Below are positions 1 through 64,000 of a DNA stretch of 64,000 nt, in pieces. Positions within the stretch are counted from its first letter, which is position 1. Each line of letters opens with the position of its first letter. A model generated the notes under the pieces. It had not been told where the DNA came from, ran no database searches, and was given only the letters and a program-made list of their open reading frames with translations. Source of the stretch: an uncultured Trichococcus sp. (GTDB taxonomy: Bacteria; Bacillota; Bacilli; Lactobacillales; Aerococcaceae); the NCBI RefSeq assembly GCF_963667775.1, contig NZ_OY764015.1:1905001-1969000 (forward strand). Direction: 5' to 3'. The translations under genes were made by a program, and so were the position numbers.

Positions 1-966
<966 letters not shown>

Positions 967-973
967 CTAGTGA

Positions 974-1291
974 TTATTTTGCGATTTTCTCATAGATTTC
1001 GACGATTTCTTTCGCCAAGTCTTTGAATGCGATGGACGTCATCAAATGATCTTGTCCATGGACCATCAACAACGACAGCTCCACTGCATCTCCTGATGCT
1101 TCTTGTGTCAACAGGCCGGTCTGCGCATGGTGAGCTTCCACCAATGCTTTTTCCGATTCGCTGATTTTTTCGTTCGCTGATGCAAAGTCTCCTGCTTTTG
1201 CGGCTTCGATCGCTTCAATCGCATTCCCTTTTGCATCGCCCCCATGCATGATCAATTGCATGATGACCTCTAGGTTTTTTGGTTCTGCCAT
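974..1291 (-). CDS. PTS lactose/cellobiose-type EIIA
   Basis: Cytoplasmic phosphocarrier (105 residues, normal for the family) passing phosphate from HPr to EIIB. It is all-helical and forms a trimer in known members. The phosphorylated histidine is H78 in LLMVHGQDHLM, with the nearby aspartate D81 that binds the metal in LacF-type proteins. The N-terminal IMHGGDAKGNAIEAI segment is also typical. It sits 27 bp after the EIIB gene, in the order IIC-IIB-IIA. It may also serve the lone IIC at 43350, which has no IIA of its own nearby; that is inference. Confidence 0.93.
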   Translation of the reverse strand: MAEPKNLEVIMQLIMHGGDAKGNAIEAIEAAKAGDFASANEKISESEKALVEAHHAQTGLLTQEASGDAVELSLLMVHGQDHLMTSIAFKDLAKEIVEIYEKIAK

Positions 1292-1318
1292 GTTGTAAAC
1301 TCCTTCAGTGTTGTTTGT

Positions 1319-1639
1319 TTATTCGCCCATTAAAGTTAAAGCTGTTTTCAATACTTTTTCGCCGTTCATCATGCCGTAGTCCTGCATGTTGATGACATCC
1401 ATTTTTGTGTCCGTACCGGCAACTTTGTCTTCGAATTGTTTTTTCATGTATTTCACTTGAGGTCCCAACATCAGGACATCGATTTTTTTCTTGGCCAAGT
1501 GTGCATCGGCTTCGGAAGCGGATACTGCGAAAATTTCAGCGTCCAATCCTTGCGCTGCCGCCGCTTTTTGCATTTTCGATACAAGTAAGCTGGTGCTCAT
1601 TCCAGCTGCACATACTAACATGATTGTTTTGTCTGCCAT
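1319..1639 (-). CDS. PTS lactose/cellobiose-type EIIB
   Basis: Small cytoplasmic phosphotransferase subunit of 106 residues. The phosphorylated cysteine is C10 in the P-loop-like motif IMLVCAAGMSTSLLV at the N-terminus, diagnostic of the cellobiose/chitobiose IIB family. It takes phosphate from EIIA and phosphorylates the sugar during transport through EIIC. It lies between the IIC and IIA genes, with a short hairpin (1668-1688) separating it from IIC. Confidence 0.93.
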   Translation of the reverse strand: MADKTIMLVCAAGMSTSLLVSKMQKAAAAQGLDAEIFAVSASEADAHLAKKKIDVLMLGPQVKYMKKQFEDKVAGTDTKMDVINMQDYGMMNGEKVLKTALTLMGE

Positions 1640-1667
1640 AATATTTTCTCCACCCTTATATATATTT

Positions 1668-1688
1668 GAGCCCCTATAAAAGGGGCTC
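1668..1688 (-). other. Intercistronic hairpin between IIC and IIB
   Basis: A perfect 7-bp GC-rich stem (GAGCCCC/GGGGCTC) with a 7-nt loop lies in the short gap between IIC and IIB. No run of U follows on the minus strand, so it is more likely an mRNA processing or stability element than a terminator. Confidence 0.45.
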
Positions 1689-1705
1689 GATTTGATGCTA
1701 TATTA

Positions 1706-3016
1706 TTATGCTACTACGTTGCCTGAAGCGTCAGCTTCAACTTCACCGATTTCAACATTGTATGCTTTGTTGTCTTCGATTTTGAAGAATGGGTAGAAGA
1801 TTGCAGCACTGATGACTGTTTCGACGATTTGCCATACAGCACCTCTCCAGCCGCTGATCAAGAAACCTGAAAATAGCGGAGGAGTTGTCCAAGGAATGTT
1901 TACCCCGTTCGTAAGAGGAACCAGACCGATGCTCATCACGAAGTAAGTCAGGATAGCCAAGATTACCGGAGTCAAGATGAATGGAATCATCAAGATTGGG
2001 TTCAATACGATTGGCATACCGAAGATCAAAGGCTCATTGATGTTGAAGATTGCAGGTCCGAATGCTAATTTTCCGAGTGTTTTGAATTGAGTCGATTTGG
2101 CTACGAATAAGCACAACAATGCCAAACCTATTGTTGAACCGGCACCACCAAGTTTGATGAAGTTTGCATAGAATTGGGCGTTGACAATGTTCGGCAATTC
2201 AGCCCCTGCAGCGTAAGCTTCTGCATTTCCAGCTGTCAGAGACAACCAAATCGGATTCATGATAGCTCCCAAGATGTTTGGACCGTGAAGACCGAACGAG
2301 AACAAAAGCGTTTCCAAAATAAGTACCAAGACAGTTGCAGGCAATGTTGCGCCTAAGCTGGTCAGTGGCGCTTGGATGATTTCAAAGATGAATGATTGTG
2401 CTGTTTCGTAAGGTGTCAAAGTGAATACCATACGCAAGATGTTGAAGATCAGGATGACGAACAATCCCGGGATCAAAGCGTCAAATGATTTGGCAACGTT
2501 TGATGGTACGGAATCAGGCATGCTTATTTTCCAGCCGCGAGCCAATACCCAACGGATGATTTCGACTGCGAAAACCGCACTCATCATACCCAGGAACAAA
2601 CCGCTGGCACTCAAGTTACCCATTGGGATTCCTGATGCGTTTTCAGCACTCAATAATGTTGGAGTCAAGATAAGGAATCCAACGATACCGTAGATGATTC
2701 CTGCCAGATCATCCAAGCCGTAGTGTTTGGACAAGTCTTGGGAAATCCCGATCATAACGAACAATGTCATGATGTTCATTGTCATGTTGTAAGGCACCAT
2801 GAAGAATTGCGTCCAGTTGGCTCCGAAGATGCCTGCCATCATGTCTGCGTATCCAGGAATCGGCAAGTTTGCGAACAACAGGAAAATCGATCCGATGATC
2901 AACAGGGACATTGCTCCGAAGAACCCGCTCTTGATTGCTGAAAGATAACGGTTTTCGTTCAGTTTGTAAGCGATTGGTCCTAATTTTTCTTGTAACGTAT
3001 CTAAGAATTTATCCAT
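1706..3016 (-). CDS. PTS cellobiose-type EIIC permease
   Basis: Integral membrane permease of the lactose/cellobiose PTS family, 436 residues from the chosen start. The usual opening MDKFLDTLQEKLGPIAYKLNENRYL is followed by about ten hydrophobic segments, and the conserved FNINEPLIFGMPIVLNP stretch lies in the C-terminal half. The start is the ATG at 3016, with a perfect AGGAGG at 3025-3030; an upstream in-frame ATG at 3043 has no good ribosome site. With the IIB and IIA genes it forms a full transporter for a beta-glucoside such as cellobiose; the exact sugar cannot be read from sequence. Confidence 0.92.
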   Translation of the reverse strand: MDKFLDTLQEKLGPIAYKLNENRYLSAIKSGFFGAMSLLIIGSIFLLFANLPIPGYADMMAGIFGANWTQFFMVPYNMTMNIMTLFVMIGISQDLSKHYGLDDLAGIIYGIVGFLILTPTLLSAENASGIPMGNLSASGLFLGMMSAVFAVEIIRWVLARGWKISMPDSVPSNVAKSFDALIPGLFVILIFNILRMVFTLTPYETAQSFIFEIIQAPLTSLGATLPATVLVLILETLLFSFGLHGPNILGAIMNPIWLSLTAGNAEAYAAGAELPNIVNAQFYANFIKLGGAGSTIGLALLCLFVAKSTQFKTLGKLAFGPAIFNINEPLIFGMPIVLNPILMIPFILTPVILAILTYFVMSIGLVPLTNGVNIPWTTPPLFSGFLISGWRGAVWQIVETVISAAIFYPFFKIEDNKAYNVEIGEVEADASGNVVA

Positions 3017-3212
3017 AATAAAATCCTCCTCTGTTAGGAACACTTGTGAAGACAGCGTGCCGTCTTCGAAAGCAGTAATATAAATCGATATGATTGCTTG
3101 TCCGGATTCTGCCAGTCAGTCTCAGAACAATTGGCTTTCGTTTTCCGCCTTCATTTACCGCTGTTCTTTATCAACAACGGACAGTGCGAAAAACTTTTCT
3201 TACTTTCTACCT

Positions 3213-4700
<1,488 letters not shown>

Positions 4701-4756
4701 TTAAAAAGAGCGGCTTTGCAATCACGGATACGCTTTCTGTTTTTCAATATAAGCTT

Positions 4757-4784
4757 ATTATAGAGTTTGTGAACGAAATGTAAA
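4757..4784 (-). promoter_or_regulatory. Promoter of the GH1-PTS operon
   Basis: On the minus strand TTTACA (4784-4779) and TATAAT (4762-4757) are separated by 16 bp. This is a near-consensus sigma-A promoter about 145 bp upstream of the GH1 start codon. The proposed RpiR operator lies about 45 bp upstream of the -35. Confidence 0.7.
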
Positions 4785-4828
4785 CAGTTTCACCTCGTAA
4801 AGGAACAATGACCAGCTTTTGGAATGAT

Positions 4829-4855
4829 GTTTCAGAAAAGAAACATTTCGTTTCA
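4829..4855. promoter_or_regulatory. Candidate RpiR operator (27 bp), copy 1
   Basis: Layout: GTTTCA, four bases, AGAAAC, five bases, GTTTCA. The same 27-bp layout recurs at 19758-19784 upstream of the GH4 phospho-glycosidase gene, and nowhere else that I noticed. The RpiR gene begins its 3' end 10 bp away, and the site is upstream of the GH1-PTS promoter. Confidence 0.55.
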
Positions 4856-4865
4856 GTCAAATCTT

Positions 4866-5624
4866 TCATTGAGGCTTGTGATTGCGCAGTTGTTGCATGT
4901 AGTTATAGTTGCGTCTTGCCAGTGTTTCAATCAAAAACACGGCCGGTAATTGGGAAGTCACGTTGACCTCTTCGTCGACGTATTCAGGCGTGAGGTGATA
5001 AGCAAAATTTATATCTGACTGCCTGGCCAATGAATTGGTGGAGGAATTCGTGATGCTGATGATTTTGCTTCCCAGACTCTTCAGATCTCCCGCTTTCCTT
5101 AACATGATTTCTGTTTCTCCCGAAACGGAACAAACGATTGCCACGGTATTTGTATACTGCCGGCTGATCAAGTGGAATGGATAATAAGGGTCTTGGATAT
5201 GGAAGGTGCTTTGACCCAAATTTGAAAACTGCCGGGATGCATAAGCAGCGATCAGGCCTGACGTGCCGATTCCAAAAAAGAGCGCAACGTCGGAATTGGC
5301 TATCATTTCGACTGCATTCTGTATTTTTTCTTCGTACTCCGATTGCATGGAGCGGCTGAAAAACTCTTCGACGATTTCAGAAGTTTCAAACACCTTCTTA
5401 TTGTGTTTACGGTTGTCCATTTCCTTCAGATGCAGCTTGCACTCCCAGATATTTTCAAAACCCAGTTTGCTGATGGTCCGCGTAACCGTTGCCGGCGATA
5501 CATGAGTCTCGGAAGCTATCTCGCGAACGCTCATACGAATCACTTTTTGGGTGCGTTGCACGATGTACTCGTATACCTTTAATTCTGTATTCGTCAGTAA
5601 CTTCACATTTTCTTGATTGAACAC
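4866..5624 (-). CDS. RpiR/MurR family transcriptional regulator
   Basis: A 252-residue regulator with an N-terminal RpiR helix-turn-helix (about residues 1-77, including SVREIASETHVSPATVTRTISKLGF) and a C-terminal SIS sugar-phosphate-binding domain (about residues 95-230, with FGIGTSGLIAAYASRQF). Proteins of this family sense sugar phosphates in the cytoplasm. It lies directly upstream of the GH1-PTS operon on the same strand but is separated from it by the operon's own promoter, so it is probably its regulator. Whether it activates or represses is not visible; an operator upstream of the -35 would suit activation. Confidence 0.9.
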   Translation of the reverse strand: MFNQENVKLLTNTELKVYEYIVQRTQKVIRMSVREIASETHVSPATVTRTISKLGFENIWECKLHLKEMDNRKHNKKVFETSEIVEEFFSRSMQSEYEEKIQNAVEMIANSDVALFFGIGTSGLIAAYASRQFSNLGQSTFHIQDPYYPFHLISRQYTNTVAIVCSVSGETEIMLRKAGDLKSLGSKIISITNSSTNSLARQSDINFAYHLTPEYVDEEVNVTSQLPAVFLIETLARRNYNYMQQLRNHKPQ

Positions 5625-5725
5625 ATAAAAACCCCTTTATCCGGAACAAAATAAGCTCTGAGGCGTGCATAAGTTCGTTGTCTATTCTTCTTAACCATTT
5701 TACCATTTATTTTGAAAAAAACAAA

Positions 5726-5766
5726 AAAACAAAACAATTTTACGCAACGCAAAATTGTTTTGTTTT
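5726..5766 (-). terminator. Long AT-rich hairpin, probable terminator
   Basis: A perfect 16-bp stem (5726-5741 with 5751-5766) with a 9-nt loop. It lies just after the 345-residue gene on the minus strand, and both arms contain T-rich runs. It is the likely terminator of that gene and separates it from rpiR. Confidence 0.75.
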
Positions 5767-5800
5767 CTTGTACTGCTTATTTCAGAAAAATAGCTTGTTC

Positions 5801-6838
5801 TCAGAAGATATCTTCCGAAAGGCTTTTGCGGAAAGCCTCTATTTTCCGTAATCTGCTCTTTTCGCTGTGTGCGATGTCCAGCTCATCCAACAAGGGAACC
5901 AACATCTCGTAGGTTTCCAACACGCTGTCGCCGCGCATTTCGATTTTTGCAGGGAAGACTTTCGCCTCGAACAGATATTTGTACAGTTCGAATTGGATAT
6001 CGCGCGATTTGTCGGAAGTCAGCACAGTGGCCAGCAGCACTTCCCCTGATTTTTTATCCGCGATGGCCATCATCTTCACAAAACGCGGCCGTTCCCCCTC
6101 TTTGAAAGTGATCGGTTGCGGCAAATAAAACAAGTCTATTTCGAAGGTGTTTCTTAAAAAGGTTTTCTTCTCCATCATCAGACGACGGATTTCGAACTGG
6201 GAAAGCATCAGATCGTATGGACCTTTCGTCAATTCGCCGCCAGTCAGGAACGCGAGGATATGCTCTTCCTTCAATTTCCAGACACTGTCCTTCGTTCCGG
6301 CTTGGTAATAGTAGCGCGTCGGGACATCATCCGCCGCAAAAGACTTGTCAAAGTCCATCTTACTGTAGACAGGGAACATTTCCAAAAAGCTCTCCAGCAC
6401 ACGCTCGAAGAGGACGATATCCTCTTCCGTCGCCGACCAGGGAACGAAGCCTGGTGTAAAGTCCAGCAGTTCCGGCCAAGCTTTTTTGCCGCGGAATTTG
6501 ACATCTGTTGTACGGATGCGGTTATAGTCAGTTTCATCCAATTTGTTTCTGTCGACGAATTCCAGCCTGATATTTTTCAATTTCTCGGTGTATTCCCCGT
6601 TGCCATCCACTTCCGCGAACTCCGACTCCAACAAGTCCAAGTATAGGATGTATTCTGAAACGTCCCGGAAGACGCTCAATCCGATGCTGTCCTCGTCCAA
6701 CCCGTCCAAAGCAAAGAATACCGGTTCCTTGCGATCGGAATATTTGATACCGACAACATCCGTGTCTTTCATTTTTTCCCAAGGCTTCAATTTATGGAAA
6801 GCCTTTATGTTTTCGTACAATTTTTGATAATCTCTCAT
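5801..6838 (-). CDS. Uncharacterised 345-residue protein
   Basis: A soluble, highly charged protein (rich in D, E and K) with no signal peptide or membrane segment. It opens MRDYQKLYENIKAFHKLKPW, and the C-terminal part, about residues 225-310, reads as a mixed alpha/beta domain. The layout recalls the DUF7309/DUF6930 proteins of Firmicutes (pRiA4b ORF-3-associated), but I hold that only weakly and no catalytic motif is visible. It has its own terminator and faces away from the GNAT gene, so it is probably monocistronic. Function unknown. Confidence 0.75.
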   Translation of the reverse strand: MRDYQKLYENIKAFHKLKPWEKMKDTDVVGIKYSDRKEPVFFALDGLDEDSIGLSVFRDVSEYILYLDLLESEFAEVDGNGEYTEKLKNIRLEFVDRNKLDETDYNRIRTTDVKFRGKKAWPELLDFTPGFVPWSATEEDIVLFERVLESFLEMFPVYSKMDFDKSFAADDVPTRYYYQAGTKDSVWKLKEEHILAFLTGGELTKGPYDLMLSQFEIRRLMMEKKTFLRNTFEIDLFYLPQPITFKEGERPRFVKMMAIADKKSGEVLLATVLTSDKSRDIQFELYKYLFEAKVFPAKIEMRGDSVLETYEMLVPLLDELDIAHSEKSRLRKIEAFRKSLSEDIF

Positions 6839-7037
6839 TTATATCTCCTATCTATTTACAAAGCATAAGCCCACAAACCTTGATAATGGCGGAGTCCAAA
6901 GAAGATGTCGTTTCTTTTCGCACCCGTCCCCAGCATTTTCCGCCGCTTATCCTGTTTCAGCTTATTGAAATGAATTCCTTTCCTATGCTATCATATCTTG
7001 AAGCGCCCATCAATTTTTCTTTTTTAAGGAGTCCAAA

Positions 7038-7796
7038 ATGACCTTTTCTTTCAAGGATATCGAACACAGCAAGTCCGTGGTCAAAGAAACCGCTCTGTAC
7101 ACGCACCACCGCAATGAAGCTGCCCTTTTTATGCATATCGAGAACTATGTCATTTTCCATCGCGTGCCGACCTTCGCTGAATTCTTGGAGACGGAAGCCT
7201 ATTTGAAATCAGAGCGACAGAACTATGGGCAGGATTTCATAAAATTCATTTGGCCCGAAGATTGCGAAATTCCGCAGCCGATCATTTCCTATTTGGGATC
7301 GAACGGCTTCAACCTGGATGTACTTGAGCTTTATGCGGCCTCGCCCGGAACCTTTGTGCCGACGCGGACCGAAACGACTTCCGATGTCGTAGTGGAATGG
7401 GTAAATGAAGATAACCGCAGCGCCTACCTGACTTTGTCCGCAAAGGCCGACCAGGAGGTCAGCGAGGAATTCGCGAAACAAAAGCAGCCCTACACCCAAG
7501 CCAAGTTCGACAATCCGGCATTCTGTCCCATCGTGGCCATTTGCTCCGATGAAGCGGTCGGTTCCATCGACCTTTATCTGAAAGAGGAAAGTATTGAAAT
7601 CGATAACTTTCACGTTGCCGCAGATTCCCGGGGTAAAGGGATTGGAACGGCTCTGCAGCAATTCGTGATGGAGCATGCCGACGGGAAGACCGTCCTTTTG
7701 GTGGCTGATGCAGCGGATACGGCGCGCGATATGTACAATCGTCAAAATTACACATACGTTTCTTTCCGCTACGAGCTATTGAAAATATTCAAATAA
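7038..7796 (+). CDS. GNAT family N-acetyltransferase
   Basis: A 252-residue protein whose C-terminal half is a GNAT fold. Motif A, the acetyl-CoA pyrophosphate loop, is seen as NFHVAADSRGKGIGTALQQF at about residues 193-212, followed by a typical ALA/Y-rich end with DMYNRQNYTYVSFRYELLK. The N-terminal half (about residues 1-115) is an extra domain found in some Firmicute GNATs. A GGAG sequence precedes the ATG. Substrate unknown. It converges with the DUF503 gene through a shared terminator. Confidence 0.85.
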   Translation: MTFSFKDIEHSKSVVKETALYTHHRNEAALFMHIENYVIFHRVPTFAEFLETEAYLKSERQNYGQDFIKFIWPEDCEIPQPIISYLGSNGFNLDVLELYAASPGTFVPTRTETTSDVVVEWVNEDNRSAYLTLSAKADQEVSEEFAKQKQPYTQAKFDNPAFCPIVAICSDEAVGSIDLYLKEESIEIDNFHVAADSRGKGIGTALQQFVMEHADGKTVLLVADAADTARDMYNRQNYTYVSFRYELLKIFK

Positions 7797-7801
7797 TGGA
7801 T

Positions 7802-7858
7802 CAACGCACTTTCATCCACGCGGCAAATTGCCGAATGGTTGCAAGTGCGTTGCTTTTC
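7802..7858. terminator. Bidirectional terminator between GNAT and DUF503 genes
   Basis: A perfect 10-bp stem (CAACGCACTT at 7802-7811 with 7843-7852) encloses an inner CGGCAAATTGCCG hairpin, then TTTTCTT. It lies between convergent genes. Confidence 0.75.
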
Positions 7859-8143
7859 TTATTCGATTTCGTTGATTTGGTAGATTTCCACAGGGTAATT
7901 CGATTCGATTTCCTCAATGATTTTATCCACGATTTGTTGACAGAGTACCCGCGAACTGTTGACAACCGCCAGTCCGATGACGGCTTGATTCAACATATCC
8001 TGTGCCGATACTTCTGCAATGCTGACATTGTAACGTTGATGCATCTTGGCAAGAATGCTTTTCACAACACTGCGCTTGTCCTTCAGAGAATTGGAATCAA
8101 AAAGCCGCATAGACAATTCAACAGCCAACACGTTCATCGTCAT
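7859..8143 (-). CDS. DUF503 family protein (YlxP-like)
   Basis: A 94-residue cytoplasmic protein. The opening MNVLAVELSMRLFDSNSLKDKRSVVKSILAKM is the DUF503 signature, followed by AEVSAQDMLNQAVIGLAVV. In Bacillus the relative YlxP lies in the nusA-infB-rbfA operon and is linked to ribosome biogenesis; here the gene stands alone. A second Met at residue 3 is an equally possible start. The molecular role is not established. Confidence 0.88.
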   Translation of the reverse strand: MTMNVLAVELSMRLFDSNSLKDKRSVVKSILAKMHQRYNVSIAEVSAQDMLNQAVIGLAVVNSSRVLCQQIVDKIIEEIESNYPVEIYQINEIE

Positions 8144-8184
8144 CGCCCCATTTATGTTTGATATGGAAAGGTTATCTCTTCAAG

Positions 8185-8234
8185 ACAAAAAATAACCGAA
8201 ACTGCCCCTTCTGTCAAGGAATAGCTCCGGTTAT
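8185..8234 (-). terminator. Terminator of the histidine operon
   Basis: On the minus strand, ten pairs with two G-U wobbles (8223-8232 with 8194-8203) are followed by TATTTTTTG. It lies about 150 bp after the hisIE stop codon and upstream of the DUF503 start, so it best fits the end of the his transcript. Confidence 0.7.
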
Positions 8235-8282
8235 CGGATAAAGCAAGGATAGGATTCATCACACACTTTAGTAGTTGAACTC

Positions 8283-8382
8283 TGAATCCCAGAACTCTCC
8301 GCCTAAGTTGACAACCACACGCGGACAAAAAACGTCCGCTTTGTGTTTGTCCCCTTAGTGCTCGATTTCTAAACGGGATTCA
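8283..8382. repeat. 100-bp nested inverted repeat downstream of hisIE
   Basis: An outer stem TGAATCCC/GGGATTCA (8283-8290 with 8375-8382), a middle CTAAG/CTTAG stem (8303-8307 with 8354-8358) and a long inner stem (8310-8326 with 8334-8351, loop of seven) lie in register. No protein is encoded. It could be a 3' UTR structure of the his mRNA, a small RNA or a palindromic repeat; only one copy was noticed. Confidence 0.55.
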
Positions 8383-8389
8383 TCATATC

Positions 8390-9031
8390 CTAGTATTCTT
8401 CTATATCTTTTCGTTCGCCTTTGAAGTTGTTTTTCTTTTGGTGGCGTTCGATCAGGACTTTGGTCACATCGGCTACGTCGACGCCTTGGTCGTACAGGAG
8501 TACGCCGAGGTGGTATAGCAGGTCTGCCGTTTCGTTGGCGACTTCTTCTTTGTCGTGGTTTTTGGCACCGATGACGACTTCAAAAGCCTCTTCGCCGAAT
8601 TTCTTGGCGATTTTATCTGTGCCCTTGTCCAGCAGGTAGTTCGTGTAGGACTTTTCATCATGTCCGACCGCGCGCTGGCGGATGGTCTCTTCCAGGTCAT
8701 CCAACCCAAAGGCAACCGGGACATCGAAACAACTCTCCGTGTTGCGGTGGCAAGTCGGACCAACCGGATCGACCATGATCAGCAAGGCGTCCTGATCGCA
8801 GTCAAGGTACATGTCCTTCACAAATTGGTAATGCTCGCTGGACTCGCCTTTTTTCCAGAGTCGGCCCTTGCTTCTGGAAAAGAACCAGACAACCTCATCG
8901 CGTTTCGTCAATTCGAAGGCCTCTTCATTCATGAAACCGACCATCAAAACATTTTTGTTCGTAAAGTGCTGAAGAACGACAGTCAACAACCCTTTCGAAA
9001 AATCAGGCACAAGTGCATCATATTTAGACAT
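8390..9031 (-). CDS. hisIE: Bifunctional phosphoribosyl-AMP cyclohydrolase / phosphoribosyl-ATP pyrophosphatase
   Basis: Catalyses steps 2 and 3 of histidine synthesis. The HisI half (about residues 1-115) has WFFSRSKGRLWKKGE, CDQDALL and the zinc-binding CHRNTESCF. The HisE half (about 120-213) has KKFGEEAFEVVIGAKN and ETADLLYHLGVLL. The start is the ATG of MSKYDALVPDF at 9031, overlapping the hisF end by 8 bp, with GGAGTGG upstream. A longer in-frame start at 9049 would lie deep inside hisF. It is the last gene of the his operon; 213 residues is normal for the fusion. Confidence 0.96.
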   Translation of the reverse strand: MSKYDALVPDFSKGLLTVVLQHFTNKNVLMVGFMNEEAFELTKRDEVVWFFSRSKGRLWKKGESSEHYQFVKDMYLDCDQDALLIMVDPVGPTCHRNTESCFDVPVAFGLDDLEETIRQRAVGHDEKSYTNYLLDKGTDKIAKKFGEEAFEVVIGAKNHDKEEVANETADLLYHLGVLLYDQGVDVADVTKVLIERHQKKNNFKGERKDIEEY

Positions 9032-9788
9032 TGCGCATATCCACTCCATTCTCCGTACAGCATTGTTTCACTTCGGCGATCGACACTTCTTCATCATGGA
9101 AGATGGAAGCTGCCAACCCGGCCGATACATTCGTTTCCTTGAACAAGTCGGCGAAATGTTGGGCATTTCCGCCGCCGCCGGAAGCGATGACCGGGATAGA
9201 TACCAAACCTTGGATCTTATTCAGCAGGCGGTGATCGAAACCCTGCTTCATGCCGTCGTAGTCCATGCTGGTGACCAGCAATTCGCCGGCGCCTAGCGCT
9301 TCCACTTGCTGCACCCAGTCCAGCGTCTTGATCTCGGTCCGTTTTTTTCCGCCGTGGGTATAGCAATACCACTCCTCTTTGTCGGCTTCCCACTTCGCAT
9401 CGACAGCGATGCAGATGCATTGGCTGCCGAACTTGTCGCTTGCTTCCTTGATCAGCTGTGGATTCGCCAACGCCGATGAATTCAGACTGACTTTATCCGC
9501 TCCAGCGTTCAGCAGACGGGAAATGTCATCCGTAGATTTGATGCCGCCGCCGATCGTCATCGGGATGAACAGCTGTTGCGCCGTTTTGCGGATGACATCG
9601 ATCATCAGGTTGTGCCCGGTTTCGGTTGCGGAGATGTCCAGAAAGACCAGTTCATCCGCTCCCAAAGCATTGTAGCGCTTCGCCAGTTCGACCGGATCGC
9701 CGATATCGCGCAAGCCCTTGAACTGGATCCCTTTTACGACCGTGCCGTCCTTTACATCCAGGCAGGGAATGATCCGTTTCTTTATCAT
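9024..9788 (-). CDS. hisF: Imidazole glycerol phosphate synthase, cyclase subunit
   Basis: A 254-residue TIM barrel that, with HisH, converts PRFAR and ammonia to imidazole glycerol phosphate and AICAR. The catalytic aspartates are D11 in PCLDVKDGTVVKG and about D130 in CIAVDAKWE. GGGIKSTDD and GELLVTSMDYDG are phosphate-binding and barrel motifs. It overlaps hisA by 4 bp at its start and hisIE at its end, showing translational coupling. Confidence 0.97.
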   Translation of the reverse strand: MIKKRIIPCLDVKDGTVVKGIQFKGLRDIGDPVELAKRYNALGADELVFLDISATETGHNLMIDVIRKTAQQLFIPMTIGGGIKSTDDISRLLNAGADKVSLNSSALANPQLIKEASDKFGSQCICIAVDAKWEADKEEWYCYTHGGKKRTEIKTLDWVQQVEALGAGELLVTSMDYDGMKQGFDHRLLNKIQGLVSIPVIASGGGGNAQHFADLFKETNVSAGLAASIFHDEEVSIAEVKQCCTENGVDMRNV

Positions 9789-10489
9789 GCCAAGCCCTCC
9801 CAGAAGGCATCCGTATTGGCCGCTTTGCCGACGATGGCTGCCGCCACGCCCAAAGCTTCCAATTTTTTGATGTCTTCGACGTTGCGGACGCCGCCTGATG
9901 CGGTGATGGGATGGGTCGAAAGTTCGACAAGCTTGCCCGTCAACTCAAAGTTCGGTCCGGACATCTTGCCGTCTTTCGAGATATCCGTATAGATGATGCC
10001 GCCCAAGGCCATCGGATTCGTCGCTTCCACGACATCATAGATCGTTTGGCGGCCCGTTTCGGTCCAACCGTTCACGGCTACCAGTTCGCCTTTAGCATCC
10101 AGTCCCAAGTAGATCTTGCCGGGATATTTCGCCGTCATCTCAGCCAACCAGGGCAGATCCTGCAGCCCTTTCGTCCCGACGATCACATAGCTGGCGCCTT
10201 TTTCGAAATAGTGCTTGATGGTTTCTTCAGAACGGATGCCACCGCCGATTTCGACAGGCAATGCGCTCTGCTGCAAAAGCTGCTCGATGAACGGTGTTTC
10301 TTCCGGTTTTTGGTTCAAAGCGCCCATCAGATCCACGATATGGATGCGTTTCACTTGCTCGAATTGCGCATAAAAAGCGATGGCTTCCTGAGGCGTGCGC
10401 TGCATTTCTTCTTTCGTGCCGTAGTCCCCTTCGGTCAGACGGACACTCTTGTTATCGATCAAGTCGATTGCCGGCCAAATCTCTATCAT
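9785..10489 (-). CDS. hisA: Phosphoribosylformimino-5-aminoimidazole carboxamide ribotide isomerase
   Basis: A 234-residue TIM barrel doing the Amadori rearrangement of ProFAR to PRFAR. The catalytic aspartates are seen as D8 in WPAIDLIDNKSVRL and about D130 in LGLDAKGELVAVNGW. VEIGGGIRSEETI and TASGGVRNVEDI are the phosphate-binding loops. Its start codon abuts the stop codon of hisH and its end overlaps hisF by 4 bp. Confidence 0.97.
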   Translation of the reverse strand: MIEIWPAIDLIDNKSVRLTEGDYGTKEEMQRTPQEAIAFYAQFEQVKRIHIVDLMGALNQKPEETPFIEQLLQQSALPVEIGGGIRSEETIKHYFEKGASYVIVGTKGLQDLPWLAEMTAKYPGKIYLGLDAKGELVAVNGWTETGRQTIYDVVEATNPMALGGIIYTDISKDGKMSGPNFELTGKLVELSTHPITASGGVRNVEDIKKLEALGVAAAIVGKAANTDAFWEGLA

Positions 10490-11065
10490 TTATTTCCATC
10501 CTCCTTGCAAAGCTTGGTTCAAAATTTCCAGACCGTAATCCCCGCTTTTCTCCGGGTGGAACTGGATGCCGATGACGTTATTCTTCTGGACGATCGCCAC
10601 TATTTCCTGACCATAATCCGCCGTTGCCACAACATTTTCGTCGGTCACTACTTTGTAGGAATGGATGAAATAGACATCTTTATCCAAGCCTGGTTGGCTT
10701 GAATGCAGATTGTTCCAGCCCAAATGCGGAACCGGCAAGTCGCTGACGATGTACTTCACTTCGCCCGGCAAAAAGCCCAACCCATCGACATCCCCTTCTT
10801 CGCTGTGCTCAAATAGGAGTTGCATCCCGAGACATATTCCGATGAACGGCTTCGTCTGCTCTAATTCAGTCAGCAGTTCCCGCAACCCGATCGCATCGAT
10901 CCGATCGATAGCATCCTTGAAATGCCCCACGCCCGGCAGGACGATGACATCCGCTTTGCGCAATTCCTCTTCGTCATGCGTCAGGACCGTTTCATAGCCA
11001 AGAAATCGGATGGCGTTCGTCAGGTTCGCGATGTTACCCAAACCATAATCAACGATTGCTATCAT
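10490..11065 (-). CDS. hisH: Imidazole glycerol phosphate synthase, glutaminase subunit
   Basis: A 191-residue class I glutamine amidotransferase that passes ammonia to HisF. The triad is visible: the cysteine in FIGICLGMQLLFE (about residue 78), and the histidine and glutamate in GIQFHPEKSG near the C-terminus. The N-terminal IAIVDYGLGNIANL is typical. It overlaps hisB by 4 bp (ATGA). Confidence 0.97.
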   Translation of the reverse strand: MIAIVDYGLGNIANLTNAIRFLGYETVLTHDEEELRKADVIVLPGVGHFKDAIDRIDAIGLRELLTELEQTKPFIGICLGMQLLFEHSEEGDVDGLGFLPGEVKYIVSDLPVPHLGWNNLHSSQPGLDKDVYFIHSYKVVTDENVVATADYGQEIVAIVQKNNVIGIQFHPEKSGDYGLEILNQALQGGWK

Positions 11066-11640
11066 TCGATCACTCCTTTTGAGGAAGGCAGGCGCTGCAC
11101 ATCTGAATCGGCCATCGCGATGCGCAGGCTTTGCGCAAAAGCTTTGAAGATGGCTTCGATTTCATGGTGCGTGTTGCCGCCGCGGATCAAGTCGATATGT
11201 GCCGTGTAGCGGGCATTGATGACCAAACCATGGAAGAACTCTTCAACCAGTTCAACATCGAAGCTGCCCACTTTCTCTTTCGAAAACGCGGCATTGAAGC
11301 TCAGATAAGGCCGGCCGCTGATGTCGATGACGGAACGGGCCAAGGTTTCATCCATCGGCACATAGGCACTCCCGTAGCGATTGATTGCCCCTTTATCCTG
11401 ACCCAGTTCAGCCAACAGCTGTCCCAAGACGATGCCGACGTCCTCGGTTGTGTGGTGATCGTCCACATCCGTGTCGCCGTCCACCTGGACATCCAAAACG
11501 AAGTGGCCATGGAAAGCGAACAGATCCAACATATGGTTCAAGAAGCCCACACCCGTATTGATGACGGAAGGTTCCAACCCTCGTTCCAAGGTGATGGCGA
11601 TTTTCGTTTCTTTGGTAATGCGCTCTTTTGATACGCTCAC
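11062..11640 (-). CDS. hisB: Imidazoleglycerol-phosphate dehydratase
   Basis: A monofunctional HisB of 192 residues that dehydrates imidazole glycerol phosphate. The manganese-binding histidine clusters are seen in NHMLDLFAFHG, DDHHTTEDVG, ARYTAHIDL and NTHHEIEAIFKAF. I chose a GTG start at 11640, which overlaps the hisC stop as GTGA and has GGAGAG at 9 bp. An ATG at 11655 (197 residues) is in frame but has only a poor ribosome site. It overlaps hisH by 4 bp. The histidinol-phosphatase activity is on the separate hisK gene. Confidence 0.95.
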   Translation of the reverse strand: MSVSKERITKETKIAITLERGLEPSVINTGVGFLNHMLDLFAFHGHFVLDVQVDGDTDVDDHHTTEDVGIVLGQLLAELGQDKGAINRYGSAYVPMDETLARSVIDISGRPYLSFNAAFSKEKVGSFDVELVEEFFHGLVINARYTAHIDLIRGGNTHHEIEAIFKAFAQSLRIAMADSDVQRLPSSKGVIE

Positions 11641-12635
11641 AGCTGTTCTCTCCATTCTTTGATGATTTCGGCTAAGGCATCCAACTGTTCATCGGTGGCG
11701 ATCGAGTAACGGACAGCCGTTTCGATGCACGGGATGCCTGATTTTTCATAGGTGCGCGGCTGATAGCCGTGGTCGATGATCCACTGGCCCAACGCAGGCG
11801 CCAATTCACCGTAAGTAAAGACGAAATTCGTCTCGCTCGGCAGGACGGAAAGAATATCCCCTACACCCTCATTGAAGATTTTCTTCAACTTGGCGGATAG
11901 ACGTCGCTGTTCCGCCATGAAGGCCCGCAGCCGTTCCGGATGCTCCAACAGGAAGGCAGCTATGCTCAAAGATAAAGTATTGAGCGGATACGGATGCGCG
12001 ATGGAGTTCAACAGCTGCATCGTCTTCTCAGTCGAACTGGCGATGCCGATGCGCAGACCGGCCAAGCCGTATATTTTTGACAAGGTACGCAAAAGGATGA
12101 CGTGGTCACCGACCGGACGCACCGGTGGGTTGTCCACGAAATCCATGTAAGCCTCGTCCAAAATCAGATAGCCGCCGGATTCAGCCAGCAGATCAGCCGT
12201 CTTTTGGATGAAAGCGGCAGGGTGCAGCCCGCCCAGCGGATTGTTCGGCTGCGAAACGATGAAATAAGCAGGCTTTTCCTTCTTGATGACGGCGTAGACC
12301 TGGTCATAGTCAAATGAATAATCCGCTCTGCACGGCACTTTGATGACTTCGCGCTGGAACTGCGCGGCGTACTCTTCGTACATCACGAAATCCGGCTCCA
12401 GCATCAGGATCGGCCCGTCCCCCAAAAGGATTGTGCACTTCTGGATCCATTCATCCGATCCGTTGGCAAAAGCGATCAGTGCGGGATCCTCGCCATGGAA
12501 AGCGGCGTACGCTTCCGTCAGGCGGTCGATGGCATCGTCCGTATACTCCTGGAAGCGCGTCGCTACTGCTATTTCCGCGATTTCTTCATTTGTCAGTGCA
12601 CGGATGGGACTTTCATTTTTGTTGATGCGGATCAT
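11637..12635 (-). CDS. hisC: Histidinol-phosphate aminotransferase
   Basis: A PLP-dependent class II-type aminotransferase of 332 residues, shorter than the usual 350-360. The PLP lysine is in LRTLSKIYGLAGLRIGIA (about residue 190). SQPNNPLGGLHP and the aspartate in LILDEAYMDF complete the cofactor site. It converts imidazole acetol phosphate to histidinol phosphate. Its position between hisD and hisB, with 4-bp overlaps at both ends (ATGA, GTGA), ties it to the operon. Confidence 0.95.
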   Translation of the reverse strand: MIRINKNESPIRALTNEEIAEIAVATRFQEYTDDAIDRLTEAYAAFHGEDPALIAFANGSDEWIQKCTILLGDGPILMLEPDFVMYEEYAAQFQREVIKVPCRADYSFDYDQVYAVIKKEKPAYFIVSQPNNPLGGLHPAAFIQKTADLLAESGGYLILDEAYMDFVDNPPVRPVGDHVILLRTLSKIYGLAGLRIGIASSTEKTMQLLNSIAHPYPLNTLSLSIAAFLLEHPERLRAFMAEQRRLSAKLKKIFNEGVGDILSVLPSETNFVFTYGELAPALGQWIIDHGYQPRTYEKSGIPCIETAVRYSIATDEQLDALAEIIKEWREQL

Positions 12636-13882
12636 TTCTCGTCCCCCATTCTGACCGCCAAGGAATCGTGGTGGGCCTGCAACGACTCTTCCGTCGCAAT
12701 CAGCATCCCGGCCGGAGCCATTTTGCGGAACGTTTCTTTCTTAAGGTTCAGGACAGAGTTCGGGCGCAGAAAGTCGTTTACGGACAAGCCGTTCGCAAAG
12801 CGGGCATTGCCTCCGGTCGGTAGCACGTGGCTCGGTCCGGCAACATAATCCCCGATCGCTTCAGGCGAATATTCTCCGATGAAGATCGCTCCGGCTGTTT
12901 CGATGGCATCTATGTAGTCTTCCGCGTCTTTTGTCTGGATCGAGACGTGCTCTCCCGCAATCAGATTCACGACTTCGATGTTCTCTCCCTTACCGCTCGT
13001 CAAGATCGGGAAGTGGTTGTGCTTCAGGCTCTCCTCGATGACTTCGATGCGGCTTTGTTTCGCTTTCTGGACCAGCAGCTCGGCTTCGATGGCGGCCAAT
13101 TTCTCTTCGTTGTCGCAGACAAGGAAGGTGCGGGCCAATTCGTCGTGCTCGGCTTGCGCCAGCAGATCGATGGCAACCCATTCGTTGTTCGCCGTTTCGT
13201 CGACGACTACGACGATTTCGGAAGGACCTGCGATCGAATCTATGCCGACATCCCCGTAGACCAGTTTTTTCGCCAAGGCGACATATTGGTTCCCCGGTCC
13301 GACGATTTTATCGACACGCGGAATGGTTTCCGTTCCGTAAGTCAAGGCCGCTACGGCTTGGGCGCCGCCGACTTGATAAACATGGGTCACGCCGCAGATA
13401 TAGCAAGCGGCCAATGTTGCTTGATTGATGGCTGTCTTTTGCGGTGGGGTCACGACGATCGTTTCCTTTACGCCGGCTACATTGGCCAACACGGCCGTCA
13501 TGAGCACCGTGGAAGGATAACTCGCTTTGCCGCCCGGCACATAGATGCCGACCTTGTTCAGCGGATGAATCTTCTGGTACAGTTCCCCAGCCGGAGACTG
13601 TTGCCACTTGATGCTTTCCTGATAGACCGTGATGTTGTCGCGGGCCTCCTCCAAAGCAGCGCGCAAGTCCGCGTCCAAGCTGTCATAGGCTTCCTTGATG
13701 ACGCTCTGCGGCACTTCCAATTCCGTGATGTCCGCCCCGTCGAAACGTTTCGCGTATTCGAACAGCGCAGCATCGCCCTTTTCCTGGACCGTCTGGATAA
13801 TTTCCATGACGGCTTGCGTCTTCGAAAAGTCGATCGTGTTTTTTGTTTTGTAAGCTTCCTTGAACGTTTTAGTTGTGTACAT
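12632..13882 (-). CDS. hisD: Histidinol dehydrogenase
   Basis: A zinc- and NAD-dependent enzyme of 416 residues that oxidises histidinol to histidine in two steps. Typical motifs are HPLNKVGIYVPGGKASYPS, VDKIVGPGNQYVA, IAGPSEIVVVVDE, LLAQAEHDE (zinc and catalytic histidine and glutamate) and GPSHVLPTGGNARFANGLSV. It overlaps hisC by 4 bp and hisG by 14 bp. Confidence 0.97.
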   Translation of the reverse strand: MYTTKTFKEAYKTKNTIDFSKTQAVMEIIQTVQEKGDAALFEYAKRFDGADITELEVPQSVIKEAYDSLDADLRAALEEARDNITVYQESIKWQQSPAGELYQKIHPLNKVGIYVPGGKASYPSTVLMTAVLANVAGVKETIVVTPPQKTAINQATLAACYICGVTHVYQVGGAQAVAALTYGTETIPRVDKIVGPGNQYVALAKKLVYGDVGIDSIAGPSEIVVVVDETANNEWVAIDLLAQAEHDELARTFLVCDNEEKLAAIEAELLVQKAKQSRIEVIEESLKHNHFPILTSGKGENIEVVNLIAGEHVSIQTKDAEDYIDAIETAGAIFIGEYSPEAIGDYVAGPSHVLPTGGNARFANGLSVNDFLRPNSVLNLKKETFRKMAPAGMLIATEESLQAHHDSLAVRMGDEK

Positions 13883-14486
13883 TATTTTTCACCTTCAATT
13901 GATTGATTATAGTCTGGATCTCATCATATTTGGAGAAGTAAGCATGCTTATTCGAAATCAGGCGTGCGTTGATGTCATCAAGGCGGACTTGCTCACTCAA
14001 ACCGTTATCATGCAGCGTCTTGCCGGATTGGACGATATCCATGATGGCATCCGCCATATCGATGGTCGCGGCCAGTTCGACCGACCCCTTCAGCGCAATG
14101 ATTTTCACGGGTTGCTTGATGGAATCAAAATATTGTCTGGTGTAGTTCACGTACTTCGTCGCAACCACTGGATAAATGTCCTTTTTCTCTTTGCTGGCGA
14201 TTGCGAAATGGCAATACCCGAAAGGCAGGTCCATCAGATTGTTGATGTTGCAATTCTGCTCGATCAGAATATCGCTTCCGGTGATGCCCAGATCCGCGAT
14301 TCCTTCCTCCACATATACAGGAACATCTTCTCCTTTGACCAAAATGAAGCGGGTGTCCTTTGTCTGGATGACCAATTCCCGAGAAACGGACTTCAATGCT
14401 GTCGACCATTCCGTCAGGTTGATTTCATCCAAATATTGGATGAAATCCTTAAGCTGTCTGCCTTTTGATAGCGCGATAGTAATCAT
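13869..14486 (-). CDS. hisG: ATP phosphoribosyltransferase, short form catalytic subunit
   Basis: First committed enzyme of histidine synthesis, 205 residues. Motifs include ITIALSKGRQLKDF and GIADLGITGSDILIEQ, and the PRPP loop lies near AIMDIVQSGKTLHDNGL. The C-terminal ACT-like regulatory domain of long HisG is absent, which fits the short form that needs HisZ, encoded just upstream. In the known HisGZ complex HisZ supplies histidine feedback. Confidence 0.97.
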   Translation of the reverse strand: MITIALSKGRQLKDFIQYLDEINLTEWSTALKSVSRELVIQTKDTRFILVKGEDVPVYVEEGIADLGITGSDILIEQNCNINNLMDLPFGYCHFAIASKEKKDIYPVVATKYVNYTRQYFDSIKQPVKIIALKGSVELAATIDMADAIMDIVQSGKTLHDNGLSEQVRLDDINARLISNKHAYFSKYDEIQTIINQLKVKNNVHN

Positions 14487-14498
14487 TTTTTCCCTCCG

Positions 14499-15329
14499 TT
14501 AATTGTTGATGGCCATTCCGAATGCTTTGGAAGAGCTTGTGTATTGACCGCCCGATGCGACGGGTTCCGTTTGGTTTTCTCCGTACAGCTGAATAAAGAT
14601 TCCCTTGTAATAGGATTGGTTCGGTAACGCCAGCATATCCGCGTAGACATAATCCACGTTCTTGCTCTTCAGCGTCGCTTCCCATTCCGCCAGTTCATTC
14701 AAATGTCCGGTCAGTTCCGGATAATTTTCCTTCAGATAGCCGGCCTGTTCCGTAGGTGCTTGATCCATCAGACCGATCAGCGGATGATCCGCACCCAAAC
14801 GATGCTTCAAAGCATCTTGGTTTCTCTCGCAGATGAACTTGCGGACGGAAGGATCTTCCAACTCCCGCGGACTCAGAATTTTTTTCAGTAATTTGTTATG
14901 GCTGACTACCGCAACCGATAAATACAGGTTCAATTCCTTCTCCATGAAGGTGATCATATCGCCCAAAACCTCGATCTGTTTCGGAATCGAGTCGGTAAAT
15001 GTTTCTACACCCAATTGGTGACGCTCATTCTGAAGCGAATAGACCGGTCCCGAGTAGGCTATTTTATCGGCGCGTAAATGGTACTGCTTGCGGTATCTCA
15101 CGATGGCATTCGTCCAGTCACTGCGTAAGGCAAAAAGTTTATCTCCGCTTTGCCATTTATGCCGGTTCAGCATCAGGTGCAAGTCATCATGAGACAGTTG
15201 TGTCCACTCAAATTTCTCTACGACTCCCAGGTCGATCAGATCGTACCCCAAGTGGTGGAAATGATGGAGAAACCCCATCTCTCTCTGTTTCTTCGCCAGT
15301 AACGATTCATTCGTCATCATTTCGTCCAA
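14499..15329 (-). CDS. hisZ: ATP phosphoribosyltransferase regulatory subunit
   Basis: A 276-residue class II aminoacyl-tRNA-synthetase-like protein without synthetase activity. It resembles the catalytic core of HisRS, with LFALRSDWTNAIVRYR (motif 2 region) and a final GGQYTSSSKAFGMAIN. At 276 residues it is shorter than many HisZ (320-390). The proposed start is a TTG at 15329 with GGGAGTGAG at good spacing; ATGs at 15320 and 15317 lie too far from it. It is the first gene of the his operon, 12 bp ahead of hisG. Confidence 0.92.
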   Translation of the reverse strand: MDEMMTNESLLAKKQREMGFLHHFHHLGYDLIDLGVVEKFEWTQLSHDDLHLMLNRHKWQSGDKLFALRSDWTNAIVRYRKQYHLRADKIAYSGPVYSLQNERHQLGVETFTDSIPKQIEVLGDMITFMEKELNLYLSVAVVSHNKLLKKILSPRELEDPSVRKFICERNQDALKHRLGADHPLIGLMDQAPTEQAGYLKENYPELTGHLNELAEWEATLKSKNVDYVYADMLALPNQSYYKGIFIQLYGENQTEPVASGGQYTSSSKAFGMAINN

Positions 15330-15372
15330 ACTGTCTCACTCCCATTTCTTTTTGATAAGCCATCTGTTATCC

Positions 15373-15405
15373 TTAGAATATCGTTAGAATACCATTAGAC
15401 GTTGG
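15373..15405. promoter_or_regulatory. Three 11-bp direct repeats in the his leader, candidate operator
   Basis: TTAGAATATCG, TTAGAATACCA and TTAGACGTTGG follow each other without gaps (15373, 15384, 15395), each starting with TTAGA. The repeats begin immediately after the proposed -10 on the his side and lie between hisZ and the divergent hisK. One helical turn per repeat suits a tandem-binding repressor, such as a TrpR-family HisR/YerC protein; that assignment is inference. Confidence 0.5.
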
Positions 15406-15409
15406 TGTT

Positions 15410-15415
15410 ATCATA
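15410..15415 (-). promoter_or_regulatory. Extended -10 of the his operon promoter
   Basis: On the minus strand TGGTATGAT gives a TGn-extended -10 (TATGAT). The matching -35 position (around ATACAA) is weak. Transcription would start near 15403, leaving a leader of about 75 nt before hisZ. Confidence 0.5.
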
Positions 15416-15479
15416 CCACAGAAAGTTGCCATATTGTATCCTAAAATGATGACACTTTAAGAAGGAAGGAAGATAGAAG

Positions 15480-16286
15480 ATGCACAGCGACAGACACGTC
15501 CATACCCCTTATTGCCTGCACGGTTCATCCGATGCTTTGGAAAACTATGTGAAGGTTGCCATCGAGGCCGGCCTCGAGTCCCTCACATTCACGGAACATG
15601 CCCCGTTACCGATGGAAGACCCGCTTCCTGAAAAGGACAGTTCGATGCGTCCGGAAGATGTCGATGCCTACTTGTCCGATGTCCGTTCACTTGCCGAGAA
15701 GTATGAAGGCATCATCGAAATCCATGCCGGTTTTGAATTGGACTATCTGGAAGGAAAAGAAACGGAAACGCGCGCCTTCCTGGAAAAATACCCGGAAACC
15801 ATTCCCCACTCGATTCTGAGCGTCCATTTCGTGCAGCTCGCTCCTGGAGAATACTTCTGCATCGACTTGGATCGCGAATCCTTTAAGCAAAAAGGCGCGG
15901 AAATCGGCTACGAAACCCTCTACAGATTATATGAAGCGGCTGTCAATAAGGCTTTGGAACTTCCGTACGGAGAGCTGACTCCGAAAAAAATCGGCCACAT
16001 CAACCTGATCCATAAGTTTCAAAAAGCTTACAGTGTCAATGATCCCATCGACTGGAAGCTGTTGTTGGATAAGGTGAAGGAGAGTGGGTACACCCTTGAT
16101 TACAATTTTGCCGGAATCGACAAACCGGACTACGGCAAAACCTATCCGGATCCGGAAATGATGGCTTATGCAATCAAGATCGGTCTCGCCTATGAGAAGG
16201 GTTCCGATGCCCACGCCTCCCATGAAGTAGCCCGCTATTTCGATGCGGCCACAGCAACCGAATATGATGACTGGAAAGAAGCCTGA
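15480..16286 (+). CDS. hisK: Histidinol-phosphatase, PHP family
   Basis: A 268-residue metal-dependent phosphatase converting histidinol phosphate to histidinol. The PHP signature is seen at the N-terminus as SDRHVHTPYCLHGSSD, with further metal ligands in TFTEHAPLP, IHAGFELDYLEG, SVHFV and the C-terminal KGSDAHASHEVAR. It is transcribed divergently from hisZ and completes the pathway because hisB here lacks a phosphatase domain. AAGGAAGG precedes the ATG. A terminator overlaps its stop codon. Confidence 0.94.
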   Translation: MHSDRHVHTPYCLHGSSDALENYVKVAIEAGLESLTFTEHAPLPMEDPLPEKDSSMRPEDVDAYLSDVRSLAEKYEGIIEIHAGFELDYLEGKETETRAFLEKYPETIPHSILSVHFVQLAPGEYFCIDLDRESFKQKGAEIGYETLYRLYEAAVNKALELPYGELTPKKIGHINLIHKFQKAYSVNDPIDWKLLLDKVKESGYTLDYNFAGIDKPDYGKTYPDPEMMAYAIKIGLAYEKGSDAHASHEVARYFDAATATEYDDWKEA

Positions 16287-16303
16287 AACGGCTTCTTTTT
16301 TGT
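16275..16303 (+). terminator. hisK terminator overlapping the stop codon
   Basis: A 9-bp perfect stem (16275-16283 with 16290-16298) with a 6-nt loop followed by T6. The hisK TGA lies in the loop. Confidence 0.85.
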
Positions 16304-16361
16304 TTCCATCCTGATTGGGGAGCCTTCCGGATTGAATTTCACGTCAAATACTGGTACATTT

Positions 16362-16404
16362 ATCTAGTAATCAAAAGCATTAAATCTAGTATCGAAAACT
16401 AGAT
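16362..16404. promoter_or_regulatory. ATCTAGT repeats upstream of the DUF1836 gene
   Basis: ATCTAGT occurs at 16362 and 16384, and its inverse ACTAGAT at 16398, giving a palindrome ATCTAGT-N7-ACTAGAT plus a third half-site 22 bp upstream. The cluster ends 33 bp before the start codon, a position suited to an operator, perhaps for autoregulation. Confidence 0.45.
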
Positions 16405-16437
16405 TAATTTCCTTTAGTTCAGAAAGCAGGTTTTCCC

Positions 16438-17013
16438 GTGAAGCTTAAACAAGAATTGGAAGACTATCAGCACCAGCTGCTCGATTTGACGTTCATCCGT
16501 TTTGACGAGCTGCCTGATTTTGGCCTCTATAGCGATCAAGTGATCGCCATCATCGAAAAGCAATTGAGTTTCCTGAACGCCACTCAGGAAGAACGCATCA
16601 TCACACCGGCTATGATCAATAATTACGTAAAACTGCAGCTGATCGATAAACCCGAGAAAAAGAAATATTTCAAAACCCATATCGCCCAACTGATCGTCAT
16701 CACCTTGCTCAAACAGGTGTTGCCTTTGTCGGAGGTGAAAAAAGGGTTGGAACTGCAAGTCTCCATCCGCGGATTCCAGATCGCCTACGACACTTTCTGC
16801 CAAGAATTGGAGTATGCCTTCCGGATGCTCTTCCGTGACCTCGACAAGAAAGATCACTTCACCTATACCTTGGAGGATATCCACAGCGAAAACATCGCTT
16901 TGAAGATGATCACGCTGTCGCTTGCTTCGAAATTGTTGACACAAAAAATCATATTGGTCGATGGCGTCAGCCACGCATCCCAAAAAGGAGAGAATACTCA
17001 TGACGAAAGCTAA
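16438..17013 (+). CDS. DUF1836 family putative regulator
   Basis: A 191-residue protein of the DUF1836 family. The core motif ITPAMINNYVKLQLIDKPEKKKYFKTHIAQLIVI (about residues 56-90) resembles a MerR-like winged helix. The rest is helical (KQVLPLSEVKKGLEL). The start is a GTG at 16438 with AAGCAGG upstream. It overlaps the degV start (17000) by 14 bp, so the two are co-transcribed. The family has no established target; an inverted-repeat operator candidate lies directly upstream. Confidence 0.85.
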   Translation: MKLKQELEDYQHQLLDLTFIRFDELPDFGLYSDQVIAIIEKQLSFLNATQEERIITPAMINNYVKLQLIDKPEKKKYFKTHIAQLIVITLLKQVLPLSEVKKGLELQVSIRGFQIAYDTFCQELEYAFRMLFRDLDKKDHFTYTLEDIHSENIALKMITLSLASKLLTQKIILVDGVSHASQKGENTHDES

Positions 17014-17863
17014 TTCCATTGCCGTCTTGGCCGATTCCTGCAACGATATTCCGCAGGAGCTGCTCGACAAATACCACATCTATACCTTGCCGCTGATGAT
17101 CAATTACAAAGACGCGAGCTATCGCGATCGGGTCGACATCACGCCGGAGCAAGTCTACGAAAGATTCCAGGAAGAAATTCCGAAGACAAGTTTGCCCTTG
17201 CCGGAAACGATTGCCGAAACTTTCGCCAAAATCAAGGCGGACGGCTTCGATCAGGTGATCGTATCCGCCATTTCCAGCGGGTTGAGCGGCACCTGCCAGG
17301 CCATCAGATTGTTGGCGGACGATATTCAGGATATGCAGATCGTCGTCATCGATACGCTGAACATCGCCATCGCCTCGGGATTTGTGGCACTTTATGCTGC
17401 CGAGCAGATCGAAGCGGGACTTCCGTTCGAGGAAGTCGTTTCGAGAACGCAAGCAGCCGTGAAACAGTCCACCATCCTGTTCGGGGTCGGCACCTTGGAG
17501 TATCTGATGAAGGGCGGCCGCATCGGGAAGGTTTCCGGGATCCTGGGAAGCGCCTTGAACATCAAACCGATCATCTCCTGCAACGAAGACGGCATCTACG
17601 ATACGGTCGCAAAAGTTCGCGGCCGCAAGCAGAGCATCCAGAAACTGATCGACATGACCCGCGAAAAACTGGGTCAGCACAAAAATTACTACTTGTCGAT
17701 CTGCCACGGGGATGCCTACGAAGAGATGCTCGTTATGAAAGAACAGCTGAAGGATCTGGTCGCCGGCGCCAAAATCTACGCCGAAGGTCAAATCTCGCCG
17801 GTATTGGGTGTCCACACCGGACCCGGATTGTTGGGAATCGGCATCATGGTTTTGGAAGATTAA
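17000..17863 (+). CDS. DegV family fatty-acid-binding protein
   Basis: A 287-residue cytoplasmic protein. The family binds a fatty acid and, as FakB, presents it to the kinase FakA. Seen motifs: IAVLADSCNDIPQELL at the N-terminus, the fatty-acid carboxylate loop VSAISSGLSGTCQAI, and VHTGPGLLGIGI at the C-terminus. The start at 17000 (MTKANS) has AAAGGAG at 9 bp; an in-frame ATG at 16961 lies inside the preceding gene without a site. It is co-transcribed with the DUF1836 gene. No fakA gene is in the window. Confidence 0.93.
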   Translation: MTKANSIAVLADSCNDIPQELLDKYHIYTLPLMINYKDASYRDRVDITPEQVYERFQEEIPKTSLPLPETIAETFAKIKADGFDQVIVSAISSGLSGTCQAIRLLADDIQDMQIVVIDTLNIAIASGFVALYAAEQIEAGLPFEEVVSRTQAAVKQSTILFGVGTLEYLMKGGRIGKVSGILGSALNIKPIISCNEDGIYDTVAKVRGRKQSIQKLIDMTREKLGQHKNYYLSICHGDAYEEMLVMKEQLKDLVAGAKIYAEGQISPVLGVHTGPGLLGIGIMVLED

Positions 17864-17915
17864 AAGAGTGTGATGCAGTCCCTGGCCGGAGAAGGGCAAC
17901 GGAATTCAGGCGTAC

Positions 17916-18042
17916 CTCCGGCCAGGAAGCCCTTGCCGGAGGACATCGGTGATGATCCGCCGCAACTACGGCGAAGGTCCCCTCATCGGAGAACGCAACC
18001 CGAATGTAGGGCGACCTCCGGCGAAGCCTCCGTTCACCGGAG
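17916..18042. repeat. Triple-palindrome repeat, copy 1
   Basis: Three imperfect palindromes of the type CTCCGGYGAA-N5/6-CTTCRCCGGAG lie at 17916-17941, 17966-17991 and 18016-18042, starting exactly 50 bp apart with 24-bp spacers. The whole unit recurs inverted at 22012-22138 and, more diverged, at 58783-58910. The second spacer here is close to the reverse complement of the first spacer of copy 2. It lies between degV and the terminator shared with the GH4 gene. Confidence 0.75.
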
Positions 18043-18051
18043 GTCAACAAC

Positions 18052-18094
18052 AAAAAGAGAGTGGCTGCCTTTTTCGGGCAGCCACTCTCTTTTT
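18052..18094. terminator. Bidirectional terminator between degV and GH4 gene
   Basis: A perfect 18-bp stem (18052-18069 with 18077-18094) flanked by A5 and T5, lying between convergent genes. Confidence 0.92.
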
Positions 18095-18117
18095 GCGCAT
18101 ATGTTTGCGCTATTTTT

Positions 18118-19515
18118 TTAGTTTGTTTTCATCAATTCGTCGACGTAAGCAACTGTTTCCGGCTGGTTCGCTTCGATTTCAGCGATTTTCTCTGCGAATT
18201 GCGGCAGATGCTCTTTGTGTGCATACAACAATTCATCCAACAACGTCTTGGCTGTTGTACCGCCCGGCACAAGCGGGTTGATTGTGAAGGCCTGCAACGC
18301 CGCACCGTAGCTGCCTGTGATGGCTGCGCGGATGACTGTTTCTTCCATCGCTTTCATGCCTTGCAATAAACCACGGGCCGCTGAAGGCATTTCACCCCAG
18401 TTGTACGGTTCAGCGCCATGCGCTGTGATCAAGGCGGAAACTTCTACGACGCAATCATAAGGCATATCTTGGATTGTGCCGTTGTTCGCTGTTGATACGA
18501 CCATGTCCGTGCGTTTGTCGTTTTGGATCGACGCGATCACTTCACAGGCAGCATCACTGTAGTGCGTACCGCCGCGTTGCGATAATTCTTCCGGTTTGTA
18601 GTTCAAAGCAGGGTCTTTGTAAAGTTCGAACAAGCGCGTTTCCGTTGCCTTGACGACTTGCGCACGTGTTTCGCCTTTTTCGAATTCTTCAATAGAATGC
18701 TTCAACATTTCATCTTCGATATAGTAATAACGGTGGTATCCGCAAGGAAGCAAGCCCAAGTCCTTCAGTTGCTCGTAGTGGAATTGCGCACTGTGGATGT
18801 TTTTCAGATGGTTCTCATCTTCGGTTTTTTGCGGTCCGTAAACCATATCGATCACTTCATCTGTGCGCTCCGCCCCCTTGTCATCCCAGACACGGTGCCA
18901 GTGGAAGTGGTTGATTCCGGCAAATTTGAACAGTAATTCATCTTCAGGGATCGCTAATTTTTCTGCTGCGACTTTGCGGTGTCCGATCGGAACATTGCAT
19001 AGGCCGATTGTTTTCTTCCAACCGAAATGTTTGATGGCTGCTTCAGTCACCATACCTGCAGGGTTCGTAAAGTTGATCAACCATGCATCCGGACATTGCA
19101 CTTTCATATCCGCAATGATCTGGCCGATGATCGGAATCGTACGGAAAGCTTTGAACATTCCGCCTGCACCATTGGTTTCTTGACCCAAAACACCATGGGA
19201 CAATGGAATGCGCTCATCTTTGATACGAGCATTCAGTAAACCTACACGGAATTGCGTCGTTACGAAATCCGCATCTTTCAATGCATTGAAACGATCCAAT
19301 GTCAGGTGGACTTCCCAGTCCAATCCAGCCGCCTCGACTTGGCGTTTCGCCATTGCGCCGACGATTTCCAGTTTTTCCTTACCTTCTTCTATATCCACCA
19401 ACCAAATTTCTTTGATAGGCAACTCATCTTTTCTTAAAATATATCCTTCAATCAATTCCGGTGTGTAACTGGAACCTCCACCAATCGTAACAATCTTCAA
19501 AGCTTCTTTCGACAT
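18118..19515 (-). CDS. GH4 6-phospho-beta-glucosidase (LicH/CelF type)
   Basis: A 465-residue NAD- and metal-dependent family 4 glycosidase. The N-terminal NAD site reads TIGGGSSYTPELIEG, and metal ligands C173 in GLCNVPIGHR and H203 in GINHFHWH are present, with LGQETNGAGG and NFTNPAGM between them. GH4 enzymes cleave phosphorylated disaccharides by an oxidation-elimination route; LicH-like spacing suggests a 6-phospho-beta-glucoside. It is monocistronic. A copy of the 27-bp operator found upstream of the GH1-PTS operon lies about 240 bp upstream, suggesting a common RpiR regulon. GGAGGAAG precedes the ATG. Confidence 0.9.
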   Translation of the reverse strand: MSKEALKIVTIGGGSSYTPELIEGYILRKDELPIKEIWLVDIEEGKEKLEIVGAMAKRQVEAAGLDWEVHLTLDRFNALKDADFVTTQFRVGLLNARIKDERIPLSHGVLGQETNGAGGMFKAFRTIPIIGQIIADMKVQCPDAWLINFTNPAGMVTEAAIKHFGWKKTIGLCNVPIGHRKVAAEKLAIPEDELLFKFAGINHFHWHRVWDDKGAERTDEVIDMVYGPQKTEDENHLKNIHSAQFHYEQLKDLGLLPCGYHRYYYIEDEMLKHSIEEFEKGETRAQVVKATETRLFELYKDPALNYKPEELSQRGGTHYSDAACEVIASIQNDKRTDMVVSTANNGTIQDMPYDCVVEVSALITAHGAEPYNWGEMPSAARGLLQGMKAMEETVIRAAITGSYGAALQAFTINPLVPGGTTAKTLLDELLYAHKEHLPQFAEKIAEIEANQPETVAYVDELMKTN

Positions 19516-19633
19516 GCATGCTTCCTCCTATTTTTGGTTTCTTTTTGCTTTCCGGCTAATCCGGCTCAAAAATTCTGTCGTGACAATGCATTCCTTAACA
19601 AAAGCGGCTATAATTCTGCACAACCCATAAGGA

Positions 19634-19671
19634 AAGGCTTTCATTCCAACCGTCCATGAAAGGGCTTTTTT
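19634..19671. other. Hairpin in the GH4 leader, terminator-like on the plus strand
   Basis: GCTTTCAT (19637-19644) pairs with ATGAAAG plus GC (19656-19665), followed on the plus strand by T6. No plus-strand gene feeds into it. On the minus strand it would be a hairpin in the 5' leader of the GH4 mRNA, without a U tail. Confidence 0.35.
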
Positions 19672-19757
19672 GCTTTCATGATTTCATTTTAACACAACAC
19701 CGGCGCATCCGGAGAATCCCCTTACATTTTGATTACAGGTTTGCCGTAATGATTTTC

Positions 19758-19784
19758 GTTTCAAAAATGAAACGATTTGTTTCA
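19758..19784. promoter_or_regulatory. Candidate RpiR operator (27 bp), copy 2
   Basis: GTTTCA-N4-TGAAAC-N5-GTTTCA, the same layout and length as the site at 4829-4855. It lies between the aldo/keto reductase 3' end and the GH4 gene. Confidence 0.55.
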
Positions 19785-19787
19785 TAC

Positions 19788-20687
19788 TCAAAGGATATCC
19801 AGCGCTGTTTTGAAAGTGGGTGCCGGGAACCTTCCGTCCAGTAGCTGCAGATCTTCATCATCCAGCCTGATTTGGGATGCCTGGGCATTGAGATACGTGT
19901 GGTCAGGGTTGGAAGAGCGCGGTATCGCTGCAACGTCCGGATGGATGAGGCACCATGCCAAAATGATCTGGATCGCTTTGACTCCGTGTTTTTTGGCGAT
20001 GCTCTGCACTTCTTCGCTCTCCAACAGTTGCCCGCGCAACCTTCCTCCCTGGGCTAATGGCGAGTAGGCCATGATCGGAATATTGTGCTCGCGCTGCCAT
20101 TTCAGCAGATCGTACTCTATCCCGCGTGAGCCCAAATGATACAAAACTTGATTCACTTGGCACTGGTTCCCTTTTTCCATCGACAGAAGATCCTGCATAT
20201 CGTGGACGTCGAAGTTGGAAACACCCCATCTGCCGATTTTCCCTTCCGCCTTCAACTGTTCCATCCCGGCTATCGTTTGCGACAGCGACACATCGCCGCG
20301 CCAATGCAACAAATAAAGATCCAAGTGGTCCGTGTCCAATCGACGCAAACTTTCGGCACAAGCAGCCAAAATCTCATTCCGGCTCGCCCGATGAGGGTAC
20401 ACTTTGGAAACAAGATAGACTTGGTCGCGGATGCCTCTGATCGCTTCCCCCACCAAGCGCTCCGACTTCCCGTCCCCGTACATTTCAGCTGTATCGATAA
20501 GGGTCATGCCTAGTTGCACGCCTAAACGAAGAGCCTCGATCTCCTCTTGTCTTTTTGCAGGATCCTCACCCAAGTACCACGTTCCTTGCCCAACTTGCGG
20601 CATGACGCTGCCGTCCGGCAACACTACCATCCGATTGGCATTCTCTTTCCGCAGAGACTCCAAGCTGTGTTCATCTATGTTCGTCAT
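19788..20687 (-). CDS. Aldo/keto reductase, prostaglandin F synthase-like group
   Basis: A 299-residue NADPH-dependent reductase of the AKR superfamily. The catalytic tetrad is complete: D65 and Y70 in LIDTAEMYGDGKSE, K95 in LVSKVYP, H128 in LYLLHWRG. ILAWCLIHPDVAAIPRSS is the cofactor phosphate region. It is a soluble TIM barrel; physiological substrate unknown. It is divergent from a second aldo/keto reductase at 20921, with which it shares only fold and tetrad. Confidence 0.9.
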   Translation of the reverse strand: MTNIDEHSLESLRKENANRMVVLPDGSVMPQVGQGTWYLGEDPAKRQEEIEALRLGVQLGMTLIDTAEMYGDGKSERLVGEAIRGIRDQVYLVSKVYPHRASRNEILAACAESLRRLDTDHLDLYLLHWRGDVSLSQTIAGMEQLKAEGKIGRWGVSNFDVHDMQDLLSMEKGNQCQVNQVLYHLGSRGIEYDLLKWQREHNIPIMAYSPLAQGGRLRGQLLESEEVQSIAKKHGVKAIQIILAWCLIHPDVAAIPRSSNPDHTYLNAQASQIRLDDEDLQLLDGRFPAPTFKTALDIL

Positions 20688-20920
20688 TTACAGACACCAT
20701 CCTTTCTGTTCTTTGACACAGTTCCTTACATCAAGTATACCTTTTTTTGTCGGGAAAACAAAAAGAATCACAGCGCTTACATATTTGCGGACTTTTTGGC
20801 CTTTTCTTTTGGCGATTTTGATTTTGTGGCTTATGATAAGGATATACAGCAATTCTGTTCATCAAGAAATCCCATTCAATGGATTCGAACGGTGGGGTCA
20901 GAATCAAGGAGGAAAAGCAT

Positions 20921-21898
20921 ATGAAATACCGGAATCTAGGGAAAAGTGGTTTGCGCGTCAGCGAAATTGCACTGGGCAGTTGGTTGACGTACGGAAAATC
21001 AGTAGCGGACCAGGCAGCGGAGCAATGCATCCGGACTGCGTATGAAGCAGGCATCAACTTTTTCGACACAGCCAATGTTTATGAAAAGGGTGCTGCCGAA
21101 ACAGTGCTCGGAAAAGTGCTGAAGGACTATCGGCGTTCCAGTTTGGTCGTCGCCAGCAAAGTCTATTTCCCGATGGGGGAGGGTCCGAATGATCGGGGCT
21201 TGTCGCGCAAGCACATCATCGAATCCTGCGACGCCAGCCTGAAACGCCTGGGCATGGATTACCTCGACCTCTATCAATGCCACCGCTACGACCCGAGCGT
21301 ACCGATGGAGGAAACGCTCTGGGCACTCGATGATCTGCAGCGTCAAGGCAAAATCCTTTATGCCGGCGTCAGCGAATGGCCAGCCGACAAAATCCAGGAA
21401 GCCCACAAGCTCGCAACGCAGCATAACTTCCGGCCGCTCGTTTCCAACCAACCGATCTACAATATGATTGAGCGCTACATCGAAGTCGATGTGCTGCCCG
21501 TCTCCGTCGCCAACGGCATGGGGCAAATCGTCTTTTCCCCATTGGGACAAGGCATCCTGACCGGCAAGTACAAATCCGGAAAACAAGTTCCGGAAGGCAG
21601 CCGTGCCGCCAACAGCAAGCTGAACAGCACGATGCAAAAATATCTGGAAAACGAGTCCCTGTTGGAAGCTGTCGGGGAAATCGAAGCGCTTGCGCATGAG
21701 TTGGAAATAACCATGCCGCAACTGGCTTTGGCCTGGATTCTGCGCCAACCCGGCGTCAGCTCCGCCATCATCGGCGCCAGCCGTCCGGAACAGATCGAGG
21801 ATAACATCAAAGCTGTGGATGTCGAATTGACGGACGAACTGTTGCTTGGCATCAACCAAATTTTGTTGAAAGTGAGCAGCTTCAAACCAAGAAGCTGA
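20921..21898 (+). CDS. Aldo/keto reductase, Kv-beta-like group
   Basis: A 325-residue AKR related to potassium-channel beta subunits and YghZ-type enzymes. It opens MKYRNLGKSGLRVSEIALGSW, and the tetrad is D49 and Y54 in FFDTANVYEKG, K80 in VASKVYF, H121 in LYQCHRYD. SAIIGASRPEQIEDN is the NADP-binding end. The ATG at 20921 has AAGGAGG at 7 bp; the frame extends 42 bp upstream without a ribosome site. Substrate unknown. It ends in a clear terminator. Confidence 0.92.
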   Translation: MKYRNLGKSGLRVSEIALGSWLTYGKSVADQAAEQCIRTAYEAGINFFDTANVYEKGAAETVLGKVLKDYRRSSLVVASKVYFPMGEGPNDRGLSRKHIIESCDASLKRLGMDYLDLYQCHRYDPSVPMEETLWALDDLQRQGKILYAGVSEWPADKIQEAHKLATQHNFRPLVSNQPIYNMIERYIEVDVLPVSVANGMGQIVFSPLGQGILTGKYKSGKQVPEGSRAANSKLNSTMQKYLENESLLEAVGEIEALAHELEITMPQLALAWILRQPGVSSAIIGASRPEQIEDNIKAVDVELTDELLLGINQILLKVSSFKPRS

Positions 21899-21924
21899 GC
21901 ATACGATGAATCATTCCGGACAGC

Positions 21925-21959
21925 AAAAAAGCCATCCTTATATCCAGGGTGGCTTTTTT
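21925..21959. terminator. Terminator after the Kv-beta-like reductase
   Basis: A stem of six A-T and seven further pairs (21925-21937 with 21947-21959) ends in T6 on the plus strand and has A6 at the left, so it could act in both directions. Confidence 0.85.
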
Positions 21960-22011
21960 GTGGTTCTGTTCTCCATCCATTTGTTCTCCAAATCGAAGAA
22001 AAACGTGTGAC

Positions 22012-22138
22012 CTCCGGCGAACGGTGACTTCGCAGGAGGTCGCCTACATTTTCGGTTGCGTTCTCCGATGAGGGAGGCTTCGCAGGAGTGGCGTTTGCTG
22101 ACGATCAGTTTACTCCGGCAAGCGACGCTTCACCGGAG
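22012..22138. repeat. Triple-palindrome repeat, copy 2
   Basis: Palindromes at 22012-22038, 22063-22088 and 22113-22138 start 51 and 50 bp apart, with 24-bp spacers. It is inverted relative to copy 1; its first spacer differs at only a few positions from the reverse complement of the second spacer of copy 1. It lies between the convergent ends of the reductase gene and aroD. Confidence 0.75.
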
Positions 22139-22188
22139 CTGAGCGAAAATCCGAAAGTTCCGAACCGGTCTGCTCCGCCCGCACGCTC

Positions 22189-22944
22189 TCAATCCAACGC
22201 TAAAATATCCAGGATGGACCGGACATCGCGGACAGACACCTGACCGGGTGCGGAAACCTCTTTGGCCGCCGCAAAAGTCAGGCAGGAACCGAAAAGTTCT
22301 CCAACCAAACGCGAAATGACGCCGTATTTCCCCATCGACATCGTGATGCAAGGGCGGTCAGCTTTCGCTTTTTTCATTTCCAACGTCGCTGCCAGCAGCG
22401 TCAGCACATCTTCCTCGCTTTGCGGCATGACCGCAATCTTCGTGATATCCGCTCCGATTTGCTGCATCTTCACCAATCTCGCGACGATTTCCTCTTTAGG
22501 TGGTGTCTTGAAGAAATCGTGGCTCGACAGAACGACTTTCACGTTTTTTTCTTTCGCTTCGGCAATCAAATCAATCACCTCTGCTTCAGAACTGAACAGT
22601 TCGAGATCGACCAAGTCCACCAACCCGCTCCGGATCGCGAAACGGTTCAGTTCAAAATAGCGATCCAAGCTCAATTCGCGCTCTCCGCCCTCTTTTTTGG
22701 TGCGGAACGTGAACAGCAACGGCTTTTTGTAGAGGCTGTTGATTTCAGCCAACAATGCCGCGACCCGTTCAGGCTGCTCCACATCTTCGAAAAAATCGAT
22801 GCGCAACTCCGCCAGATCGAAAGCGACGGTTTCCAGCCTTTTGACTTCAGCAATGATTTCATGTTTTGTTTTCCCAACCAACGGCACGCAGATTTTCGGT
22901 CTGCCTTCGTTGAAGACGACATCTTTCACTTGAACGGTTTTCAC
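22189..22944 (-). CDS. aroD: 3-dehydroquinate dehydratase, type I
   Basis: Shikimate pathway enzyme converting 3-dehydroquinate to 3-dehydroshikimate through a Schiff base. The catalytic histidine is in VVLSSHDFFKTPP and the Schiff-base lysine in ADITKIAVMPQ. RPKICVPLVGKTKHEI and MSMGKYGVISRLVGELFGS are family motifs. The chosen start is a GTG at 22944, preceded by GGAGGGG at about 9 bp and giving 251 residues, the usual length. Longer in-frame starts at 22968 and 23001 have no comparable site. No other shikimate gene is nearby. Confidence 0.94.
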   Translation of the reverse strand: MKTVQVKDVVFNEGRPKICVPLVGKTKHEIIAEVKRLETVAFDLAELRIDFFEDVEQPERVAALLAEINSLYKKPLLFTFRTKKEGGERELSLDRYFELNRFAIRSGLVDLVDLELFSSEAEVIDLIAEAKEKNVKVVLSSHDFFKTPPKEEIVARLVKMQQIGADITKIAVMPQSEEDVLTLLAATLEMKKAKADRPCITMSMGKYGVISRLVGELFGSCLTFAAAKEVSAPGQVSVRDVRSILDILALD

Positions 22945-23113
22945 TGGTGTATCCCCTCCATGGCGCATTCCCGTCCCTCTCCTTTGAATATTTCCGGGCA
23001 AAGGAAGCTGAACTTACGAGTATATGATACTTCCCATTTTATCGTTAATCGCGCCAAAAGCATAGGAGCACTTTACGGAACTTTTTCGATCCGCTCACTT
23101 TTCCGTTCTGTTT

Positions 23114-24385
23114 TTACTTGGAAACATAGAGAACAACGCCGTGCGGAGCGATAAAAGCCGTTTCCGCATCCGCCACCGATACCGCCCTGTTTGCCCAAAC
23201 CTCATGCATCTCTCCGCCGAGGGACTGCACCCATTTCAAAGCGGCAGCAGGCAAACCTGCCGGACGATCCGCAAGATTGAAGCAAGCGACATATTTCCTG
23301 GCGTCACTTGCCGAAACCCAGATCACCAAATCGTCCTTCCGGTACACTTCCCTTGCATCGCACCCGTTCTGATGTGCATCGATCAGGTAAGGCTCGGTCA
23401 ACAACGCATGCGTCCAATCATCCAACTTCCGCAGATCGCCGCCGAACATAAGCGGCGATCGGAAAATCGACCACAGCGTCATCAAGGAGCGCTGTTCATC
23501 CTTCGTGAACCTGGTCATGCGCGCTTCGGATCCGCCAGCAACGGTCCGGGTGCCGATACGGCCCAACGGCAGCATGTCGCAATCCGGCCAAGTGCCGGCA
23601 CCGACAAAAGCCGACCACTTCCCGCAGCGTCCGAACATGTCATACAGCTGATCCCAGTTGTCCCACAGATCGTCCGTCAGCCGCCACATATTGGCATACC
23701 GTTGGAAAAAGGTGCCCGATTCGATCGGGGCGGGTCCCGGTGAGAGGCTCAACACCATCGGCCTGCCGCAGCGGTCGATGGCTTTCCGGATCAGTTCGAT
23801 TTCGCCTGTGTGGGTTCCGTATAATTTCGAATCGGCGATGTCATCGACTTTCAGGAAGTCGACTCCCCAGGAAGCGTACAGAGCCAGCAGCGAATCATAA
23901 TAAGCTTGTGCGCCTTCTTTCGATGCATCCACTCCGTACATATCCGTGTTCCACGGGCAGATGGAATTTTCATCCGCAATGTCCCGGGCCGTTTTTTGCG
24001 TACCCAAAATCGGGCTATTGCCATGCACAGCCTGCCTCGGGATGCCGCGCATGATATGGATGCCGAATTTCAGACCCATTGCGTGGACCGCATCCGCCAA
24101 TGGTTTGAACCCTAGTCCTCCTCTGCTCGAAGGGAATCGGTTTTCGGCAGGGATCAGCCGGCTGTATTCATCCTGACGAAGTTCGGTGAACGGATGATAG
24201 GCGCAGGAATCAGCGAGAGGTTCATACCACTGGATGTCCACGACAACGTATTCCCAACCATAATCCCTCAAACTTTTCGCCATCACTTCGGCATTGCCCA
24301 ATACTTCCTCTTCCGTCACGCTGGCTCCGAAAGAATCCCAGCTGTTCCAACCTTTTGGTGGTGTTTCTGCGTAGTTTTTAAACAT
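23114..24385 (-). CDS. GH27 glycosidase (alpha-galactosidase or beta-L-arabinopyranosidase)
   Basis: A 423-residue family 27 enzyme without a signal peptide. The N-terminal PPKGWNSWDSFG is the GH27 signature. The nucleophile is D181 in VDFLKVDD and the acid/base lies in WRLTDDLWD (about residue 238). Family members are alpha-galactosidases, but a few release beta-L-arabinopyranose. Because this is the last gene of an arabinan operon, next to a GH127 beta-L-arabinofuranosidase, the arabinopyranosidase role is a real alternative. It overlaps the GH127 gene by 8 bp. Confidence 0.88.
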   Translation of the reverse strand: MFKNYAETPPKGWNSWDSFGASVTEEEVLGNAEVMAKSLRDYGWEYVVVDIQWYEPLADSCAYHPFTELRQDEYSRLIPAENRFPSSRGGLGFKPLADAVHAMGLKFGIHIMRGIPRQAVHGNSPILGTQKTARDIADENSICPWNTDMYGVDASKEGAQAYYDSLLALYASWGVDFLKVDDIADSKLYGTHTGEIELIRKAIDRCGRPMVLSLSPGPAPIESGTFFQRYANMWRLTDDLWDNWDQLYDMFGRCGKWSAFVGAGTWPDCDMLPLGRIGTRTVAGGSEARMTRFTKDEQRSLMTLWSIFRSPLMFGGDLRKLDDWTHALLTEPYLIDAHQNGCDAREVYRKDDLVIWVSASDARKYVACFNLADRPAGLPAAALKWVQSLGGEMHEVWANRAVSVADAETAFIAPHGVVLYVSK

Positions 24386-26366
24386 GCTTGTCCTCCTTAT
24401 CGACCCATACCTGCAGCTCCCCCAAAGACCGATTTCCCCAACTGTAGTAAGGGATGAACGTCAGTTTTTTGGGAACGGTCCGCGGTTTCTGGCGGACGCG
24501 GTACAGCTTGCCCTGCCATTCATCCTCCATCACGTGCAGCTCTCCTTCTGCTTCCAGACAGACGATATCGCCGAGCAGCTTATCCGATCGGAAACGCGGC
24601 CGGATCGCTCCGGTAAGTGCCAGCAGATGCAGCTGTTTCCCGTTGTCCTCTTCTTCCAGACAGTAAACGAAGGGTCCTCGTTGCAGGGCGACTTTGCCCT
24701 TATCCGCTTTGACAAGCGGATGCGCCTCTAGCTCGTTGATGGCGATGGTGTAGCTTAATTCGATTGCCGTTGATTCGGAGATTACGGTCAGGTAGGTGTA
24801 GCCATTGCTGATTTCGGCAACCGTTTCTTCCCCGTCCACAATCAAAACCGGATTTTCCGCCCAATAAGGGATGCGGATGCCCAAACGCAGCTGTTCGGAG
24901 GATGCTTTTTCAACTGCGATTACGGTCCGGCACGTTTCCGATACCGTATGCTTTTGCCGAATTGTGTAAGGTTCACCAGCTTGCTCCCCGGCCAGTTCGC
25001 TGTCGATGAACAGATTCAGCAGCACTTCATCTTCCTTTTGCGTGAAGGCGTATCTCCCGACAGCGGGCAGCGTGCGCGCCAAGTTCGGCGGACAGCAGGC
25101 GCAGCCGAACCAGGAAGGCCGCGTCGCCTTCACATGGCTCTTATCCGGATTCTCGGCGCTCGCTTGGGGATCCACCTCCAACGGATTGACGTAAAAGAAG
25201 TGTTTCCCGTCCAGGGCCATGCCGCTGATGATGCCGTTATAGAGCACCTTTTCCATGATGTCCGCATAGCGGCTGTCGGTTTCGGTCTTCAGCAATTCGT
25301 TCGAAAAATTCAATAGCCCGATTGCCGCGCATGTTTCGCAGTACATCAGATCGTTCGGCAAATCATAATCATAAGTGAAGGCTTCCCCGCGTACGGTCGA
25401 ACCGATGCCGCCTGTGACGTACATGCGTTTTTGGACGATGTTGTCCCAGATTTTTTTTGCGGCGCCGATCAGCTTTTCATCTTGTTTGTGATGCCCGGTA
25501 CCCGCCATCGCCTGTGCCATATAGACCAACCGTACGGCATGCCCTCTGGCCGTATCCTGCTCGATGACCGGTTTATCCGCTTGATAGTAGACGGTATTGA
25601 TGATGGGTTTAGTTCCTTGCTGCAATCCCAAGCGGTCATTCTCTTCCAGTTGGCCCGCAAAGAAATTCGGATTCTGTCCGCGTACCTCCAGGAAGTAGCT
25701 GCTCAATTCCAAGTATTTCCGGTTGCCCGTCAACTCGTACAGCCGCACAAGCGCAAGTTCGATTTCCTGGTGGCCATCGCTGCCGTCGATTTTCCCTTCC
25801 GTTTTGCCGAAATGCGCTTCGATGCAGGCGATCGCTTTGTCGGCAATCTGAAGCAGCCGACCGGAACCGGTCGCTTCCTTATAAGCGATGGCGGCTTCGA
25901 TCAGATGACCGATGCAGTACAGTTCATGGCTTTCGAACAACCTTCTGAACTTCAGGTGCGGGGCATCGATCTGATAATAGGTACTCAAATACCCGTCATC
26001 GTCCTGCGCCGCTTCCAAGAGATCGATCGTTTCCTCCACTTGGGCGACCAGAGCTTCATCCTTTTCCAACGCGATTGTGTTGGCTGCCGCTTCGATCCAT
26101 TTGTACAGATCGCTGTCCTGGAAAAGCCAGCCGTAATGGTGTCCTTCCTTCTGTCCAGCCGCAATCCTGAAATTTTCGATCACATGGCTTTTTTCCGTCG
26201 GGATGGTCGCATCCTCCCTTTCGCTTTCGATGACGATGTTCCCTCTGTCGTTCAGGACATCCCATTGGAAAGGAATCATTTCCTCTTTTACCAGTTGCCT
26301 GTACTTCAGCCAGAAGCTGTCTGATACTGTCACTCTCGGGTGTTGCTGCAGCAATGTTTTTTTCAT
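24378..26366 (-). CDS. GH127 beta-L-arabinofuranosidase
   Basis: A 662-residue family 127 enzyme resembling Bifidobacterium HypBA1, which releases beta-L-arabinofuranose from Ara2-type side chains. The conserved zinc/cysteine site is complete: E344 and C346 in MYCETCAAIG, and C424 and C425 in FGCACCPPNLAR. One of the latter is the nucleophile in HypBA1. The (alpha/alpha)6 barrel covers about residues 10-430, followed by beta-sandwich domains. It has no signal peptide, so it acts inside the cell on imported oligosaccharides. GAGG lies upstream of the ATG. Confidence 0.92.
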   Translation of the reverse strand: MKKTLLQQHPRVTVSDSFWLKYRQLVKEEMIPFQWDVLNDRGNIVIESEREDATIPTEKSHVIENFRIAAGQKEGHHYGWLFQDSDLYKWIEAAANTIALEKDEALVAQVEETIDLLEAAQDDDGYLSTYYQIDAPHLKFRRLFESHELYCIGHLIEAAIAYKEATGSGRLLQIADKAIACIEAHFGKTEGKIDGSDGHQEIELALVRLYELTGNRKYLELSSYFLEVRGQNPNFFAGQLEENDRLGLQQGTKPIINTVYYQADKPVIEQDTARGHAVRLVYMAQAMAGTGHHKQDEKLIGAAKKIWDNIVQKRMYVTGGIGSTVRGEAFTYDYDLPNDLMYCETCAAIGLLNFSNELLKTETDSRYADIMEKVLYNGIISGMALDGKHFFYVNPLEVDPQASAENPDKSHVKATRPSWFGCACCPPNLARTLPAVGRYAFTQKEDEVLLNLFIDSELAGEQAGEPYTIRQKHTVSETCRTVIAVEKASSEQLRLGIRIPYWAENPVLIVDGEETVAEISNGYTYLTVISESTAIELSYTIAINELEAHPLVKADKGKVALQRGPFVYCLEEEDNGKQLHLLALTGAIRPRFRSDKLLGDIVCLEAEGELHVMEDEWQGKLYRVRQKPRTVPKKLTFIPYYSWGNRSLGELQVWVDKEDKHV

Positions 26367-26499
26367 TAAAGTATCCTCATTTCATCCAAATTCCAACCTG
26401 ATTTTATGTCAAGATGCAAGAAAAGCCACCAGCAAGCCGGCAGCCATTCTTGTCCTTTTATGAGCGTTAATACAAATGTAGCGCCTGTTGTAGATGGCT

Positions 26500-26736
26500 T
26501 TACCACTTACCCAAAGGGCAGCGTTTGTCCTGCAGACTGGCACGGAAGCGCACGAAGCAGCCGCAATGCTGGCAGGTATGCTCCGAAAGTGCAGGGCACA
26601 CATTGCAGACCGCCAGCCGCTGGTCCCGCAGTTTTTTGGAAGCGTGGTTCAGCTCCATCGACAACTGTTCATCAATAGCGCTCTCGATATCCATCTCCAT
26701 CATCTGGTTGTGGCGTTCGCAGCCTTTGCAGGTCAT
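26500..26736 (-). CDS. Small cysteine-rich protein, DUF6171-like
   Basis: A 78-residue protein with eight cysteines: CKGC near the N-terminus (3 and 6), CNVC (44 and 47), CQHCGC (55, 58, 60) and C73. This suggests two zinc-binding knuckles. It resembles the DUF6171 family; function unknown. The start at 26736 follows the stop codon of the GH51 gene by 1 bp, with AAAGGAAA as ribosome site, so it belongs to the arabinan operon. A longer frame from 26769 would lie inside that gene. Confidence 0.75.
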   Translation of the reverse strand: MTCKGCERHNQMMEMDIESAIDEQLSMELNHASKKLRDQRLAVCNVCPALSEHTCQHCGCFVRFRASLQDKRCPLGKW

Positions 26737-26737
26737 G

Positions 26738-28201
26738 TCAGTTTTCCTTTGCGTATAGGGAAACAACACTCATCGGCGGCAAGGTGATCGTCACTTCATT
26801 GCCATCAACTGAGAAATCAGTGAATGCTTGTTTTGCAACGACTTCAGGATTTTCGAACGAGTTATGATCATCCGTCTTGTTTCCGAAAATCCCTTCTGCT
26901 GTCACTTCCCCGAATGCGCCGTCGATAAGGCTCAACGTAATGGTTTCCGCATCGGTCAAGCTGTAGTTGCAGAAGGATGCCGTCATGACGCCGTCTTTTT
27001 TGGATACCGTGTAACTGGTCGTGCCGGAAACGGCGCCATCCGCGTCCACAAGGATGGCATCCTGGTGATTTTTGTAGAGATCGAAAACATGGTAGGTTGG
27101 GGTCTTGATCATTTCTGCGCCTTCAGTCAGAATCATGGCCTGCAGCACATTGACCATTTGGGCAATGTTCGCCATCTGCACGCGCTCTGCATGCTTATGG
27201 AAAATATTCAGAGTCAAACTTGCGATCATCGCGTCCCGGATCGTGTTCTGTTGGTACAGGAAACCTGGGTTCGTGCCCGGTTCCACAGCCAGCCAGGAAC
27301 CCCATTCATCCACAATCAGACCGATCCGCTTGTCAGGGTCGTATTTGTCCATGATCGTGCTATGGCGCGTGATCAATTCATCCATCTTCAAAGCGCTGTC
27401 GATCAGCGAGAACCATTCTTTTTCAGGGAATCCCAATGCCGGGCGCTTGTCTTCCCATACGGAAGCCAGCGCATAATGGTGCAGGCTGATGCCGTCCATG
27501 AACGGTGCCGCATGCTTCATCAGTACGTCCATCCAGTTGTAATCGTCGATGTTCGGACCGCAGGCGATTTTGTAAAGTGGCTCTTTCGTGTATTGTCTGA
27601 CGTAGGTTTGATATCGGCGGTACAGATCGGCGTAGTATTCCGGGCGCATGTTGCCGCCGCAGCCCCAGCTCTCATTGCCGACGCCGAAGAATTTGACTTT
27701 CCACGGCTCATCCTGGCCATTTTCGCGACGCAATTTCGACATCGGCGAAATGCCGTCCATCGTCATGTATTCGACCCATTCCTGCATTTCCTGGACCGTG
27801 CCGCTGCCGACGTTACCGTTGATATAGGCTTCCGCCCCGACCTGTTTGCATAATTCAAAAAACTCATGCGTACCGAAATGATTATTTTCCGTCACGCCGC
27901 CCCAGTGCGTATTCACGATCGTGGCGCGCTCTTCGGTAGGACCGATACCGTCTTTCCAGTGGTACTCGTCCGCAAAACAACCGCCCGGCCAGCGGATGAC
28001 CGGAACTTGAATGGCTTTCAGTGCCTCCACAACATCTTGCCTGATGCCATTGACGTTCGGGATTTCCGAATCGGCTCCTACCCATACACCTTCATAGATG
28101 CATCTGCCCAGATGCTCCGCAAATTGACCATATATATAACGGCTGATTTTTCCTTTTTCCCTGTTCAAAGTTACTTGTATCTTATCCAAATCGCTATCCA
28201 T
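26738..28201 (-). CDS. GH51 alpha-L-arabinofuranosidase (second in operon)
   Basis: A 487-residue intracellular enzyme removing terminal alpha-L-arabinofuranose. The acid/base is E177 in [13 protein letters not shown] and the nucleophile E299 in [28 protein letters not shown] is typical of the barrel. It differs clearly from the other GH51 in this operon (35723): longer [17 protein letters not shown] loop, GNESWG instead of GNEMDG. The pair may divide substrates. It lies 5 bp after the GH43 gene. Confidence 0.94.
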
Positions 28202-28206
28202 CCCTT

Positions 28207-29181
28207 CTAGTCATTGTTTGTTCCGGGTTCACCGAAAATCGGAAACCCGTCATCGCTCCAACTGAACACTTGCGCATGCGCATGGCGGTCAGGCACGTCC
28301 AATGGATCGCCCTCCGTCACGATTTTCGGACGCGCGTGGTAGATCAGCACATCACTTTCACCGTCTTCGCTGCGCGTGAAGCTGTTGTGGCCCGGCCCGA
28401 ACAGCTGGTTTGTGGCGGAACTCCGGAAGACCGGTTCAGCCAATTTGTGCCAGTTGTAGCCGTCCAGCAGATTGCTTCCGGCATCCGCCCATAACAGGCC
28501 CATGCAATAATTTTCATCGGTTGCGCTACCGGAATAAGTGATGAAGACTTTGCCGTTGCGGATGATGACCGCCGGCCCTTCGTTCACCAGGAAGCCCGTT
28601 TTTTCCCAATCGTGTTCCGGGATGCTCAGGAGCGTCTGCTTGCCGCAGAGTGTCCACGGGTTCTGCATCTCGGAAATGTAGAGATTGGAATTGCCCGGGA
28701 TGGCCGGGTCTTTCTGAGCCCAGACATAATAGAGCTTGTTTCCCAATTCAAATACCGTCGCATCCAGGCTGAAACTTTCGAAGGCCGTTTTGACTTGGCC
28801 TTTTTCGATCCATTTGCCGGTCAACGGGTTTTCTCCGTCGCACTCCAGTACGTACATGCGGTGCTGGAACGTGCCTTTGGCGACCTCATCCGTTCCCGCC
28901 GCGGCGAAATAGATGTACCAGCGCCCTTGGATCAGATGGATTTCCGGCGCCCAGATCAGGCTGCTCATCGGACCTGTTGCATGCGCGTGCCAAACGCTGG
29001 CGCGTTCGCCGTTTTCAAGCTCGTTCAGGCTCTTCGCGCGGCGCACTTCGATCTCCTGATAGCCCGGCACCGAGCCGGTGAAATAATAATAACCGTCCGT
29101 ATGTTTGTAGACCCATGGATCCGCTCTTTCGATCACAATGGGTTTTTTGTAAGTTGTCATAGTCTTAACCAAAGCATCCAC
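28207..29181 (-). CDS. GH43 exo-alpha-1,5-L-arabinofuranosidase-like enzyme
   Basis: A 324-residue five-bladed propeller enzyme without a signal peptide. The general base is the aspartate of [10 protein letters not shown] (about D21), the pKa modulator that of FSLDATVFE, and the acid the glutamate of [28 protein letters not shown] is typical for the GH43 group acting on arabino-oligosaccharides. The start is uncertain: ATG at 29181 lies very close to GAGGTGG, TTG at 29172 has better spacing, and ATG at 29160 is further away. Confidence 0.9.
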
Positions 29182-29197
29182 CTCTTTATTCTTTACT

Positions 29198-30640
29198 CTA
29201 ATTTTCTGTTTTTTTGATACCGAACAGGGCTTCTCCTTCAGCGGACATGCCTGAAAAAGTCGTCGTTTCGACTCCGTTCACTTCATCCCACTGTCTGACG
29301 AAATAGCCTTTGTATTCGGTGAAATTCACGACCAAGCTGGATTCGTTCGGCAATTCCGAACCTTTCCAATAACCTCCGCCTTGACCGTAGGCAAGATGCG
29401 CAGTAGTCAACGTCAGCGCGAGTTCCTCTTCATATTCGGCATCGATTGCATTATCCATTTTGTAGAAGCGGTAATCTCCTGCTATCTCCTCTGTTTCCAA
29501 AGCGGTGAGAGACTCCCCGGCATATCTCATCGGCGCAATCACCGGCCACCCCTCTGAATTGAAGAATAATTGATGGACCCGCACTTCATTATGCTCGCCC
29601 TTATTCGGAAAGCGCGCGTGGAAAATGATGTAGTACTTATCCTCAACTTCATCGTAATAGGCTGAATTATGCCCAGGCGACATATAGCCACCCACCGGGA
29701 TATTCTGTTCATTCGTGATCTCAAAATTGCCGATAAGCTTGGTTCCGTAGTCTGCTATCGCCTCATCATCGAAGAAGCTGCCTGTTTCACCTTTGGCATC
29801 GATCATCGCGTTTCCGCTTGCATCCTCATACGGCCCATCGGGATTCTTCGACCGCGCAACCCTGATGTTGTAGCCGCCGCTTGCATCCAATCCGCCAAAG
29901 GACAAGAACAGGTAATAATACTCCGTGTCTTTGTTGTACAGAATATAAGGGGCTTCGATCCGGCTGTGGTTGCCGCCCAACAACTTTTTGCCGTAGTCTT
30001 GATTTTCTTTCGGAAAACCGGTTGCGGAGTCCATCTCAAGTATAAAAATACCTCCCGAGTAGGATCCATAAACCATCCACAGCCTATCTTCTTCATCATA
30101 AAAAACGTGGGGATCAATGACGTTCGGCTCTTCCGTCGCATCGAATGCTGCACCGGTCACGCTCTCCGTTCCTGATGTCAAAAAGATACCTTTGTCTTCG
30201 TAGGGACCTTCGATCGAATCCGACACTGCCACTCCCAGGGTCGACTGTGGGCTGCTGCCTTCGCAGAAACAATAGTAAAGATAGTATTTCCCATCCTTCA
30301 GTTGGGTTATGTCGCTTGCCCAGAGCGTATCCGTTCTGGCATACTCGAAACTTTCCGCCAACGACACGGTGACGTCCTCGAACAACTCGCTCGTCGAAAC
30401 ACTTGTCGCCAGTTGGTCCCAGTTCATCAAGTCCGGACTCTTCGCGAATGCCAGATGAGACCCGATGACATAGTATTGATCCTCCGCAAAAATGATGGAC
30501 GGATCATGGACGGAGGCTTCCTTGAAATTTTTATTCAAGCTGACCACTTGATTCGGTTCCGCTGCCGTATTCTTTGCTTCTTCCCCGCAGCCGGCCAATA
30601 ATGCCACCGCCGACAAACTAAACAATATTTTTTTCCGCAC
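29198..30640 (-). CDS. Lipoprotein GH43 endo-arabinanase
   Basis: A 480-residue surface enzyme from a GTG at 30640 (GAGG at 8 bp; an in-frame GTG at 30646 is too close). A lipoprotein signal with lipobox LLAGC places C18 as the lipidated residue. The catalytic aspartate is in EASVHDPSIIF, the second in NVIDPHVFYDE and the acid glutamate in HSRIEAPYILY. A C-terminal beta domain (about 340-480) matches the two-domain AbnB/Abn2 type. It would cut arabinan outside the membrane to feed the importer encoded in the same operon. Confidence 0.91.
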   Translation of the reverse strand: MRKKILFSLSAVALLAGCGEEAKNTAAEPNQVVSLNKNFKEASVHDPSIIFAEDQYYVIGSHLAFAKSPDLMNWDQLATSVSTSELFEDVTVSLAESFEYARTDTLWASDITQLKDGKYYLYYCFCEGSSPQSTLGVAVSDSIEGPYEDKGIFLTSGTESVTGAAFDATEEPNVIDPHVFYDEEDRLWMVYGSYSGGIFILEMDSATGFPKENQDYGKKLLGGNHSRIEAPYILYNKDTEYYYLFLSFGGLDASGGYNIRVARSKNPDGPYEDASGNAMIDAKGETGSFFDDEAIADYGTKLIGNFEITNEQNIPVGGYMSPGHNSAYYDEVEDKYYIIFHARFPNKGEHNEVRVHQLFFNSEGWPVIAPMRYAGESLTALETEEIAGDYRFYKMDNAIDAEYEEELALTLTTAHLAYGQGGGYWKGSELPNESSLVVNFTEYKGYFVRQWDEVNGVETTTFSGMSAEGEALFGIKKTEN

Positions 30641-30682
30641 AAGCACAACCTCGACTTTTCTCTTTATTTCTCTTTTTTGAAA

Positions 30683-31096
30683 TCAAAGGGACATTTGGTT
30701 TGCCAATCGGATCGCTTTATTGCGCGATTGATAGATGACGAACAGCACCGAGTAGATGATGATGCCGATGACATCCAGCGTGCTGATGGAGAAGAGGAGC
30801 AATCCTCCTAGCCAAACAACGACCCGTTTCTGTATTTGATTATTCCGCAGACGGCGCACAACAATGATATTGAACACACCGATGATCAACTGCAGAATGC
30901 CATAACCGACTGCAATGGTGTAGACGGAGTCGATCAAAGAACCGTCGAAATTGATATCGGATGACAAACCGGAAGACAGCGCACCGATTCCGGATGTTTT
31001 GATCCAGGTCGCGTATCCCAGTATCGTGACCATCCCATTGATGAGATTCCAGATGGCGCCGCCTCTTAACAAGTTTCTTTCCAAAGTCCTGTTCAT
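30683..31096 (-). CDS. Four-helix membrane protein of unknown function
   Basis: A 137-residue protein with four likely membrane segments (about residues 10-32, 58-80, 92-108 and 110-124). The first loop, which contains SSDINFDGSLIDS, is probably outside, and both ends are positively charged. I do not recognise a family with confidence; DUF4064-type small membrane proteins look similar. It lies between the importer permease and the surface arabinanase with 14-bp and 42-bp gaps, so it belongs to the operon. Confidence 0.75.
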   Translation of the reverse strand: MNRTLERNLLRGGAIWNLINGMVTILGYATWIKTSGIGALSSGLSSDINFDGSLIDSVYTIAVGYGILQLIIGVFNIIVVRRLRNNQIQKRVVVWLGGLLLFSISTLDVIGIIIYSVLFVIYQSRNKAIRLANQMSL

Positions 31097-31110
31097 TTTT
31101 TAACACCCCG

Positions 31111-31959
31111 TTACTTAATGCCTACATTCAGATTTAATGAATCAATGAAATATTTCTGTGCAAATACGAACAACAATACGGTCGGAATCATGGCGATGAC
31201 CGCAGCCGACATCAGTTGCCCGATCATCACATAGTTGCCGTACAAGTCCTGCAGCAATTGCAGACCGGCTGTGATCGTCATTTTTTTGACATCGCTCAAA
31301 ACGATTGTTGGCCATAGGAAGTCATTCCATGAACCTACGAACGAGAACATGCCCGCAACAATCAGGACTGGCTTCACTAGCGGAAGAATGATATTTTTGT
31401 AGATCACGAAATCCGATGCACCGTCCATTCTTGCTGACTCATCGTATTCCGCCGGGATATTCTGCATGAATTGACGGACCAGAAACACATTTCCGACGCC
31501 TCCCAAGCCCGGAATGATGACCGCCAAATACGTATTAACCCAGCCAAGGGAATCCACTATCTTATAGGAAGGGATGATATTCACGGCTGATGGAAACATC
31601 GAGATGGCAAGCACGCCATAGAACAAGGCATCGCGGCCTTTGAAATTGACCCTTGTGTAGCCGAATGCTGCCAAGGAGACGACTACCACAACCAACAAGG
31701 CATGCGTGGTCGAAACGAACAGTGAGTTGAAGAACCACGTGATGATCGGTGCGCTCGATGTATTCTGCAACAATTTTAGGTAATTGGTGACGATCCAGTT
31801 TGCAGGGAACATCCGGAAGCCCACTTCCATGATGTCTCCTTGGGATTTGAAGGATGTGAACAGCCCGAAAAGAGCCGGGAACAACCAGACAAGCGCCAAC
31901 AGAATCAGGAAAGCATAGGCCAAATATTTGGAAACATTGTTTTTTCTCATCTTTTTCAC
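31111..31959 (-). CDS. araQ: Arabino-oligosaccharide ABC importer permease (AraQ-like)
   Basis: A 282-residue permease of the MalG/AraQ (CUT1) type with six membrane helices. The ATPase-coupling EAA loop reads EYDESARMDGASDFVIYKNIILP at about residues 186-208. It overlaps the partner permease by 4 bp. No ATP-binding gene is present, so a shared MsmK/MsmX-type ATPase encoded elsewhere is expected. The AraQ name rests on the N-P-Q order and arabinan context. Confidence 0.88.
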   Translation of the reverse strand: MKKMRKNNVSKYLAYAFLILLALVWLFPALFGLFTSFKSQGDIMEVGFRMFPANWIVTNYLKLLQNTSSAPIITWFFNSLFVSTTHALLVVVVVSLAAFGYTRVNFKGRDALFYGVLAISMFPSAVNIIPSYKIVDSLGWVNTYLAVIIPGLGGVGNVFLVRQFMQNIPAEYDESARMDGASDFVIYKNIILPLVKPVLIVAGMFSFVGSWNDFLWPTIVLSDVKKMTITAGLQLLQDLYGNYVMIGQLMSAAVIAMIPTVLLFVFAQKYFIDSLNLNVGIK

Positions 31960-32879
31960 CCCTTCGATCTTTTCGTCATGACGTAGAACTGCAAGGCTGA
32001 GACTGCCAGTATGACCAGACCCAACAAGACTGCCATTGCGGAAGCCATACCCGCAACGGATTCGCCCGATCCGAATGCCAGATTGCGGATGTACATCATC
32101 AGGACGGTGGTGGACTGGTTAGGTCCGCCGTTTGTTGCCATCAGCGGCTGAACGTACACATTGAACGCACCTGCAGTGGACATGACGAATGTATAGAACA
32201 AAGGGAAGCGGATGGAAGGCAACGTGATACTGATGAATTTCCGGAACGAACCGGCACCATCAATCTCAGCGGCTTCGTAAAGGTCTTCCGATACCCCCGC
32301 CATAGCGGAACGATAAATGATCAGGTTGCCGCCGATCGCACCCCACATCGACATCACGAAGATGACGATCCAGGCATACGGTTGCTGGGCTGTCCAAACG
32401 ATATCCGACGCTACCAAGTTGTTCATGGGGCCCAATCTCGGATTAAAGATCAACAGCCAAATCAAAGCGCCTGCCGAGGCAGAAACGAGCCCCGGAACAT
32501 AAAAGATGGCTTGGAACAAGCCTTTGAATTTCAGCCCTTTATGCTGCATGACGGTCGCAATGATCAGTGGGAACAGAATTTGGAAAGGGATCGTGTAGAG
32601 CACAAATAGCAAAGTGTTTTTCAGACCATTCCGGAATTGGAAATAGAACGTCGACTCCTGGTCCAACAAGATTGTTTTATAGTTGTTCAAGCCTACCCAA
32701 GTCTGGTCAGAAATCAGGTTCCACTGTGTGAATGAAGAATAAATACCGTATATGATCGGCAACAGCACGAATACAAAGAACAGAATCAAGTGGGGGCCTA
32801 TGAAATAAAGAAACTTAAAGTTTTTTTTCTTGTTTTCTTTAGCGTTGACTTTGGTGGATACAGCTTCAGATGTTTGCAT
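31956..32879 (-). CDS. araP: Arabino-oligosaccharide ABC importer permease (AraP-like)
   Basis: A 307-residue permease of the MalF/AraP (CUT1) type with six membrane helices. The EAA loop is DLYEAAEIDGAGSFRKFISITLP at about residues 215-237. The N-terminal part before the first helix is cytoplasmic and lysine-rich (KVNAKENKKKNF). It follows the binding protein gene after a 98-bp gap that carries a hairpin. Confidence 0.88.
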   Translation of the reverse strand: MQTSEAVSTKVNAKENKKKNFKFLYFIGPHLILFFVFVLLPIIYGIYSSFTQWNLISDQTWVGLNNYKTILLDQESTFYFQFRNGLKNTLLFVLYTIPFQILFPLIIATVMQHKGLKFKGLFQAIFYVPGLVSASAGALIWLLIFNPRLGPMNNLVASDIVWTAQQPYAWIVIFVMSMWGAIGGNLIIYRSAMAGVSEDLYEAAEIDGAGSFRKFISITLPSIRFPLFYTFVMSTAGAFNVYVQPLMATNGGPNQSTTVLMMYIRNLAFGSGESVAGMASAMAVLLGLVILAVSALQFYVMTKRSKG

Positions 32880-32895
32880 ATTATCTTCCTTTCAA

Positions 32896-32941
32896 AAAAA
32901 TTCATACAGCTATTCCGGTTAAGAATGCCGTATGAATTTTT
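32896..32941 (-). terminator. Attenuating hairpin between binding protein and permease genes
   Basis: A perfect 12-bp stem (32896-32907 with 32930-32941) followed on the minus strand by a short T-rich stretch. In such a position, leaky termination or 3'-end protection usually raises binding protein levels over permeases. Confidence 0.55.
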
Positions 32942-32977
32942 GAATTACTTCCTCGTCACTCCATTGCGTTTGGATGA

Positions 32978-34207
32978 TCAGTTTGCATTTTCGGCAATCA
33001 GATCTTCTACTGTTTTTTGAGCTTGATCCAGACCTTCGTCGATTGTGATGTTGCCGTAGATCATGTCCGATAAGACGGTAGCCAAAGCTGATTCGACATA
33101 GCTGTAGTATTTATAGTCAAAAATATAGGAAGCTTCTTTTTCGACATCCGAACTTGTGAAGAATGATTGCGGGTACTGTTGATAATCTTCACTCTCGAAT
33201 ACCTCTTTACTCGCTACGATTTGGCCGGCACCCGCCCAGTCGATCGAGTTTTCGCGCATCCAGCTCAAGAAGTCCGCAACCCCTTGTTCTTTTTCATCGG
33301 TTCTGTCTTCATTGTTCAGCATGGAGAACAAGTGGGCAGAAGATCGGTTTGTGAATTTATCAGGAGTCACGGAATAAATATTGGTCACTCCGAAGTTCAA
33401 TCCTTCAACAGAGCCATGCGCTGTGGATGTCCAGGTTCCGTCAGTGGAGAACAACACATCTCCCGATTGGAACATCGCGTAGCCGTCTTCACCGTAAGGG
33501 GACATCAAGCCTGCATCCGCCACGGACTTCAATTGTTCGACTACCGTTCTCATCGCATCCGTATTGATGGTAGGATTGCCGGCTTCGTCGGAAATATCCC
33601 CACCTGCATTGATGACGTTCGCCAATGCCACCCATTCGATCAAAGCATTATTGATGGCATACTGTCCTTCATCAAGCTTTCCGTCCAATGATAGGATTTC
33701 TTCGATCGTCACCACATCATCCTCAAGGAAAGTGTTTGCGTCATATTTATCCAGCAAATCGGTATTGTAATACATCGCATTCCCGTGAATATCCAACGGA
33801 ACCGTATATTGCGTCCCTTCGTAGTTGCCGGCATTCCAAGCGACTTCAAGGTAGTTGTCCGCTGTCAGATCGGTATTCGTCGCCATCAAGCCTTCGACAG
33901 GCTCCAACATGTCCAGGTCAGCAAATTGGGGAACCCGATCCGCGTGAATCAAAGTCAAATCCGGAATGTCTTTGCCCGAGTTCATGACTGTATAAATTTT
34001 GGTGTACATGTCCGCTGTGATGACGCTCTCGACGGGGAATTCAGGGTCTGTCTCGTTGTACTCGGCCACCAACGCATCCATGTAGGCACCATCGTCACCG
34101 GTCAAAGGGTTCCAGAAGGTGATCGTATTTGCGTTACCGCAACCTGCCAGTAAGGTAATGCCTGCCAACGTTGCTGCTGATAAAAACTTTCTGTGTGCAT
34201 TTTTCAT
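32978..34207 (-). CDS. araN: Arabino-oligosaccharide-binding lipoprotein (AraN-like)
   Basis: A 409-residue family 1 extracellular solute-binding protein. The signal peptide ends with the lipobox LLAGC, giving C23 as the lipid-anchored residue. The mature protein opens NTITFWNPLTGDDGAYMDALV, a typical SBP start. It delivers sugar to the AraP/AraQ-like permeases. It lies 16 bp after the first GH51 gene. The ligand is inferred from the operon. Confidence 0.88.
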   Translation of the reverse strand: MKNAHRKFLSAATLAGITLLAGCGNANTITFWNPLTGDDGAYMDALVAEYNETDPEFPVESVITADMYTKIYTVMNSGKDIPDLTLIHADRVPQFADLDMLEPVEGLMATNTDLTADNYLEVAWNAGNYEGTQYTVPLDIHGNAMYYNTDLLDKYDANTFLEDDVVTIEEILSLDGKLDEGQYAINNALIEWVALANVINAGGDISDEAGNPTINTDAMRTVVEQLKSVADAGLMSPYGEDGYAMFQSGDVLFSTDGTWTSTAHGSVEGLNFGVTNIYSVTPDKFTNRSSAHLFSMLNNEDRTDEKEQGVADFLSWMRENSIDWAGAGQIVASKEVFESEDYQQYPQSFFTSSDVEKEASYIFDYKYYSYVESALATVLSDMIYGNITIDEGLDQAQKTVEDLIAENAN

Positions 34208-34223
34208 TTTTTATGCCTCCATT

Positions 34224-35764
<1,541 letters not shown>

Positions 35765-35790
35765 TGTCCGTTAAATCAACTTATAAGGTA

Positions 35791-35819
35791 ATGATAACGA
35801 ACCATGCAAACGTTGTCAA
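35791..35819 (-). promoter_or_regulatory. Promoter of the arabinan operon
   Basis: On the minus strand TTGACA (35819-35814) and TATCAT (35796-35791) are spaced by 17 bp. The -35 overlaps a perfect cre match. Operators 1 and 2 flank this promoter. Confidence 0.8.
35805..35818 (-). promoter_or_regulatory. cre (CcpA) site overlapping the arabinan promoter
   Basis: On the minus strand this reads TGACAACGTTTGCA, a full match to TGWNANCGNTNNCA. It covers the -35 and part of the spacer, so CcpA would compete with RNA polymerase. Confidence 0.7.
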
Positions 35820-35854
35820 CGCTTTTTGGTTCGTTTTTAAAAATAAATAACATA

Positions 35855-35880
35855 TTTAGTTAACTTTATCGTTAACTAAA
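35855..35880. promoter_or_regulatory. GTTAAC-N6-GTTAAC operator 2
   Basis: A perfect 26-bp inverted repeat, TTTAGTTAAC-N6-GTTAACTAAA, upstream of the abfA -35. Confidence 0.7.
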
Positions 35881-35950
35881 CTCGTAATCATTGCTACATC
35901 AACATTTCAAATTAACATACTTACCCATGTGATATAAAAAAATCTTTTTT

Positions 35951-35970
35951 GGTTAACTCATGAGGTAATG
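35951..35970. promoter_or_regulatory. Degenerate GTTAAC-type operator 3
   Basis: GGTTAAC-N6-GGTAAT, an imperfect relative of operators 1 and 2, just upstream of the arsR promoter. Confidence 0.4.
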
Positions 35971-35982
35971 TAACGCAAACTA

Positions 35983-36011
35983 TTGACAGACTAGTTTTAA
36001 AATTCTATATT
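35983..36011 (+). promoter_or_regulatory. Promoter of the ArsR-type regulator gene
   Basis: TTGACA (35983-35988) and TATATT (36006-36011) with 17-bp spacing, about 58 bp before the start codon. Confidence 0.75.
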
Positions 36012-36022
36012 TATCACATACA

Positions 36023-36045
36023 GTGATTAACAATATCATTAACAC
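36023..36045. promoter_or_regulatory. GTTAAC-type operator 4
   Basis: GTGATTAAC-N6-ATTAACAC, downstream of the arsR transcription start, mirroring the place of operator 1 at abfA. Confidence 0.5.
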
Positions 36046-36068
36046 AAACGAGAAAATGAGGTGAGCTT

Positions 36069-36971
36069 ATGCAATTGGACATATCCGAATCATCTTTGGC
36101 TGTATATGAGGCTTTGGCCAGCGATATACGCTTAAAGATCATCCAATTATTATCCAAACAGAAAATGAATGTGAAAGAGTTGGCACTTGAACTGAATATG
36201 ACCAGCGCCATCATTTCAAAACACATCAAAAAACTTGAAGCCGTAGGTATCATCAAAACGGAGCGGATCCCAGGAAAAGGTGGTATGCAAAAGGTCTCCA
36301 TCCTGAAAGTCGATCATATCGACATCCATTTTCCGAAGAAAATTTACCATTCCTTTGAAACCTTCGATACCGCAATCCCGATTGGACACTACACTGATTA
36401 TCACGTCACTCCGACCTGCGGATTGGCTGATTCCAAAGATTTCATCGGAAATGTGGATGAGCCGAAATACTTCATGGACTCCGGCAGAATGGACGCCAGC
36501 ATCCTTTGGTTCACTGCAGGCTATGTGGAATACAAAACTCCTAACTTCCTGACGCCGGAGGATACGCTGGAACAAATCGACATCAGCATGGAAATCAGTT
36601 CCGAGTTCCCATTCTCGAACGACGTATGGCCATCCGACATCACGTTCACCCTGAACGGCACAGAGCTGGGTACATGGACGAGCCCCGGGGACTTCGCGGA
36701 CACGCGCGGGAAGTTGAATCCAGCTTGGTGGCCTTCAAATTTGAACCAATACGGTTTATTGAAAACACTAAGGATAACCCACCACGGCACTTACATGGAC
36801 GGAGATCCCATTTCTGAAGTCAGCATCGCTGACCTGGATACGACGTCCGAAACATGGGACATCCGCATTGAGGTGAAGCCAGATGCCGAAAATGTCGGAG
36901 GCGTGACCTTGTTCGGCAAAAAATTCGGAAATCATGATCAGGACATCAACTTCAAAGCCTACTATTCCTGA
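36069..36971 (+). CDS. ArsR-type regulator with large C-terminal sensor-like domain
   Basis: A 300-residue protein. Residues 1-85 form an ArsR winged helix (LASDIRLKIIQLL, then KELALELNMTSAIISKHIKKLEAVGI). Residues 95-300 are a large beta-rich domain without the metal-binding cysteines of classical ArsR (usually about 100-120 residues in all). Tryptophans and acidic residues (DVWPSDITFTLNG, GTWTSPGDFAD, NPAWWPSNLNQYG) recall a carbohydrate-binding beta sandwich. It is divergent from the arabinan operon and shares its operators, so it is the likely sugar-responsive regulator of the operon. GAGGTGAGC precedes the ATG. Confidence 0.88.
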   Translation: MQLDISESSLAVYEALASDIRLKIIQLLSKQKMNVKELALELNMTSAIISKHIKKLEAVGIIKTERIPGKGGMQKVSILKVDHIDIHFPKKIYHSFETFDTAIPIGHYTDYHVTPTCGLADSKDFIGNVDEPKYFMDSGRMDASILWFTAGYVEYKTPNFLTPEDTLEQIDISMEISSEFPFSNDVWPSDITFTLNGTELGTWTSPGDFADTRGKLNPAWWPSNLNQYGLLKTLRITHHGTYMDGDPISEVSIADLDTTSETWDIRIEVKPDAENVGGVTLFGKKFGNHDQDINFKAYYS

Positions 36972-36974
36972 CAG

Positions 36975-37034
36975 AAAAGCTTCACGGATAAGCCCTTCAT
37001 CGTTTCCGAAGGGCTTATCCGTGAAGCTGGACAT
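36975..37034 (+). repeat. Minimal copy of the inverted-repeat element (two ends joined)
   Basis: A perfect 21-bp stem (36978-36998 with 37008-37028) with a 9-nt loop, starting 4-7 bp after the arsR stop codon. Its right arm and the following bases (AAGCTGGACATCA) match the right end of the long copies at 45500 and 49149. It looks like a version with the interior deleted. It can also act as a terminator for arsR, though no T run follows. Confidence 0.65.
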
Positions 37035-37126
37035 CATTTTAGGTGCATGAAACATTTTGCAAACTTGTGAAACACCTACGTTGATGCACTTTTCACTCTA
37101 AAAAATTTTATAAATTCCTGTATGTC

Positions 37127-37171
37127 AAAAAAGCTGCGATCCGCTCCTGGAGGAGTGGATCGCAGCTTTTT
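37127..37171. terminator. Terminator of transketolase gene
   Basis: A stem of about 20 bp (37127-37147 with 37152-37171) with a 4-nt loop, flanked by A6 and T5, able to act in both directions. Confidence 0.9.
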
Positions 37172-37193
37172 GCTTCATTTATAATGAAATCTA

Positions 37194-39194
37194 TTATGCG
37201 AATTTTGCTTGATAAGCCGCAACCACTTTTTCAGTAGTGAAGCCATATTCTTCCATTACAACGTTGCCGTTGCCGCTTGCACCATACTTATCGATACCGT
37301 AAGCAAGGCCATCCAAGCCGACATACCGTTCCCAACCGAAGGTCGCGCCCATCTCGATGGACATGCGGTTGCGGACTGCACCAGGCAATACTTGCTCTTT
37401 GTAGGCTGCATCCTGCGCTTCGAACAGATCGAAACTCGGCATGGAGACGACAGAGACGTCCACTCCGGCTTCACGCAAGTGTTTTTGCGCTTCCATAGCC
37501 AAATTCACTTCCGAACCGGTTGCGATCAGGATACCGGCAGGCGTTTCGCCTTGTTGCGGTGAAAGCACATAAGCACCCTTTTTCACGCCTTCGCGGGCCA
37601 TTTCTTTGGTGCCTTCCAAAACAGGCAAGTTTTGGCGCGTCAGCACCAACATCGTTGGTTTGTCCGCTGAAGACACGGCGATTTCCCAAGCCGCGCTGAC
37701 TTCGTTGCCGTCGGCCGGACGCAGAACCGTCAAGTTCGGCATGCCGCGGTAGCTGGACAAGTGTTCCACTGGCTCATGTGTCGGGCCGTCTTCGCCGACC
37801 GCAATCGAATCATGCGTCATCACGTAAGTGCCAGGCAAGTGCGAAATGGCAGCCAAACGCATCGCTGGGCGCAAGTAATCCGTGAAGACGAAGAAGGTCC
37901 CTACATACGTTCTCGTTCCGCCATGCAGAACGATGCCGTTCATGATGGCTGCCATCGCGAATTCACGCACACCGTACCAGATGTTTCGGCCGGCGTAGTT
38001 TCCGGGCTCAAAATCAGTCGCCTCTTTGATCATTGTGTTGTTTGAAGACGATAAGTCCGCAGACCCGCCCCAGAAATACGGTACAGCTTCACCCAATGCC
38101 TGGATGGCTTCCGCGCTGGTCACACGGCTGGCTTTGGCTGCGCTGCCCACTTCATAAGTCGGCAATTTGTCTTGCCAGCCTTCAGGCAGTTTGCCTGCCA
38201 TGGCATCTTCGAATTGTTGCGCCAATTCCGGATAAGCCGCTTTGTAGTCGTTGAACATGGCAGTCCAGGCTTCTTCAGACTGCTGGCCTGCTTCGACCAT
38301 TTTTTCATTGAATCGTGCCGTTACTTCAGACGGAACACAGAAAGCTTCATCCGGACAGCCGTATGCTGCTTTAGCGAAAGAAACGCCTTCGGCTCCCAAT
38401 GGAGCGCCATGCACTTTATGCGTGCCTGCATCAGGAGCGCCAAAGCCGATGATGGTTTTGATTTCGATCAGTGTCGGTTTTTCGGTTTCAGCTTTCGCTT
38501 CTTCGATGGCTTTCGAGATGGCTTCCAGATCGTTGCCGTCCTTCACCAAGATATGTTGCCAACCGTAGGCTTCGAAACGGGCAGCCACGTCTTCCGTGAA
38601 GGATTTCGAAGTCGGTCCGTCCAAAGAGATATCGTTGGAGTCATACAAGCCGATCAGTTTGCCCAATTTCAGGTGGCCGGCCAAGCTGGCCGCTTCATGG
38701 GAGATGCCTTCCATCAGATCGCCGTCGCCGTTCAGGAAATACGTATAGTGATCCACAACCGGGAAGTTTTCTTTGTTGTAGGTAGCCGCCAAGTGCGCTT
38801 CCGCCATCGCGAAACCTACCGCATTTGCGATCCCTTGTCCCAAAGGACCGGTTGTCGCTTCCACGCCATCCGTGTCATGCACTTCCGGGTGTCCAGGTGT
38901 TTTGCTGCCGAATTGACGGAAGTTCTTCACGTCATCCAGGCTCACATTGAAGCCGGATAAGTGCAGCAAGCTGTACAACATGGATGACCCATGTCCAGCC
39001 GATAATACGAAACGGTCACGGTCTGCCCACAAACTGTTCTTAGGGTTGACTTTCAAATGTTTTGTCCAAAGCGCGTAAGCCATCGGAGCGGCTCCCATCG
39101 GTAAACCGGGGTGCCCTGAATTGGCCTTCTGTACGGCGTCGATGCTAAGTGTACGTACTGCATTAACTGCTAACTCATCAATTTGATCAAACAT
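37194..39194 (-). CDS. tkt: Transketolase
   Basis: A 666-residue thiamine diphosphate enzyme of the pentose phosphate pathway. Motifs: [18 protein letters not shown] and [18 protein letters not shown] at the N-terminus, the thiamine site [19 protein letters not shown] (about residues 155-173), and [20 protein letters not shown] in the pyrimidine domain. The start at 39194 has GAGGAGG at 7 bp; the frame extends 60 bp upstream without a site. It lies next to the arabinan genes and would process xylulose-5-P derived from arabinose, but has its own terminator. Confidence 0.97.
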
Positions 39195-39331
39195 TTTTTT
39201 CCTCCTCAAGATAGTGAATCTAGTATTAAACTCCTCAACAAACTTTATAATCATGATTTAATCTTATTATAACATATTCCGTATTGGTTCATATCATTTT
39301 ATTAACTTAGATATGCATCAATAATAGGTTA

Positions 39332-40717
39332 TCAATCCGACAGCCACACGGATCGCCCGCTCTCGGCTTCCTTACTTCGGTTCTCTTCCAATAAAGTCAA
39401 TTTTCTTTTCAACTGACGATAGGCGTACATCATCGGAACGGCCGCTCCAATCCAAGCAATGGGATTGGCGAAAGCGACAGCTTGGTAGCCCAGCAAACCG
39501 GAAAATCCCAACGGAACGAGGACGCGGGCCACCATCTCCATCACGCCACCAATAGTCGGCGCAGCGTTTTCCCCCACCCCTTGCAGCGTATACCGCAAAA
39601 TGATCAAAGATGTCAACACAAGATAGAAGCTGGCCGTGGCAACAAAATACGTATGCGCATACGCCAATACGACCGGATCATTCTGTTCGAACAACAGCCG
39701 GATCAGATCCGTGCCGAATAACAAGAGCACTGCCCCCAACAGAATGCTGTAGACAAAGGACAGCAGCAAACTGATGCGCGCGCCTGCCCAAATCCGCGAG
39801 TACAACCCCGCTCCGTAGTTTTGGGCTGCAAAAGTGGCCATCGCGATACCGATGGAGGCTATCGGCAGCGTCGCCATAATATCCAATTTTTGGGCGATGG
39901 CGTAGCCACCGACTGCCTCCGGTCCAAAGCCATTCAGACTCTTCTGCAATACGATCGACCCGATTGCAATGATGGAGGCTTGAATACCGATCGGGAGCGA
40001 AATTTTCAACGGCAAGGAAAATTCCCCAGACTGCATCCGCCAATCTTCTCTGGAAAAACGCAGAATCGCCATTCTCTTGCGGATGTATACGAAACAGAGA
40101 AAACTGGCGAACAATTGCGCCGCAACTGTCGCAAGCGCAGCTCCTGCTACCCCCATAGAAAACCAGACAATGAACACATAGTCCAACACTACATTCAATA
40201 TGGAAGAAATCATCAGGATGACCAAGGGCAGTTTGCTGTCACCCAGCGACCGCAGGATGTTGCTCAATAAATTGAATACCATGATCGCCACCGAACCCCA
40301 CATCAAGGTCAAAAAGTACGCTTCGGCTTGCTTGCTTATTTCAGACGGCGTATCCATGAACAGCAGAATCTCTTCAGCGAATAATACGCTCAAGATGGTG
40401 ATGAGAACAGTCATGACAAGCGTGATCCAGACGCTTATCGTGATGCTTTTCCGGATCCGCTCCTCATTTTTCGTGCCAAAACGCTGCGCGATGACAATAC
40501 CCAAACCCGAAGTGATCCCGATTCCGAATCCATGGATAAAAAAGAGCACCCCGCCGACCGACCCGATTGCCGCCAGTCCGTCCACACCCAATGTCCTGCC
40601 GATGATGATTGTATCCGCTAAGCTGTAGAGTTGTTGGAATATATTCCCTATCAGCATCGGAACCGCGAAAAGGACGAGCAGCTTCGCAGGATTGCCGGCA
40701 GTCATATCTTTTGTCAT
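39332..40717 (-). CDS. MATE family exporter
   Basis: A 461-residue integral membrane protein with twelve predicted helices in two similar halves. It opens MTAGNPAKLLVLFAVPMLIGNIFQQLYSLADTIIIGRTLG, typical of the NorM/DinF-related MATE superfamily. Members export cationic drugs or metabolites using sodium or proton gradients; the substrate here is unknown. GGAGGTG precedes the ATG. It appears monocistronic. Confidence 0.93.
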   Translation of the reverse strand: MTKDMTAGNPAKLLVLFAVPMLIGNIFQQLYSLADTIIIGRTLGVDGLAAIGSVGGVLFFIHGFGIGITSGLGIVIAQRFGTKNEERIRKSITISVWITLVMTVLITILSVLFAEEILLFMDTPSEISKQAEAYFLTLMWGSVAIMVFNLLSNILRSLGDSKLPLVILMISSILNVVLDYVFIVWFSMGVAGAALATVAAQLFASFLCFVYIRKRMAILRFSREDWRMQSGEFSLPLKISLPIGIQASIIAIGSIVLQKSLNGFGPEAVGGYAIAQKLDIMATLPIASIGIAMATFAAQNYGAGLYSRIWAGARISLLLSFVYSILLGAVLLLFGTDLIRLLFEQNDPVVLAYAHTYFVATASFYLVLTSLIILRYTLQGVGENAAPTIGGVMEMVARVLVPLGFSGLLGYQAVAFANPIAWIGAAVPMMYAYRQLKRKLTLLEENRSKEAESGRSVWLSD

Positions 40718-40821
40718 CCTTCACCTCCATTTGATGATCTTGGGCCTTGCTGATTACATTATACCAGAGATGTACGAACAAATTAACAAAAATATATAAA
40801 TTGTACCTACAAAAATCCGGA

Positions 40822-41745
40822 CTAGTCGTTTGGTTTGCTTCCGAATCCGTTGTCGGTAAGTATTTTCTCGCACAGCGAGTGGCTCAGATAGCTGGATTCC
40901 GTGGGAACGGGATTTGTCTGTTCCTTTAGGCCCGCGATAAACGAACCAATCAGCGGCGCGAATCCTCGCTTACGGAGCGTCCATTCCCAATCGCCAAAAG
41001 CAATTTGCTGCTTGCCATTTTTTTGTTCGATGGTCATATCGGTCAAATTCAGGACACGCACAATCCCATCCGGACTTTGGACTTCCATTACTTCCTGATT
41101 GGCACCCGCTTCGTAGTTCATAGAGACGAAACAAGTCGTGCTCTTCGTTTCGAGCATCAGCCATAGTCGTTTCAATTCCCCTTCGTCTTCGACCAGATGC
41201 GATTGTACCGAAACCACCTCATCATCCAACAAATACAAAGCGGTATCCGCGATGTGGATGAACAGATCGTAGACGGCAAAACGGACAGCTTCCACATTCT
41301 TCACACGATCCTTCTGAATCAGGATCATCTTTTTGTCAGGGATCTCTTTCAGCCGTTCCACCATCGGAGCAAAACGGCGATTGAATCCAGCGGTAAGCAA
41401 TAAACCTTTGGCGTCCGCCAACTCGATCAGTTCCTTTGTCTCTTCCAGCTCATCGCTGATGGGCTTGTCCACATAGACCGAAATGCCGCGCTCCAGTAAC
41501 TTGCGGATGATTTCCGCATGGGCAACAGTAGCTACGTGCACAAAGGCAGCCTCGATTCCGCTGTCCAACCATTCCTCCATCGAAGTGTACAAATGTTGGA
41601 AGCCGAATTTTTTCCCTACAGTTTCCAGCGTCTCCCTGTTCCGTGAGCACAGATGCCATTCCACCTCATCCTGCATCTCGACCATGACCGGAAGATACGC
41701 CTTTTGTGCAATGTTTCCTAAGCCGATGACTCCAATTTTCATCAT
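40822..41745 (-). CDS. Gfo/Idh/MocA family oxidoreductase
   Basis: A 307-residue NAD(P)-dependent dehydrogenase-like protein. The Rossmann motif IGVIGLGNIAQKAYLP is at residues 4-19, and the conserved lysine lies in SVYVDKPISDELEE (about residue 95). The C-terminal half is the usual alpha/beta substrate domain. Members act on sugars, inositols or virginiamycin-type substrates; nothing specific is visible. It faces away from the GH1 gene at 41931 and may or may not serve that cluster. Confidence 0.9.
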   Translation of the reverse strand: MMKIGVIGLGNIAQKAYLPVMVEMQDEVEWHLCSRNRETLETVGKKFGFQHLYTSMEEWLDSGIEAAFVHVATVAHAEIIRKLLERGISVYVDKPISDELEETKELIELADAKGLLLTAGFNRRFAPMVERLKEIPDKKMILIQKDRVKNVEAVRFAVYDLFIHIADTALYLLDDEVVSVQSHLVEDEGELKRLWLMLETKSTTCFVSMNYEAGANQEVMEVQSPDGIVRVLNLTDMTIEQKNGKQQIAFGDWEWTLRKRGFAPLIGSFIAGLKEQTNPVPTESSYLSHSLCEKILTDNGFGSKPND

Positions 41746-41849
41746 CTATCGCCTCCAAACCTGTTTGTTCTTTTTATACCATAATTTGGTTGTAAATTCT
41801 CGTTATTAGGCGAAAATTATCGGGAAATAAAAAATATATATTTTTAGGT

Positions 41850-41863
41850 TGAAATCGATTGCA
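41850..41863 (+). promoter_or_regulatory. cre (CcpA) site at the gmu-like promoter
   Basis: TGAAATCGATTGCA, a full match to TGWNANCGNTNNCA, overlapping the -35 hexamer. Confidence 0.65.
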
Positions 41864-41887
41864 TTTTCTTTTTCTGTTTTGTATAAT
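41859..41887 (+). promoter_or_regulatory. Promoter of the gmu-like operon
   Basis: TTGCAT (41859-41864) and TATAAT (41882-41887) spaced by 17 bp, 44 bp upstream of the GH1 start codon. Confidence 0.75.
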
Positions 41888-41899
41888 TCTATTTGAAGT

Positions 41900-41913
41900 T
41901 ATGTATAGACATA
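41900..41913. promoter_or_regulatory. Palindrome near the gmu-like start site, candidate GntR operator
   Basis: TATGT-N4-ACATA just after the proposed transcription start. A GmuR-type regulator encoded in the operon could bind here; single copy, so weak support. Confidence 0.3.
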
Positions 41914-41930
41914 GAAATGGAGTTGTTTAG

Positions 41931-43325
41931 ATGAAATACGAATTTCCTGCAAATTTTTGGTGGGGGTCGGCAGCAAGCGGACCGCAGACAGAGGGCACGG
42001 TGGCCGAAGACGGCAAGGGGGACAATATCTGGGACCATTGGTACAATCAGAACCCTGAGCTGTTCTTCAATCAGGTAGGACCCGAAAACACATCTTATGT
42101 ATACAATCGCTACAAAGAAGATATCGCACTCATGAAAAAAACGGGACACACAAGCTTCCGCACATCCATCCAATGGAGCCGCCTGATTCCGGACGGGGTC
42201 GGTGCAGTGAATCCGGAAGCGGTGGCATTCTACAACAGCTATATCGACGAGTTGTTGGCCAACGGTATCGAACCTTTCATGAATCTCTATCACTTTGATA
42301 TGCCGTTGTCATTACAACAGAAAGGAGGCTGGGAGAGCAAAGAAGTCGTGGATGCCTATGCGGATTACGCACGCATCTGCTTCGAACTGTTCGGTGACCG
42401 CGTAAAAAAATGGTTCACCCACAATGAACCGATCGTTCCGGTCGAAGGTGGCTATCTCTACCAATTCCACTACCCTAGTGTCGTGGATCTGAAAAAAGCC
42501 GTTCAAGTCGCTTATCACGAAACTTTGGCAAGCGCGAAAGCCATCAAAATTTATCACGAAATGAACCTTGACGGGCAAATCGGCATCATTCTCAATCTGA
42601 CGCCTAGTTACCCGCGCAATGAGAATGACCCTGAAGACGTCAAGGCAGCCCGTCTTGCTGACGCCTTCTTCAACCGCTCCTTTTTGGATCCTGCCATCAA
42701 AGGCACCTTCCCCAAGGATTTGGTTTCGCTGTTGAAGGAATTGGATTATCTTCCTGAATATACGCAATCGGAATTGGAACTCATCAAACATAATACCATC
42801 GACATTCTGGGGATCAATTACTATCAGCCACGACGCATCATGAAAAAAGAAAGCACAGAACGCTTGTCGGATAAGCCGATGCCGGATGATTACTTCGACA
42901 ACTATATCTGGCCGGAACGCAAAATGAATCCGTACCGCGGCTGGGAAATCTACGAAAAAGGCATTTACGATTGCCTGATCAATGTCCGTGACAACTACGG
43001 AAACCTTCCTTGCTTCATCTCCGAAAACGGGATGGGTGTGGAGGGCGAAGAGCGCTTCGTCAACGCGGATGGCATGATCGAAGATGATTACCGTATCGAA
43101 TTTGTCCAAGATCATCTGAAATATGTCCATCAGGCGCTGCAGGAAGGCTGCAATGTCAAAGGCTACCACATGTGGACGTGCATGGATAACTGGTCCTGGA
43201 CCAACGCCTACAAAAACCGCTACGGCTTCATTGCGGTGGATCTGGCGAAAGAAGGAAAACGCACAATCAAGAAAAGTGGCTACTGGTTCAAAGAGGTTTC
43301 TGACAATAATGGTTTTGACGCATAG
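41931..43325 (+). CDS. GH1 phospho-beta-glycosidase (GmuD-like)
   Basis: A 464-residue family 1 enzyme. The acid/base is E166 in WFTHNEPIVP and the nucleophile E365 in CFISENGMGV. The C-terminal WSWTNAYKNRYGF holds the Ser, Lys and Tyr of the 6-phosphate site, so the substrate should be a PTS product. In the Bacillus gmu operon the equivalent enzyme GmuD cleaves phosphorylated gluco/manno-disaccharides; context here (IIC, GmuR-like, ManA, ROK) fits. It is clearly different from the two GH1 enzymes at the window start. GGAG lies 11 bp before the ATG. Confidence 0.92.
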   Translation: MKYEFPANFWWGSAASGPQTEGTVAEDGKGDNIWDHWYNQNPELFFNQVGPENTSYVYNRYKEDIALMKKTGHTSFRTSIQWSRLIPDGVGAVNPEAVAFYNSYIDELLANGIEPFMNLYHFDMPLSLQQKGGWESKEVVDAYADYARICFELFGDRVKKWFTHNEPIVPVEGGYLYQFHYPSVVDLKKAVQVAYHETLASAKAIKIYHEMNLDGQIGIILNLTPSYPRNENDPEDVKAARLADAFFNRSFLDPAIKGTFPKDLVSLLKELDYLPEYTQSELELIKHNTIDILGINYYQPRRIMKKESTERLSDKPMPDDYFDNYIWPERKMNPYRGWEIYEKGIYDCLINVRDNYGNLPCFISENGMGVEGEERFVNADGMIEDDYRIEFVQDHLKYVHQALQEGCNVKGYHMWTCMDNWSWTNAYKNRYGFIAVDLAKEGKRTIKKSGYWFKEVSDNNGFDA

Positions 43326-43349
43326 TTTTTCTAAGAGAGGAAAATAAAA

Positions 43350-44633
43350 ATGAACAATTTCATCGATACATTAGCCGAAAAATTGACTCCGCTTGCCGGC
43401 AAACTCGGCTCAAACAGATATTTAGCAGTATTGCGTGACGCTTTTATGCTTTCTTTCCCGCTGACGATGTTCGGCTCGATCGTAGTGGTTCTGAACAATT
43501 TGCCATTTTGGAGCGATGACTTGAAAGGGACTTTGGGCGGCCTCTTCGGAAACGGTCAAAATGCGACCATGTCGATCATGACGATTTTCGTCACATTCGG
43601 CATCGGGTATTACCTTACCCGCTCTTATGACGAGGACGGCGTCTTTGGTGGAGCCGTATCATTGGCTTCCTACCTCATTCTGACGCCTTTCAACTTCACG
43701 ACTGCAGACGGCGCCGAAGTAAGCGGTGCGCTGTCCTTGGATCGTTTGGGTGCAAAAGGGATGTTCATCGGCATGCTGGCTGCCTTTATCGCAGCTGAAA
43801 TCTATGTCCGCATCACGAAAAAAGGTATCGTCATCAAGATGCCTGAAGGTGTTCCTGATGCCGTTGCCCGTTCTTTCGCTTCCCTGATTCCTGCCATCTC
43901 TACATTGACCGTCTTCTTATTGCTGAATGCTTTGGTTTCCGGCGTGTTCACTACCAACTTGCACGATGTCATCTACACAGTCATCCAAAAGCCTTTGGTA
44001 GGTTTGGGAAGCGGCTTGCCTGCAACACTGTTATCCTTGTTCTTCGTCCAAATTCTATGGTTCTTCGGATTGCATGGTCAAATCATCGTCAACTCGGTAA
44101 TGGATCCGATCTGGAATACTTTGGCTCTCGAAAACCTGGATGCCTTTAAAGCAGGCGAGGCCTTGCCGCACATCATCACGAAACCTTTCATGGAAACCTT
44201 CACTGTAGGCCTGGGCGGTTCCGGAATGACATTGATGGTAGTCATCCTGATGGCTTTCGTCATGAAGAGCAGACAAATGAAAGACATCGGACGTCTGGCG
44301 ATCGGGCCTGGCCTATTCAACGTAAACGAACCTGTTATTTTCGGCTTGCCGATTGTACTGAATGCCTCCATCCTGATCCCTTGGGTATTGACACCGCTGA
44401 TCGTCACCACTATCAACTACTTGTCTATGGCTTCAGGACTAGTTCCTGCTCCAACAGGCGTAACGGTTCCTTGGACTGTTCCGTTGTTCTTCAGCGGGAT
44501 GATGGCCACCAACTCACTTATGGGCGGTTTGTTGCAACTGATTGATGTGGCAATCGTCGGAGTGATGTGGTATCCATTCCTGAAAGTTGTCGATAAAGCG
44601 AATTTGGCCATTACTGTCGAAGAAGCTGCGTAA
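43350..44633 (+). CDS. PTS cellobiose-type EIIC permease (GmuC-like)
   Basis: A 427-residue membrane permease of the lactose/cellobiose PTS family, opening MNNFIDTLAEKLTPLAGKLGSNRYLAVLRDAF, with about ten membrane segments and the conserved LFNVNEPVIFGLPIVLN. It is only broadly similar to the IIC at 1706. It lies 24 bp after the GH1 gene. No IIA or IIB gene is nearby, so it must borrow these subunits, possibly those at 974 and 1319. GAGAGG precedes the ATG, and a terminator follows. Confidence 0.92.
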   Translation: MNNFIDTLAEKLTPLAGKLGSNRYLAVLRDAFMLSFPLTMFGSIVVVLNNLPFWSDDLKGTLGGLFGNGQNATMSIMTIFVTFGIGYYLTRSYDEDGVFGGAVSLASYLILTPFNFTTADGAEVSGALSLDRLGAKGMFIGMLAAFIAAEIYVRITKKGIVIKMPEGVPDAVARSFASLIPAISTLTVFLLLNALVSGVFTTNLHDVIYTVIQKPLVGLGSGLPATLLSLFFVQILWFFGLHGQIIVNSVMDPIWNTLALENLDAFKAGEALPHIITKPFMETFTVGLGGSGMTLMVVILMAFVMKSRQMKDIGRLAIGPGLFNVNEPVIFGLPIVLNASILIPWVLTPLIVTTINYLSMASGLVPAPTGVTVPWTVPLFFSGMMATNSLMGGLLQLIDVAIVGVMWYPFLKVVDKANLAITVEEAA

Positions 44634-44649
44634 TCGATTTATCCAAATC

Positions 44650-44684
44650 GAAGGCCCGAGGCAGTATGCTTCGGGCCTTTGTCT
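44650..44684 (+). terminator. Terminator after the IIC gene
   Basis: A perfect 9-bp stem (44651-44659 with 44671-44679) followed by TTGTCTTTCCTT. Confidence 0.75.
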
Positions 44685-44784
44685 TTCCTTAATCGGCTAA
44701 ATGTAGAGCTTAACTTGTTTCAGGTCTAGCCATTACGGTATAATGAGGAATGAAATCGTGAAATTTCCGGGAGGAGCGACAGCA

Positions 44785-45498
44785 ATGAAAAAATATGAAG
44801 AAATCGCGGATGAACTGCGGCGCCGCATCGCTGATGGGGAGTATGCGGAAGGTGAAATGCTCCCGGACCAGATCGCTCTAGCTGAAGAATTCGGCGTCAG
44901 CCGGATGACCTTAAAAAAAGCCATCGATATGATCGCAATGGAAGGCCTGATTTTCCGCAAACGGGGTGTAGGCACTTTTGTCATCAAGAGCGCCCTCTGG
45001 AACAGCGGCGATTCCAAAGCGGATGAATACGCCGGTTTATCCAAACAGTTTCCGAATAAAACGGTGAAGAGCAAAATCATCCTTTTTGATATCCTGTTCC
45101 CTCCCCAAAATATCCAAACCTTATTGATGCTGGAAGACAATCAACCCGTCTATCATCTGCAGCGCCTGAGGATCATCGACGACAAACCATATATACTGGA
45201 AAATACCTACTTTGTGGCCGGATTGGTGAAGGATCTCACGGAGGACATCATCCACCGTTCCATCTATGACCATATCCGCGATACGTTAGGACTGAAAATC
45301 GGCGGAGCCTACCGGAAAATCCACGCCGACCGATCCAATGAATTGGATTGGCAGGAACTTGAATGCGATCAACACACTCCGATTCTTGAAGTCGAACAAG
45401 TCGTTTATCTTACCAACGGGACACCGTTCGAATACTCGACTTCCCGCAGCCGCTTCGATACACGTTCCTACACCATCACCGATATCATCAAACAATAG
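44785..45498 (+). CDS. gmuR: GntR family regulator, GmuR-like
   Basis: A 237-residue HutC-type GntR regulator. The N-terminal winged helix (residues 1-70: KKYEEIADELRRRI, GVSRMTLKKAIDMI, FRKRGVGTFVIKS) is very close to Bacillus GmuR/YydK as I recall it, and the length agrees. The C-terminal UTRA domain (about 85-230) binds a sugar-phosphate effector. The start at 44785 has GGAGGAG at 8 bp; an in-frame ATG 42 bp upstream has none. It probably represses the GH1-IIC operon just upstream. Confidence 0.85.
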   Translation: MKKYEEIADELRRRIADGEYAEGEMLPDQIALAEEFGVSRMTLKKAIDMIAMEGLIFRKRGVGTFVIKSALWNSGDSKADEYAGLSKQFPNKTVKSKIILFDILFPPQNIQTLLMLEDNQPVYHLQRLRIIDDKPYILENTYFVAGLVKDLTEDIIHRSIYDHIRDTLGLKIGGAYRKIHADRSNELDWQELECDQHTPILEVEQVVYLTNGTPFEYSTSRSRFDTRSYTITDIIKQ

Positions 45499-45499
45499 C

Positions 45500-45750
45500 A
45501 AAAGCAGAACGGGTTCGCTCAGCCCTGAAAGAAATTTAGAAAATCGTGCCACGCAACGTTCCCTACGGTCACCTTGTACTGGGACTCTAAGGGATGAATC
45601 CCTAAAAGTCCCATGCAACTGAGCATCGTAGAGCGCAATATGCTGAGAGACTTCCTGCGTCAGCAGGTTAGTCGAACAGTATCCTTGGCTCGCAAGAGAC
45701 AAGGGGTTCCTTTGTCCTTTCCGAAGGGCTTACCCGTGAAGCTGGCCGTC
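45500..45750 (+). repeat. Structured inverted-repeat element, long copy A
   Basis: Fills most of the 339-bp gap between gmuR and manA. Residues 45553-45743 are nearly collinear with 49327-49518 (copy B). Internal hairpins are shared, among them GGGACTCTAAGGGAT paired with its near complement, and a CCTGC-TCA-GCAGG stem. The ends carry imperfect inverted repeats (AGC-AACGGGTTCG / right end ACCCGTGAAGCT). Copy A lacks about 115-120 bp found after the left end in copy B. It begins 2 bp after the gmuR stop codon and codes for no protein I can support. Confidence 0.7.
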
Positions 45751-45837
45751 ATTATTAGATACATAATGCATTTTGTTAATCTGCGCTCTGTTTAATTCAT
45801 CAAGAAAATTTACTACTAAAACCTAGGAGGAAAAAAC

Positions 45838-46797
45838 ATGCAAGAGCCATTGTTCATCCAACCTGTCCTGCAAGAAAAAATCTGGGGCGGCACCAAGCTG
45901 CGCGACATCTACGGATACGACATCCCCAGCGACCGTACCGGGGAATGCTGGGCCATCAGCGCCCATCCCGACGGCACCGGCGCGGTGGAAAACGGCACCT
46001 ACGCCGGCACCCGTCTGGATGTCCTTTATGCGGAGCATCCGGAGCTGTTCGAAAATCCGACTTCGCCCGTCTTCCCGTTGCTGACCAAAATCATCGATGC
46101 CGCCGAAGCCTTATCCGTCCAAGTGCATCCGGATGATGCCTATGGACTGAAACATGAAGGCGAGCTAGGGAAAACCGAATGCTGGTACATCATCGATGCC
46201 GATGACGATGCCGAAATCATCTACGGACACAATGCCCAAACAAAAGAACAGTTCTCCGAAATGGTCGCCGCAGGCGACTGGGAGGGGCTGTTGCGCCACG
46301 TCAAAGTGAAGAAAGGCGACTTCTTCTTCGTTCCGAGCGGCACCATCCATGCCATCGGCGGCGGCATCACGATTCTGGAGACGCAACAGAGCAGCAACAC
46401 GACGTACCGCGTCTACGACTTCGACCGCAAAGATGATCAAGGCAACACGCGCGACCTGCACATCCAGCAATCGATCGCTGTGTCGATGATCCCGCACAAG
46501 GATCCTGCGGACCATTTCGAAACAACCACTGTGGACGGCAATACCGTGACGACTTTCATCGAAAGCGACTATTTCACTGTCTACAAGTGGGACATCGTTT
46601 CGGAAATGGCCTTCCAGAAGACGGCTCCCTACACCTTGGGAAGCGTCATCGAAGGCAGCGGCAGCCTGACTGTCGACGGAAAAGCCTATCCGTTGCACAA
46701 AGGCGACCACTTTATCCTGCCTGCGACCGTTTCAGCCTGGACACTTTCCGGCAACATGGAATTGATCGCTTCCACTCCCGGACCGAAAAACAGCTGA
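45838..46797 (+). CDS. manA: Mannose-6-phosphate isomerase, class I
   Basis: A 319-residue zinc enzyme interconverting mannose-6-P and fructose-6-P. Zinc ligands and active-site motifs are seen: the glutamine and histidine in SVQVHPDDAYG, the glutamate in LGKTECWYIID, and the histidine in PSGTIHAIGGGI. The N-terminus PVLQEKIWGGTKLRDIYGYD is typical of the short Firmicute form. GGAGG precedes the ATG. With the convergent ROK kinase it matches the gmuF/gmuE pair. Confidence 0.95.
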   Translation: MQEPLFIQPVLQEKIWGGTKLRDIYGYDIPSDRTGECWAISAHPDGTGAVENGTYAGTRLDVLYAEHPELFENPTSPVFPLLTKIIDAAEALSVQVHPDDAYGLKHEGELGKTECWYIIDADDDAEIIYGHNAQTKEQFSEMVAAGDWEGLLRHVKVKKGDFFFVPSGTIHAIGGGITILETQQSSNTTYRVYDFDRKDDQGNTRDLHIQQSIAVSMIPHKDPADHFETTTVDGNTVTTFIESDYFTVYKWDIVSEMAFQKTAPYTLGSVIEGSGSLTVDGKAYPLHKGDHFILPATVSAWTLSGNMELIASTPGPKNS

Positions 46798-46809
46798 GAA
46801 TAATAATAA

Positions 46810-46856
46810 AACGGCCCTTCCTGACGATAGCTTCGTCAGGAAGGGCCGCTTTTTTC
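46810..46856. terminator. Bidirectional terminator between manA and ROK kinase gene
   Basis: A perfect 15-bp stem (46812-46826 with 46834-46848), loop of 7, followed by T6 on the plus strand and A4 before it. Confidence 0.9.
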
Positions 46857-46876
46857 TGTTGCATATCCGCTAGTTT

Positions 46877-47740
46877 TTACGCTTTCACTTCATTAGCCAA
46901 GATGATTGCACCGGTGATGCCGGCATCGTCACCCAAGCCCGGCAGCACCAGGTAATCATCGACAGCCGGGACCGGCACATAGTCGGCAAGCAGCTTCGTA
47001 AATTTCCCTTTGATATTATCAAGCATACCAGGAACCTTCATGACGCCACCGCCCAATACAATGCGTTCCGGACGTAAGATGACCGTGTAAGCTTCCAAAG
47101 CTTGCGCGATGTAATAAGCGATGTAATCCCAGACCGCATCGGTAGGCGCAACATCTTTACCGGCTTTCCCCAGACGTCCGTCGATTGAAGGTCCGGCAGC
47201 CATCCCTTCCAGGCAGTTGCCGTGGTATGGGCAGAAACCTGCATAATGGTCATGCTCATGCGGACGCACCAGAATATGCCCCATTTCCGGATGTCCGATG
47301 CCTTCCAGTATTTTCCCGTCCACGATCGCACCGGCTCCAACACCCGTGCCGATTGTGATGTACATGATATTCTTCATTCCTTTGGCAGCACCCAACGCGG
47401 ATTCGCCCAAGGCAGCGCCATTCACGTCTGTCGTCCACCCCATCGGAATATCGTACCGAGCTTTCATGGCACCCAGGAAATCAAAATCTTTCCAGGCCAA
47501 CTTTGGTGTGGAGAGAATATGGCCATATGTTTCCGAGTCTTTGTTGACGTCGATCGGCCCAAAGGAACCGATTCCGATTGCAGCTAAATCAAAACGATCA
47601 AAGAAAGCAAACACCTGCTCCAGTGTTTCTTCCGGCGTAGTCGTCGGGAAAGCGACCCGCTCCAACAACTCATTTTTTTCATTTCCGACGGCGCACACAA
47701 ATTTTGTTCCGCCTGCTTCAATTCCACCTACTAGCATCAT
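46877..47740 (-). CDS. ROK family fructokinase (ScrK/GmuE-like)
   Basis: A 287-residue sugar kinase. The phosphate loop LVGGIEAGGTKFVCAVG is at the N-terminus, the catalytic aspartate in TTDVNGAALGES, the second phosphate motif in ITIGTGVGAGAIVDG, and the ROK zinc site in GFCPYHGNCLEGMAAGPSI with the preceding GHPEMGHI. It likely phosphorylates fructose and perhaps mannose. The start at 47740 has GGAGTG at about 7 bp; the frame extends 87 bp upstream without a site. Confidence 0.9.
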   Translation of the reverse strand: MMLVGGIEAGGTKFVCAVGNEKNELLERVAFPTTTPEETLEQVFAFFDRFDLAAIGIGSFGPIDVNKDSETYGHILSTPKLAWKDFDFLGAMKARYDIPMGWTTDVNGAALGESALGAAKGMKNIMYITIGTGVGAGAIVDGKILEGIGHPEMGHILVRPHEHDHYAGFCPYHGNCLEGMAAGPSIDGRLGKAGKDVAPTDAVWDYIAYYIAQALEAYTVILRPERIVLGGGVMKVPGMLDNIKGKFTKLLADYVPVPAVDDYLVLPGLGDDAGITGAIILANEVKA

Positions 47741-47930
47741 TTTATCACTCCAATTGGTTAGTTTTCGCGTGCGTTGCCACCACCGGATCCCACTCGATAC
47801 CTTGTCCGATTTTTCATGAAACAGCATACCCGCACCTCATCTTATTATACCGTTTTCAGTTGCCGGAATCATGTTTTTCAGGTATTTTCTGCTGAAATTC
47901 AGCACTTTTTTTGATGAACTTACAAACTTC

Positions 47931-47964
47931 GGTAAATATTTACTTAAATTATAAAATATTTTAC
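47931..47964. promoter_or_regulatory. Two AT-rich palindromes upstream of galM, candidate GanR operators
   Basis: GTAAATATTTAC (47932-47943) and ATAAAATATTTTAC (47951-47964), with centres about 21 bp apart. The second resembles the perfect AGTAAAATATTTTACT at 55398-55413 upstream of ganS. Confidence 0.5.
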
Positions 47965-47985
47965 CCTTTTTATTGCTTTGCAGAA

Positions 47986-47999
47986 TTCAAACGCTTACA
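47986..47999 (-). promoter_or_regulatory. Candidate cre site upstream of galM
   Basis: The minus strand reads TGTAAGCGTTTGAA, one mismatch from the cre consensus, just before the first possible galM start. Confidence 0.45.
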
Positions 48000-48089
48000 A
48001 TAGAGAGGAAACTTATGCAGACTTCCAAAGAAAAACATAGCGGATTGATTGATTCGCTCAAAATCAGCAACCATGAAAGGGGAAACAAA

Positions 48090-49139
48090 ATGAAAGTATC
48101 TGAAGCAATAATCGGGCAAGCCAACGGAAAGGATGTCGTAGCTTACACCTTGACGAATCCGAACGGCATCTCCCTTACAGCAATGACTTACGGCGCAACC
48201 ATCACGGAATTAAGGATGCCCGATAAAAACGGAAAGACGGAAAATGTGATTTTGGCGATGGATTCGCTGGATGATTATGTGACGCATCGCCCGTATTACG
48301 GAGCCACAATCGGCCGGGTCGCGGGACGGATCACCAAGGGATCCTTTGATTTGGACGGAACGACGCATCAGTTAGTCGTGAACGAAGGCGTCAATCAGCT
48401 CCACGGCGGCCCCGCTGGATTGGATACACATGTTTGGGATGCAGATACAGAGGTGTCCGCTGATGAAGCCAGCATCCATTTCACAACGACCGATGCAGAC
48501 GGCGCCAACGGCTATCCCGGAAACCTGTCGGTAACGGTCAGCTACACGCTTACTGCCGAGAACGAATGGAAAGTCACTTATCGGGCAACAACCGATCAAC
48601 CAACTTTGTTCAACCCGACCAACCATGTTTATTTCAACCTGAGCGGCGACATCAACAGACCGATCCTGCAGCATGACCTGCAACTGAACAGCGCTGTTTT
48701 TGCTGAATTGGGCGAAGGCAACCTCCCTACCGGAGCTTTGTTGCCGGCAGAAGGCACCCCTTTTGATTTCCGCAACGGGGGAAAACTTGCTGTTGCCGCT
48801 GAGCAGAGCCACCCACAGACTCAAAAAGTCGCCGGTTTCGATCATCCTTTCCTGCTGCAGCATGACACTGGAAAGCCTGATGCGATCCTGAGCGATGCAG
48901 AATCCGGTCGAAGCGTCAAAATGTACACGGATCAGGATTGTGTCGTGATTTTTATGCACAACGGCGCTATCGATAAGTACACAATTGCCGGCAGTCCGGT
49001 CATCCAGTACGCTGGCATCACCTTGGAGACGCAGGCTTTGCCTGACGCCATCAACCAAGAAGGCTTCGGCGACATCACGCTCCGACCGGATGAAGTCTAT
49101 TCGGCTGAAACGATCTACAAGTTCGAAGTGCAGGAGTGA
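48090..49139 (+). CDS. galM: Aldose 1-epimerase (galactose mutarotase)
   Basis: A 349-residue beta-sandwich enzyme that interconverts alpha and beta aldoses. The acid histidine is in NPTNHVYFNLSG, a conserved pair in VAGFDHPFLLQ and the base glutamate in GITLETQALPDAIN near the C-terminus. The chosen ATG at 48090 (GAAAGGGG at 8 bp) gives the usual length. An in-frame ATG at 48015 also has AGAGGA and would add 25 residues that look unlike the family. It is the only gene of its unit; palindromes upstream suggest membership of the galactan regulon. Confidence 0.92.
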   Translation: MKVSEAIIGQANGKDVVAYTLTNPNGISLTAMTYGATITELRMPDKNGKTENVILAMDSLDDYVTHRPYYGATIGRVAGRITKGSFDLDGTTHQLVVNEGVNQLHGGPAGLDTHVWDADTEVSADEASIHFTTTDADGANGYPGNLSVTVSYTLTAENEWKVTYRATTDQPTLFNPTNHVYFNLSGDINRPILQHDLQLNSAVFAELGEGNLPTGALLPAEGTPFDFRNGGKLAVAAEQSHPQTQKVAGFDHPFLLQHDTGKPDAILSDAESGRSVKMYTDQDCVVIFMHNGAIDKYTIAGSPVIQYAGITLETQALPDAINQEGFGDITLRPDEVYSAETIYKFEVQE

Positions 49140-49148
49140 TTGTTAAGA

Positions 49149-49525
49149 AAAGCTGAACGGGTTTGTTCAGCCCTGATTAAGGAAACACTGTGACCTAATC
49201 GGTCAAGTACTCTGATGTCACAGTGCGACATCAGAGGGCCTTACTACGAAATCAGTTGGATGGCCTGATGACAGGATCAAGCGATTGAAATCGCAAGAGT
49301 CATGACAATTTAGGAAATCTGTCCTTGCAACGTTCCCTACGGTCACCTTGTACTGGGGCTCTAAGGGATGAATCCCTAAGAGTCCCATGCAACTGAGCAT
49401 CGAAGAGCGCAATTGCTGAGAGACTTCCTGCGTCAGCAGGTTAGTCGAACAGTATGTCTTGGCTCGTAGAGACAAGAGGTTCCTTTATCACTTTTCCGAA
49501 GGGCTAACCCGTGAAGCTGGACATC
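49149..49525 (+). repeat. Structured inverted-repeat element, long copy B
   Basis: A non-coding element of about 370 bp, beginning 10 bp after the galM stop codon. Left end AGCTGAACGGGTTTG and right end ACCCGTGAAGCT (49507-49518) form imperfect terminal inverted repeats. Residues 49327-49518 match copy A (45553-45743). The extra interior of about 120 bp holds two perfect but mutually exclusive stems: 49187-49195 with 49217-49225, and 49210-49219 with 49227-49236. Hairpins at the AAGGGAT/ATCCCT and CCTGC/GCAGG positions are shared with copy A. Confidence 0.7.
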
Positions 49526-49530
49526 AGGTA

Positions 49531-49586
49531 AAAAAAGAAGGTGGACCGTAAATCATCCGGATGATTTACGGTCCACCTTCTTTTTC
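49531..49586. terminator. Bidirectional terminator between galM and ganA
   Basis: A perfect 22-bp palindromic stem (49537-49558 with 49559-49580) flanked by A6 and T5. Confidence 0.88.
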
Positions 49587-49681
49587 TCATGTGATAGCTG
49601 CATAAAACCCGGCGAGGGCCGGTCCGCCGGGAAATTTTAGCCTTTCGCATGCCCTATGCTGTATCCAGCGTCTTCTTAGTT

Positions 49682-49766
49682 CTAAACATCGGTAATGGAT
49701 TTTCGGTCTGTCAATGTTGTCTTCGGCTTCAGTTCCACAATCGAAACGCCCGCCAGAATCAACGCA
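49682..49766 (-). pseudogene. Remnant of an EamA transporter 3' end
   Basis: Read on the minus strand this gives ALILAGVSIVELKPKTT, then a diverged tail and a TAG. Bases 49721-49765 match 56660-56704, the end of the intact EamA gene, at 43 of 45 positions. No upstream part of the gene is present: the sequence changes over directly into the ganA 3' flank. It is a duplicated or recombined fragment, not a gene. Confidence 0.75.
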
Positions 49767-49783
49767 TCCCAGCCGCTTTCTGT

Positions 49784-51841
49784 TTATATAACCTTATGGA
49801 CGTATACTCTTACAGCATACTTTTCCAATCTGACTTGTCCGTCTTCTTTCCGCTGCGTAAGCATGTCTTCGAGTTCGAAGGGCAAAAGGATCGTCTGTTC
49901 TTCTTCCGTAAAGTTCATCACAAATACATATGCTTCCTCATCCGCAGTCCGTACTTGTACAGAAACGCCCTTCTCATGTTCAATCGCGAAAGGTGCCCCG
50001 ATTCCTGCTTCTTCGGTAATTTCCCTGTAGAGCATTTCATGAAACGCTTGTTCCGTGCGGGCGCCTATCACGTAGGTCCGGCCTTTTCCAAAGCTATATC
50101 TCGTCACAGCTGGCGTATCCTTATAAAAATCATCCTGATAGGTCGCAAGCACTTCGCCATCCGTTACCTTAAGCAAAGCAGCGTAATCTTTGACTTCAAA
50201 AGTCTGCCCGGCATAGGTTATCCGATTGCTATCGGATGGGTAAAAAGTATCTATTTCTCCTAATTTCACTCCGCAGATTTCCTGCATGATCTCCGGCCAG
50301 CCGCCTAAATAGGTCAGATCGTTTTCATCCACAATCCCCGTAATGTAGGTGGTCACCAGCGTTCCGCCTGCAGCCACGAAAGCTTTTAAACGCTCCTGCA
50401 TGGCTATCGGCAACATATAAAGCATCGGCGCAACCAGCACTTTATAGTTCGAAAAATCTTGTTTCTCGGTGATCACGTCCACAGGAATATCCTGTTCCCA
50501 AAAATAGCGGTAATGTTCTTGCGCCGTTTGCGGATAGCGCAGCGTTTCCTTGCTGAAGCCCTGAATTTCCTGCAAAGCCCAATGGTTGTTCCAATCATAA
50601 AGGACAGCCACTTCTGCCTCACGGAAGCTGCCGGCAACAGATTGGAGTCGTTCCAGCACGTTCCCTATCTCCGTTACATCCTGGAAGACACGATTGTTTG
50701 GATCACGGTCATGATCCACTACCGCACCATGCAATTTTTCTGATGAGCCGCGTGATTTTCGCCATTGGAAATACAGAATGCTGTCCGATCCGTGCGCAAG
50801 CATCTGCATGGATGACAGGAGGTGCATCCCCGGACGCTTCGTTTTGTTTACGCCATGCCAATTGACTCCGCTAGGGGTTGATTCCATCAAGAGGAAGGGT
50901 TGTTGTTTCAACGACCGATACAAATCATCGACAAACCCGACCCGCATCGCCAAATCCGCTGTCGTGACGCCTTCTTTATGCCAAGCCGGGTAGGCATCCC
51001 AGCTGATGACATCGACATGTTCAGCAAATTTGCTGTAATCCAATGCTTGGAATGGAATCAGCTCGTCGGTGTCCGCCATAAAATTGACCGTGATCGGCAC
51101 ATCAGGCGTCAATTCTCGCAAGGGACTCGCTTCATTTTCGTAGAAAGCGATCGTCTGGTCCGTGACAAAACGTCGCCAATCGAGAACCAAGCCGTGCATC
51201 TCATGCTCCCCTAAAGGCGAAGGCGATTCGATTTCATCCCACTCTTGGTAACGATGGCTCCAGAAGCTGGTCCACCAAGCTTGATTCAGTTTTTCCAGAT
51301 CATTTCCGTATTTCTCTTTCAACCAGCCGCGGAATGCAGTTTGGCATAGGTCGCAATGGCATTCCCCACCGTATTCATTTGAAACATGCCACATCAATAA
51401 AGCCGGATGTTGCCCATACCGCTCAGCCAATTTCCGGTTCATTTGGGCCGTCTTTTCGCGATAGATAGGTGCTGTGAAACAATGGTTATGCCTCCGCCCT
51501 TGAAGTTCCTGCTCGCGTTTGCTTGTGACCCGGCGGATTTCCGGATATTTTTTTGCCATCCAGCTTGGTTTTGCCCCACTTGGGGTGGCCAAAATGATGT
51601 TGCCGCCATTGTTATGGATTTTTTCAAAAAGATCATCCAGCCAACCAAAATCATACTCGCCTTCACGCGGTTCCAAAGCGCTCCATGCAAATATCCCTAA
51701 GGAAAATGTGTTTGTTTTGGAAAGACGCATAAATTCCAAATCTTCCGCCAGTATATCCGGTCGATCCAGCCATTGATCCGGATTGTAATCACCACCATGA
51801 AGAAATTGTTTCTTCTTGGTGACGTATTTTCTCATTGCCAT
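49784..51841 (-). CDS. ganA: GH42 beta-galactosidase
   Basis: A 685-residue cytoplasmic enzyme splitting galacto-oligosaccharides from galactan. The acid/base is E156 in WHVSNEYGGE and the nucleophile E320 in FLLMESTPSGVNW. Zinc cysteines C121, C161, C163 and C166 (GGECHCDLC) are present as in GH42 group A. The trimerisation domain and C-terminal beta domain follow from about residue 400. AAAGGAG precedes the ATG at 51841. It is the last gene of a gan operon; the ganB-type endo-galactanase is missing here. Confidence 0.94.
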   Translation of the reverse strand: MAMRKYVTKKKQFLHGGDYNPDQWLDRPDILAEDLEFMRLSKTNTFSLGIFAWSALEPREGEYDFGWLDDLFEKIHNNGGNIILATPSGAKPSWMAKKYPEIRRVTSKREQELQGRRHNHCFTAPIYREKTAQMNRKLAERYGQHPALLMWHVSNEYGGECHCDLCQTAFRGWLKEKYGNDLEKLNQAWWTSFWSHRYQEWDEIESPSPLGEHEMHGLVLDWRRFVTDQTIAFYENEASPLRELTPDVPITVNFMADTDELIPFQALDYSKFAEHVDVISWDAYPAWHKEGVTTADLAMRVGFVDDLYRSLKQQPFLLMESTPSGVNWHGVNKTKRPGMHLLSSMQMLAHGSDSILYFQWRKSRGSSEKLHGAVVDHDRDPNNRVFQDVTEIGNVLERLQSVAGSFREAEVAVLYDWNNHWALQEIQGFSKETLRYPQTAQEHYRYFWEQDIPVDVITEKQDFSNYKVLVAPMLYMLPIAMQERLKAFVAAGGTLVTTYITGIVDENDLTYLGGWPEIMQEICGVKLGEIDTFYPSDSNRITYAGQTFEVKDYAALLKVTDGEVLATYQDDFYKDTPAVTRYSFGKGRTYVIGARTEQAFHEMLYREITEEAGIGAPFAIEHEKGVSVQVRTADEEAYVFVMNFTEEEQTILLPFELEDMLTQRKEDGQVRLEKYAVRVYVHKVI

Positions 51842-51864
51842 AGTCGAAAACTCCTTTAATAAGA

Positions 51865-52713
51865 TTAACCTTTCGTACCGCCTGCGGTCAGACCGGATAC
51901 AAAGTTCTTTTGCAACAGTATGAAGATGATTGCTACAGGTAAGCTGATCAAAATGGCACCTGCCGCAAACGTTGTGTAACTGGCCCCCATCACGTCATTG
52001 ACTAAATTATAGAGTCCGATCGGCAACGTGTACGCCTCCGTCTTCCTTAATATCGTCGAGGAAATGACGAAATCCCCCAACGGTCCCGTAAATCCGTTCA
52101 TGGCCGCCACCGCGATCATCGGTTTGGACAGCGGCAGAATGATGTCGATAAATATTTTTGTATGGCTCGCGCCGTCAATACGCGCGCTTTCGTCCAGATC
52201 ATACGGAATCGTATCCATGTAGCCCTTCATCAGATAGGTATTCATGGGAATCTGTCCGCCGATGTACAACAGGATCAGCAGCACATGGCTGTTGACGAGT
52301 CCCAACAGTTGCGCCAACACGAATATCGCGACTAAGGCCGAAAATTGCGGAATCATCTGCAGCAACAGAAACAGCGTCAGCCCGTTTTTCCTTCCTTTGA
52401 AACGGAATCTCGAGAATGCGTAACCCGTCAGACTCACACTGATGACTGTTCCGATCATCGTGAAAAGACTGATCTTAAGGGAATTCAAATACCAGGTCCC
52501 ATAAGGCAAGCTTTTCTTGCCGGCGAAGAGTTCCCGATAATGGTCCAGTGTTGGATTTTCCGGAAACATACTTGTGCTGATCAGGCTGTTCCCAGGATTA
52601 AAACTGGCGCCCACCGTCCACAAAAGAGGGTAGGCAATGATCCCAACAAAGAATGCAATGATCAGGTAGGAAAAGAATAAGCGTGCATATCTGCGATTTT
52701 TTGTCGTCTTCAT
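51865..52713 (-). CDS. ganQ: Galacto-oligosaccharide ABC importer permease (GanQ-like)
   Basis: A 282-residue CUT1 permease of the MalG type with six helices. The EAA loop is DLDESARIDGASHTKIFIDIILP at about residues 177-199. It lies 2 bp after ganP and 23 bp before ganA. The length and order agree with Bacillus GanQ. No ATPase gene accompanies it. Confidence 0.9.
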   Translation of the reverse strand: MKTTKNRRYARLFFSYLIIAFFVGIIAYPLLWTVGASFNPGNSLISTSMFPENPTLDHYRELFAGKKSLPYGTWYLNSLKISLFTMIGTVISVSLTGYAFSRFRFKGRKNGLTLFLLLQMIPQFSALVAIFVLAQLLGLVNSHVLLILLYIGGQIPMNTYLMKGYMDTIPYDLDESARIDGASHTKIFIDIILPLSKPMIAVAAMNGFTGPLGDFVISSTILRKTEAYTLPIGLYNLVNDVMGASYTTFAAGAILISLPVAIIFILLQKNFVSGLTAGGTKG

Positions 52714-52715
52714 AC

Positions 52716-53975
52716 TTATCTCCTCTCTTGGTTAAACGAATTGGATTTTCTGAACTGCCACATGGCAATCGCGATGACAAAAACAGACAACAGGATCGTG
52801 AGCGCTGCAGCCAAAGCATATTGGCTGGACTGCATCGTTAATTTGTAGATCCAAGACACAAGAATGTCCGTCCCCCCCGCCGTAGAGCCGGGAGTTGCTG
52901 GTCCTCCGCCATTGAACAAATAGATGATATTGAAGTTATTAAAGTTGAAGGTGTACTGCGTAATCAACGTCGGTGCCATCGAAGTCAGTATCACAGGCAG
53001 CGTGATGTTCATGAATTTATCCCATGACGTCGCCCCATCAATGACTGCTGCTTCATAAAGATCCTCCGGAATCGACTGCAGAATGCCGGTCGTGACGATG
53101 AATATATAAGGAAAACCCAGCCAACCTTGAATAAGGATCAGAGCTACCCTTGTCCACAACGCATCGGTCATCCAAGGGATCGGACTGATACTGAAGAAAG
53201 CCAAGATATCGTTGTTGATTGCTCCGAAGCTATCATTGAACATGCCGGCAAACACCAAAATCGTCACAAACCCGGGCACTGCCCAGGGCAAAACGAACAT
53301 GGTCCGGATGAAGCGTTTCAACTTCAAATCCTTTTGATTCACCAATATAGCCAAAAATACTCCAATAGTGATCTGTAAAGTCGAAGCCAACAATGTCCAG
53401 ACAACGGTCCAACCCAAGACATCAAAGAAGGTGGAACGCCAAATATCGACAGTGAAAATATTCGCGAAGGTCTTGAATCCCACCCAATCAAATAAATGCG
53501 CCGGCGGACTGTGGTATAGGTCATAATTGGTGAAAGCCAACGCAAAACTGAACATGATCGGGAAGATGACCGCAAATATAAGCAACAGGATTGCCGGACC
53601 GCTGATGACATAGGGATATCCTTGCTCAACCAGATTGAGATAACTCTCTCTTAACGAGGTAACCGGCAGTTGAAGATCTCTTCTTTGGCCATTTTTGTAG
53701 GCATCCCGTATGTTCAACCCGTAAAGGGTCACTCCAAAGAAAAGGATGATGATTGCCAAAATGCCCTCAGCCAATAAAAATACCGAGTTATCGCGTGGGA
53801 TTTGTTCTCCTAATGTGACGATGCCCCATAAGCCAATATTCAAAAGATCTCCAAAAGCAAAGGCGAAGCTTACTGTCGCAATCAGATAGAGCAGGCCCTT
53901 AAGCCACTGTTTATTGTAAAACTGCCCCCCTCCCGGTAAGAGAGAGAGGACAGCTGCCGTTTTACTATGATTCAA
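52716..53975 (-). CDS. ganP: Galacto-oligosaccharide ABC importer permease (GanP-like)
   Basis: A 419-residue CUT1 permease of the MalF type. Compared with AraP it has an N-terminal extension of about 120 residues with two or three extra membrane segments (KGLLYLIATVSFAFAFG and onward), as in GanP and MalF. The EAA loop is DLYEAAVIDGATSWDKFMNITLP at about residues 313-335. It follows ganS by 36 bp. Confidence 0.9.
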   Translation of the reverse strand: MNHSKTAAVLSLLPGGGQFYNKQWLKGLLYLIATVSFAFAFGDLLNIGLWGIVTLGEQIPRDNSVFLLAEGILAIIILFFGVTLYGLNIRDAYKNGQRRDLQLPVTSLRESYLNLVEQGYPYVISGPAILLLIFAVIFPIMFSFALAFTNYDLYHSPPAHLFDWVGFKTFANIFTVDIWRSTFFDVLGWTVVWTLLASTLQITIGVFLAILVNQKDLKLKRFIRTMFVLPWAVPGFVTILVFAGMFNDSFGAINNDILAFFSISPIPWMTDALWTRVALILIQGWLGFPYIFIVTTGILQSIPEDLYEAAVIDGATSWDKFMNITLPVILTSMAPTLITQYTFNFNNFNIIYLFNGGGPATPGSTAGGTDILVSWIYKLTMQSSQYALAAALTILLSVFVIAIAMWQFRKSNSFNQERR

Positions 53976-54011
53976 TATTTCTCACCTCATTTTCTTTATG
54001 TGCCGGATTCC

Positions 54012-55304
54012 TTATTGTCCGCCATGGTTCGCTTCGATTTGATTTTCGATCGTTTCTACGGCCTGATCCAAAGCTTCCTTCGGTGTTGCTTTTCCGGTAG
54101 CGATGGTTTGTAGCGCCGCATCCGCAGGCGACCAGACTTCATTCATCTCAGGCACATTCGGTGTCAATTCCGAATGCAGACTTTGCTGTGCGACTGCTTG
54201 GGCTGCAGGATCATCCGCCAAGGCATCCCCTTCAGCCAGAGATTTCACAGCCGGTACTTCTTTGGTTGTTTCGTAACGGCGAAGCGAATTTTCTTCATTT
54301 GTGATAAATTCGATGAATAATTCTGCCAATTCCGAGTTTTTTGAATAGCTGCTCACGTTGTAACTTTTCACGCCAACGAAGGCACTCATAGGATTTCCGT
54401 TCGGCAATTCCGGCAAAGGCAAGACACCATAATCAATGCCGGCACTGGAAAATGGCTCCAGATTCCATGGCCCTGAAATCACAGCCGCCGCCTTCCCTTC
54501 ACTGAACAAGGAATCCAACACATTGATGGCTTGCTCTCCGATCATACCGGATGGGAATAGCCCTTCTTCATACCATTTCTGGATATAGGAAGCCGCTTCG
54601 ATCGCACCATCCGTATTCAAACCGATATCGGCTGTGTCATATTTCCCGTCTGCATCTTTAGCAAAAATATAGCCGTCATAGCCACCGATTACGCTTTGCG
54701 CATAATAAATCTGATCCCATAAAGCCAACAAACCGTATTGCCCATCCGCTGTCGCTGTTTTCGAAAGTTCATACCAATCTTCGATATTCGTAGGCACTTC
54801 CGATTCAGAAATAAGATCTTTGTTGTAATACAGAATGGTCGTTTCGACGACTTTCGGCAATCCATAAAGTTTTCCGTCCACCATCTGCGATTCCAAAGCT
54901 ACGGCCGTATACAGATCCTGAACATCTTCTTCCACTGTCATTTCCTTAAGCAAGCCTTCAACTACTGCAGTTCCGACTTGGTCCCCTGGTATCGTGAATA
55001 CATCTGGTCCCGTTCCGGCAGGTCCGTCCAAGCGCAGATCTTCCAGTTGACCCCCATATGCTTTTTCGGTCACTTCCACAGTAACACCATATTCACTTTC
55101 AAACTCGGCGATGGCCTCCTCAATACCCACTGATTTATCGATGTCTTCCCAAACGACCAAGGTTTGACCCTCAAAATTCCCATCTTGGCCAATAGCCGAA
55201 TCAACTGAATTGGCGGAATCAGAATTACTTTCGGCTGGACCGCACGCTGCCAAAGATAATAAAACTACACTGCTGAGTGATAAAAATAAGGCTTTCTTCT
55301 TCAT
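54012..55304 (-). CDS. ganS: Galacto-oligosaccharide-binding lipoprotein (GanS/CycB-like)
   Basis: A 430-residue MalE-type binding protein. The lipobox SLAAC puts the lipid on C21, followed by a Ser/Asn/Asp-rich linker. The mature fold begins QTLVVWEDIDKSVGIEEAI. Maltose/cyclodextrin/galactan SBP motifs (DGKLYGLPKVVETTILYYNKDL, AAVISGPWNLEPF) are present. It is the first gene of the operon. GGAGGAG precedes the ATG; candidate cre and operator sites lie upstream. Confidence 0.9.
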   Translation of the reverse strand: MKKKALFLSLSSVVLLSLAACGPAESNSDSANSVDSAIGQDGNFEGQTLVVWEDIDKSVGIEEAIAEFESEYGVTVEVTEKAYGGQLEDLRLDGPAGTGPDVFTIPGDQVGTAVVEGLLKEMTVEEDVQDLYTAVALESQMVDGKLYGLPKVVETTILYYNKDLISESEVPTNIEDWYELSKTATADGQYGLLALWDQIYYAQSVIGGYDGYIFAKDADGKYDTADIGLNTDGAIEAASYIQKWYEEGLFPSGMIGEQAINVLDSLFSEGKAAAVISGPWNLEPFSSAGIDYGVLPLPELPNGNPMSAFVGVKSYNVSSYSKNSELAELFIEFITNEENSLRRYETTKEVPAVKSLAEGDALADDPAAQAVAQQSLHSELTPNVPEMNEVWSPADAALQTIATGKATPKEALDQAVETIENQIEANHGGQ

Positions 55305-55327
55305 ATCCGAAACACTCCTCCATTAGA

Positions 55328-55341
55328 TGTAATCGCTTTAC
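55328..55341 (-). promoter_or_regulatory. Weak cre-like site in the ganS leader
   Basis: TGTAATCGCTTTAC read on the plus strand fits the first twelve positions of the cre consensus but not the final CA. It lies between a TATAAT-type -10 (55351-55346, minus strand) and the ganS start codon. Confidence 0.35.
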
Positions 55342-55397
55342 TAAAATTATAATACCAAACGAGTTAAAAAAAGTAAACAAACTTTCACTTATTATTT

Positions 55398-55413
55398 AGT
55401 AAAATATTTTACT
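55398..55413. promoter_or_regulatory. Candidate GanR (LacI-type) operator at ganS
   Basis: AGTAAAATATTTTACT, a perfect 16-bp palindrome between ganR and ganS. Similar palindromes lie upstream of galM and, degenerate, upstream of ganR. Confidence 0.6.
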
Positions 55414-55424
55414 TGTTTGTGCAA

Positions 55425-55470
55425 CAAAAAAAGCACTTCCTCCCATCTATTCAGATGTTCGAAAGTGATT
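55425..55470 (-). terminator. Terminator of the LacI-type regulator gene
   Basis: A CACTTTC/GGAAGTG stem with an inner CATCT-N4-AGATG hairpin, followed on the minus strand by T7. It ends the regulator mRNA before the ganS promoter. Confidence 0.7.
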
Positions 55471-55480
55471 TTCTGTAAGA

Positions 55481-56482
<1,002 letters not shown>

Positions 56483-56484
56483 TC

Positions 56485-56500
56485 AGTAAAAAATTTCACC
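56485..56500. promoter_or_regulatory. Degenerate palindrome upstream of the LacI gene
   Basis: AGTAAAAAATTTCACC resembles the ganS operator with several mismatches; possible autoregulatory site. Confidence 0.3.
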
Positions 56501-56611
56501 TTAATCATACCCGTAACATCCAGAATCGTCAAATCCAAACAAAACCACAGGGAAGTGAATCAGGATAGGATTCCGCTCTGTTTCCTCCACTTCAGTTGAT
56601 GCACATTTCAC

Positions 56612-57508
56612 TCAATCCCGGATATCCAGATTCCCGAATGACTGGTTCATTTTTTCTTTCTTCGGCTTCAGTTCCACAATCAAAACGCCCGCCAGAATCA
56701 GCGCTGCTCCGATAAGCATCCGCAGCGTTATCGCTTCCCTCAGGAAAAGCGCTGAAGCGACCATTCCGAACACAGCTTCCATCGAAAGGATAATCGCTGT
56801 TTCGGTCTCTTTGGTGAACTGTTGTGAAGCCGTCTGGATCAAAAAAGCCAGCATCGTGCTGATTGCACCTAGATACAAGATGGAATAATAGCCTTCCCCG
56901 GCTGCAGGCAATGCGAATTCTCCTCTTGCGAGCGATACGATCACTCCCAACATAGCAGCTGTCCCCATCTGGATGGTGGTCAATGCGTAAATATTTTCAC
57001 CCAACACAAACCGATTTGTGAAGATGATCTGCAAGGCGAAAAATAGCGCGCAAACGAGCGTCAGCAGATCTCCGAAGTTTACACCCTTGAAGTCGTTCAG
57101 GGAAATGACGGCGATGCCGCTGATTGATAACAACGCGCCTATGATGGCAGGTGCCGTCACTTTCCTTCTGAAAAAAAGTGCGCCTATGAACGGCACCAAC
57201 ACGACATTGAAAGCTGTCAGAAAGGCGTTCTTCGAAGGTGTTGTATAGACAAGCCCTACCGTTTGAAACAAAAAAGCCAAGTAAAGAATGCTTCCGAGGC
57301 CGATACCTTTCAGATACGTCTTTTTGCCAGCATGCTTCAGCTGACTGAAAAATAGTGCTCCCATCAATATGAATGCCAACAAAAACCGAAGCGTCAATAT
57401 TTGGTAGGGGGAAAAATACTTCAATGATATGGCACTCACAACGAATCCCGACCCCCATATCATCGTCACAAAAATAAGTCCGATTTGTCCCTTTCTTCTG
57501 TCTGTCAC
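56612..57508 (-). CDS. EamA/DMT family transporter
   Basis: A 298-residue membrane protein with ten predicted helices in two EamA repeats (about residues 8-140 and 150-285). It opens GQIGLIFVTMIWGSGFVVSAISL. The C-terminal half has MEAVFGMVASALFLREAIT, a typical EamA motif. The start is a GTG at 57508 with GGAGTG at 7 bp; the frame extends 63 bp upstream without a site. Substrate unknown, commonly amino acids or metabolites. A fragment of its 3' end is duplicated at 49682-49766. Confidence 0.9.
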   Translation of the reverse strand: MTDRRKGQIGLIFVTMIWGSGFVVSAISLKYFSPYQILTLRFLLAFILMGALFFSQLKHAGKKTYLKGIGLGSILYLAFLFQTVGLVYTTPSKNAFLTAFNVVLVPFIGALFFRRKVTAPAIIGALLSISGIAVISLNDFKGVNFGDLLTLVCALFFALQIIFTNRFVLGENIYALTTIQMGTAAMLGVIVSLARGEFALPAAGEGYYSILYLGAISTMLAFLIQTASQQFTKETETAIILSMEAVFGMVASALFLREAITLRMLIGAALILAGVLIVELKPKKEKMNQSFGNLDIRD

Positions 57509-57622
57509 ATAATCACTCCAATTCTGAAAAATTTGTAAAACTGCAATGAGCGTGTTCGAAAATACAAGCATACGACTTCCACTTTACCCGACAATCGCTT
57601 CTTCGGCAAGCGGGTTTCTGCA

Positions 57623-57664
57623 CAAAAAAGCTTCCCGTCCGGCAAATTTGCTGGGTCAGGAAGC
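57623..57664 (-). terminator. Terminator of the YghZ-like reductase gene
   Basis: GCTTCC (57630-57635) pairs with GGAAGC (57659-57664), with an inner GCAAATTTGC hairpin. The minus strand continues with T6. Confidence 0.75.
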
Positions 57665-57677
57665 CTATGTCACTTTC

Positions 57678-58667
57678 TTATTTCGCCAATACCGCTTCGA
57701 TTTCATCCAATTCTTCATTACTGAAGGCTAGGTTTTCCAACGCCTTCACGTTATCATCGATTTGGCTCACTCTGCTGGCGCCGATCAGTACGCTCGTGAC
57801 TTTCCCGTCGCGGAGAATCCAAGCGACTGCCATCTCAGCCAATGTTTGGCCGCGTCTTTGCGCGATTTCGTTCAGCGCGCGTGATTTTTCGATGGTTTCT
57901 TGCACCCGTTCCGCATTCAGGAACGGGGAAGAGGATCTGCCCGCACGCGAATCTTCCGGAATGCCATGCAGATAGCGATCGGTCAGCATGCCTTGCGCCA
58001 ACGGGCTGAAGGCGATGGTGCCCAACTTGTTGGCCGTCAAAACATCCTGCAAGCCATCCTCGATCCAACGGTTGTACATGTTGTAGGCCGGTTGGTGGAT
58101 GATGAACGGCGTCTTCAAATCTTTGAAGATGGCTGCTATTTCTGCAGTCTGTTCCGCAGAATAGTTGGAGATGCCGATATACAGTGCTTTTCCTTGGCGG
58201 ACCATCAGATCCAATGCTTGCGCAGTCTCTTCGAAAGGTGTTTCCGGATCCGGACGGTGCGAATAAAAGATATCCACATAATCAAGCCCCATCCGCTTCA
58301 GACTTTGATCAAGGCTTGCCGTCAAATACTTCTTGGAGCCCCATTCCCCATATGGACCGGGCCACATATCGTAGCCGGCTTTGCTGGAAATGATCAGCTC
58401 ATCCCGATAAGGCAGGAAGTCCTTTTTCAAAATCTTGCCGAACGTTTCTTCCGCACTGCCTGGAGGCGGACCGTAGTTGTTCGCCAGATCGAAATGGGTG
58501 ATCCCCAGATCGAAGGCGCGTTGGACCATTTTGCGCGAGTTGTCGAACAGGTCCACTTCGCCGAAGTTATGCCAAAGCCCTAGGGAAATGGCAGGCAGTT
58601 TCAGACCGCTGTTGCCTACGCGGTTATAGATCATTTTGTCGTATCTGTTTTGAGCCGGTTGGTACAT
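57678..58667 (-). CDS. Aldo/keto reductase, YghZ-like
   Basis: A 329-residue NADPH-dependent reductase. The tetrad is D60 and Y65 in THFDLANNYGPPPGSAEE, K96 in IISSKAGYDMWPGPYGEWG, H137 in IFYSHRPDPETP. The GPPPG and MWPGPYGEWGS loops are marks of the YghZ (L-glyceraldehyde-3-phosphate reductase) subgroup, which also handles methylglyoxal. The glyoxalase-like gene downstream of the next gap fits a role in carbonyl detoxification, though the genes are separately transcribed. GAGGTGATG precedes the ATG. Confidence 0.92.
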   Translation of the reverse strand: MYQPAQNRYDKMIYNRVGNSGLKLPAISLGLWHNFGEVDLFDNSRKMVQRAFDLGITHFDLANNYGPPPGSAEETFGKILKKDFLPYRDELIISSKAGYDMWPGPYGEWGSKKYLTASLDQSLKRMGLDYVDIFYSHRPDPETPFEETAQALDLMVRQGKALYIGISNYSAEQTAEIAAIFKDLKTPFIIHQPAYNMYNRWIEDGLQDVLTANKLGTIAFSPLAQGMLTDRYLHGIPEDSRAGRSSSPFLNAERVQETIEKSRALNEIAQRRGQTLAEMAVAWILRDGKVTSVLIGASRVSQIDDNVKALENLAFSNEELDEIEAVLAK

Positions 58668-58782
58668 GTCATCACCTCAACAAGTTAATATATCCATTAT
58701 AGCGTTTTCATTGTTCGAGAGCAAAGCATTTACGGAAAACGGAATTAACAGTCTAATCCTGCAGTCTTCCTCCTTGCCTGTA

Positions 58783-58910
58783 CTCCGGTGAAAACAGGCC
58801 TTGACGGAGTACAGGCTGTCATTTTTCATGCGTTCTCCGGCGGAATCGGCTTCGCCGGAGTTGATGACGATGTTGGGAATCGTTCTCCGGCGAAGGGGCC
58901 CTCACCGGAG
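58783..58910. repeat. Triple-palindrome repeat, copy 3
   Basis: Palindromes at 58783-58809, 58835-58860 and 58885-58910 start 52 and 50 bp apart, in the same orientation as copy 2 and more diverged in the spacers. It occupies the 363-bp gap between the reductase start and the glyoxalase-like gene end; no gene is visible there. Confidence 0.72.
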
Positions 58911-58980
58911 CTGATGCGGTTCGCCAGAGCTAGATGAAAAAACTGGAACCCCCAACCAGCAAGATTGGTTGGGACATACG

Positions 58981-59019
58981 AAAAAAACGGGGAGCGCCTC
59001 AAATGAGACGTTCCCCGTT
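58981..59019 (-). terminator. Terminator of the glyoxalase-like gene
   Basis: A stem AACGGGGA-CG-CTC paired with its complement (58986-59000 with 59005-59019, two mismatches) and T7 on the minus strand. Confidence 0.85.
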
Positions 59020-59030
59020 CCAGCTATGCT

Positions 59031-59411
59031 TTATTCATGCAGTTCCAGCGGCAAGCCGTCCGGATCCTTGAAAAAAGTGAATTTTTTGTTCGTGTAGTCA
59101 TCCAGCCGGATCGGCTCGGTTTCCACACCCTTGCGGTTCAATTCCGCGACAGTCGCCTCGACATCTTCCACATAGAAGCAAAGATGGCGGAGTCCGACTG
59201 ATTCCGGACGGCTCGGTCGCTCAGGCGGATTCGGAAAAGAGAACAGCTCAATTTCGCTCTCCCCCAGTTTGAGATCGAGTTTGTAGGAATCTCTATCCGC
59301 TCGGTAGTTTTCGCGGATGATCGGTAATTCCAGCACTTCTGTGTAAAAGGCTTTGGAAGCTTCATAGTCGGAAGCGATGATTGCCACATGATGAATCTTT
59401 TCAAATTTCAT
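59031..59411 (-). CDS. Glyoxalase/VOC family protein (YaeR-like)
   Basis: A 126-residue metal-binding VOC fold of two beta-alpha-beta-beta-beta modules. Likely metal ligands: H7 in KIHHVAIIASDYE, a glutamate in ESEIELFSF, the histidine in GLRHLCFYVEDVE and the last glutamate in FFKDPDGLPLELHE. It resembles YaeR/GloA2 proteins whose substrate is uncertain. Start and ribosome site (AAAGGAAT) are clear. Monocistronic. Confidence 0.9.
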   Translation of the reverse strand: MKFEKIHHVAIIASDYEASKAFYTEVLELPIIRENYRADRDSYKLDLKLGESEIELFSFPNPPERPSRPESVGLRHLCFYVEDVEATVAELNRKGVETEPIRLDDYTNKKFTFFKDPDGLPLELHE

Positions 59412-59611
59412 TTCAACAATTCCTTTCGGTTTTAAGTTTCTTCTATTCTATCATTATGTGTCGTTGCGTTCACGAATACCTTATCAGATTCAGAACGTTT
59501 TCTGTTTCTATTCCTGATAGATTTTTGATATAATGAGACTATCAAGATAAAGTTATAATCGATTTGTTACATTAATAGTTTCAGCGTCAGCAAGAAAGGA
59601 TGGTACGTCAC

Positions 59612-59953
59612 ATGATCATTACTACAACATCCCATGTCGAGGACAAAAAAGTCACTTCCTATATTGGCATCGTTTTCGGCGAAGTCATCACAGGCATCAA
59701 TGCGTTCAAGGATTTCGGAGCCGGTATCCGCAATATCGTCGGCGGACGCTCAAAGAGCTACGAAGATGAATTGGCCATGGCACGCGAAAACGCCTTGGCA
59801 GAAATGGAAAGCCGGGCAACCGCTAAAGGAGCGAATGCCATCATCGGTATGAAAATGGATTATGAAGTGCTGGGAGCCGATAATGGCATGCTGATGGTCA
59901 CCTGCAGCGGCACAGCTGTGAAACTGACAGATGAATCAGACTATTTGGGTTAA
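59612..59953 (+). CDS. YbjQ/DUF74 family protein
   Basis: A 113-residue pentamer-forming family protein. It opens [34 protein letters not shown] and has the family core [37 protein letters not shown]. Function is not established; the family is called heavy-metal-binding in some databases. The ATG at 59612 keeps a workable distance from AAAGGATGG; the in-frame ATG at 59600 falls on the ribosome site itself. Confidence 0.92.
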
Positions 59954-59971
59954 GCATCACGACTGAAAACC

Positions 59972-60009
59972 AAAAGGTATCCGGGAAGCAATTTCCCGGG
60001 TACCTTTTT
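59972..60009. terminator. Bidirectional terminator between YbjQ and topB
   Basis: A 16-18-bp stem with one mismatch (59972-59987 with 59992-60009) and an AAAA/TTTTT flank, between convergent genes. Confidence 0.88.
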
Positions 60010-60018
60010 CTGTTCTGT

Positions 60019-62193
60019 TTATTGTGTTTTTTTGCGCACCGGCTTTTTTTTGCTCGGTGCGAACGGTTTGAAGGAAACGGCATAATTGCCGGCTTCGTCC
60101 TTCACCAAAAGCAATGCCGTCGAAAAGTTTTTGCCGTCCTTTTTCTTGAAACCGGAAAGGCGTTTCGTTTCCTTACGGGTCAAAAGTTCTTTGGCTTCCT
60201 CGGGGGACAGATAGCGTCGGGCGATGTAGCGGGAAATCCGGAATGAGCAAGCCTCGCCGTAATTCTGGCATTGGAGGTAACTGCCCTTGATGATCGCTTC
60301 TTTCCCACAGACCGGGCAAACGCCCACGACCGCATCGTCGCCTGCAGCATCGATGCGATCAGAGATCCCTTCAGACTGCAGCATCTCGTTCTTCGTGCCG
60401 AGGATTTCCATGACGAAGTGTTTGATGTTATCCAGGAAATAGGCCTGATCGCCCTCGCCTTTATGGATTTTCGCCAAATATTTTTCCCATTCAGCCGTGA
60501 AGGCGACATCGCTCATCTTATTGCCGGCTACGGCCTCACAAAGCAATGTGCCCTTTTCGGTGATCGCCAGTTGGTTCTTCGATGCCGTTATGTAACCCCT
60601 GTCCTTCAAATTTTCGATGACACCCGCACGGGTCGCTTCTGTTCCGATACCGTGCGTTTCCTTCAGGATCGCCTTGTCCTCGGCATCATCCACTTCTTTT
60701 CCGGCGTTCTTCATGGCTGCGATCAGCGTGCCTTCTGTGTAAGGCTTTGGAGGGGTGGTTTTCTTCTCCTTCGTGGCCAAAACAGCTATTCCGGCTTCCC
60801 CTACCGTAACCATAGGCAAAATTTTGTCCTCGGGTTCGCCTTTTTTCCTTGTGTTGCCTTCCAGCTTCTTCCATCCCAGATTCTTGATGATCTTCCCGGA
60901 TGCGACGAAGTCCAGTCCTCCGATATCGGTAATGATGGTCGGTTCATCGTAAATGAAGTCCTCTTCGAACATCGCCAAAGTCCGGCGCAGGACGAGGTCA
61001 TAGATTTTCTGCTGGTTCGCATTCAATTTGGCGATTCGGGCTTGGTCCGGCACTTTTTTCGTCGGGATGATGGCATAATGCTCCTGCACTTTGGCATCAT
61101 CGACGTACTTTTTGCGCGGAGTCAGATTCGGCCTGTCGATGGTGTGGCCCAAGATGCCCAGGTAGCCGGAAAGATTGGCCTTCAGGTAAGCAAATTCATT
61201 TTTGGTGATGACGGTCGCATCCGTCCGCGGATAGGAAAGCAGCTTCGCTTCATACAGGGACTGGACGGTTGCCAGCGTGTCTTTCGCGCCCATCTTGAAC
61301 TTGGCGTTGGCTGCCCGCTGCAGATCGCTGAGCGAATACAGACGCGGCGCAAACTCGCGTTTGTTCTCGTTGGCTTCGAAGCGTTTGATAACGGCAGGCA
61401 TCTCAGCCGCCAATCCGTGCGCCGAGATGAAGGCTTTCATTTCCTGCTTGGACTCAAATTCATGCTGATACTTCGCTTCGAATGTCCCGTTCTTTACTGT
61501 GATCCGGGCCAAACATTCATAGTGCGTCTCTTCCTGGAAGGCAGCGATTTCCTTCATGCGCTTATAGATCATGAAGAGCGTCGGCGTCTGCACGCGGCCT
61601 ACCGAAAAGGCCCCTTCTTTGATCCCGGCCTTCTGGAGCGCAATCGTGTACAGCCGGCTCAGGTTCATCCCCACCAGCCAATCGGCGATTTCCCGGCTTT
61701 GGGCCTCGATGTAGGATGGATACGTGTCCTTCCCGTCCAGCAATTCGGTGAATCCGCGGCGGATTTCATTGGATTCCAGACTGTTGATCCAGAGGCGTTT
61801 CATCTCTTTTTTTTCTGCACCAGCGTGGCGGATGATCGAGCGGGCGATATTTTCCCCTTCGCGGTCCGAGTCGGTCGCGATGATGATGCGGTCCGCTTCC
61901 TTGAGCTGCTGCTTGATGTTCGCCATCTGCTTGCCTTTTCCATATTGGATCTTGTATTTGTAGTTTTCCGGGAAAATCGGCAAGTGATCCAGGCTCCATT
62001 TTTTCCATTTCGGATCATATTCTTCCGGCTGCAATAACCCCACCAGATGACCGGATGCATGCACGATTACCGTTTCGCCATCGAACAGGCTGTCCTGGAT
62101 CACGTAGTTCCCGGCAACCGTCGCCTTCTTTTGGAAAGAGCTCGCATAGGCGGCCGCCTGCGAGGCTTTTTCGGCTAAAATGACTGTTTTCAT
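60019..62193 (-). CDS. topB: DNA topoisomerase III (type IA), first copy
   Basis: A 724-residue type IA topoisomerase. The Toprim domain begins VILAEKASQAAAYASSF (E7) and holds ATDSDREGENIARSIIRHAG. The gate region has EGAFSVGRVQTPTLFMIYKRM and the catalytic tyrosine is in LLSYPRTDATVITKNEF. A single C-terminal zinc ribbon (VGVCPVCGKEAII with CQNYGEAC) is followed by a basic tail. It relaxes negative supercoils and decatenates. The start at 62193 has GGAGGG. It is followed upstream by a second, different paralogue. Confidence 0.93.
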   Translation of the reverse strand: MKTVILAEKASQAAAYASSFQKKATVAGNYVIQDSLFDGETVIVHASGHLVGLLQPEEYDPKWKKWSLDHLPIFPENYKYKIQYGKGKQMANIKQQLKEADRIIIATDSDREGENIARSIIRHAGAEKKEMKRLWINSLESNEIRRGFTELLDGKDTYPSYIEAQSREIADWLVGMNLSRLYTIALQKAGIKEGAFSVGRVQTPTLFMIYKRMKEIAAFQEETHYECLARITVKNGTFEAKYQHEFESKQEMKAFISAHGLAAEMPAVIKRFEANENKREFAPRLYSLSDLQRAANAKFKMGAKDTLATVQSLYEAKLLSYPRTDATVITKNEFAYLKANLSGYLGILGHTIDRPNLTPRKKYVDDAKVQEHYAIIPTKKVPDQARIAKLNANQQKIYDLVLRRTLAMFEEDFIYDEPTIITDIGGLDFVASGKIIKNLGWKKLEGNTRKKGEPEDKILPMVTVGEAGIAVLATKEKKTTPPKPYTEGTLIAAMKNAGKEVDDAEDKAILKETHGIGTEATRAGVIENLKDRGYITASKNQLAITEKGTLLCEAVAGNKMSDVAFTAEWEKYLAKIHKGEGDQAYFLDNIKHFVMEILGTKNEMLQSEGISDRIDAAGDDAVVGVCPVCGKEAIIKGSYLQCQNYGEACSFRISRYIARRYLSPEEAKELLTRKETKRLSGFKKKDGKNFSTALLLVKDEAGNYAVSFKPFAPSKKKPVRKKTQ

Positions 62194-62289
62194 TCTGAAA
62201 TTCCCTCCCTGACAGGATTGCCGTCTGAGACTTTTAAGGCAATCGATACCTTACGATTATAACATACGCGCATTTCCGAAACCCGATCG

Positions 62290-62335
62290 AAAAAGGACTG
62301 CGACAGGCACAAAAAGCGCCGTTGCAGTCCTTTTC
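62290..62335 (-). terminator. Terminator between the two topoisomerase genes
   Basis: A perfect 11-bp stem (62291-62301 with 62324-62334), T4 on both strands, separating the upstream topoisomerase gene from the topB start. Confidence 0.75.
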
Positions 62336-62347
62336 AGTAAATTTTTT

Positions 62348-64000
62348 TTAATCGTCCAGCTTGAGTTTCTTCAGCGCCTCGAACAAGGCGTTGTTTACCG
62401 GCTCTTCCTCTTTATTTTGTTTCTTCAGATATTTTTGGACGTCTTGCTTCGCGGCTTTTCCGCCGGAGCCTTTTTTTCGTCGTTCGTTGAAGGCTGATAG
62501 CTTTTCGCGGTAACCGCACTTGCAGGTGAAAATCTGGCCGTCGCCTTCGCCGTGCAGTTCCATCTTCTTCATGCACTGCGGACAGCGGGCATTGGTGACG
62601 CGCGCCACATTCTTACGGTACCCGCAATCGCGGTCCTGGCACACAAGCATTTTGCCTTTTTTGCCGTTCACTTCCAGCATCGGTTTGCCGCATTCCGGGC
62701 AGGTCTTGGTGGAGATGTTCTCGTGCTTGAACTTGCCTTCGCTCGTCTTGATTTCCGAAACGATCTCTTTCGTATAGGCCTTCATTTCGTTGATGAATAC
62801 GTCCTTCTTCAGCTTGCCCGCGGCGATCTGCTCGAGTTTCCGCTCCCACTCGGCTGTCAGGGCCGGGGATTTCAGCTCTTCCGGAACCAATTCCAGCAAT
62901 TGCTTGCCTTTGGAAGTGACATGGATTTCCTGTCCGCGTCTTTCGATCAGGAAGGAATTGAACAGTTTCTCGATGATGTCGGCACGCGTAGCGACGGTTC
63001 CCAGTCCGCCCGTTTCCTTCAGCGTCTGCGCCAAAGCTTTGTCGGTCGTCTCCATATATTTCGCCGGATTTTCCATCGCCGTCAACAGCGTCGCTTCATT
63101 GAAGTAGGCGGGCGGTTTCGTCTGACCGGATGTCTCGCTCACGTAACGGACAGCCAACACATCACCTGTTTCGATTTTCGGCAACAGCTGCTCCTGAAGA
63201 CCGTCTTCCGACTCCTCATCCTCCGTGCGATTGCTGTAGACTTCTTTCCAACCGGCTGCGGTGACCGTTTTGCCGCGGGCCACGAAGCGTTCGCCCCCGA
63301 TGTCCGCGCGCAAAGTCAGCTGCTCATATTCGTAAGCCGGGAAAAGCACAGCCAAGAAGCGCTTCACGACCAAGTCATAGATTTTGAGTTCCTGCGCCGA
63401 CAGTTTCCCGATCAGGACGACCTGCTCCGTCGGGATGATGGCATGATGATCGGACACTTTGCTGTCGTCGACGAACGATTTGTTCGTCTTGATCGGTTTC
63501 GCCAACACCTTGTTCACGAGCGGACGGTATTCTTTGATGGCGCAAGCCTTCAGCCGGTCCGGCAGCGTGGCGACGATGTCGTTCGACAGGTAGCGGGAAT
63601 CCGTGCGCGGATAAGTCAACAATTTGTGCTGCTCGTAGAGTTTCTGCATGATGTTCAGCGTCTCTTTGGCAGAATAGCCAAAAAGTTTGTTGGCGTCGCG
63701 TTGCAGTTCGGTCAAGTCATAAAGGCCTGGTGCATAGGCTTTTTTCGGTTTGCGGTCGACCGCCACAACCGTTGCCTGTTGCTTATCCAACTTTTTGACG
63801 ATGGCTGTGATTTTATCGCGATCGAAGCTCTTTGTGTCGTTCGTTTTCTCGTCCTGCCAAATCAGCTTCAGCTTCGTATCGGTCTGCGCCTCGATGCCGT
63901 AATACGTCTTCGGTTGGAATTTTTTGATTTCCTCTTCGCGTCTGGCGATGATGGCGACGACCGGCGTCTGGACGCGGCCGCAGTTCAACTGGGCATTGAA
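62348..64000 (-). CDS. DNA topoisomerase III-like protein, second copy, 5' end outside window
   Basis: The frame is open at the right edge; 550 C-terminal residues are seen. The first codons in view read FNAQLNCGRVQTPVVA, so the Toprim domain lies outside. The catalytic tyrosine is in LLTYPRTDSRYLSND. The C-terminus has two four-cysteine zinc ribbons (KTCPECGKPMLEVNG with CQDRDCGY, and ARCPQCMKKMELHG with CKCGY) and a lysine-rich tail. Differences across the gate motif (LNCGRVQTPVVA against FSVGRVQTPTLF) show an old paralogue rather than a recent duplication. Confidence 0.9.
   Translation of the reverse strand, partial: FNAQLNCGRVQTPVVAIIARREEEIKKFQPKTYYGIEAQTDTKLKLIWQDEKTNDTKSFDRDKITAIVKKLDKQQATVVAVDRKPKKAYAPGLYDLTELQRDANKLFGYSAKETLNIMQKLYEQHKLLTYPRTDSRYLSNDIVATLPDRLKACAIKEYRPLVNKVLAKPIKTNKSFVDDSKVSDHHAIIPTEQVVLIGKLSAQELKIYDLVVKRFLAVLFPAYEYEQLTLRADIGGERFVARGKTVTAAGWKEVYSNRTEDEESEDGLQEQLLPKIETGDVLAVRYVSETSGQTKPPAYFNEATLLTAMENPAKYMETTDKALAQTLKETGGLGTVATRADIIEKLFNSFLIERRGQEIHVTSKGKQLLELVPEELKSPALTAEWERKLEQIAAGKLKKDVFINEMKAYTKEIVSEIKTSEGKFKHENISTKTCPECGKPMLEVNGKKGKMLVCQDRDCGYRKNVARVTNARCPQCMKKMELHGEGDGQIFTCKCGYREKLSAFNERRKKGSGGKAAKQDVQKYLKKQNKEEEPVNNALFEALKKLKLDD

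What the first reader, a model, noticed from the sequence alone, without database searches (positions are those of the whole stretch)
49149..49525. Structured element with terminal inverted repeats placed just behind stop codons
Seen: copy B (49149-49525) and copy A (45500-45750) share about 190 nearly identical bases, several conserved hairpins and imperfect terminal inverted repeats (AGCT-ACGGGTT-GCCCT type). A minimal third copy is at 36975-37034. All three begin 2-10 bp after the stop codon of a plus-strand gene (galM, gmuR, arsR). Inference: either a MITE-like mobile element with strong site preference, or a structured 3' UTR RNA spread by duplication. No protein frame or transposase is supported.
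Basis: partly seen in the sequence, partly recalled or inferred. Interest (0 to 1): 0.72.

Follow-up and report, generated by a model that had tools for sequence, protein, structure and literature searches.

The report
Modular structured repeat nested before terminators
A family of small mobile DNA repeats that seem to carry no gene but fold into elaborate hairpins has spread in Trichococcus and some relatives, usually settling between the end of a gene and its transcription stop signal, and its inner hairpins are swapped in place over evolution.

Summary
The window (Trichococcus) holds 3 of about 45 places in this genome. All 13 Trichococcus genomes held carry the family. Structure-matched versions occur in three genomes of two other genera (up to 139 matches), and a 97% copy lies on 11 Enterococcus faecium plasmid records.

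The unit is a long imperfect hairpin (core about 114 nt, up to about 470 nt with helices added at fixed points), mostly followed by an asymmetric tail of about 90 nt. The fold covaries across genera (25 of 40 pairs changed on both sides). The cleanest filled/empty pair shows no target duplication. Tail-bearing copies have no terminal inverted repeats. Host DNA right of the tail is an A-run, often leading into an intrinsic terminator, which explains the place behind stop codons.

At 20 of 32 sites shared between species core architecture differs while tail and flanks stay orthologous, so cores are replaced in place.

Best reading: a non-autonomous structured mobile repeat family, moved in trans by an unidentified enzyme; an IS200-type Y1 transposase is the leading, unproven candidate. 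A host role as 3' UTR RNA is possible and untested. Not a classical MITE; a new variant of a known kind (BOX/PATE-like).

The parts
49144..49529 (+). copy B: 5' arm 49151-49174, added helices, apex 49395-49413, 3' arm 49500-49518; no conserved tail; ends at the host A-run
   Evidence: empty site in G005 reads TTGTTAACAAAAGAAGG
45496..45820 (+). copy A: arms 45503-45526 and 45725-45743, then tail; its first bases overlap the TAG stop of the GntR gene
   Evidence: same site filled in G011 and G002, empty in 8 genomes
36973..37124 (+). copy C (minimal): collapsed core, perfect 21-bp palindrome 36978-36998 / 37008-37028, plus tail 37029-37124
37127..37171 (.). host A-run and intrinsic terminator to the right of copy C
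   Evidence: L271; row L070
49532..49585 (.). host bidirectional terminator (27-nt perfect arms) to the right of copy B
   Evidence: follows the stop codon directly, without the element, in 5 relatives
36069..36971 (+). ArsR-type HTH gene upstream of copy C
44743..45498 (+). GntR/UTRA regulator gene upstream of copy A
47973..49139 (+). aldose 1-epimerase gene upstream of copy B

Best explanation
This is a non-autonomous mobile repeat family. Its unit is one long, bulged, multi-helix hairpin plus, in most copies, a tail. SHOWN: it inserts as a discrete unit, in the cleanest case without target duplication, with its right end against an A-run that often leads into an intrinsic terminator, so it usually lands between a stop codon and the terminator. 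SHOWN: the fold is conserved by paired changes across three genera, and core architecture differs at orthologous sites while tail and flanks stay orthologous. INFERRED: an enzyme supplied in trans moves it. The likeliest is an IS200/IS605-type Y1 transposase acting on the strand opposite to the gene, where the target reads hairpin-T-run and the element ends in hairpin-TTTTCTTA. INFERRED: it persists because a self-folding insert after the stop codon and before the terminator does little harm. INFERRED: cores change by recombination between dispersed copies. I put the mobile structured repeat at about 0.85, in-place core exchange at about 0.8 and the Y1 enzyme at about 0.35.
For: Copies: about 45 places in G000 (merged by hand); 13 of 13 Trichococcus genomes; 139, 44 and 21 matches in G023, G080 and G020; a 97% copy on 11 E. 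faecium plasmid records and a partial one on 2 other Enterococcus records. Empty sites: copy L006 against L148 reads TTTTTTT[AAGAAAAGC...TATATGT]CGAAAAAA against TTTTTTTCGAAAAAA. At the galM site 9 of 9 other genomes with a match show no element in the 520 bases printed, and in 5 of them the same terminator follows directly. Target: 60 distinct right junctions are A-rich; strong stems in 35 of 60 right flanks, 6 of 50 left flanks and 4 of 180 base-shuffled flanks. Fold: 25 of 40 pairs with changes on both sides, covariation 0.454 against 0.168 shuffled and at most 0.126 slid. In-place exchange: 20 of 32 shared sites, 41 of 65 pairs, differ in architecture; tail identity median 0.90 in discordant, 0.895 in concordant and 0.77 in unrelated pairs. 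Y1 link: four IS200 copies sit next to T-runs of terminators, and in two genera one sits right beside this element's T-rich end.
Against: For Y1: G008 has copies but no Y1 match. The single Y1 match in G080 holds a stop codon and the one in G023 lacks its start. IS200 and element hairpins share no sequence that I could see. The covarying fold has G-A-rich loops and an invariant G-U pair on the gene-sense strand (14 of 14), whereas the Y1 geometry fits the other strand. A copy lies near the Y1 gene at only 1 of 30 Trichococcus Y1 loci and 1 of 7 others. Y1 presence is confounded by phylogeny: 15 of 16 genomes with the element, 21 of 60 without. The other Y1 groups mostly do not sit at T-runs. 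For exact ends: other filled/empty pairs are ragged, copy B has no tail, and some copies carry a second left end straight after the right arm. For core exchange: unrelated tails reach 0.92 at the 95th percentile and single discordant pairs fall to 0.66.
Confidence: 0.6

Rival explanations
1. A functional 3' UTR or intercistronic RNA: the fold binds a protein or RNase and sets stability of the upstream message; copies are kept by selection and spread by duplication.
For: Covariation across genera; a sense ORF upstream in 63 of 93 copies, 50 of 63 abutting the stop codon; cores (0.97) more alike than flanks (about 0.92) at sites of equal architecture; an inner bulged helix with an invariant G-U pair in 14 of 14 sequences.
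Against: 30 of 93 copies have an antisense ORF upstream; the three window sites are unfilled in most relatives with a match: galM 9 of 9 others, gmuR 9 of 12 (one of these with another repeat), arsR 7 of 9; core length varies up to nearly fourfold at one site; no expression data; gene classes were not examined.
Confidence: 0.3
2. A classical MITE moved by a DDE transposase through terminal inverted repeats.
For: Inverted arms, small size, many copies.
Against: Arms are not at the ends in tail-bearing copies; no target duplication in the cleanest pair; no larger copy among the loci held: the only left/right pair 600-4500 bp apart joins a truncated copy to a separate collapsed copy 715 bases away; tails differ between genera while cores agree.
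Confidence: 0.07
3. An RNA-mobile (retro-) element: the folded transcript itself is the mobile form and is inserted at terminators, as I recall group IIC introns are.
For: The conserved fold is on the gene-sense strand (G-A loops, G-U pair); terminator targeting; no target duplication in the cleanest pair; core replacement with intact tail.
Against: No reverse transcriptase was looked for; the A-run lies 3' of the element, opposite to what I recall for group IIC introns; no intron match in Rfam for the window or 8 loci.
Confidence: 0.1
4. Complementary arms and core changes are only the by-product of fold-back (quasi-palindrome) DNA synthesis and gene conversion, with no selection on the fold.
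For: The minimal copy is a perfect palindrome whose 5' arm equals the complement of its 3' arm; cores change in whole modules.
Against: Bulges, the G-A-rich internal loop and the G-U pair persist across genera, and fold-back correction would erase them.
Confidence: 0.15

Closest known systems
BOX elements of Streptococcus pneumoniae (PMC3049150, passages read)
   Same: Interspersed, modular (A-B-C with optional modules), folded as RNA, probably parasitic
   Different: The paper relates the BOX TIR to ISSpn2; here no TIR at the ends of tail-bearing copies, insertion tied to an A-run before a terminator, and exchange of cores at fixed sites. Sequence relation to BOX not tested
SPRITE of S. pneumoniae (PMC3049150, passages read)
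   Same: Enriched close to 3' ends of genes
   Different: SPRITE resembles a terminator (18-bp stem plus U-rich tract); this element sits in front of a separate host terminator
PATEs, palindrome-associated transposable elements (PMC3119063, passages read)
   Same: No terminal inverted repeats, no target duplication, palindrome near an end, no transposase, core loss in place
   Different: PATE palindromes resemble those of IS605-type transposons; no such resemblance seen here, by eye and with few elements compared
Correia/NEMIS and other bacterial MITE-like repeats (PMC2229807, first of three parts read)
   Same: Small repeats with long stem-loops in transcripts; Correia elements come in sizes that differ by an internal sequence
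   Different: Most of those have TIRs, TA ends and target duplications
bcr1-bcr18 repeats of Bacillus cereus (PMC3446304, passages read)
   Same: Intergenic repeats, about half transcribed, some with conserved secondary structure
   Different: No sequence comparison made; modular helices and terminator targeting not described in the passages I read

Membership tests
MITE | terminal inverted repeats at the element ends | tested here: not met
   Right end of tail-bearing copies (..CCTATATG) is unrelated to the left end TAAGAAAAGC; arms are internal on that side. Copy B lacks the tail
MITE | target site duplication | tested here: not met
   Cleanest filled/empty pair shows none, or at most one ambiguous T
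MITE | ends shared with a resident transposon | tested here: inconclusive
   No larger copy with a gene between the two ends in the loci held; loci are a sample, not whole genomes, and no insertion-sequence database was searched
PATE / IS200-IS605-type non-autonomous element | no TIR and no target duplication | tested here: met
   duplication judged on the cleanest pair
PATE / IS200-IS605-type non-autonomous element | subterminal palindromes similar to those of a Y1 element | tested here: inconclusive
   A palindrome near the left end exists; the IS200 end hairpins differ in sequence, compared by eye only; the alternative small hairpin does not clearly covary
PATE / IS200-IS605-type non-autonomous element | a Y1 transposase available in the host | tested here: inconclusive
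   15 of 16 genomes with the element have a PF01797 match (G080's with a stop codon, G023's without its start), G008 has none; 21 of 60 genomes without the element also have one
REP/RAYT | RAYT gene flanked by copies of the repeat | tested here: not met
   1 of 30 Y1 loci in Trichococcus has a copy nearby, 1 of 7 others, each on one side only
Rfam families | match at gathering score | tested here: not met
   0 in the window; in 8 loci at E up to 5, a 6S RNA elsewhere in L003 and weak matches below the families' gathering scores
BOX | boxA/boxB/boxC sequence modules | not tested
   no BOX sequence was compared
Functional structured RNA | covariation beyond controls | tested here: met
   on 14 chosen representatives; one of the five measures (further pair types) does not exceed shuffles
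Functional structured RNA | transcription and a phenotype | not testable with these tools
   no expression data

The most novel reading that the evidence does not exclude
A bacterial mobile RNA element whose folded core is the replicating unit: genomic addresses (tail plus flanks) stay fixed over speciation while cores with different outer helices and added domains are written into them again and again, a natural domain-shuffling system for structured 3' UTR RNAs.
Probability: 0.15. Interest if true: 0.88.

Novelty: new variant of a known kind. Interest (0 to 1): 0.62.

Why it matters
It is an abundant structured repeat without a match in Rfam 15, with cross-genus covariation and a clear insertion rule (beside an A-run that often starts a terminator) that places many copies in 3' UTRs. 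The exchange of cores at orthologous sites is a measurable process, and it makes two questions testable: how small non-autonomous repeats grow modules, and whether host messages use them. Presence on enterococcal plasmids shows that it crosses families.

Tried and rejected
Known RNA: Rfam at gathering threshold (window) and permissive threshold (8 loci) gave nothing for the element. Phages: no match with copy B or with the g12 form. Viral contigs: one apex hit, L247, which had no covariance-model match, and none for two longer patterns. The Trichococcus form found no plasmid match; the g12 form is on 13 Enterococcus plasmid records. Integron attC and group I or II intron likeness were considered from memory only and not pursued. 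A replication-strand driven orientation was considered: of the 113 G023 copies that I took from the capped listing 98 fit two arcs (0 of 500 shuffles reach it), G080 29 of 33 listed (12 of 500), but G000 does not (33 of 45, 182 of 500), so gene or terminator orientation is the simpler cause. The G-U against A-C asymmetry in the arms alone is weak (17 against 8); over all pairs it is 122 against 17, but 79 of the 122 are one column. Papers: searches for Trichococcus repeats, Carnobacteriaceae noncoding RNA repeats and Enterococcus interspersed repeats found no report (open-access library only; one search listed one unrelated microbiome paper).

One search covered 100 of the loci then held. One search used 169 copies with parseable arms and enough flank; architecture classes are by pattern, and one of the 20 differing sites counts a collapsed copy (L084). 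One search used 93 copies and mechanical ORFs of 90 aa or more. The 60 right junctions include some orthologous pairs and one that runs into a second element. Shuffles kept base composition only. One search used strict filters, so its zeros are lower bounds. A3 was built from 14 chosen representatives. In one search I kept the best 88 of 126 aligned hits, dropping weaker and antisense ones. The 45 G000 places were merged by hand.

Full report
WHERE IT IS. The window is C1:1905001-1969000 of a 3.3-Mb genome. The three copies in the window sit after an ArsR-type HTH gene, a GntR/UTRA gene and an aldose 1-epimerase gene.

HOW MANY. Copy B as query gives 84 matched pieces in this genome. With the short form and a right-end pattern they collapse to about 45 places, merged by hand. 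The DNA query finds the family in 15 of 41 related genomes, including all 13 of the genus. A covariance model finds it in 16 of 76 genomes of the taxonomic family under strict filters: 13 of 13 Trichococcus, 2 of 6 of genus g12, 1 of 7 of genus g9. A closer search of those three outside genomes gives 139, 44 and 21 matches; several of the copies read out are identical. The g12 form is also on 13 Enterococcus plasmid records, 11 of them E. faecium at 97% over 93% of the query; I did not test how related those plasmids are. The one read in sequence has the same two ends.

ANATOMY. Left end TAAGAAAAGC; 5' arm; inner helix GAAATTTAGGAAATC; an apex GAGCATCGNAGAGCGCAAT; the returning strand GATTTATCTAATTTCC; 3' arm; then in most Trichococcus copies read a tail of about 90 nt ending CCTATATG. 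Larger forms add whole helices at three places: position I after the 5' arm, II before the apex, III after it. Cores run from about 114 to about 470 nt, with a few collapsed ones shorter. Two arm types with different sequence but the same pairing are used, ACGGGTT/AACCCGT and ACAAGCC/GGCTTGG. The g12 copies keep the left end and fold but have another, shorter tail. The minimal copy in the window has lost the core and is a perfect palindrome. Coding was not tested beyond the ORF lists.

FOLD. On 14 chosen representatives from Trichococcus, g12 and g9, 89.7% of cells pair, 25 of 40 pairs have changes on both sides, and the covariation score is 0.454 against 0.168 for shuffles and at most 0.126 for slid structures; one of the five measures, further pair types, does not exceed shuffles. 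The heart TAGGAAAT/ATTTATCTA, with a G-U pair and two bulges, is invariant except for one cell. A G-A-rich internal loop in the outer stem recurs, though not in every sequence, with quite different neighbouring pairs (by eye). On the opposite strand these G-A and G-U pairs would be mismatches, so I take the gene-sense strand as the folded one. That is inference; the wobble count in the arms alone is weak, 17 G-T against 8 A-C.

INSERTION. At the galM site none of the 9 other genomes with a match has the element in the 520 bases printed, and in 5 of them the same terminator follows the stop directly. At the gmuR site 3 of 12 are filled (G000, G011, G002), 8 are empty and G009 holds another repeat family. 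At the arsR site 2 of 9 are filled (G000, G005); G007 has a copy some 330 bases further on. The cleanest pair, L006 against L148, gives TTTTTTT[AAGAAAAGC...TATATGT]CGAAAAAA against TTTTTTTCGAAAAAA: no duplication, or one ambiguous T. Other pairs are less exact. In 60 distinct right junctions positions 4 to 9 are A in 42 to 57. A strong stem follows in 35 of 60 right flanks, against 6 of 50 left flanks and 4 of 180 base-shuffled flanks; 32 of 60 start within 20 nt and 25 of those have a T-run after. So the insertion point is an A-run that often begins an intrinsic terminator. In compact genomes this is next to the stop codon: 50 of 63 copies with a sense ORF upstream begin at -3 to +14, and in 15 of them the stop codon overlaps the element's first bases. 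The other 30 of 93 have an antisense ORF upstream.

IN-PLACE CORE EXCHANGE. Among 169 copies with parseable arms, 32 sites are shared by two or more species. At 20 of them (41 of 65 pairs) core architecture differs, at 3 sites even in arm type. If these were independent insertions the tails would be as unlike as those of unrelated copies. They are not: median tail identity is 0.90 (discordant), 0.895 (concordant) and 0.77 (unrelated), although unrelated values reach 0.92 at the 95th percentile and single discordant pairs fall to 0.66. Alignments show whole helices gained or lost with sharp edges. At the gmuR site three species share flanks and tail but carry a 241-nt type-1 core, a 114-nt type-1 core and a 180-nt type-2 core.

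WHAT MOVES IT. No larger copy with a gene was found among the loci held. Y1 (IS200/IS605) transposases match in 12 of 13 Trichococcus genomes and in all three outside carriers (one with a stop codon, one without its start), but also in 21 of 60 genomes without the element, and G008 has copies without Y1. Read on the opposite strand, the element looks like such a transposon: T-run target at the left, hairpin and TTTTCTTA at the right, no duplication, and tandem copies joined at that sequence (L018, L343). Four resident IS200 copies sit next to terminator T-runs (L296, L303, L305, L382), L304 does not, and most other Y1 groups do not; two, in different genera, sit directly beside this element's T-rich end (L297, L379). 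A large survey found IS200 over-represented between convergent genes (PMC9208149, passages read). Against it, the hairpins share no sequence that I could see and the folded strand is the other one. I hold Y1 mobilisation at about 0.35.

WHAT IT DOES. In the gene-sense copies it must be part of the 3' UTR if the gene is transcribed to its terminator; no expression data were available. Selection on the fold is indicated by covariation, but a purely selfish explanation (the mobilising enzyme reads the fold) accounts for this as well as a host function does.

COMPARISON. BOX elements are the nearest in spirit: modular, folded, interspersed (PMC3049150, passages read). PATEs share the lack of TIRs and duplications (PMC3119063, passages read). 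Neither account, in the passages read, describes terminator targeting with exchange of cores at fixed sites. Hence new variant of a known kind.

Noticed in passing
window 8281-8386 (-); L094 1512-1900; L269 about 1997-2530: A second modular structured repeat family in Trichococcus: 13 of 13 genomes, 41 matched pieces in this genome. It shares the helix module GTGACC..GGTCA..CATGACAA with the first family, and in G009 it occupies the same gmuR-manA site.
   Followed up: partly
L296, L303, L305, L297 (Trichococcus), L382 and L379 (genus g12): IS200-type Y1 elements sit next to T-runs of terminators; L297 and L379 sit directly beside the repeat's T-rich end.
   Followed up: partly
L186, L213, L196, L166, L144, L236: A second, partial left end follows directly after ..GCTGGAC or near it, as if core units without tail were joined head to tail.
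   Followed up: no
L265, L266 (gmuR site of G001, G007): TAAGAAAAG followed at once by the ribosome-binding site, possibly a remnant left end or chance.
   Followed up: no
G020 loci L325, L341, L344, L347: In genus g9 these four copies have further copies or partial copies beside them in tandem, with several different inner sequences, and lack the AAGAAAAGC end.
   Followed up: no
L003 334-523: 6S RNA gene near one long copy.
   Followed up: no
MUZD01 records: Records titled Sedimentibacter sp. SX930 match genome G012 of the Trichococcus genus in contig length (709087), so the title is probably a misnomer.
   Followed up: no
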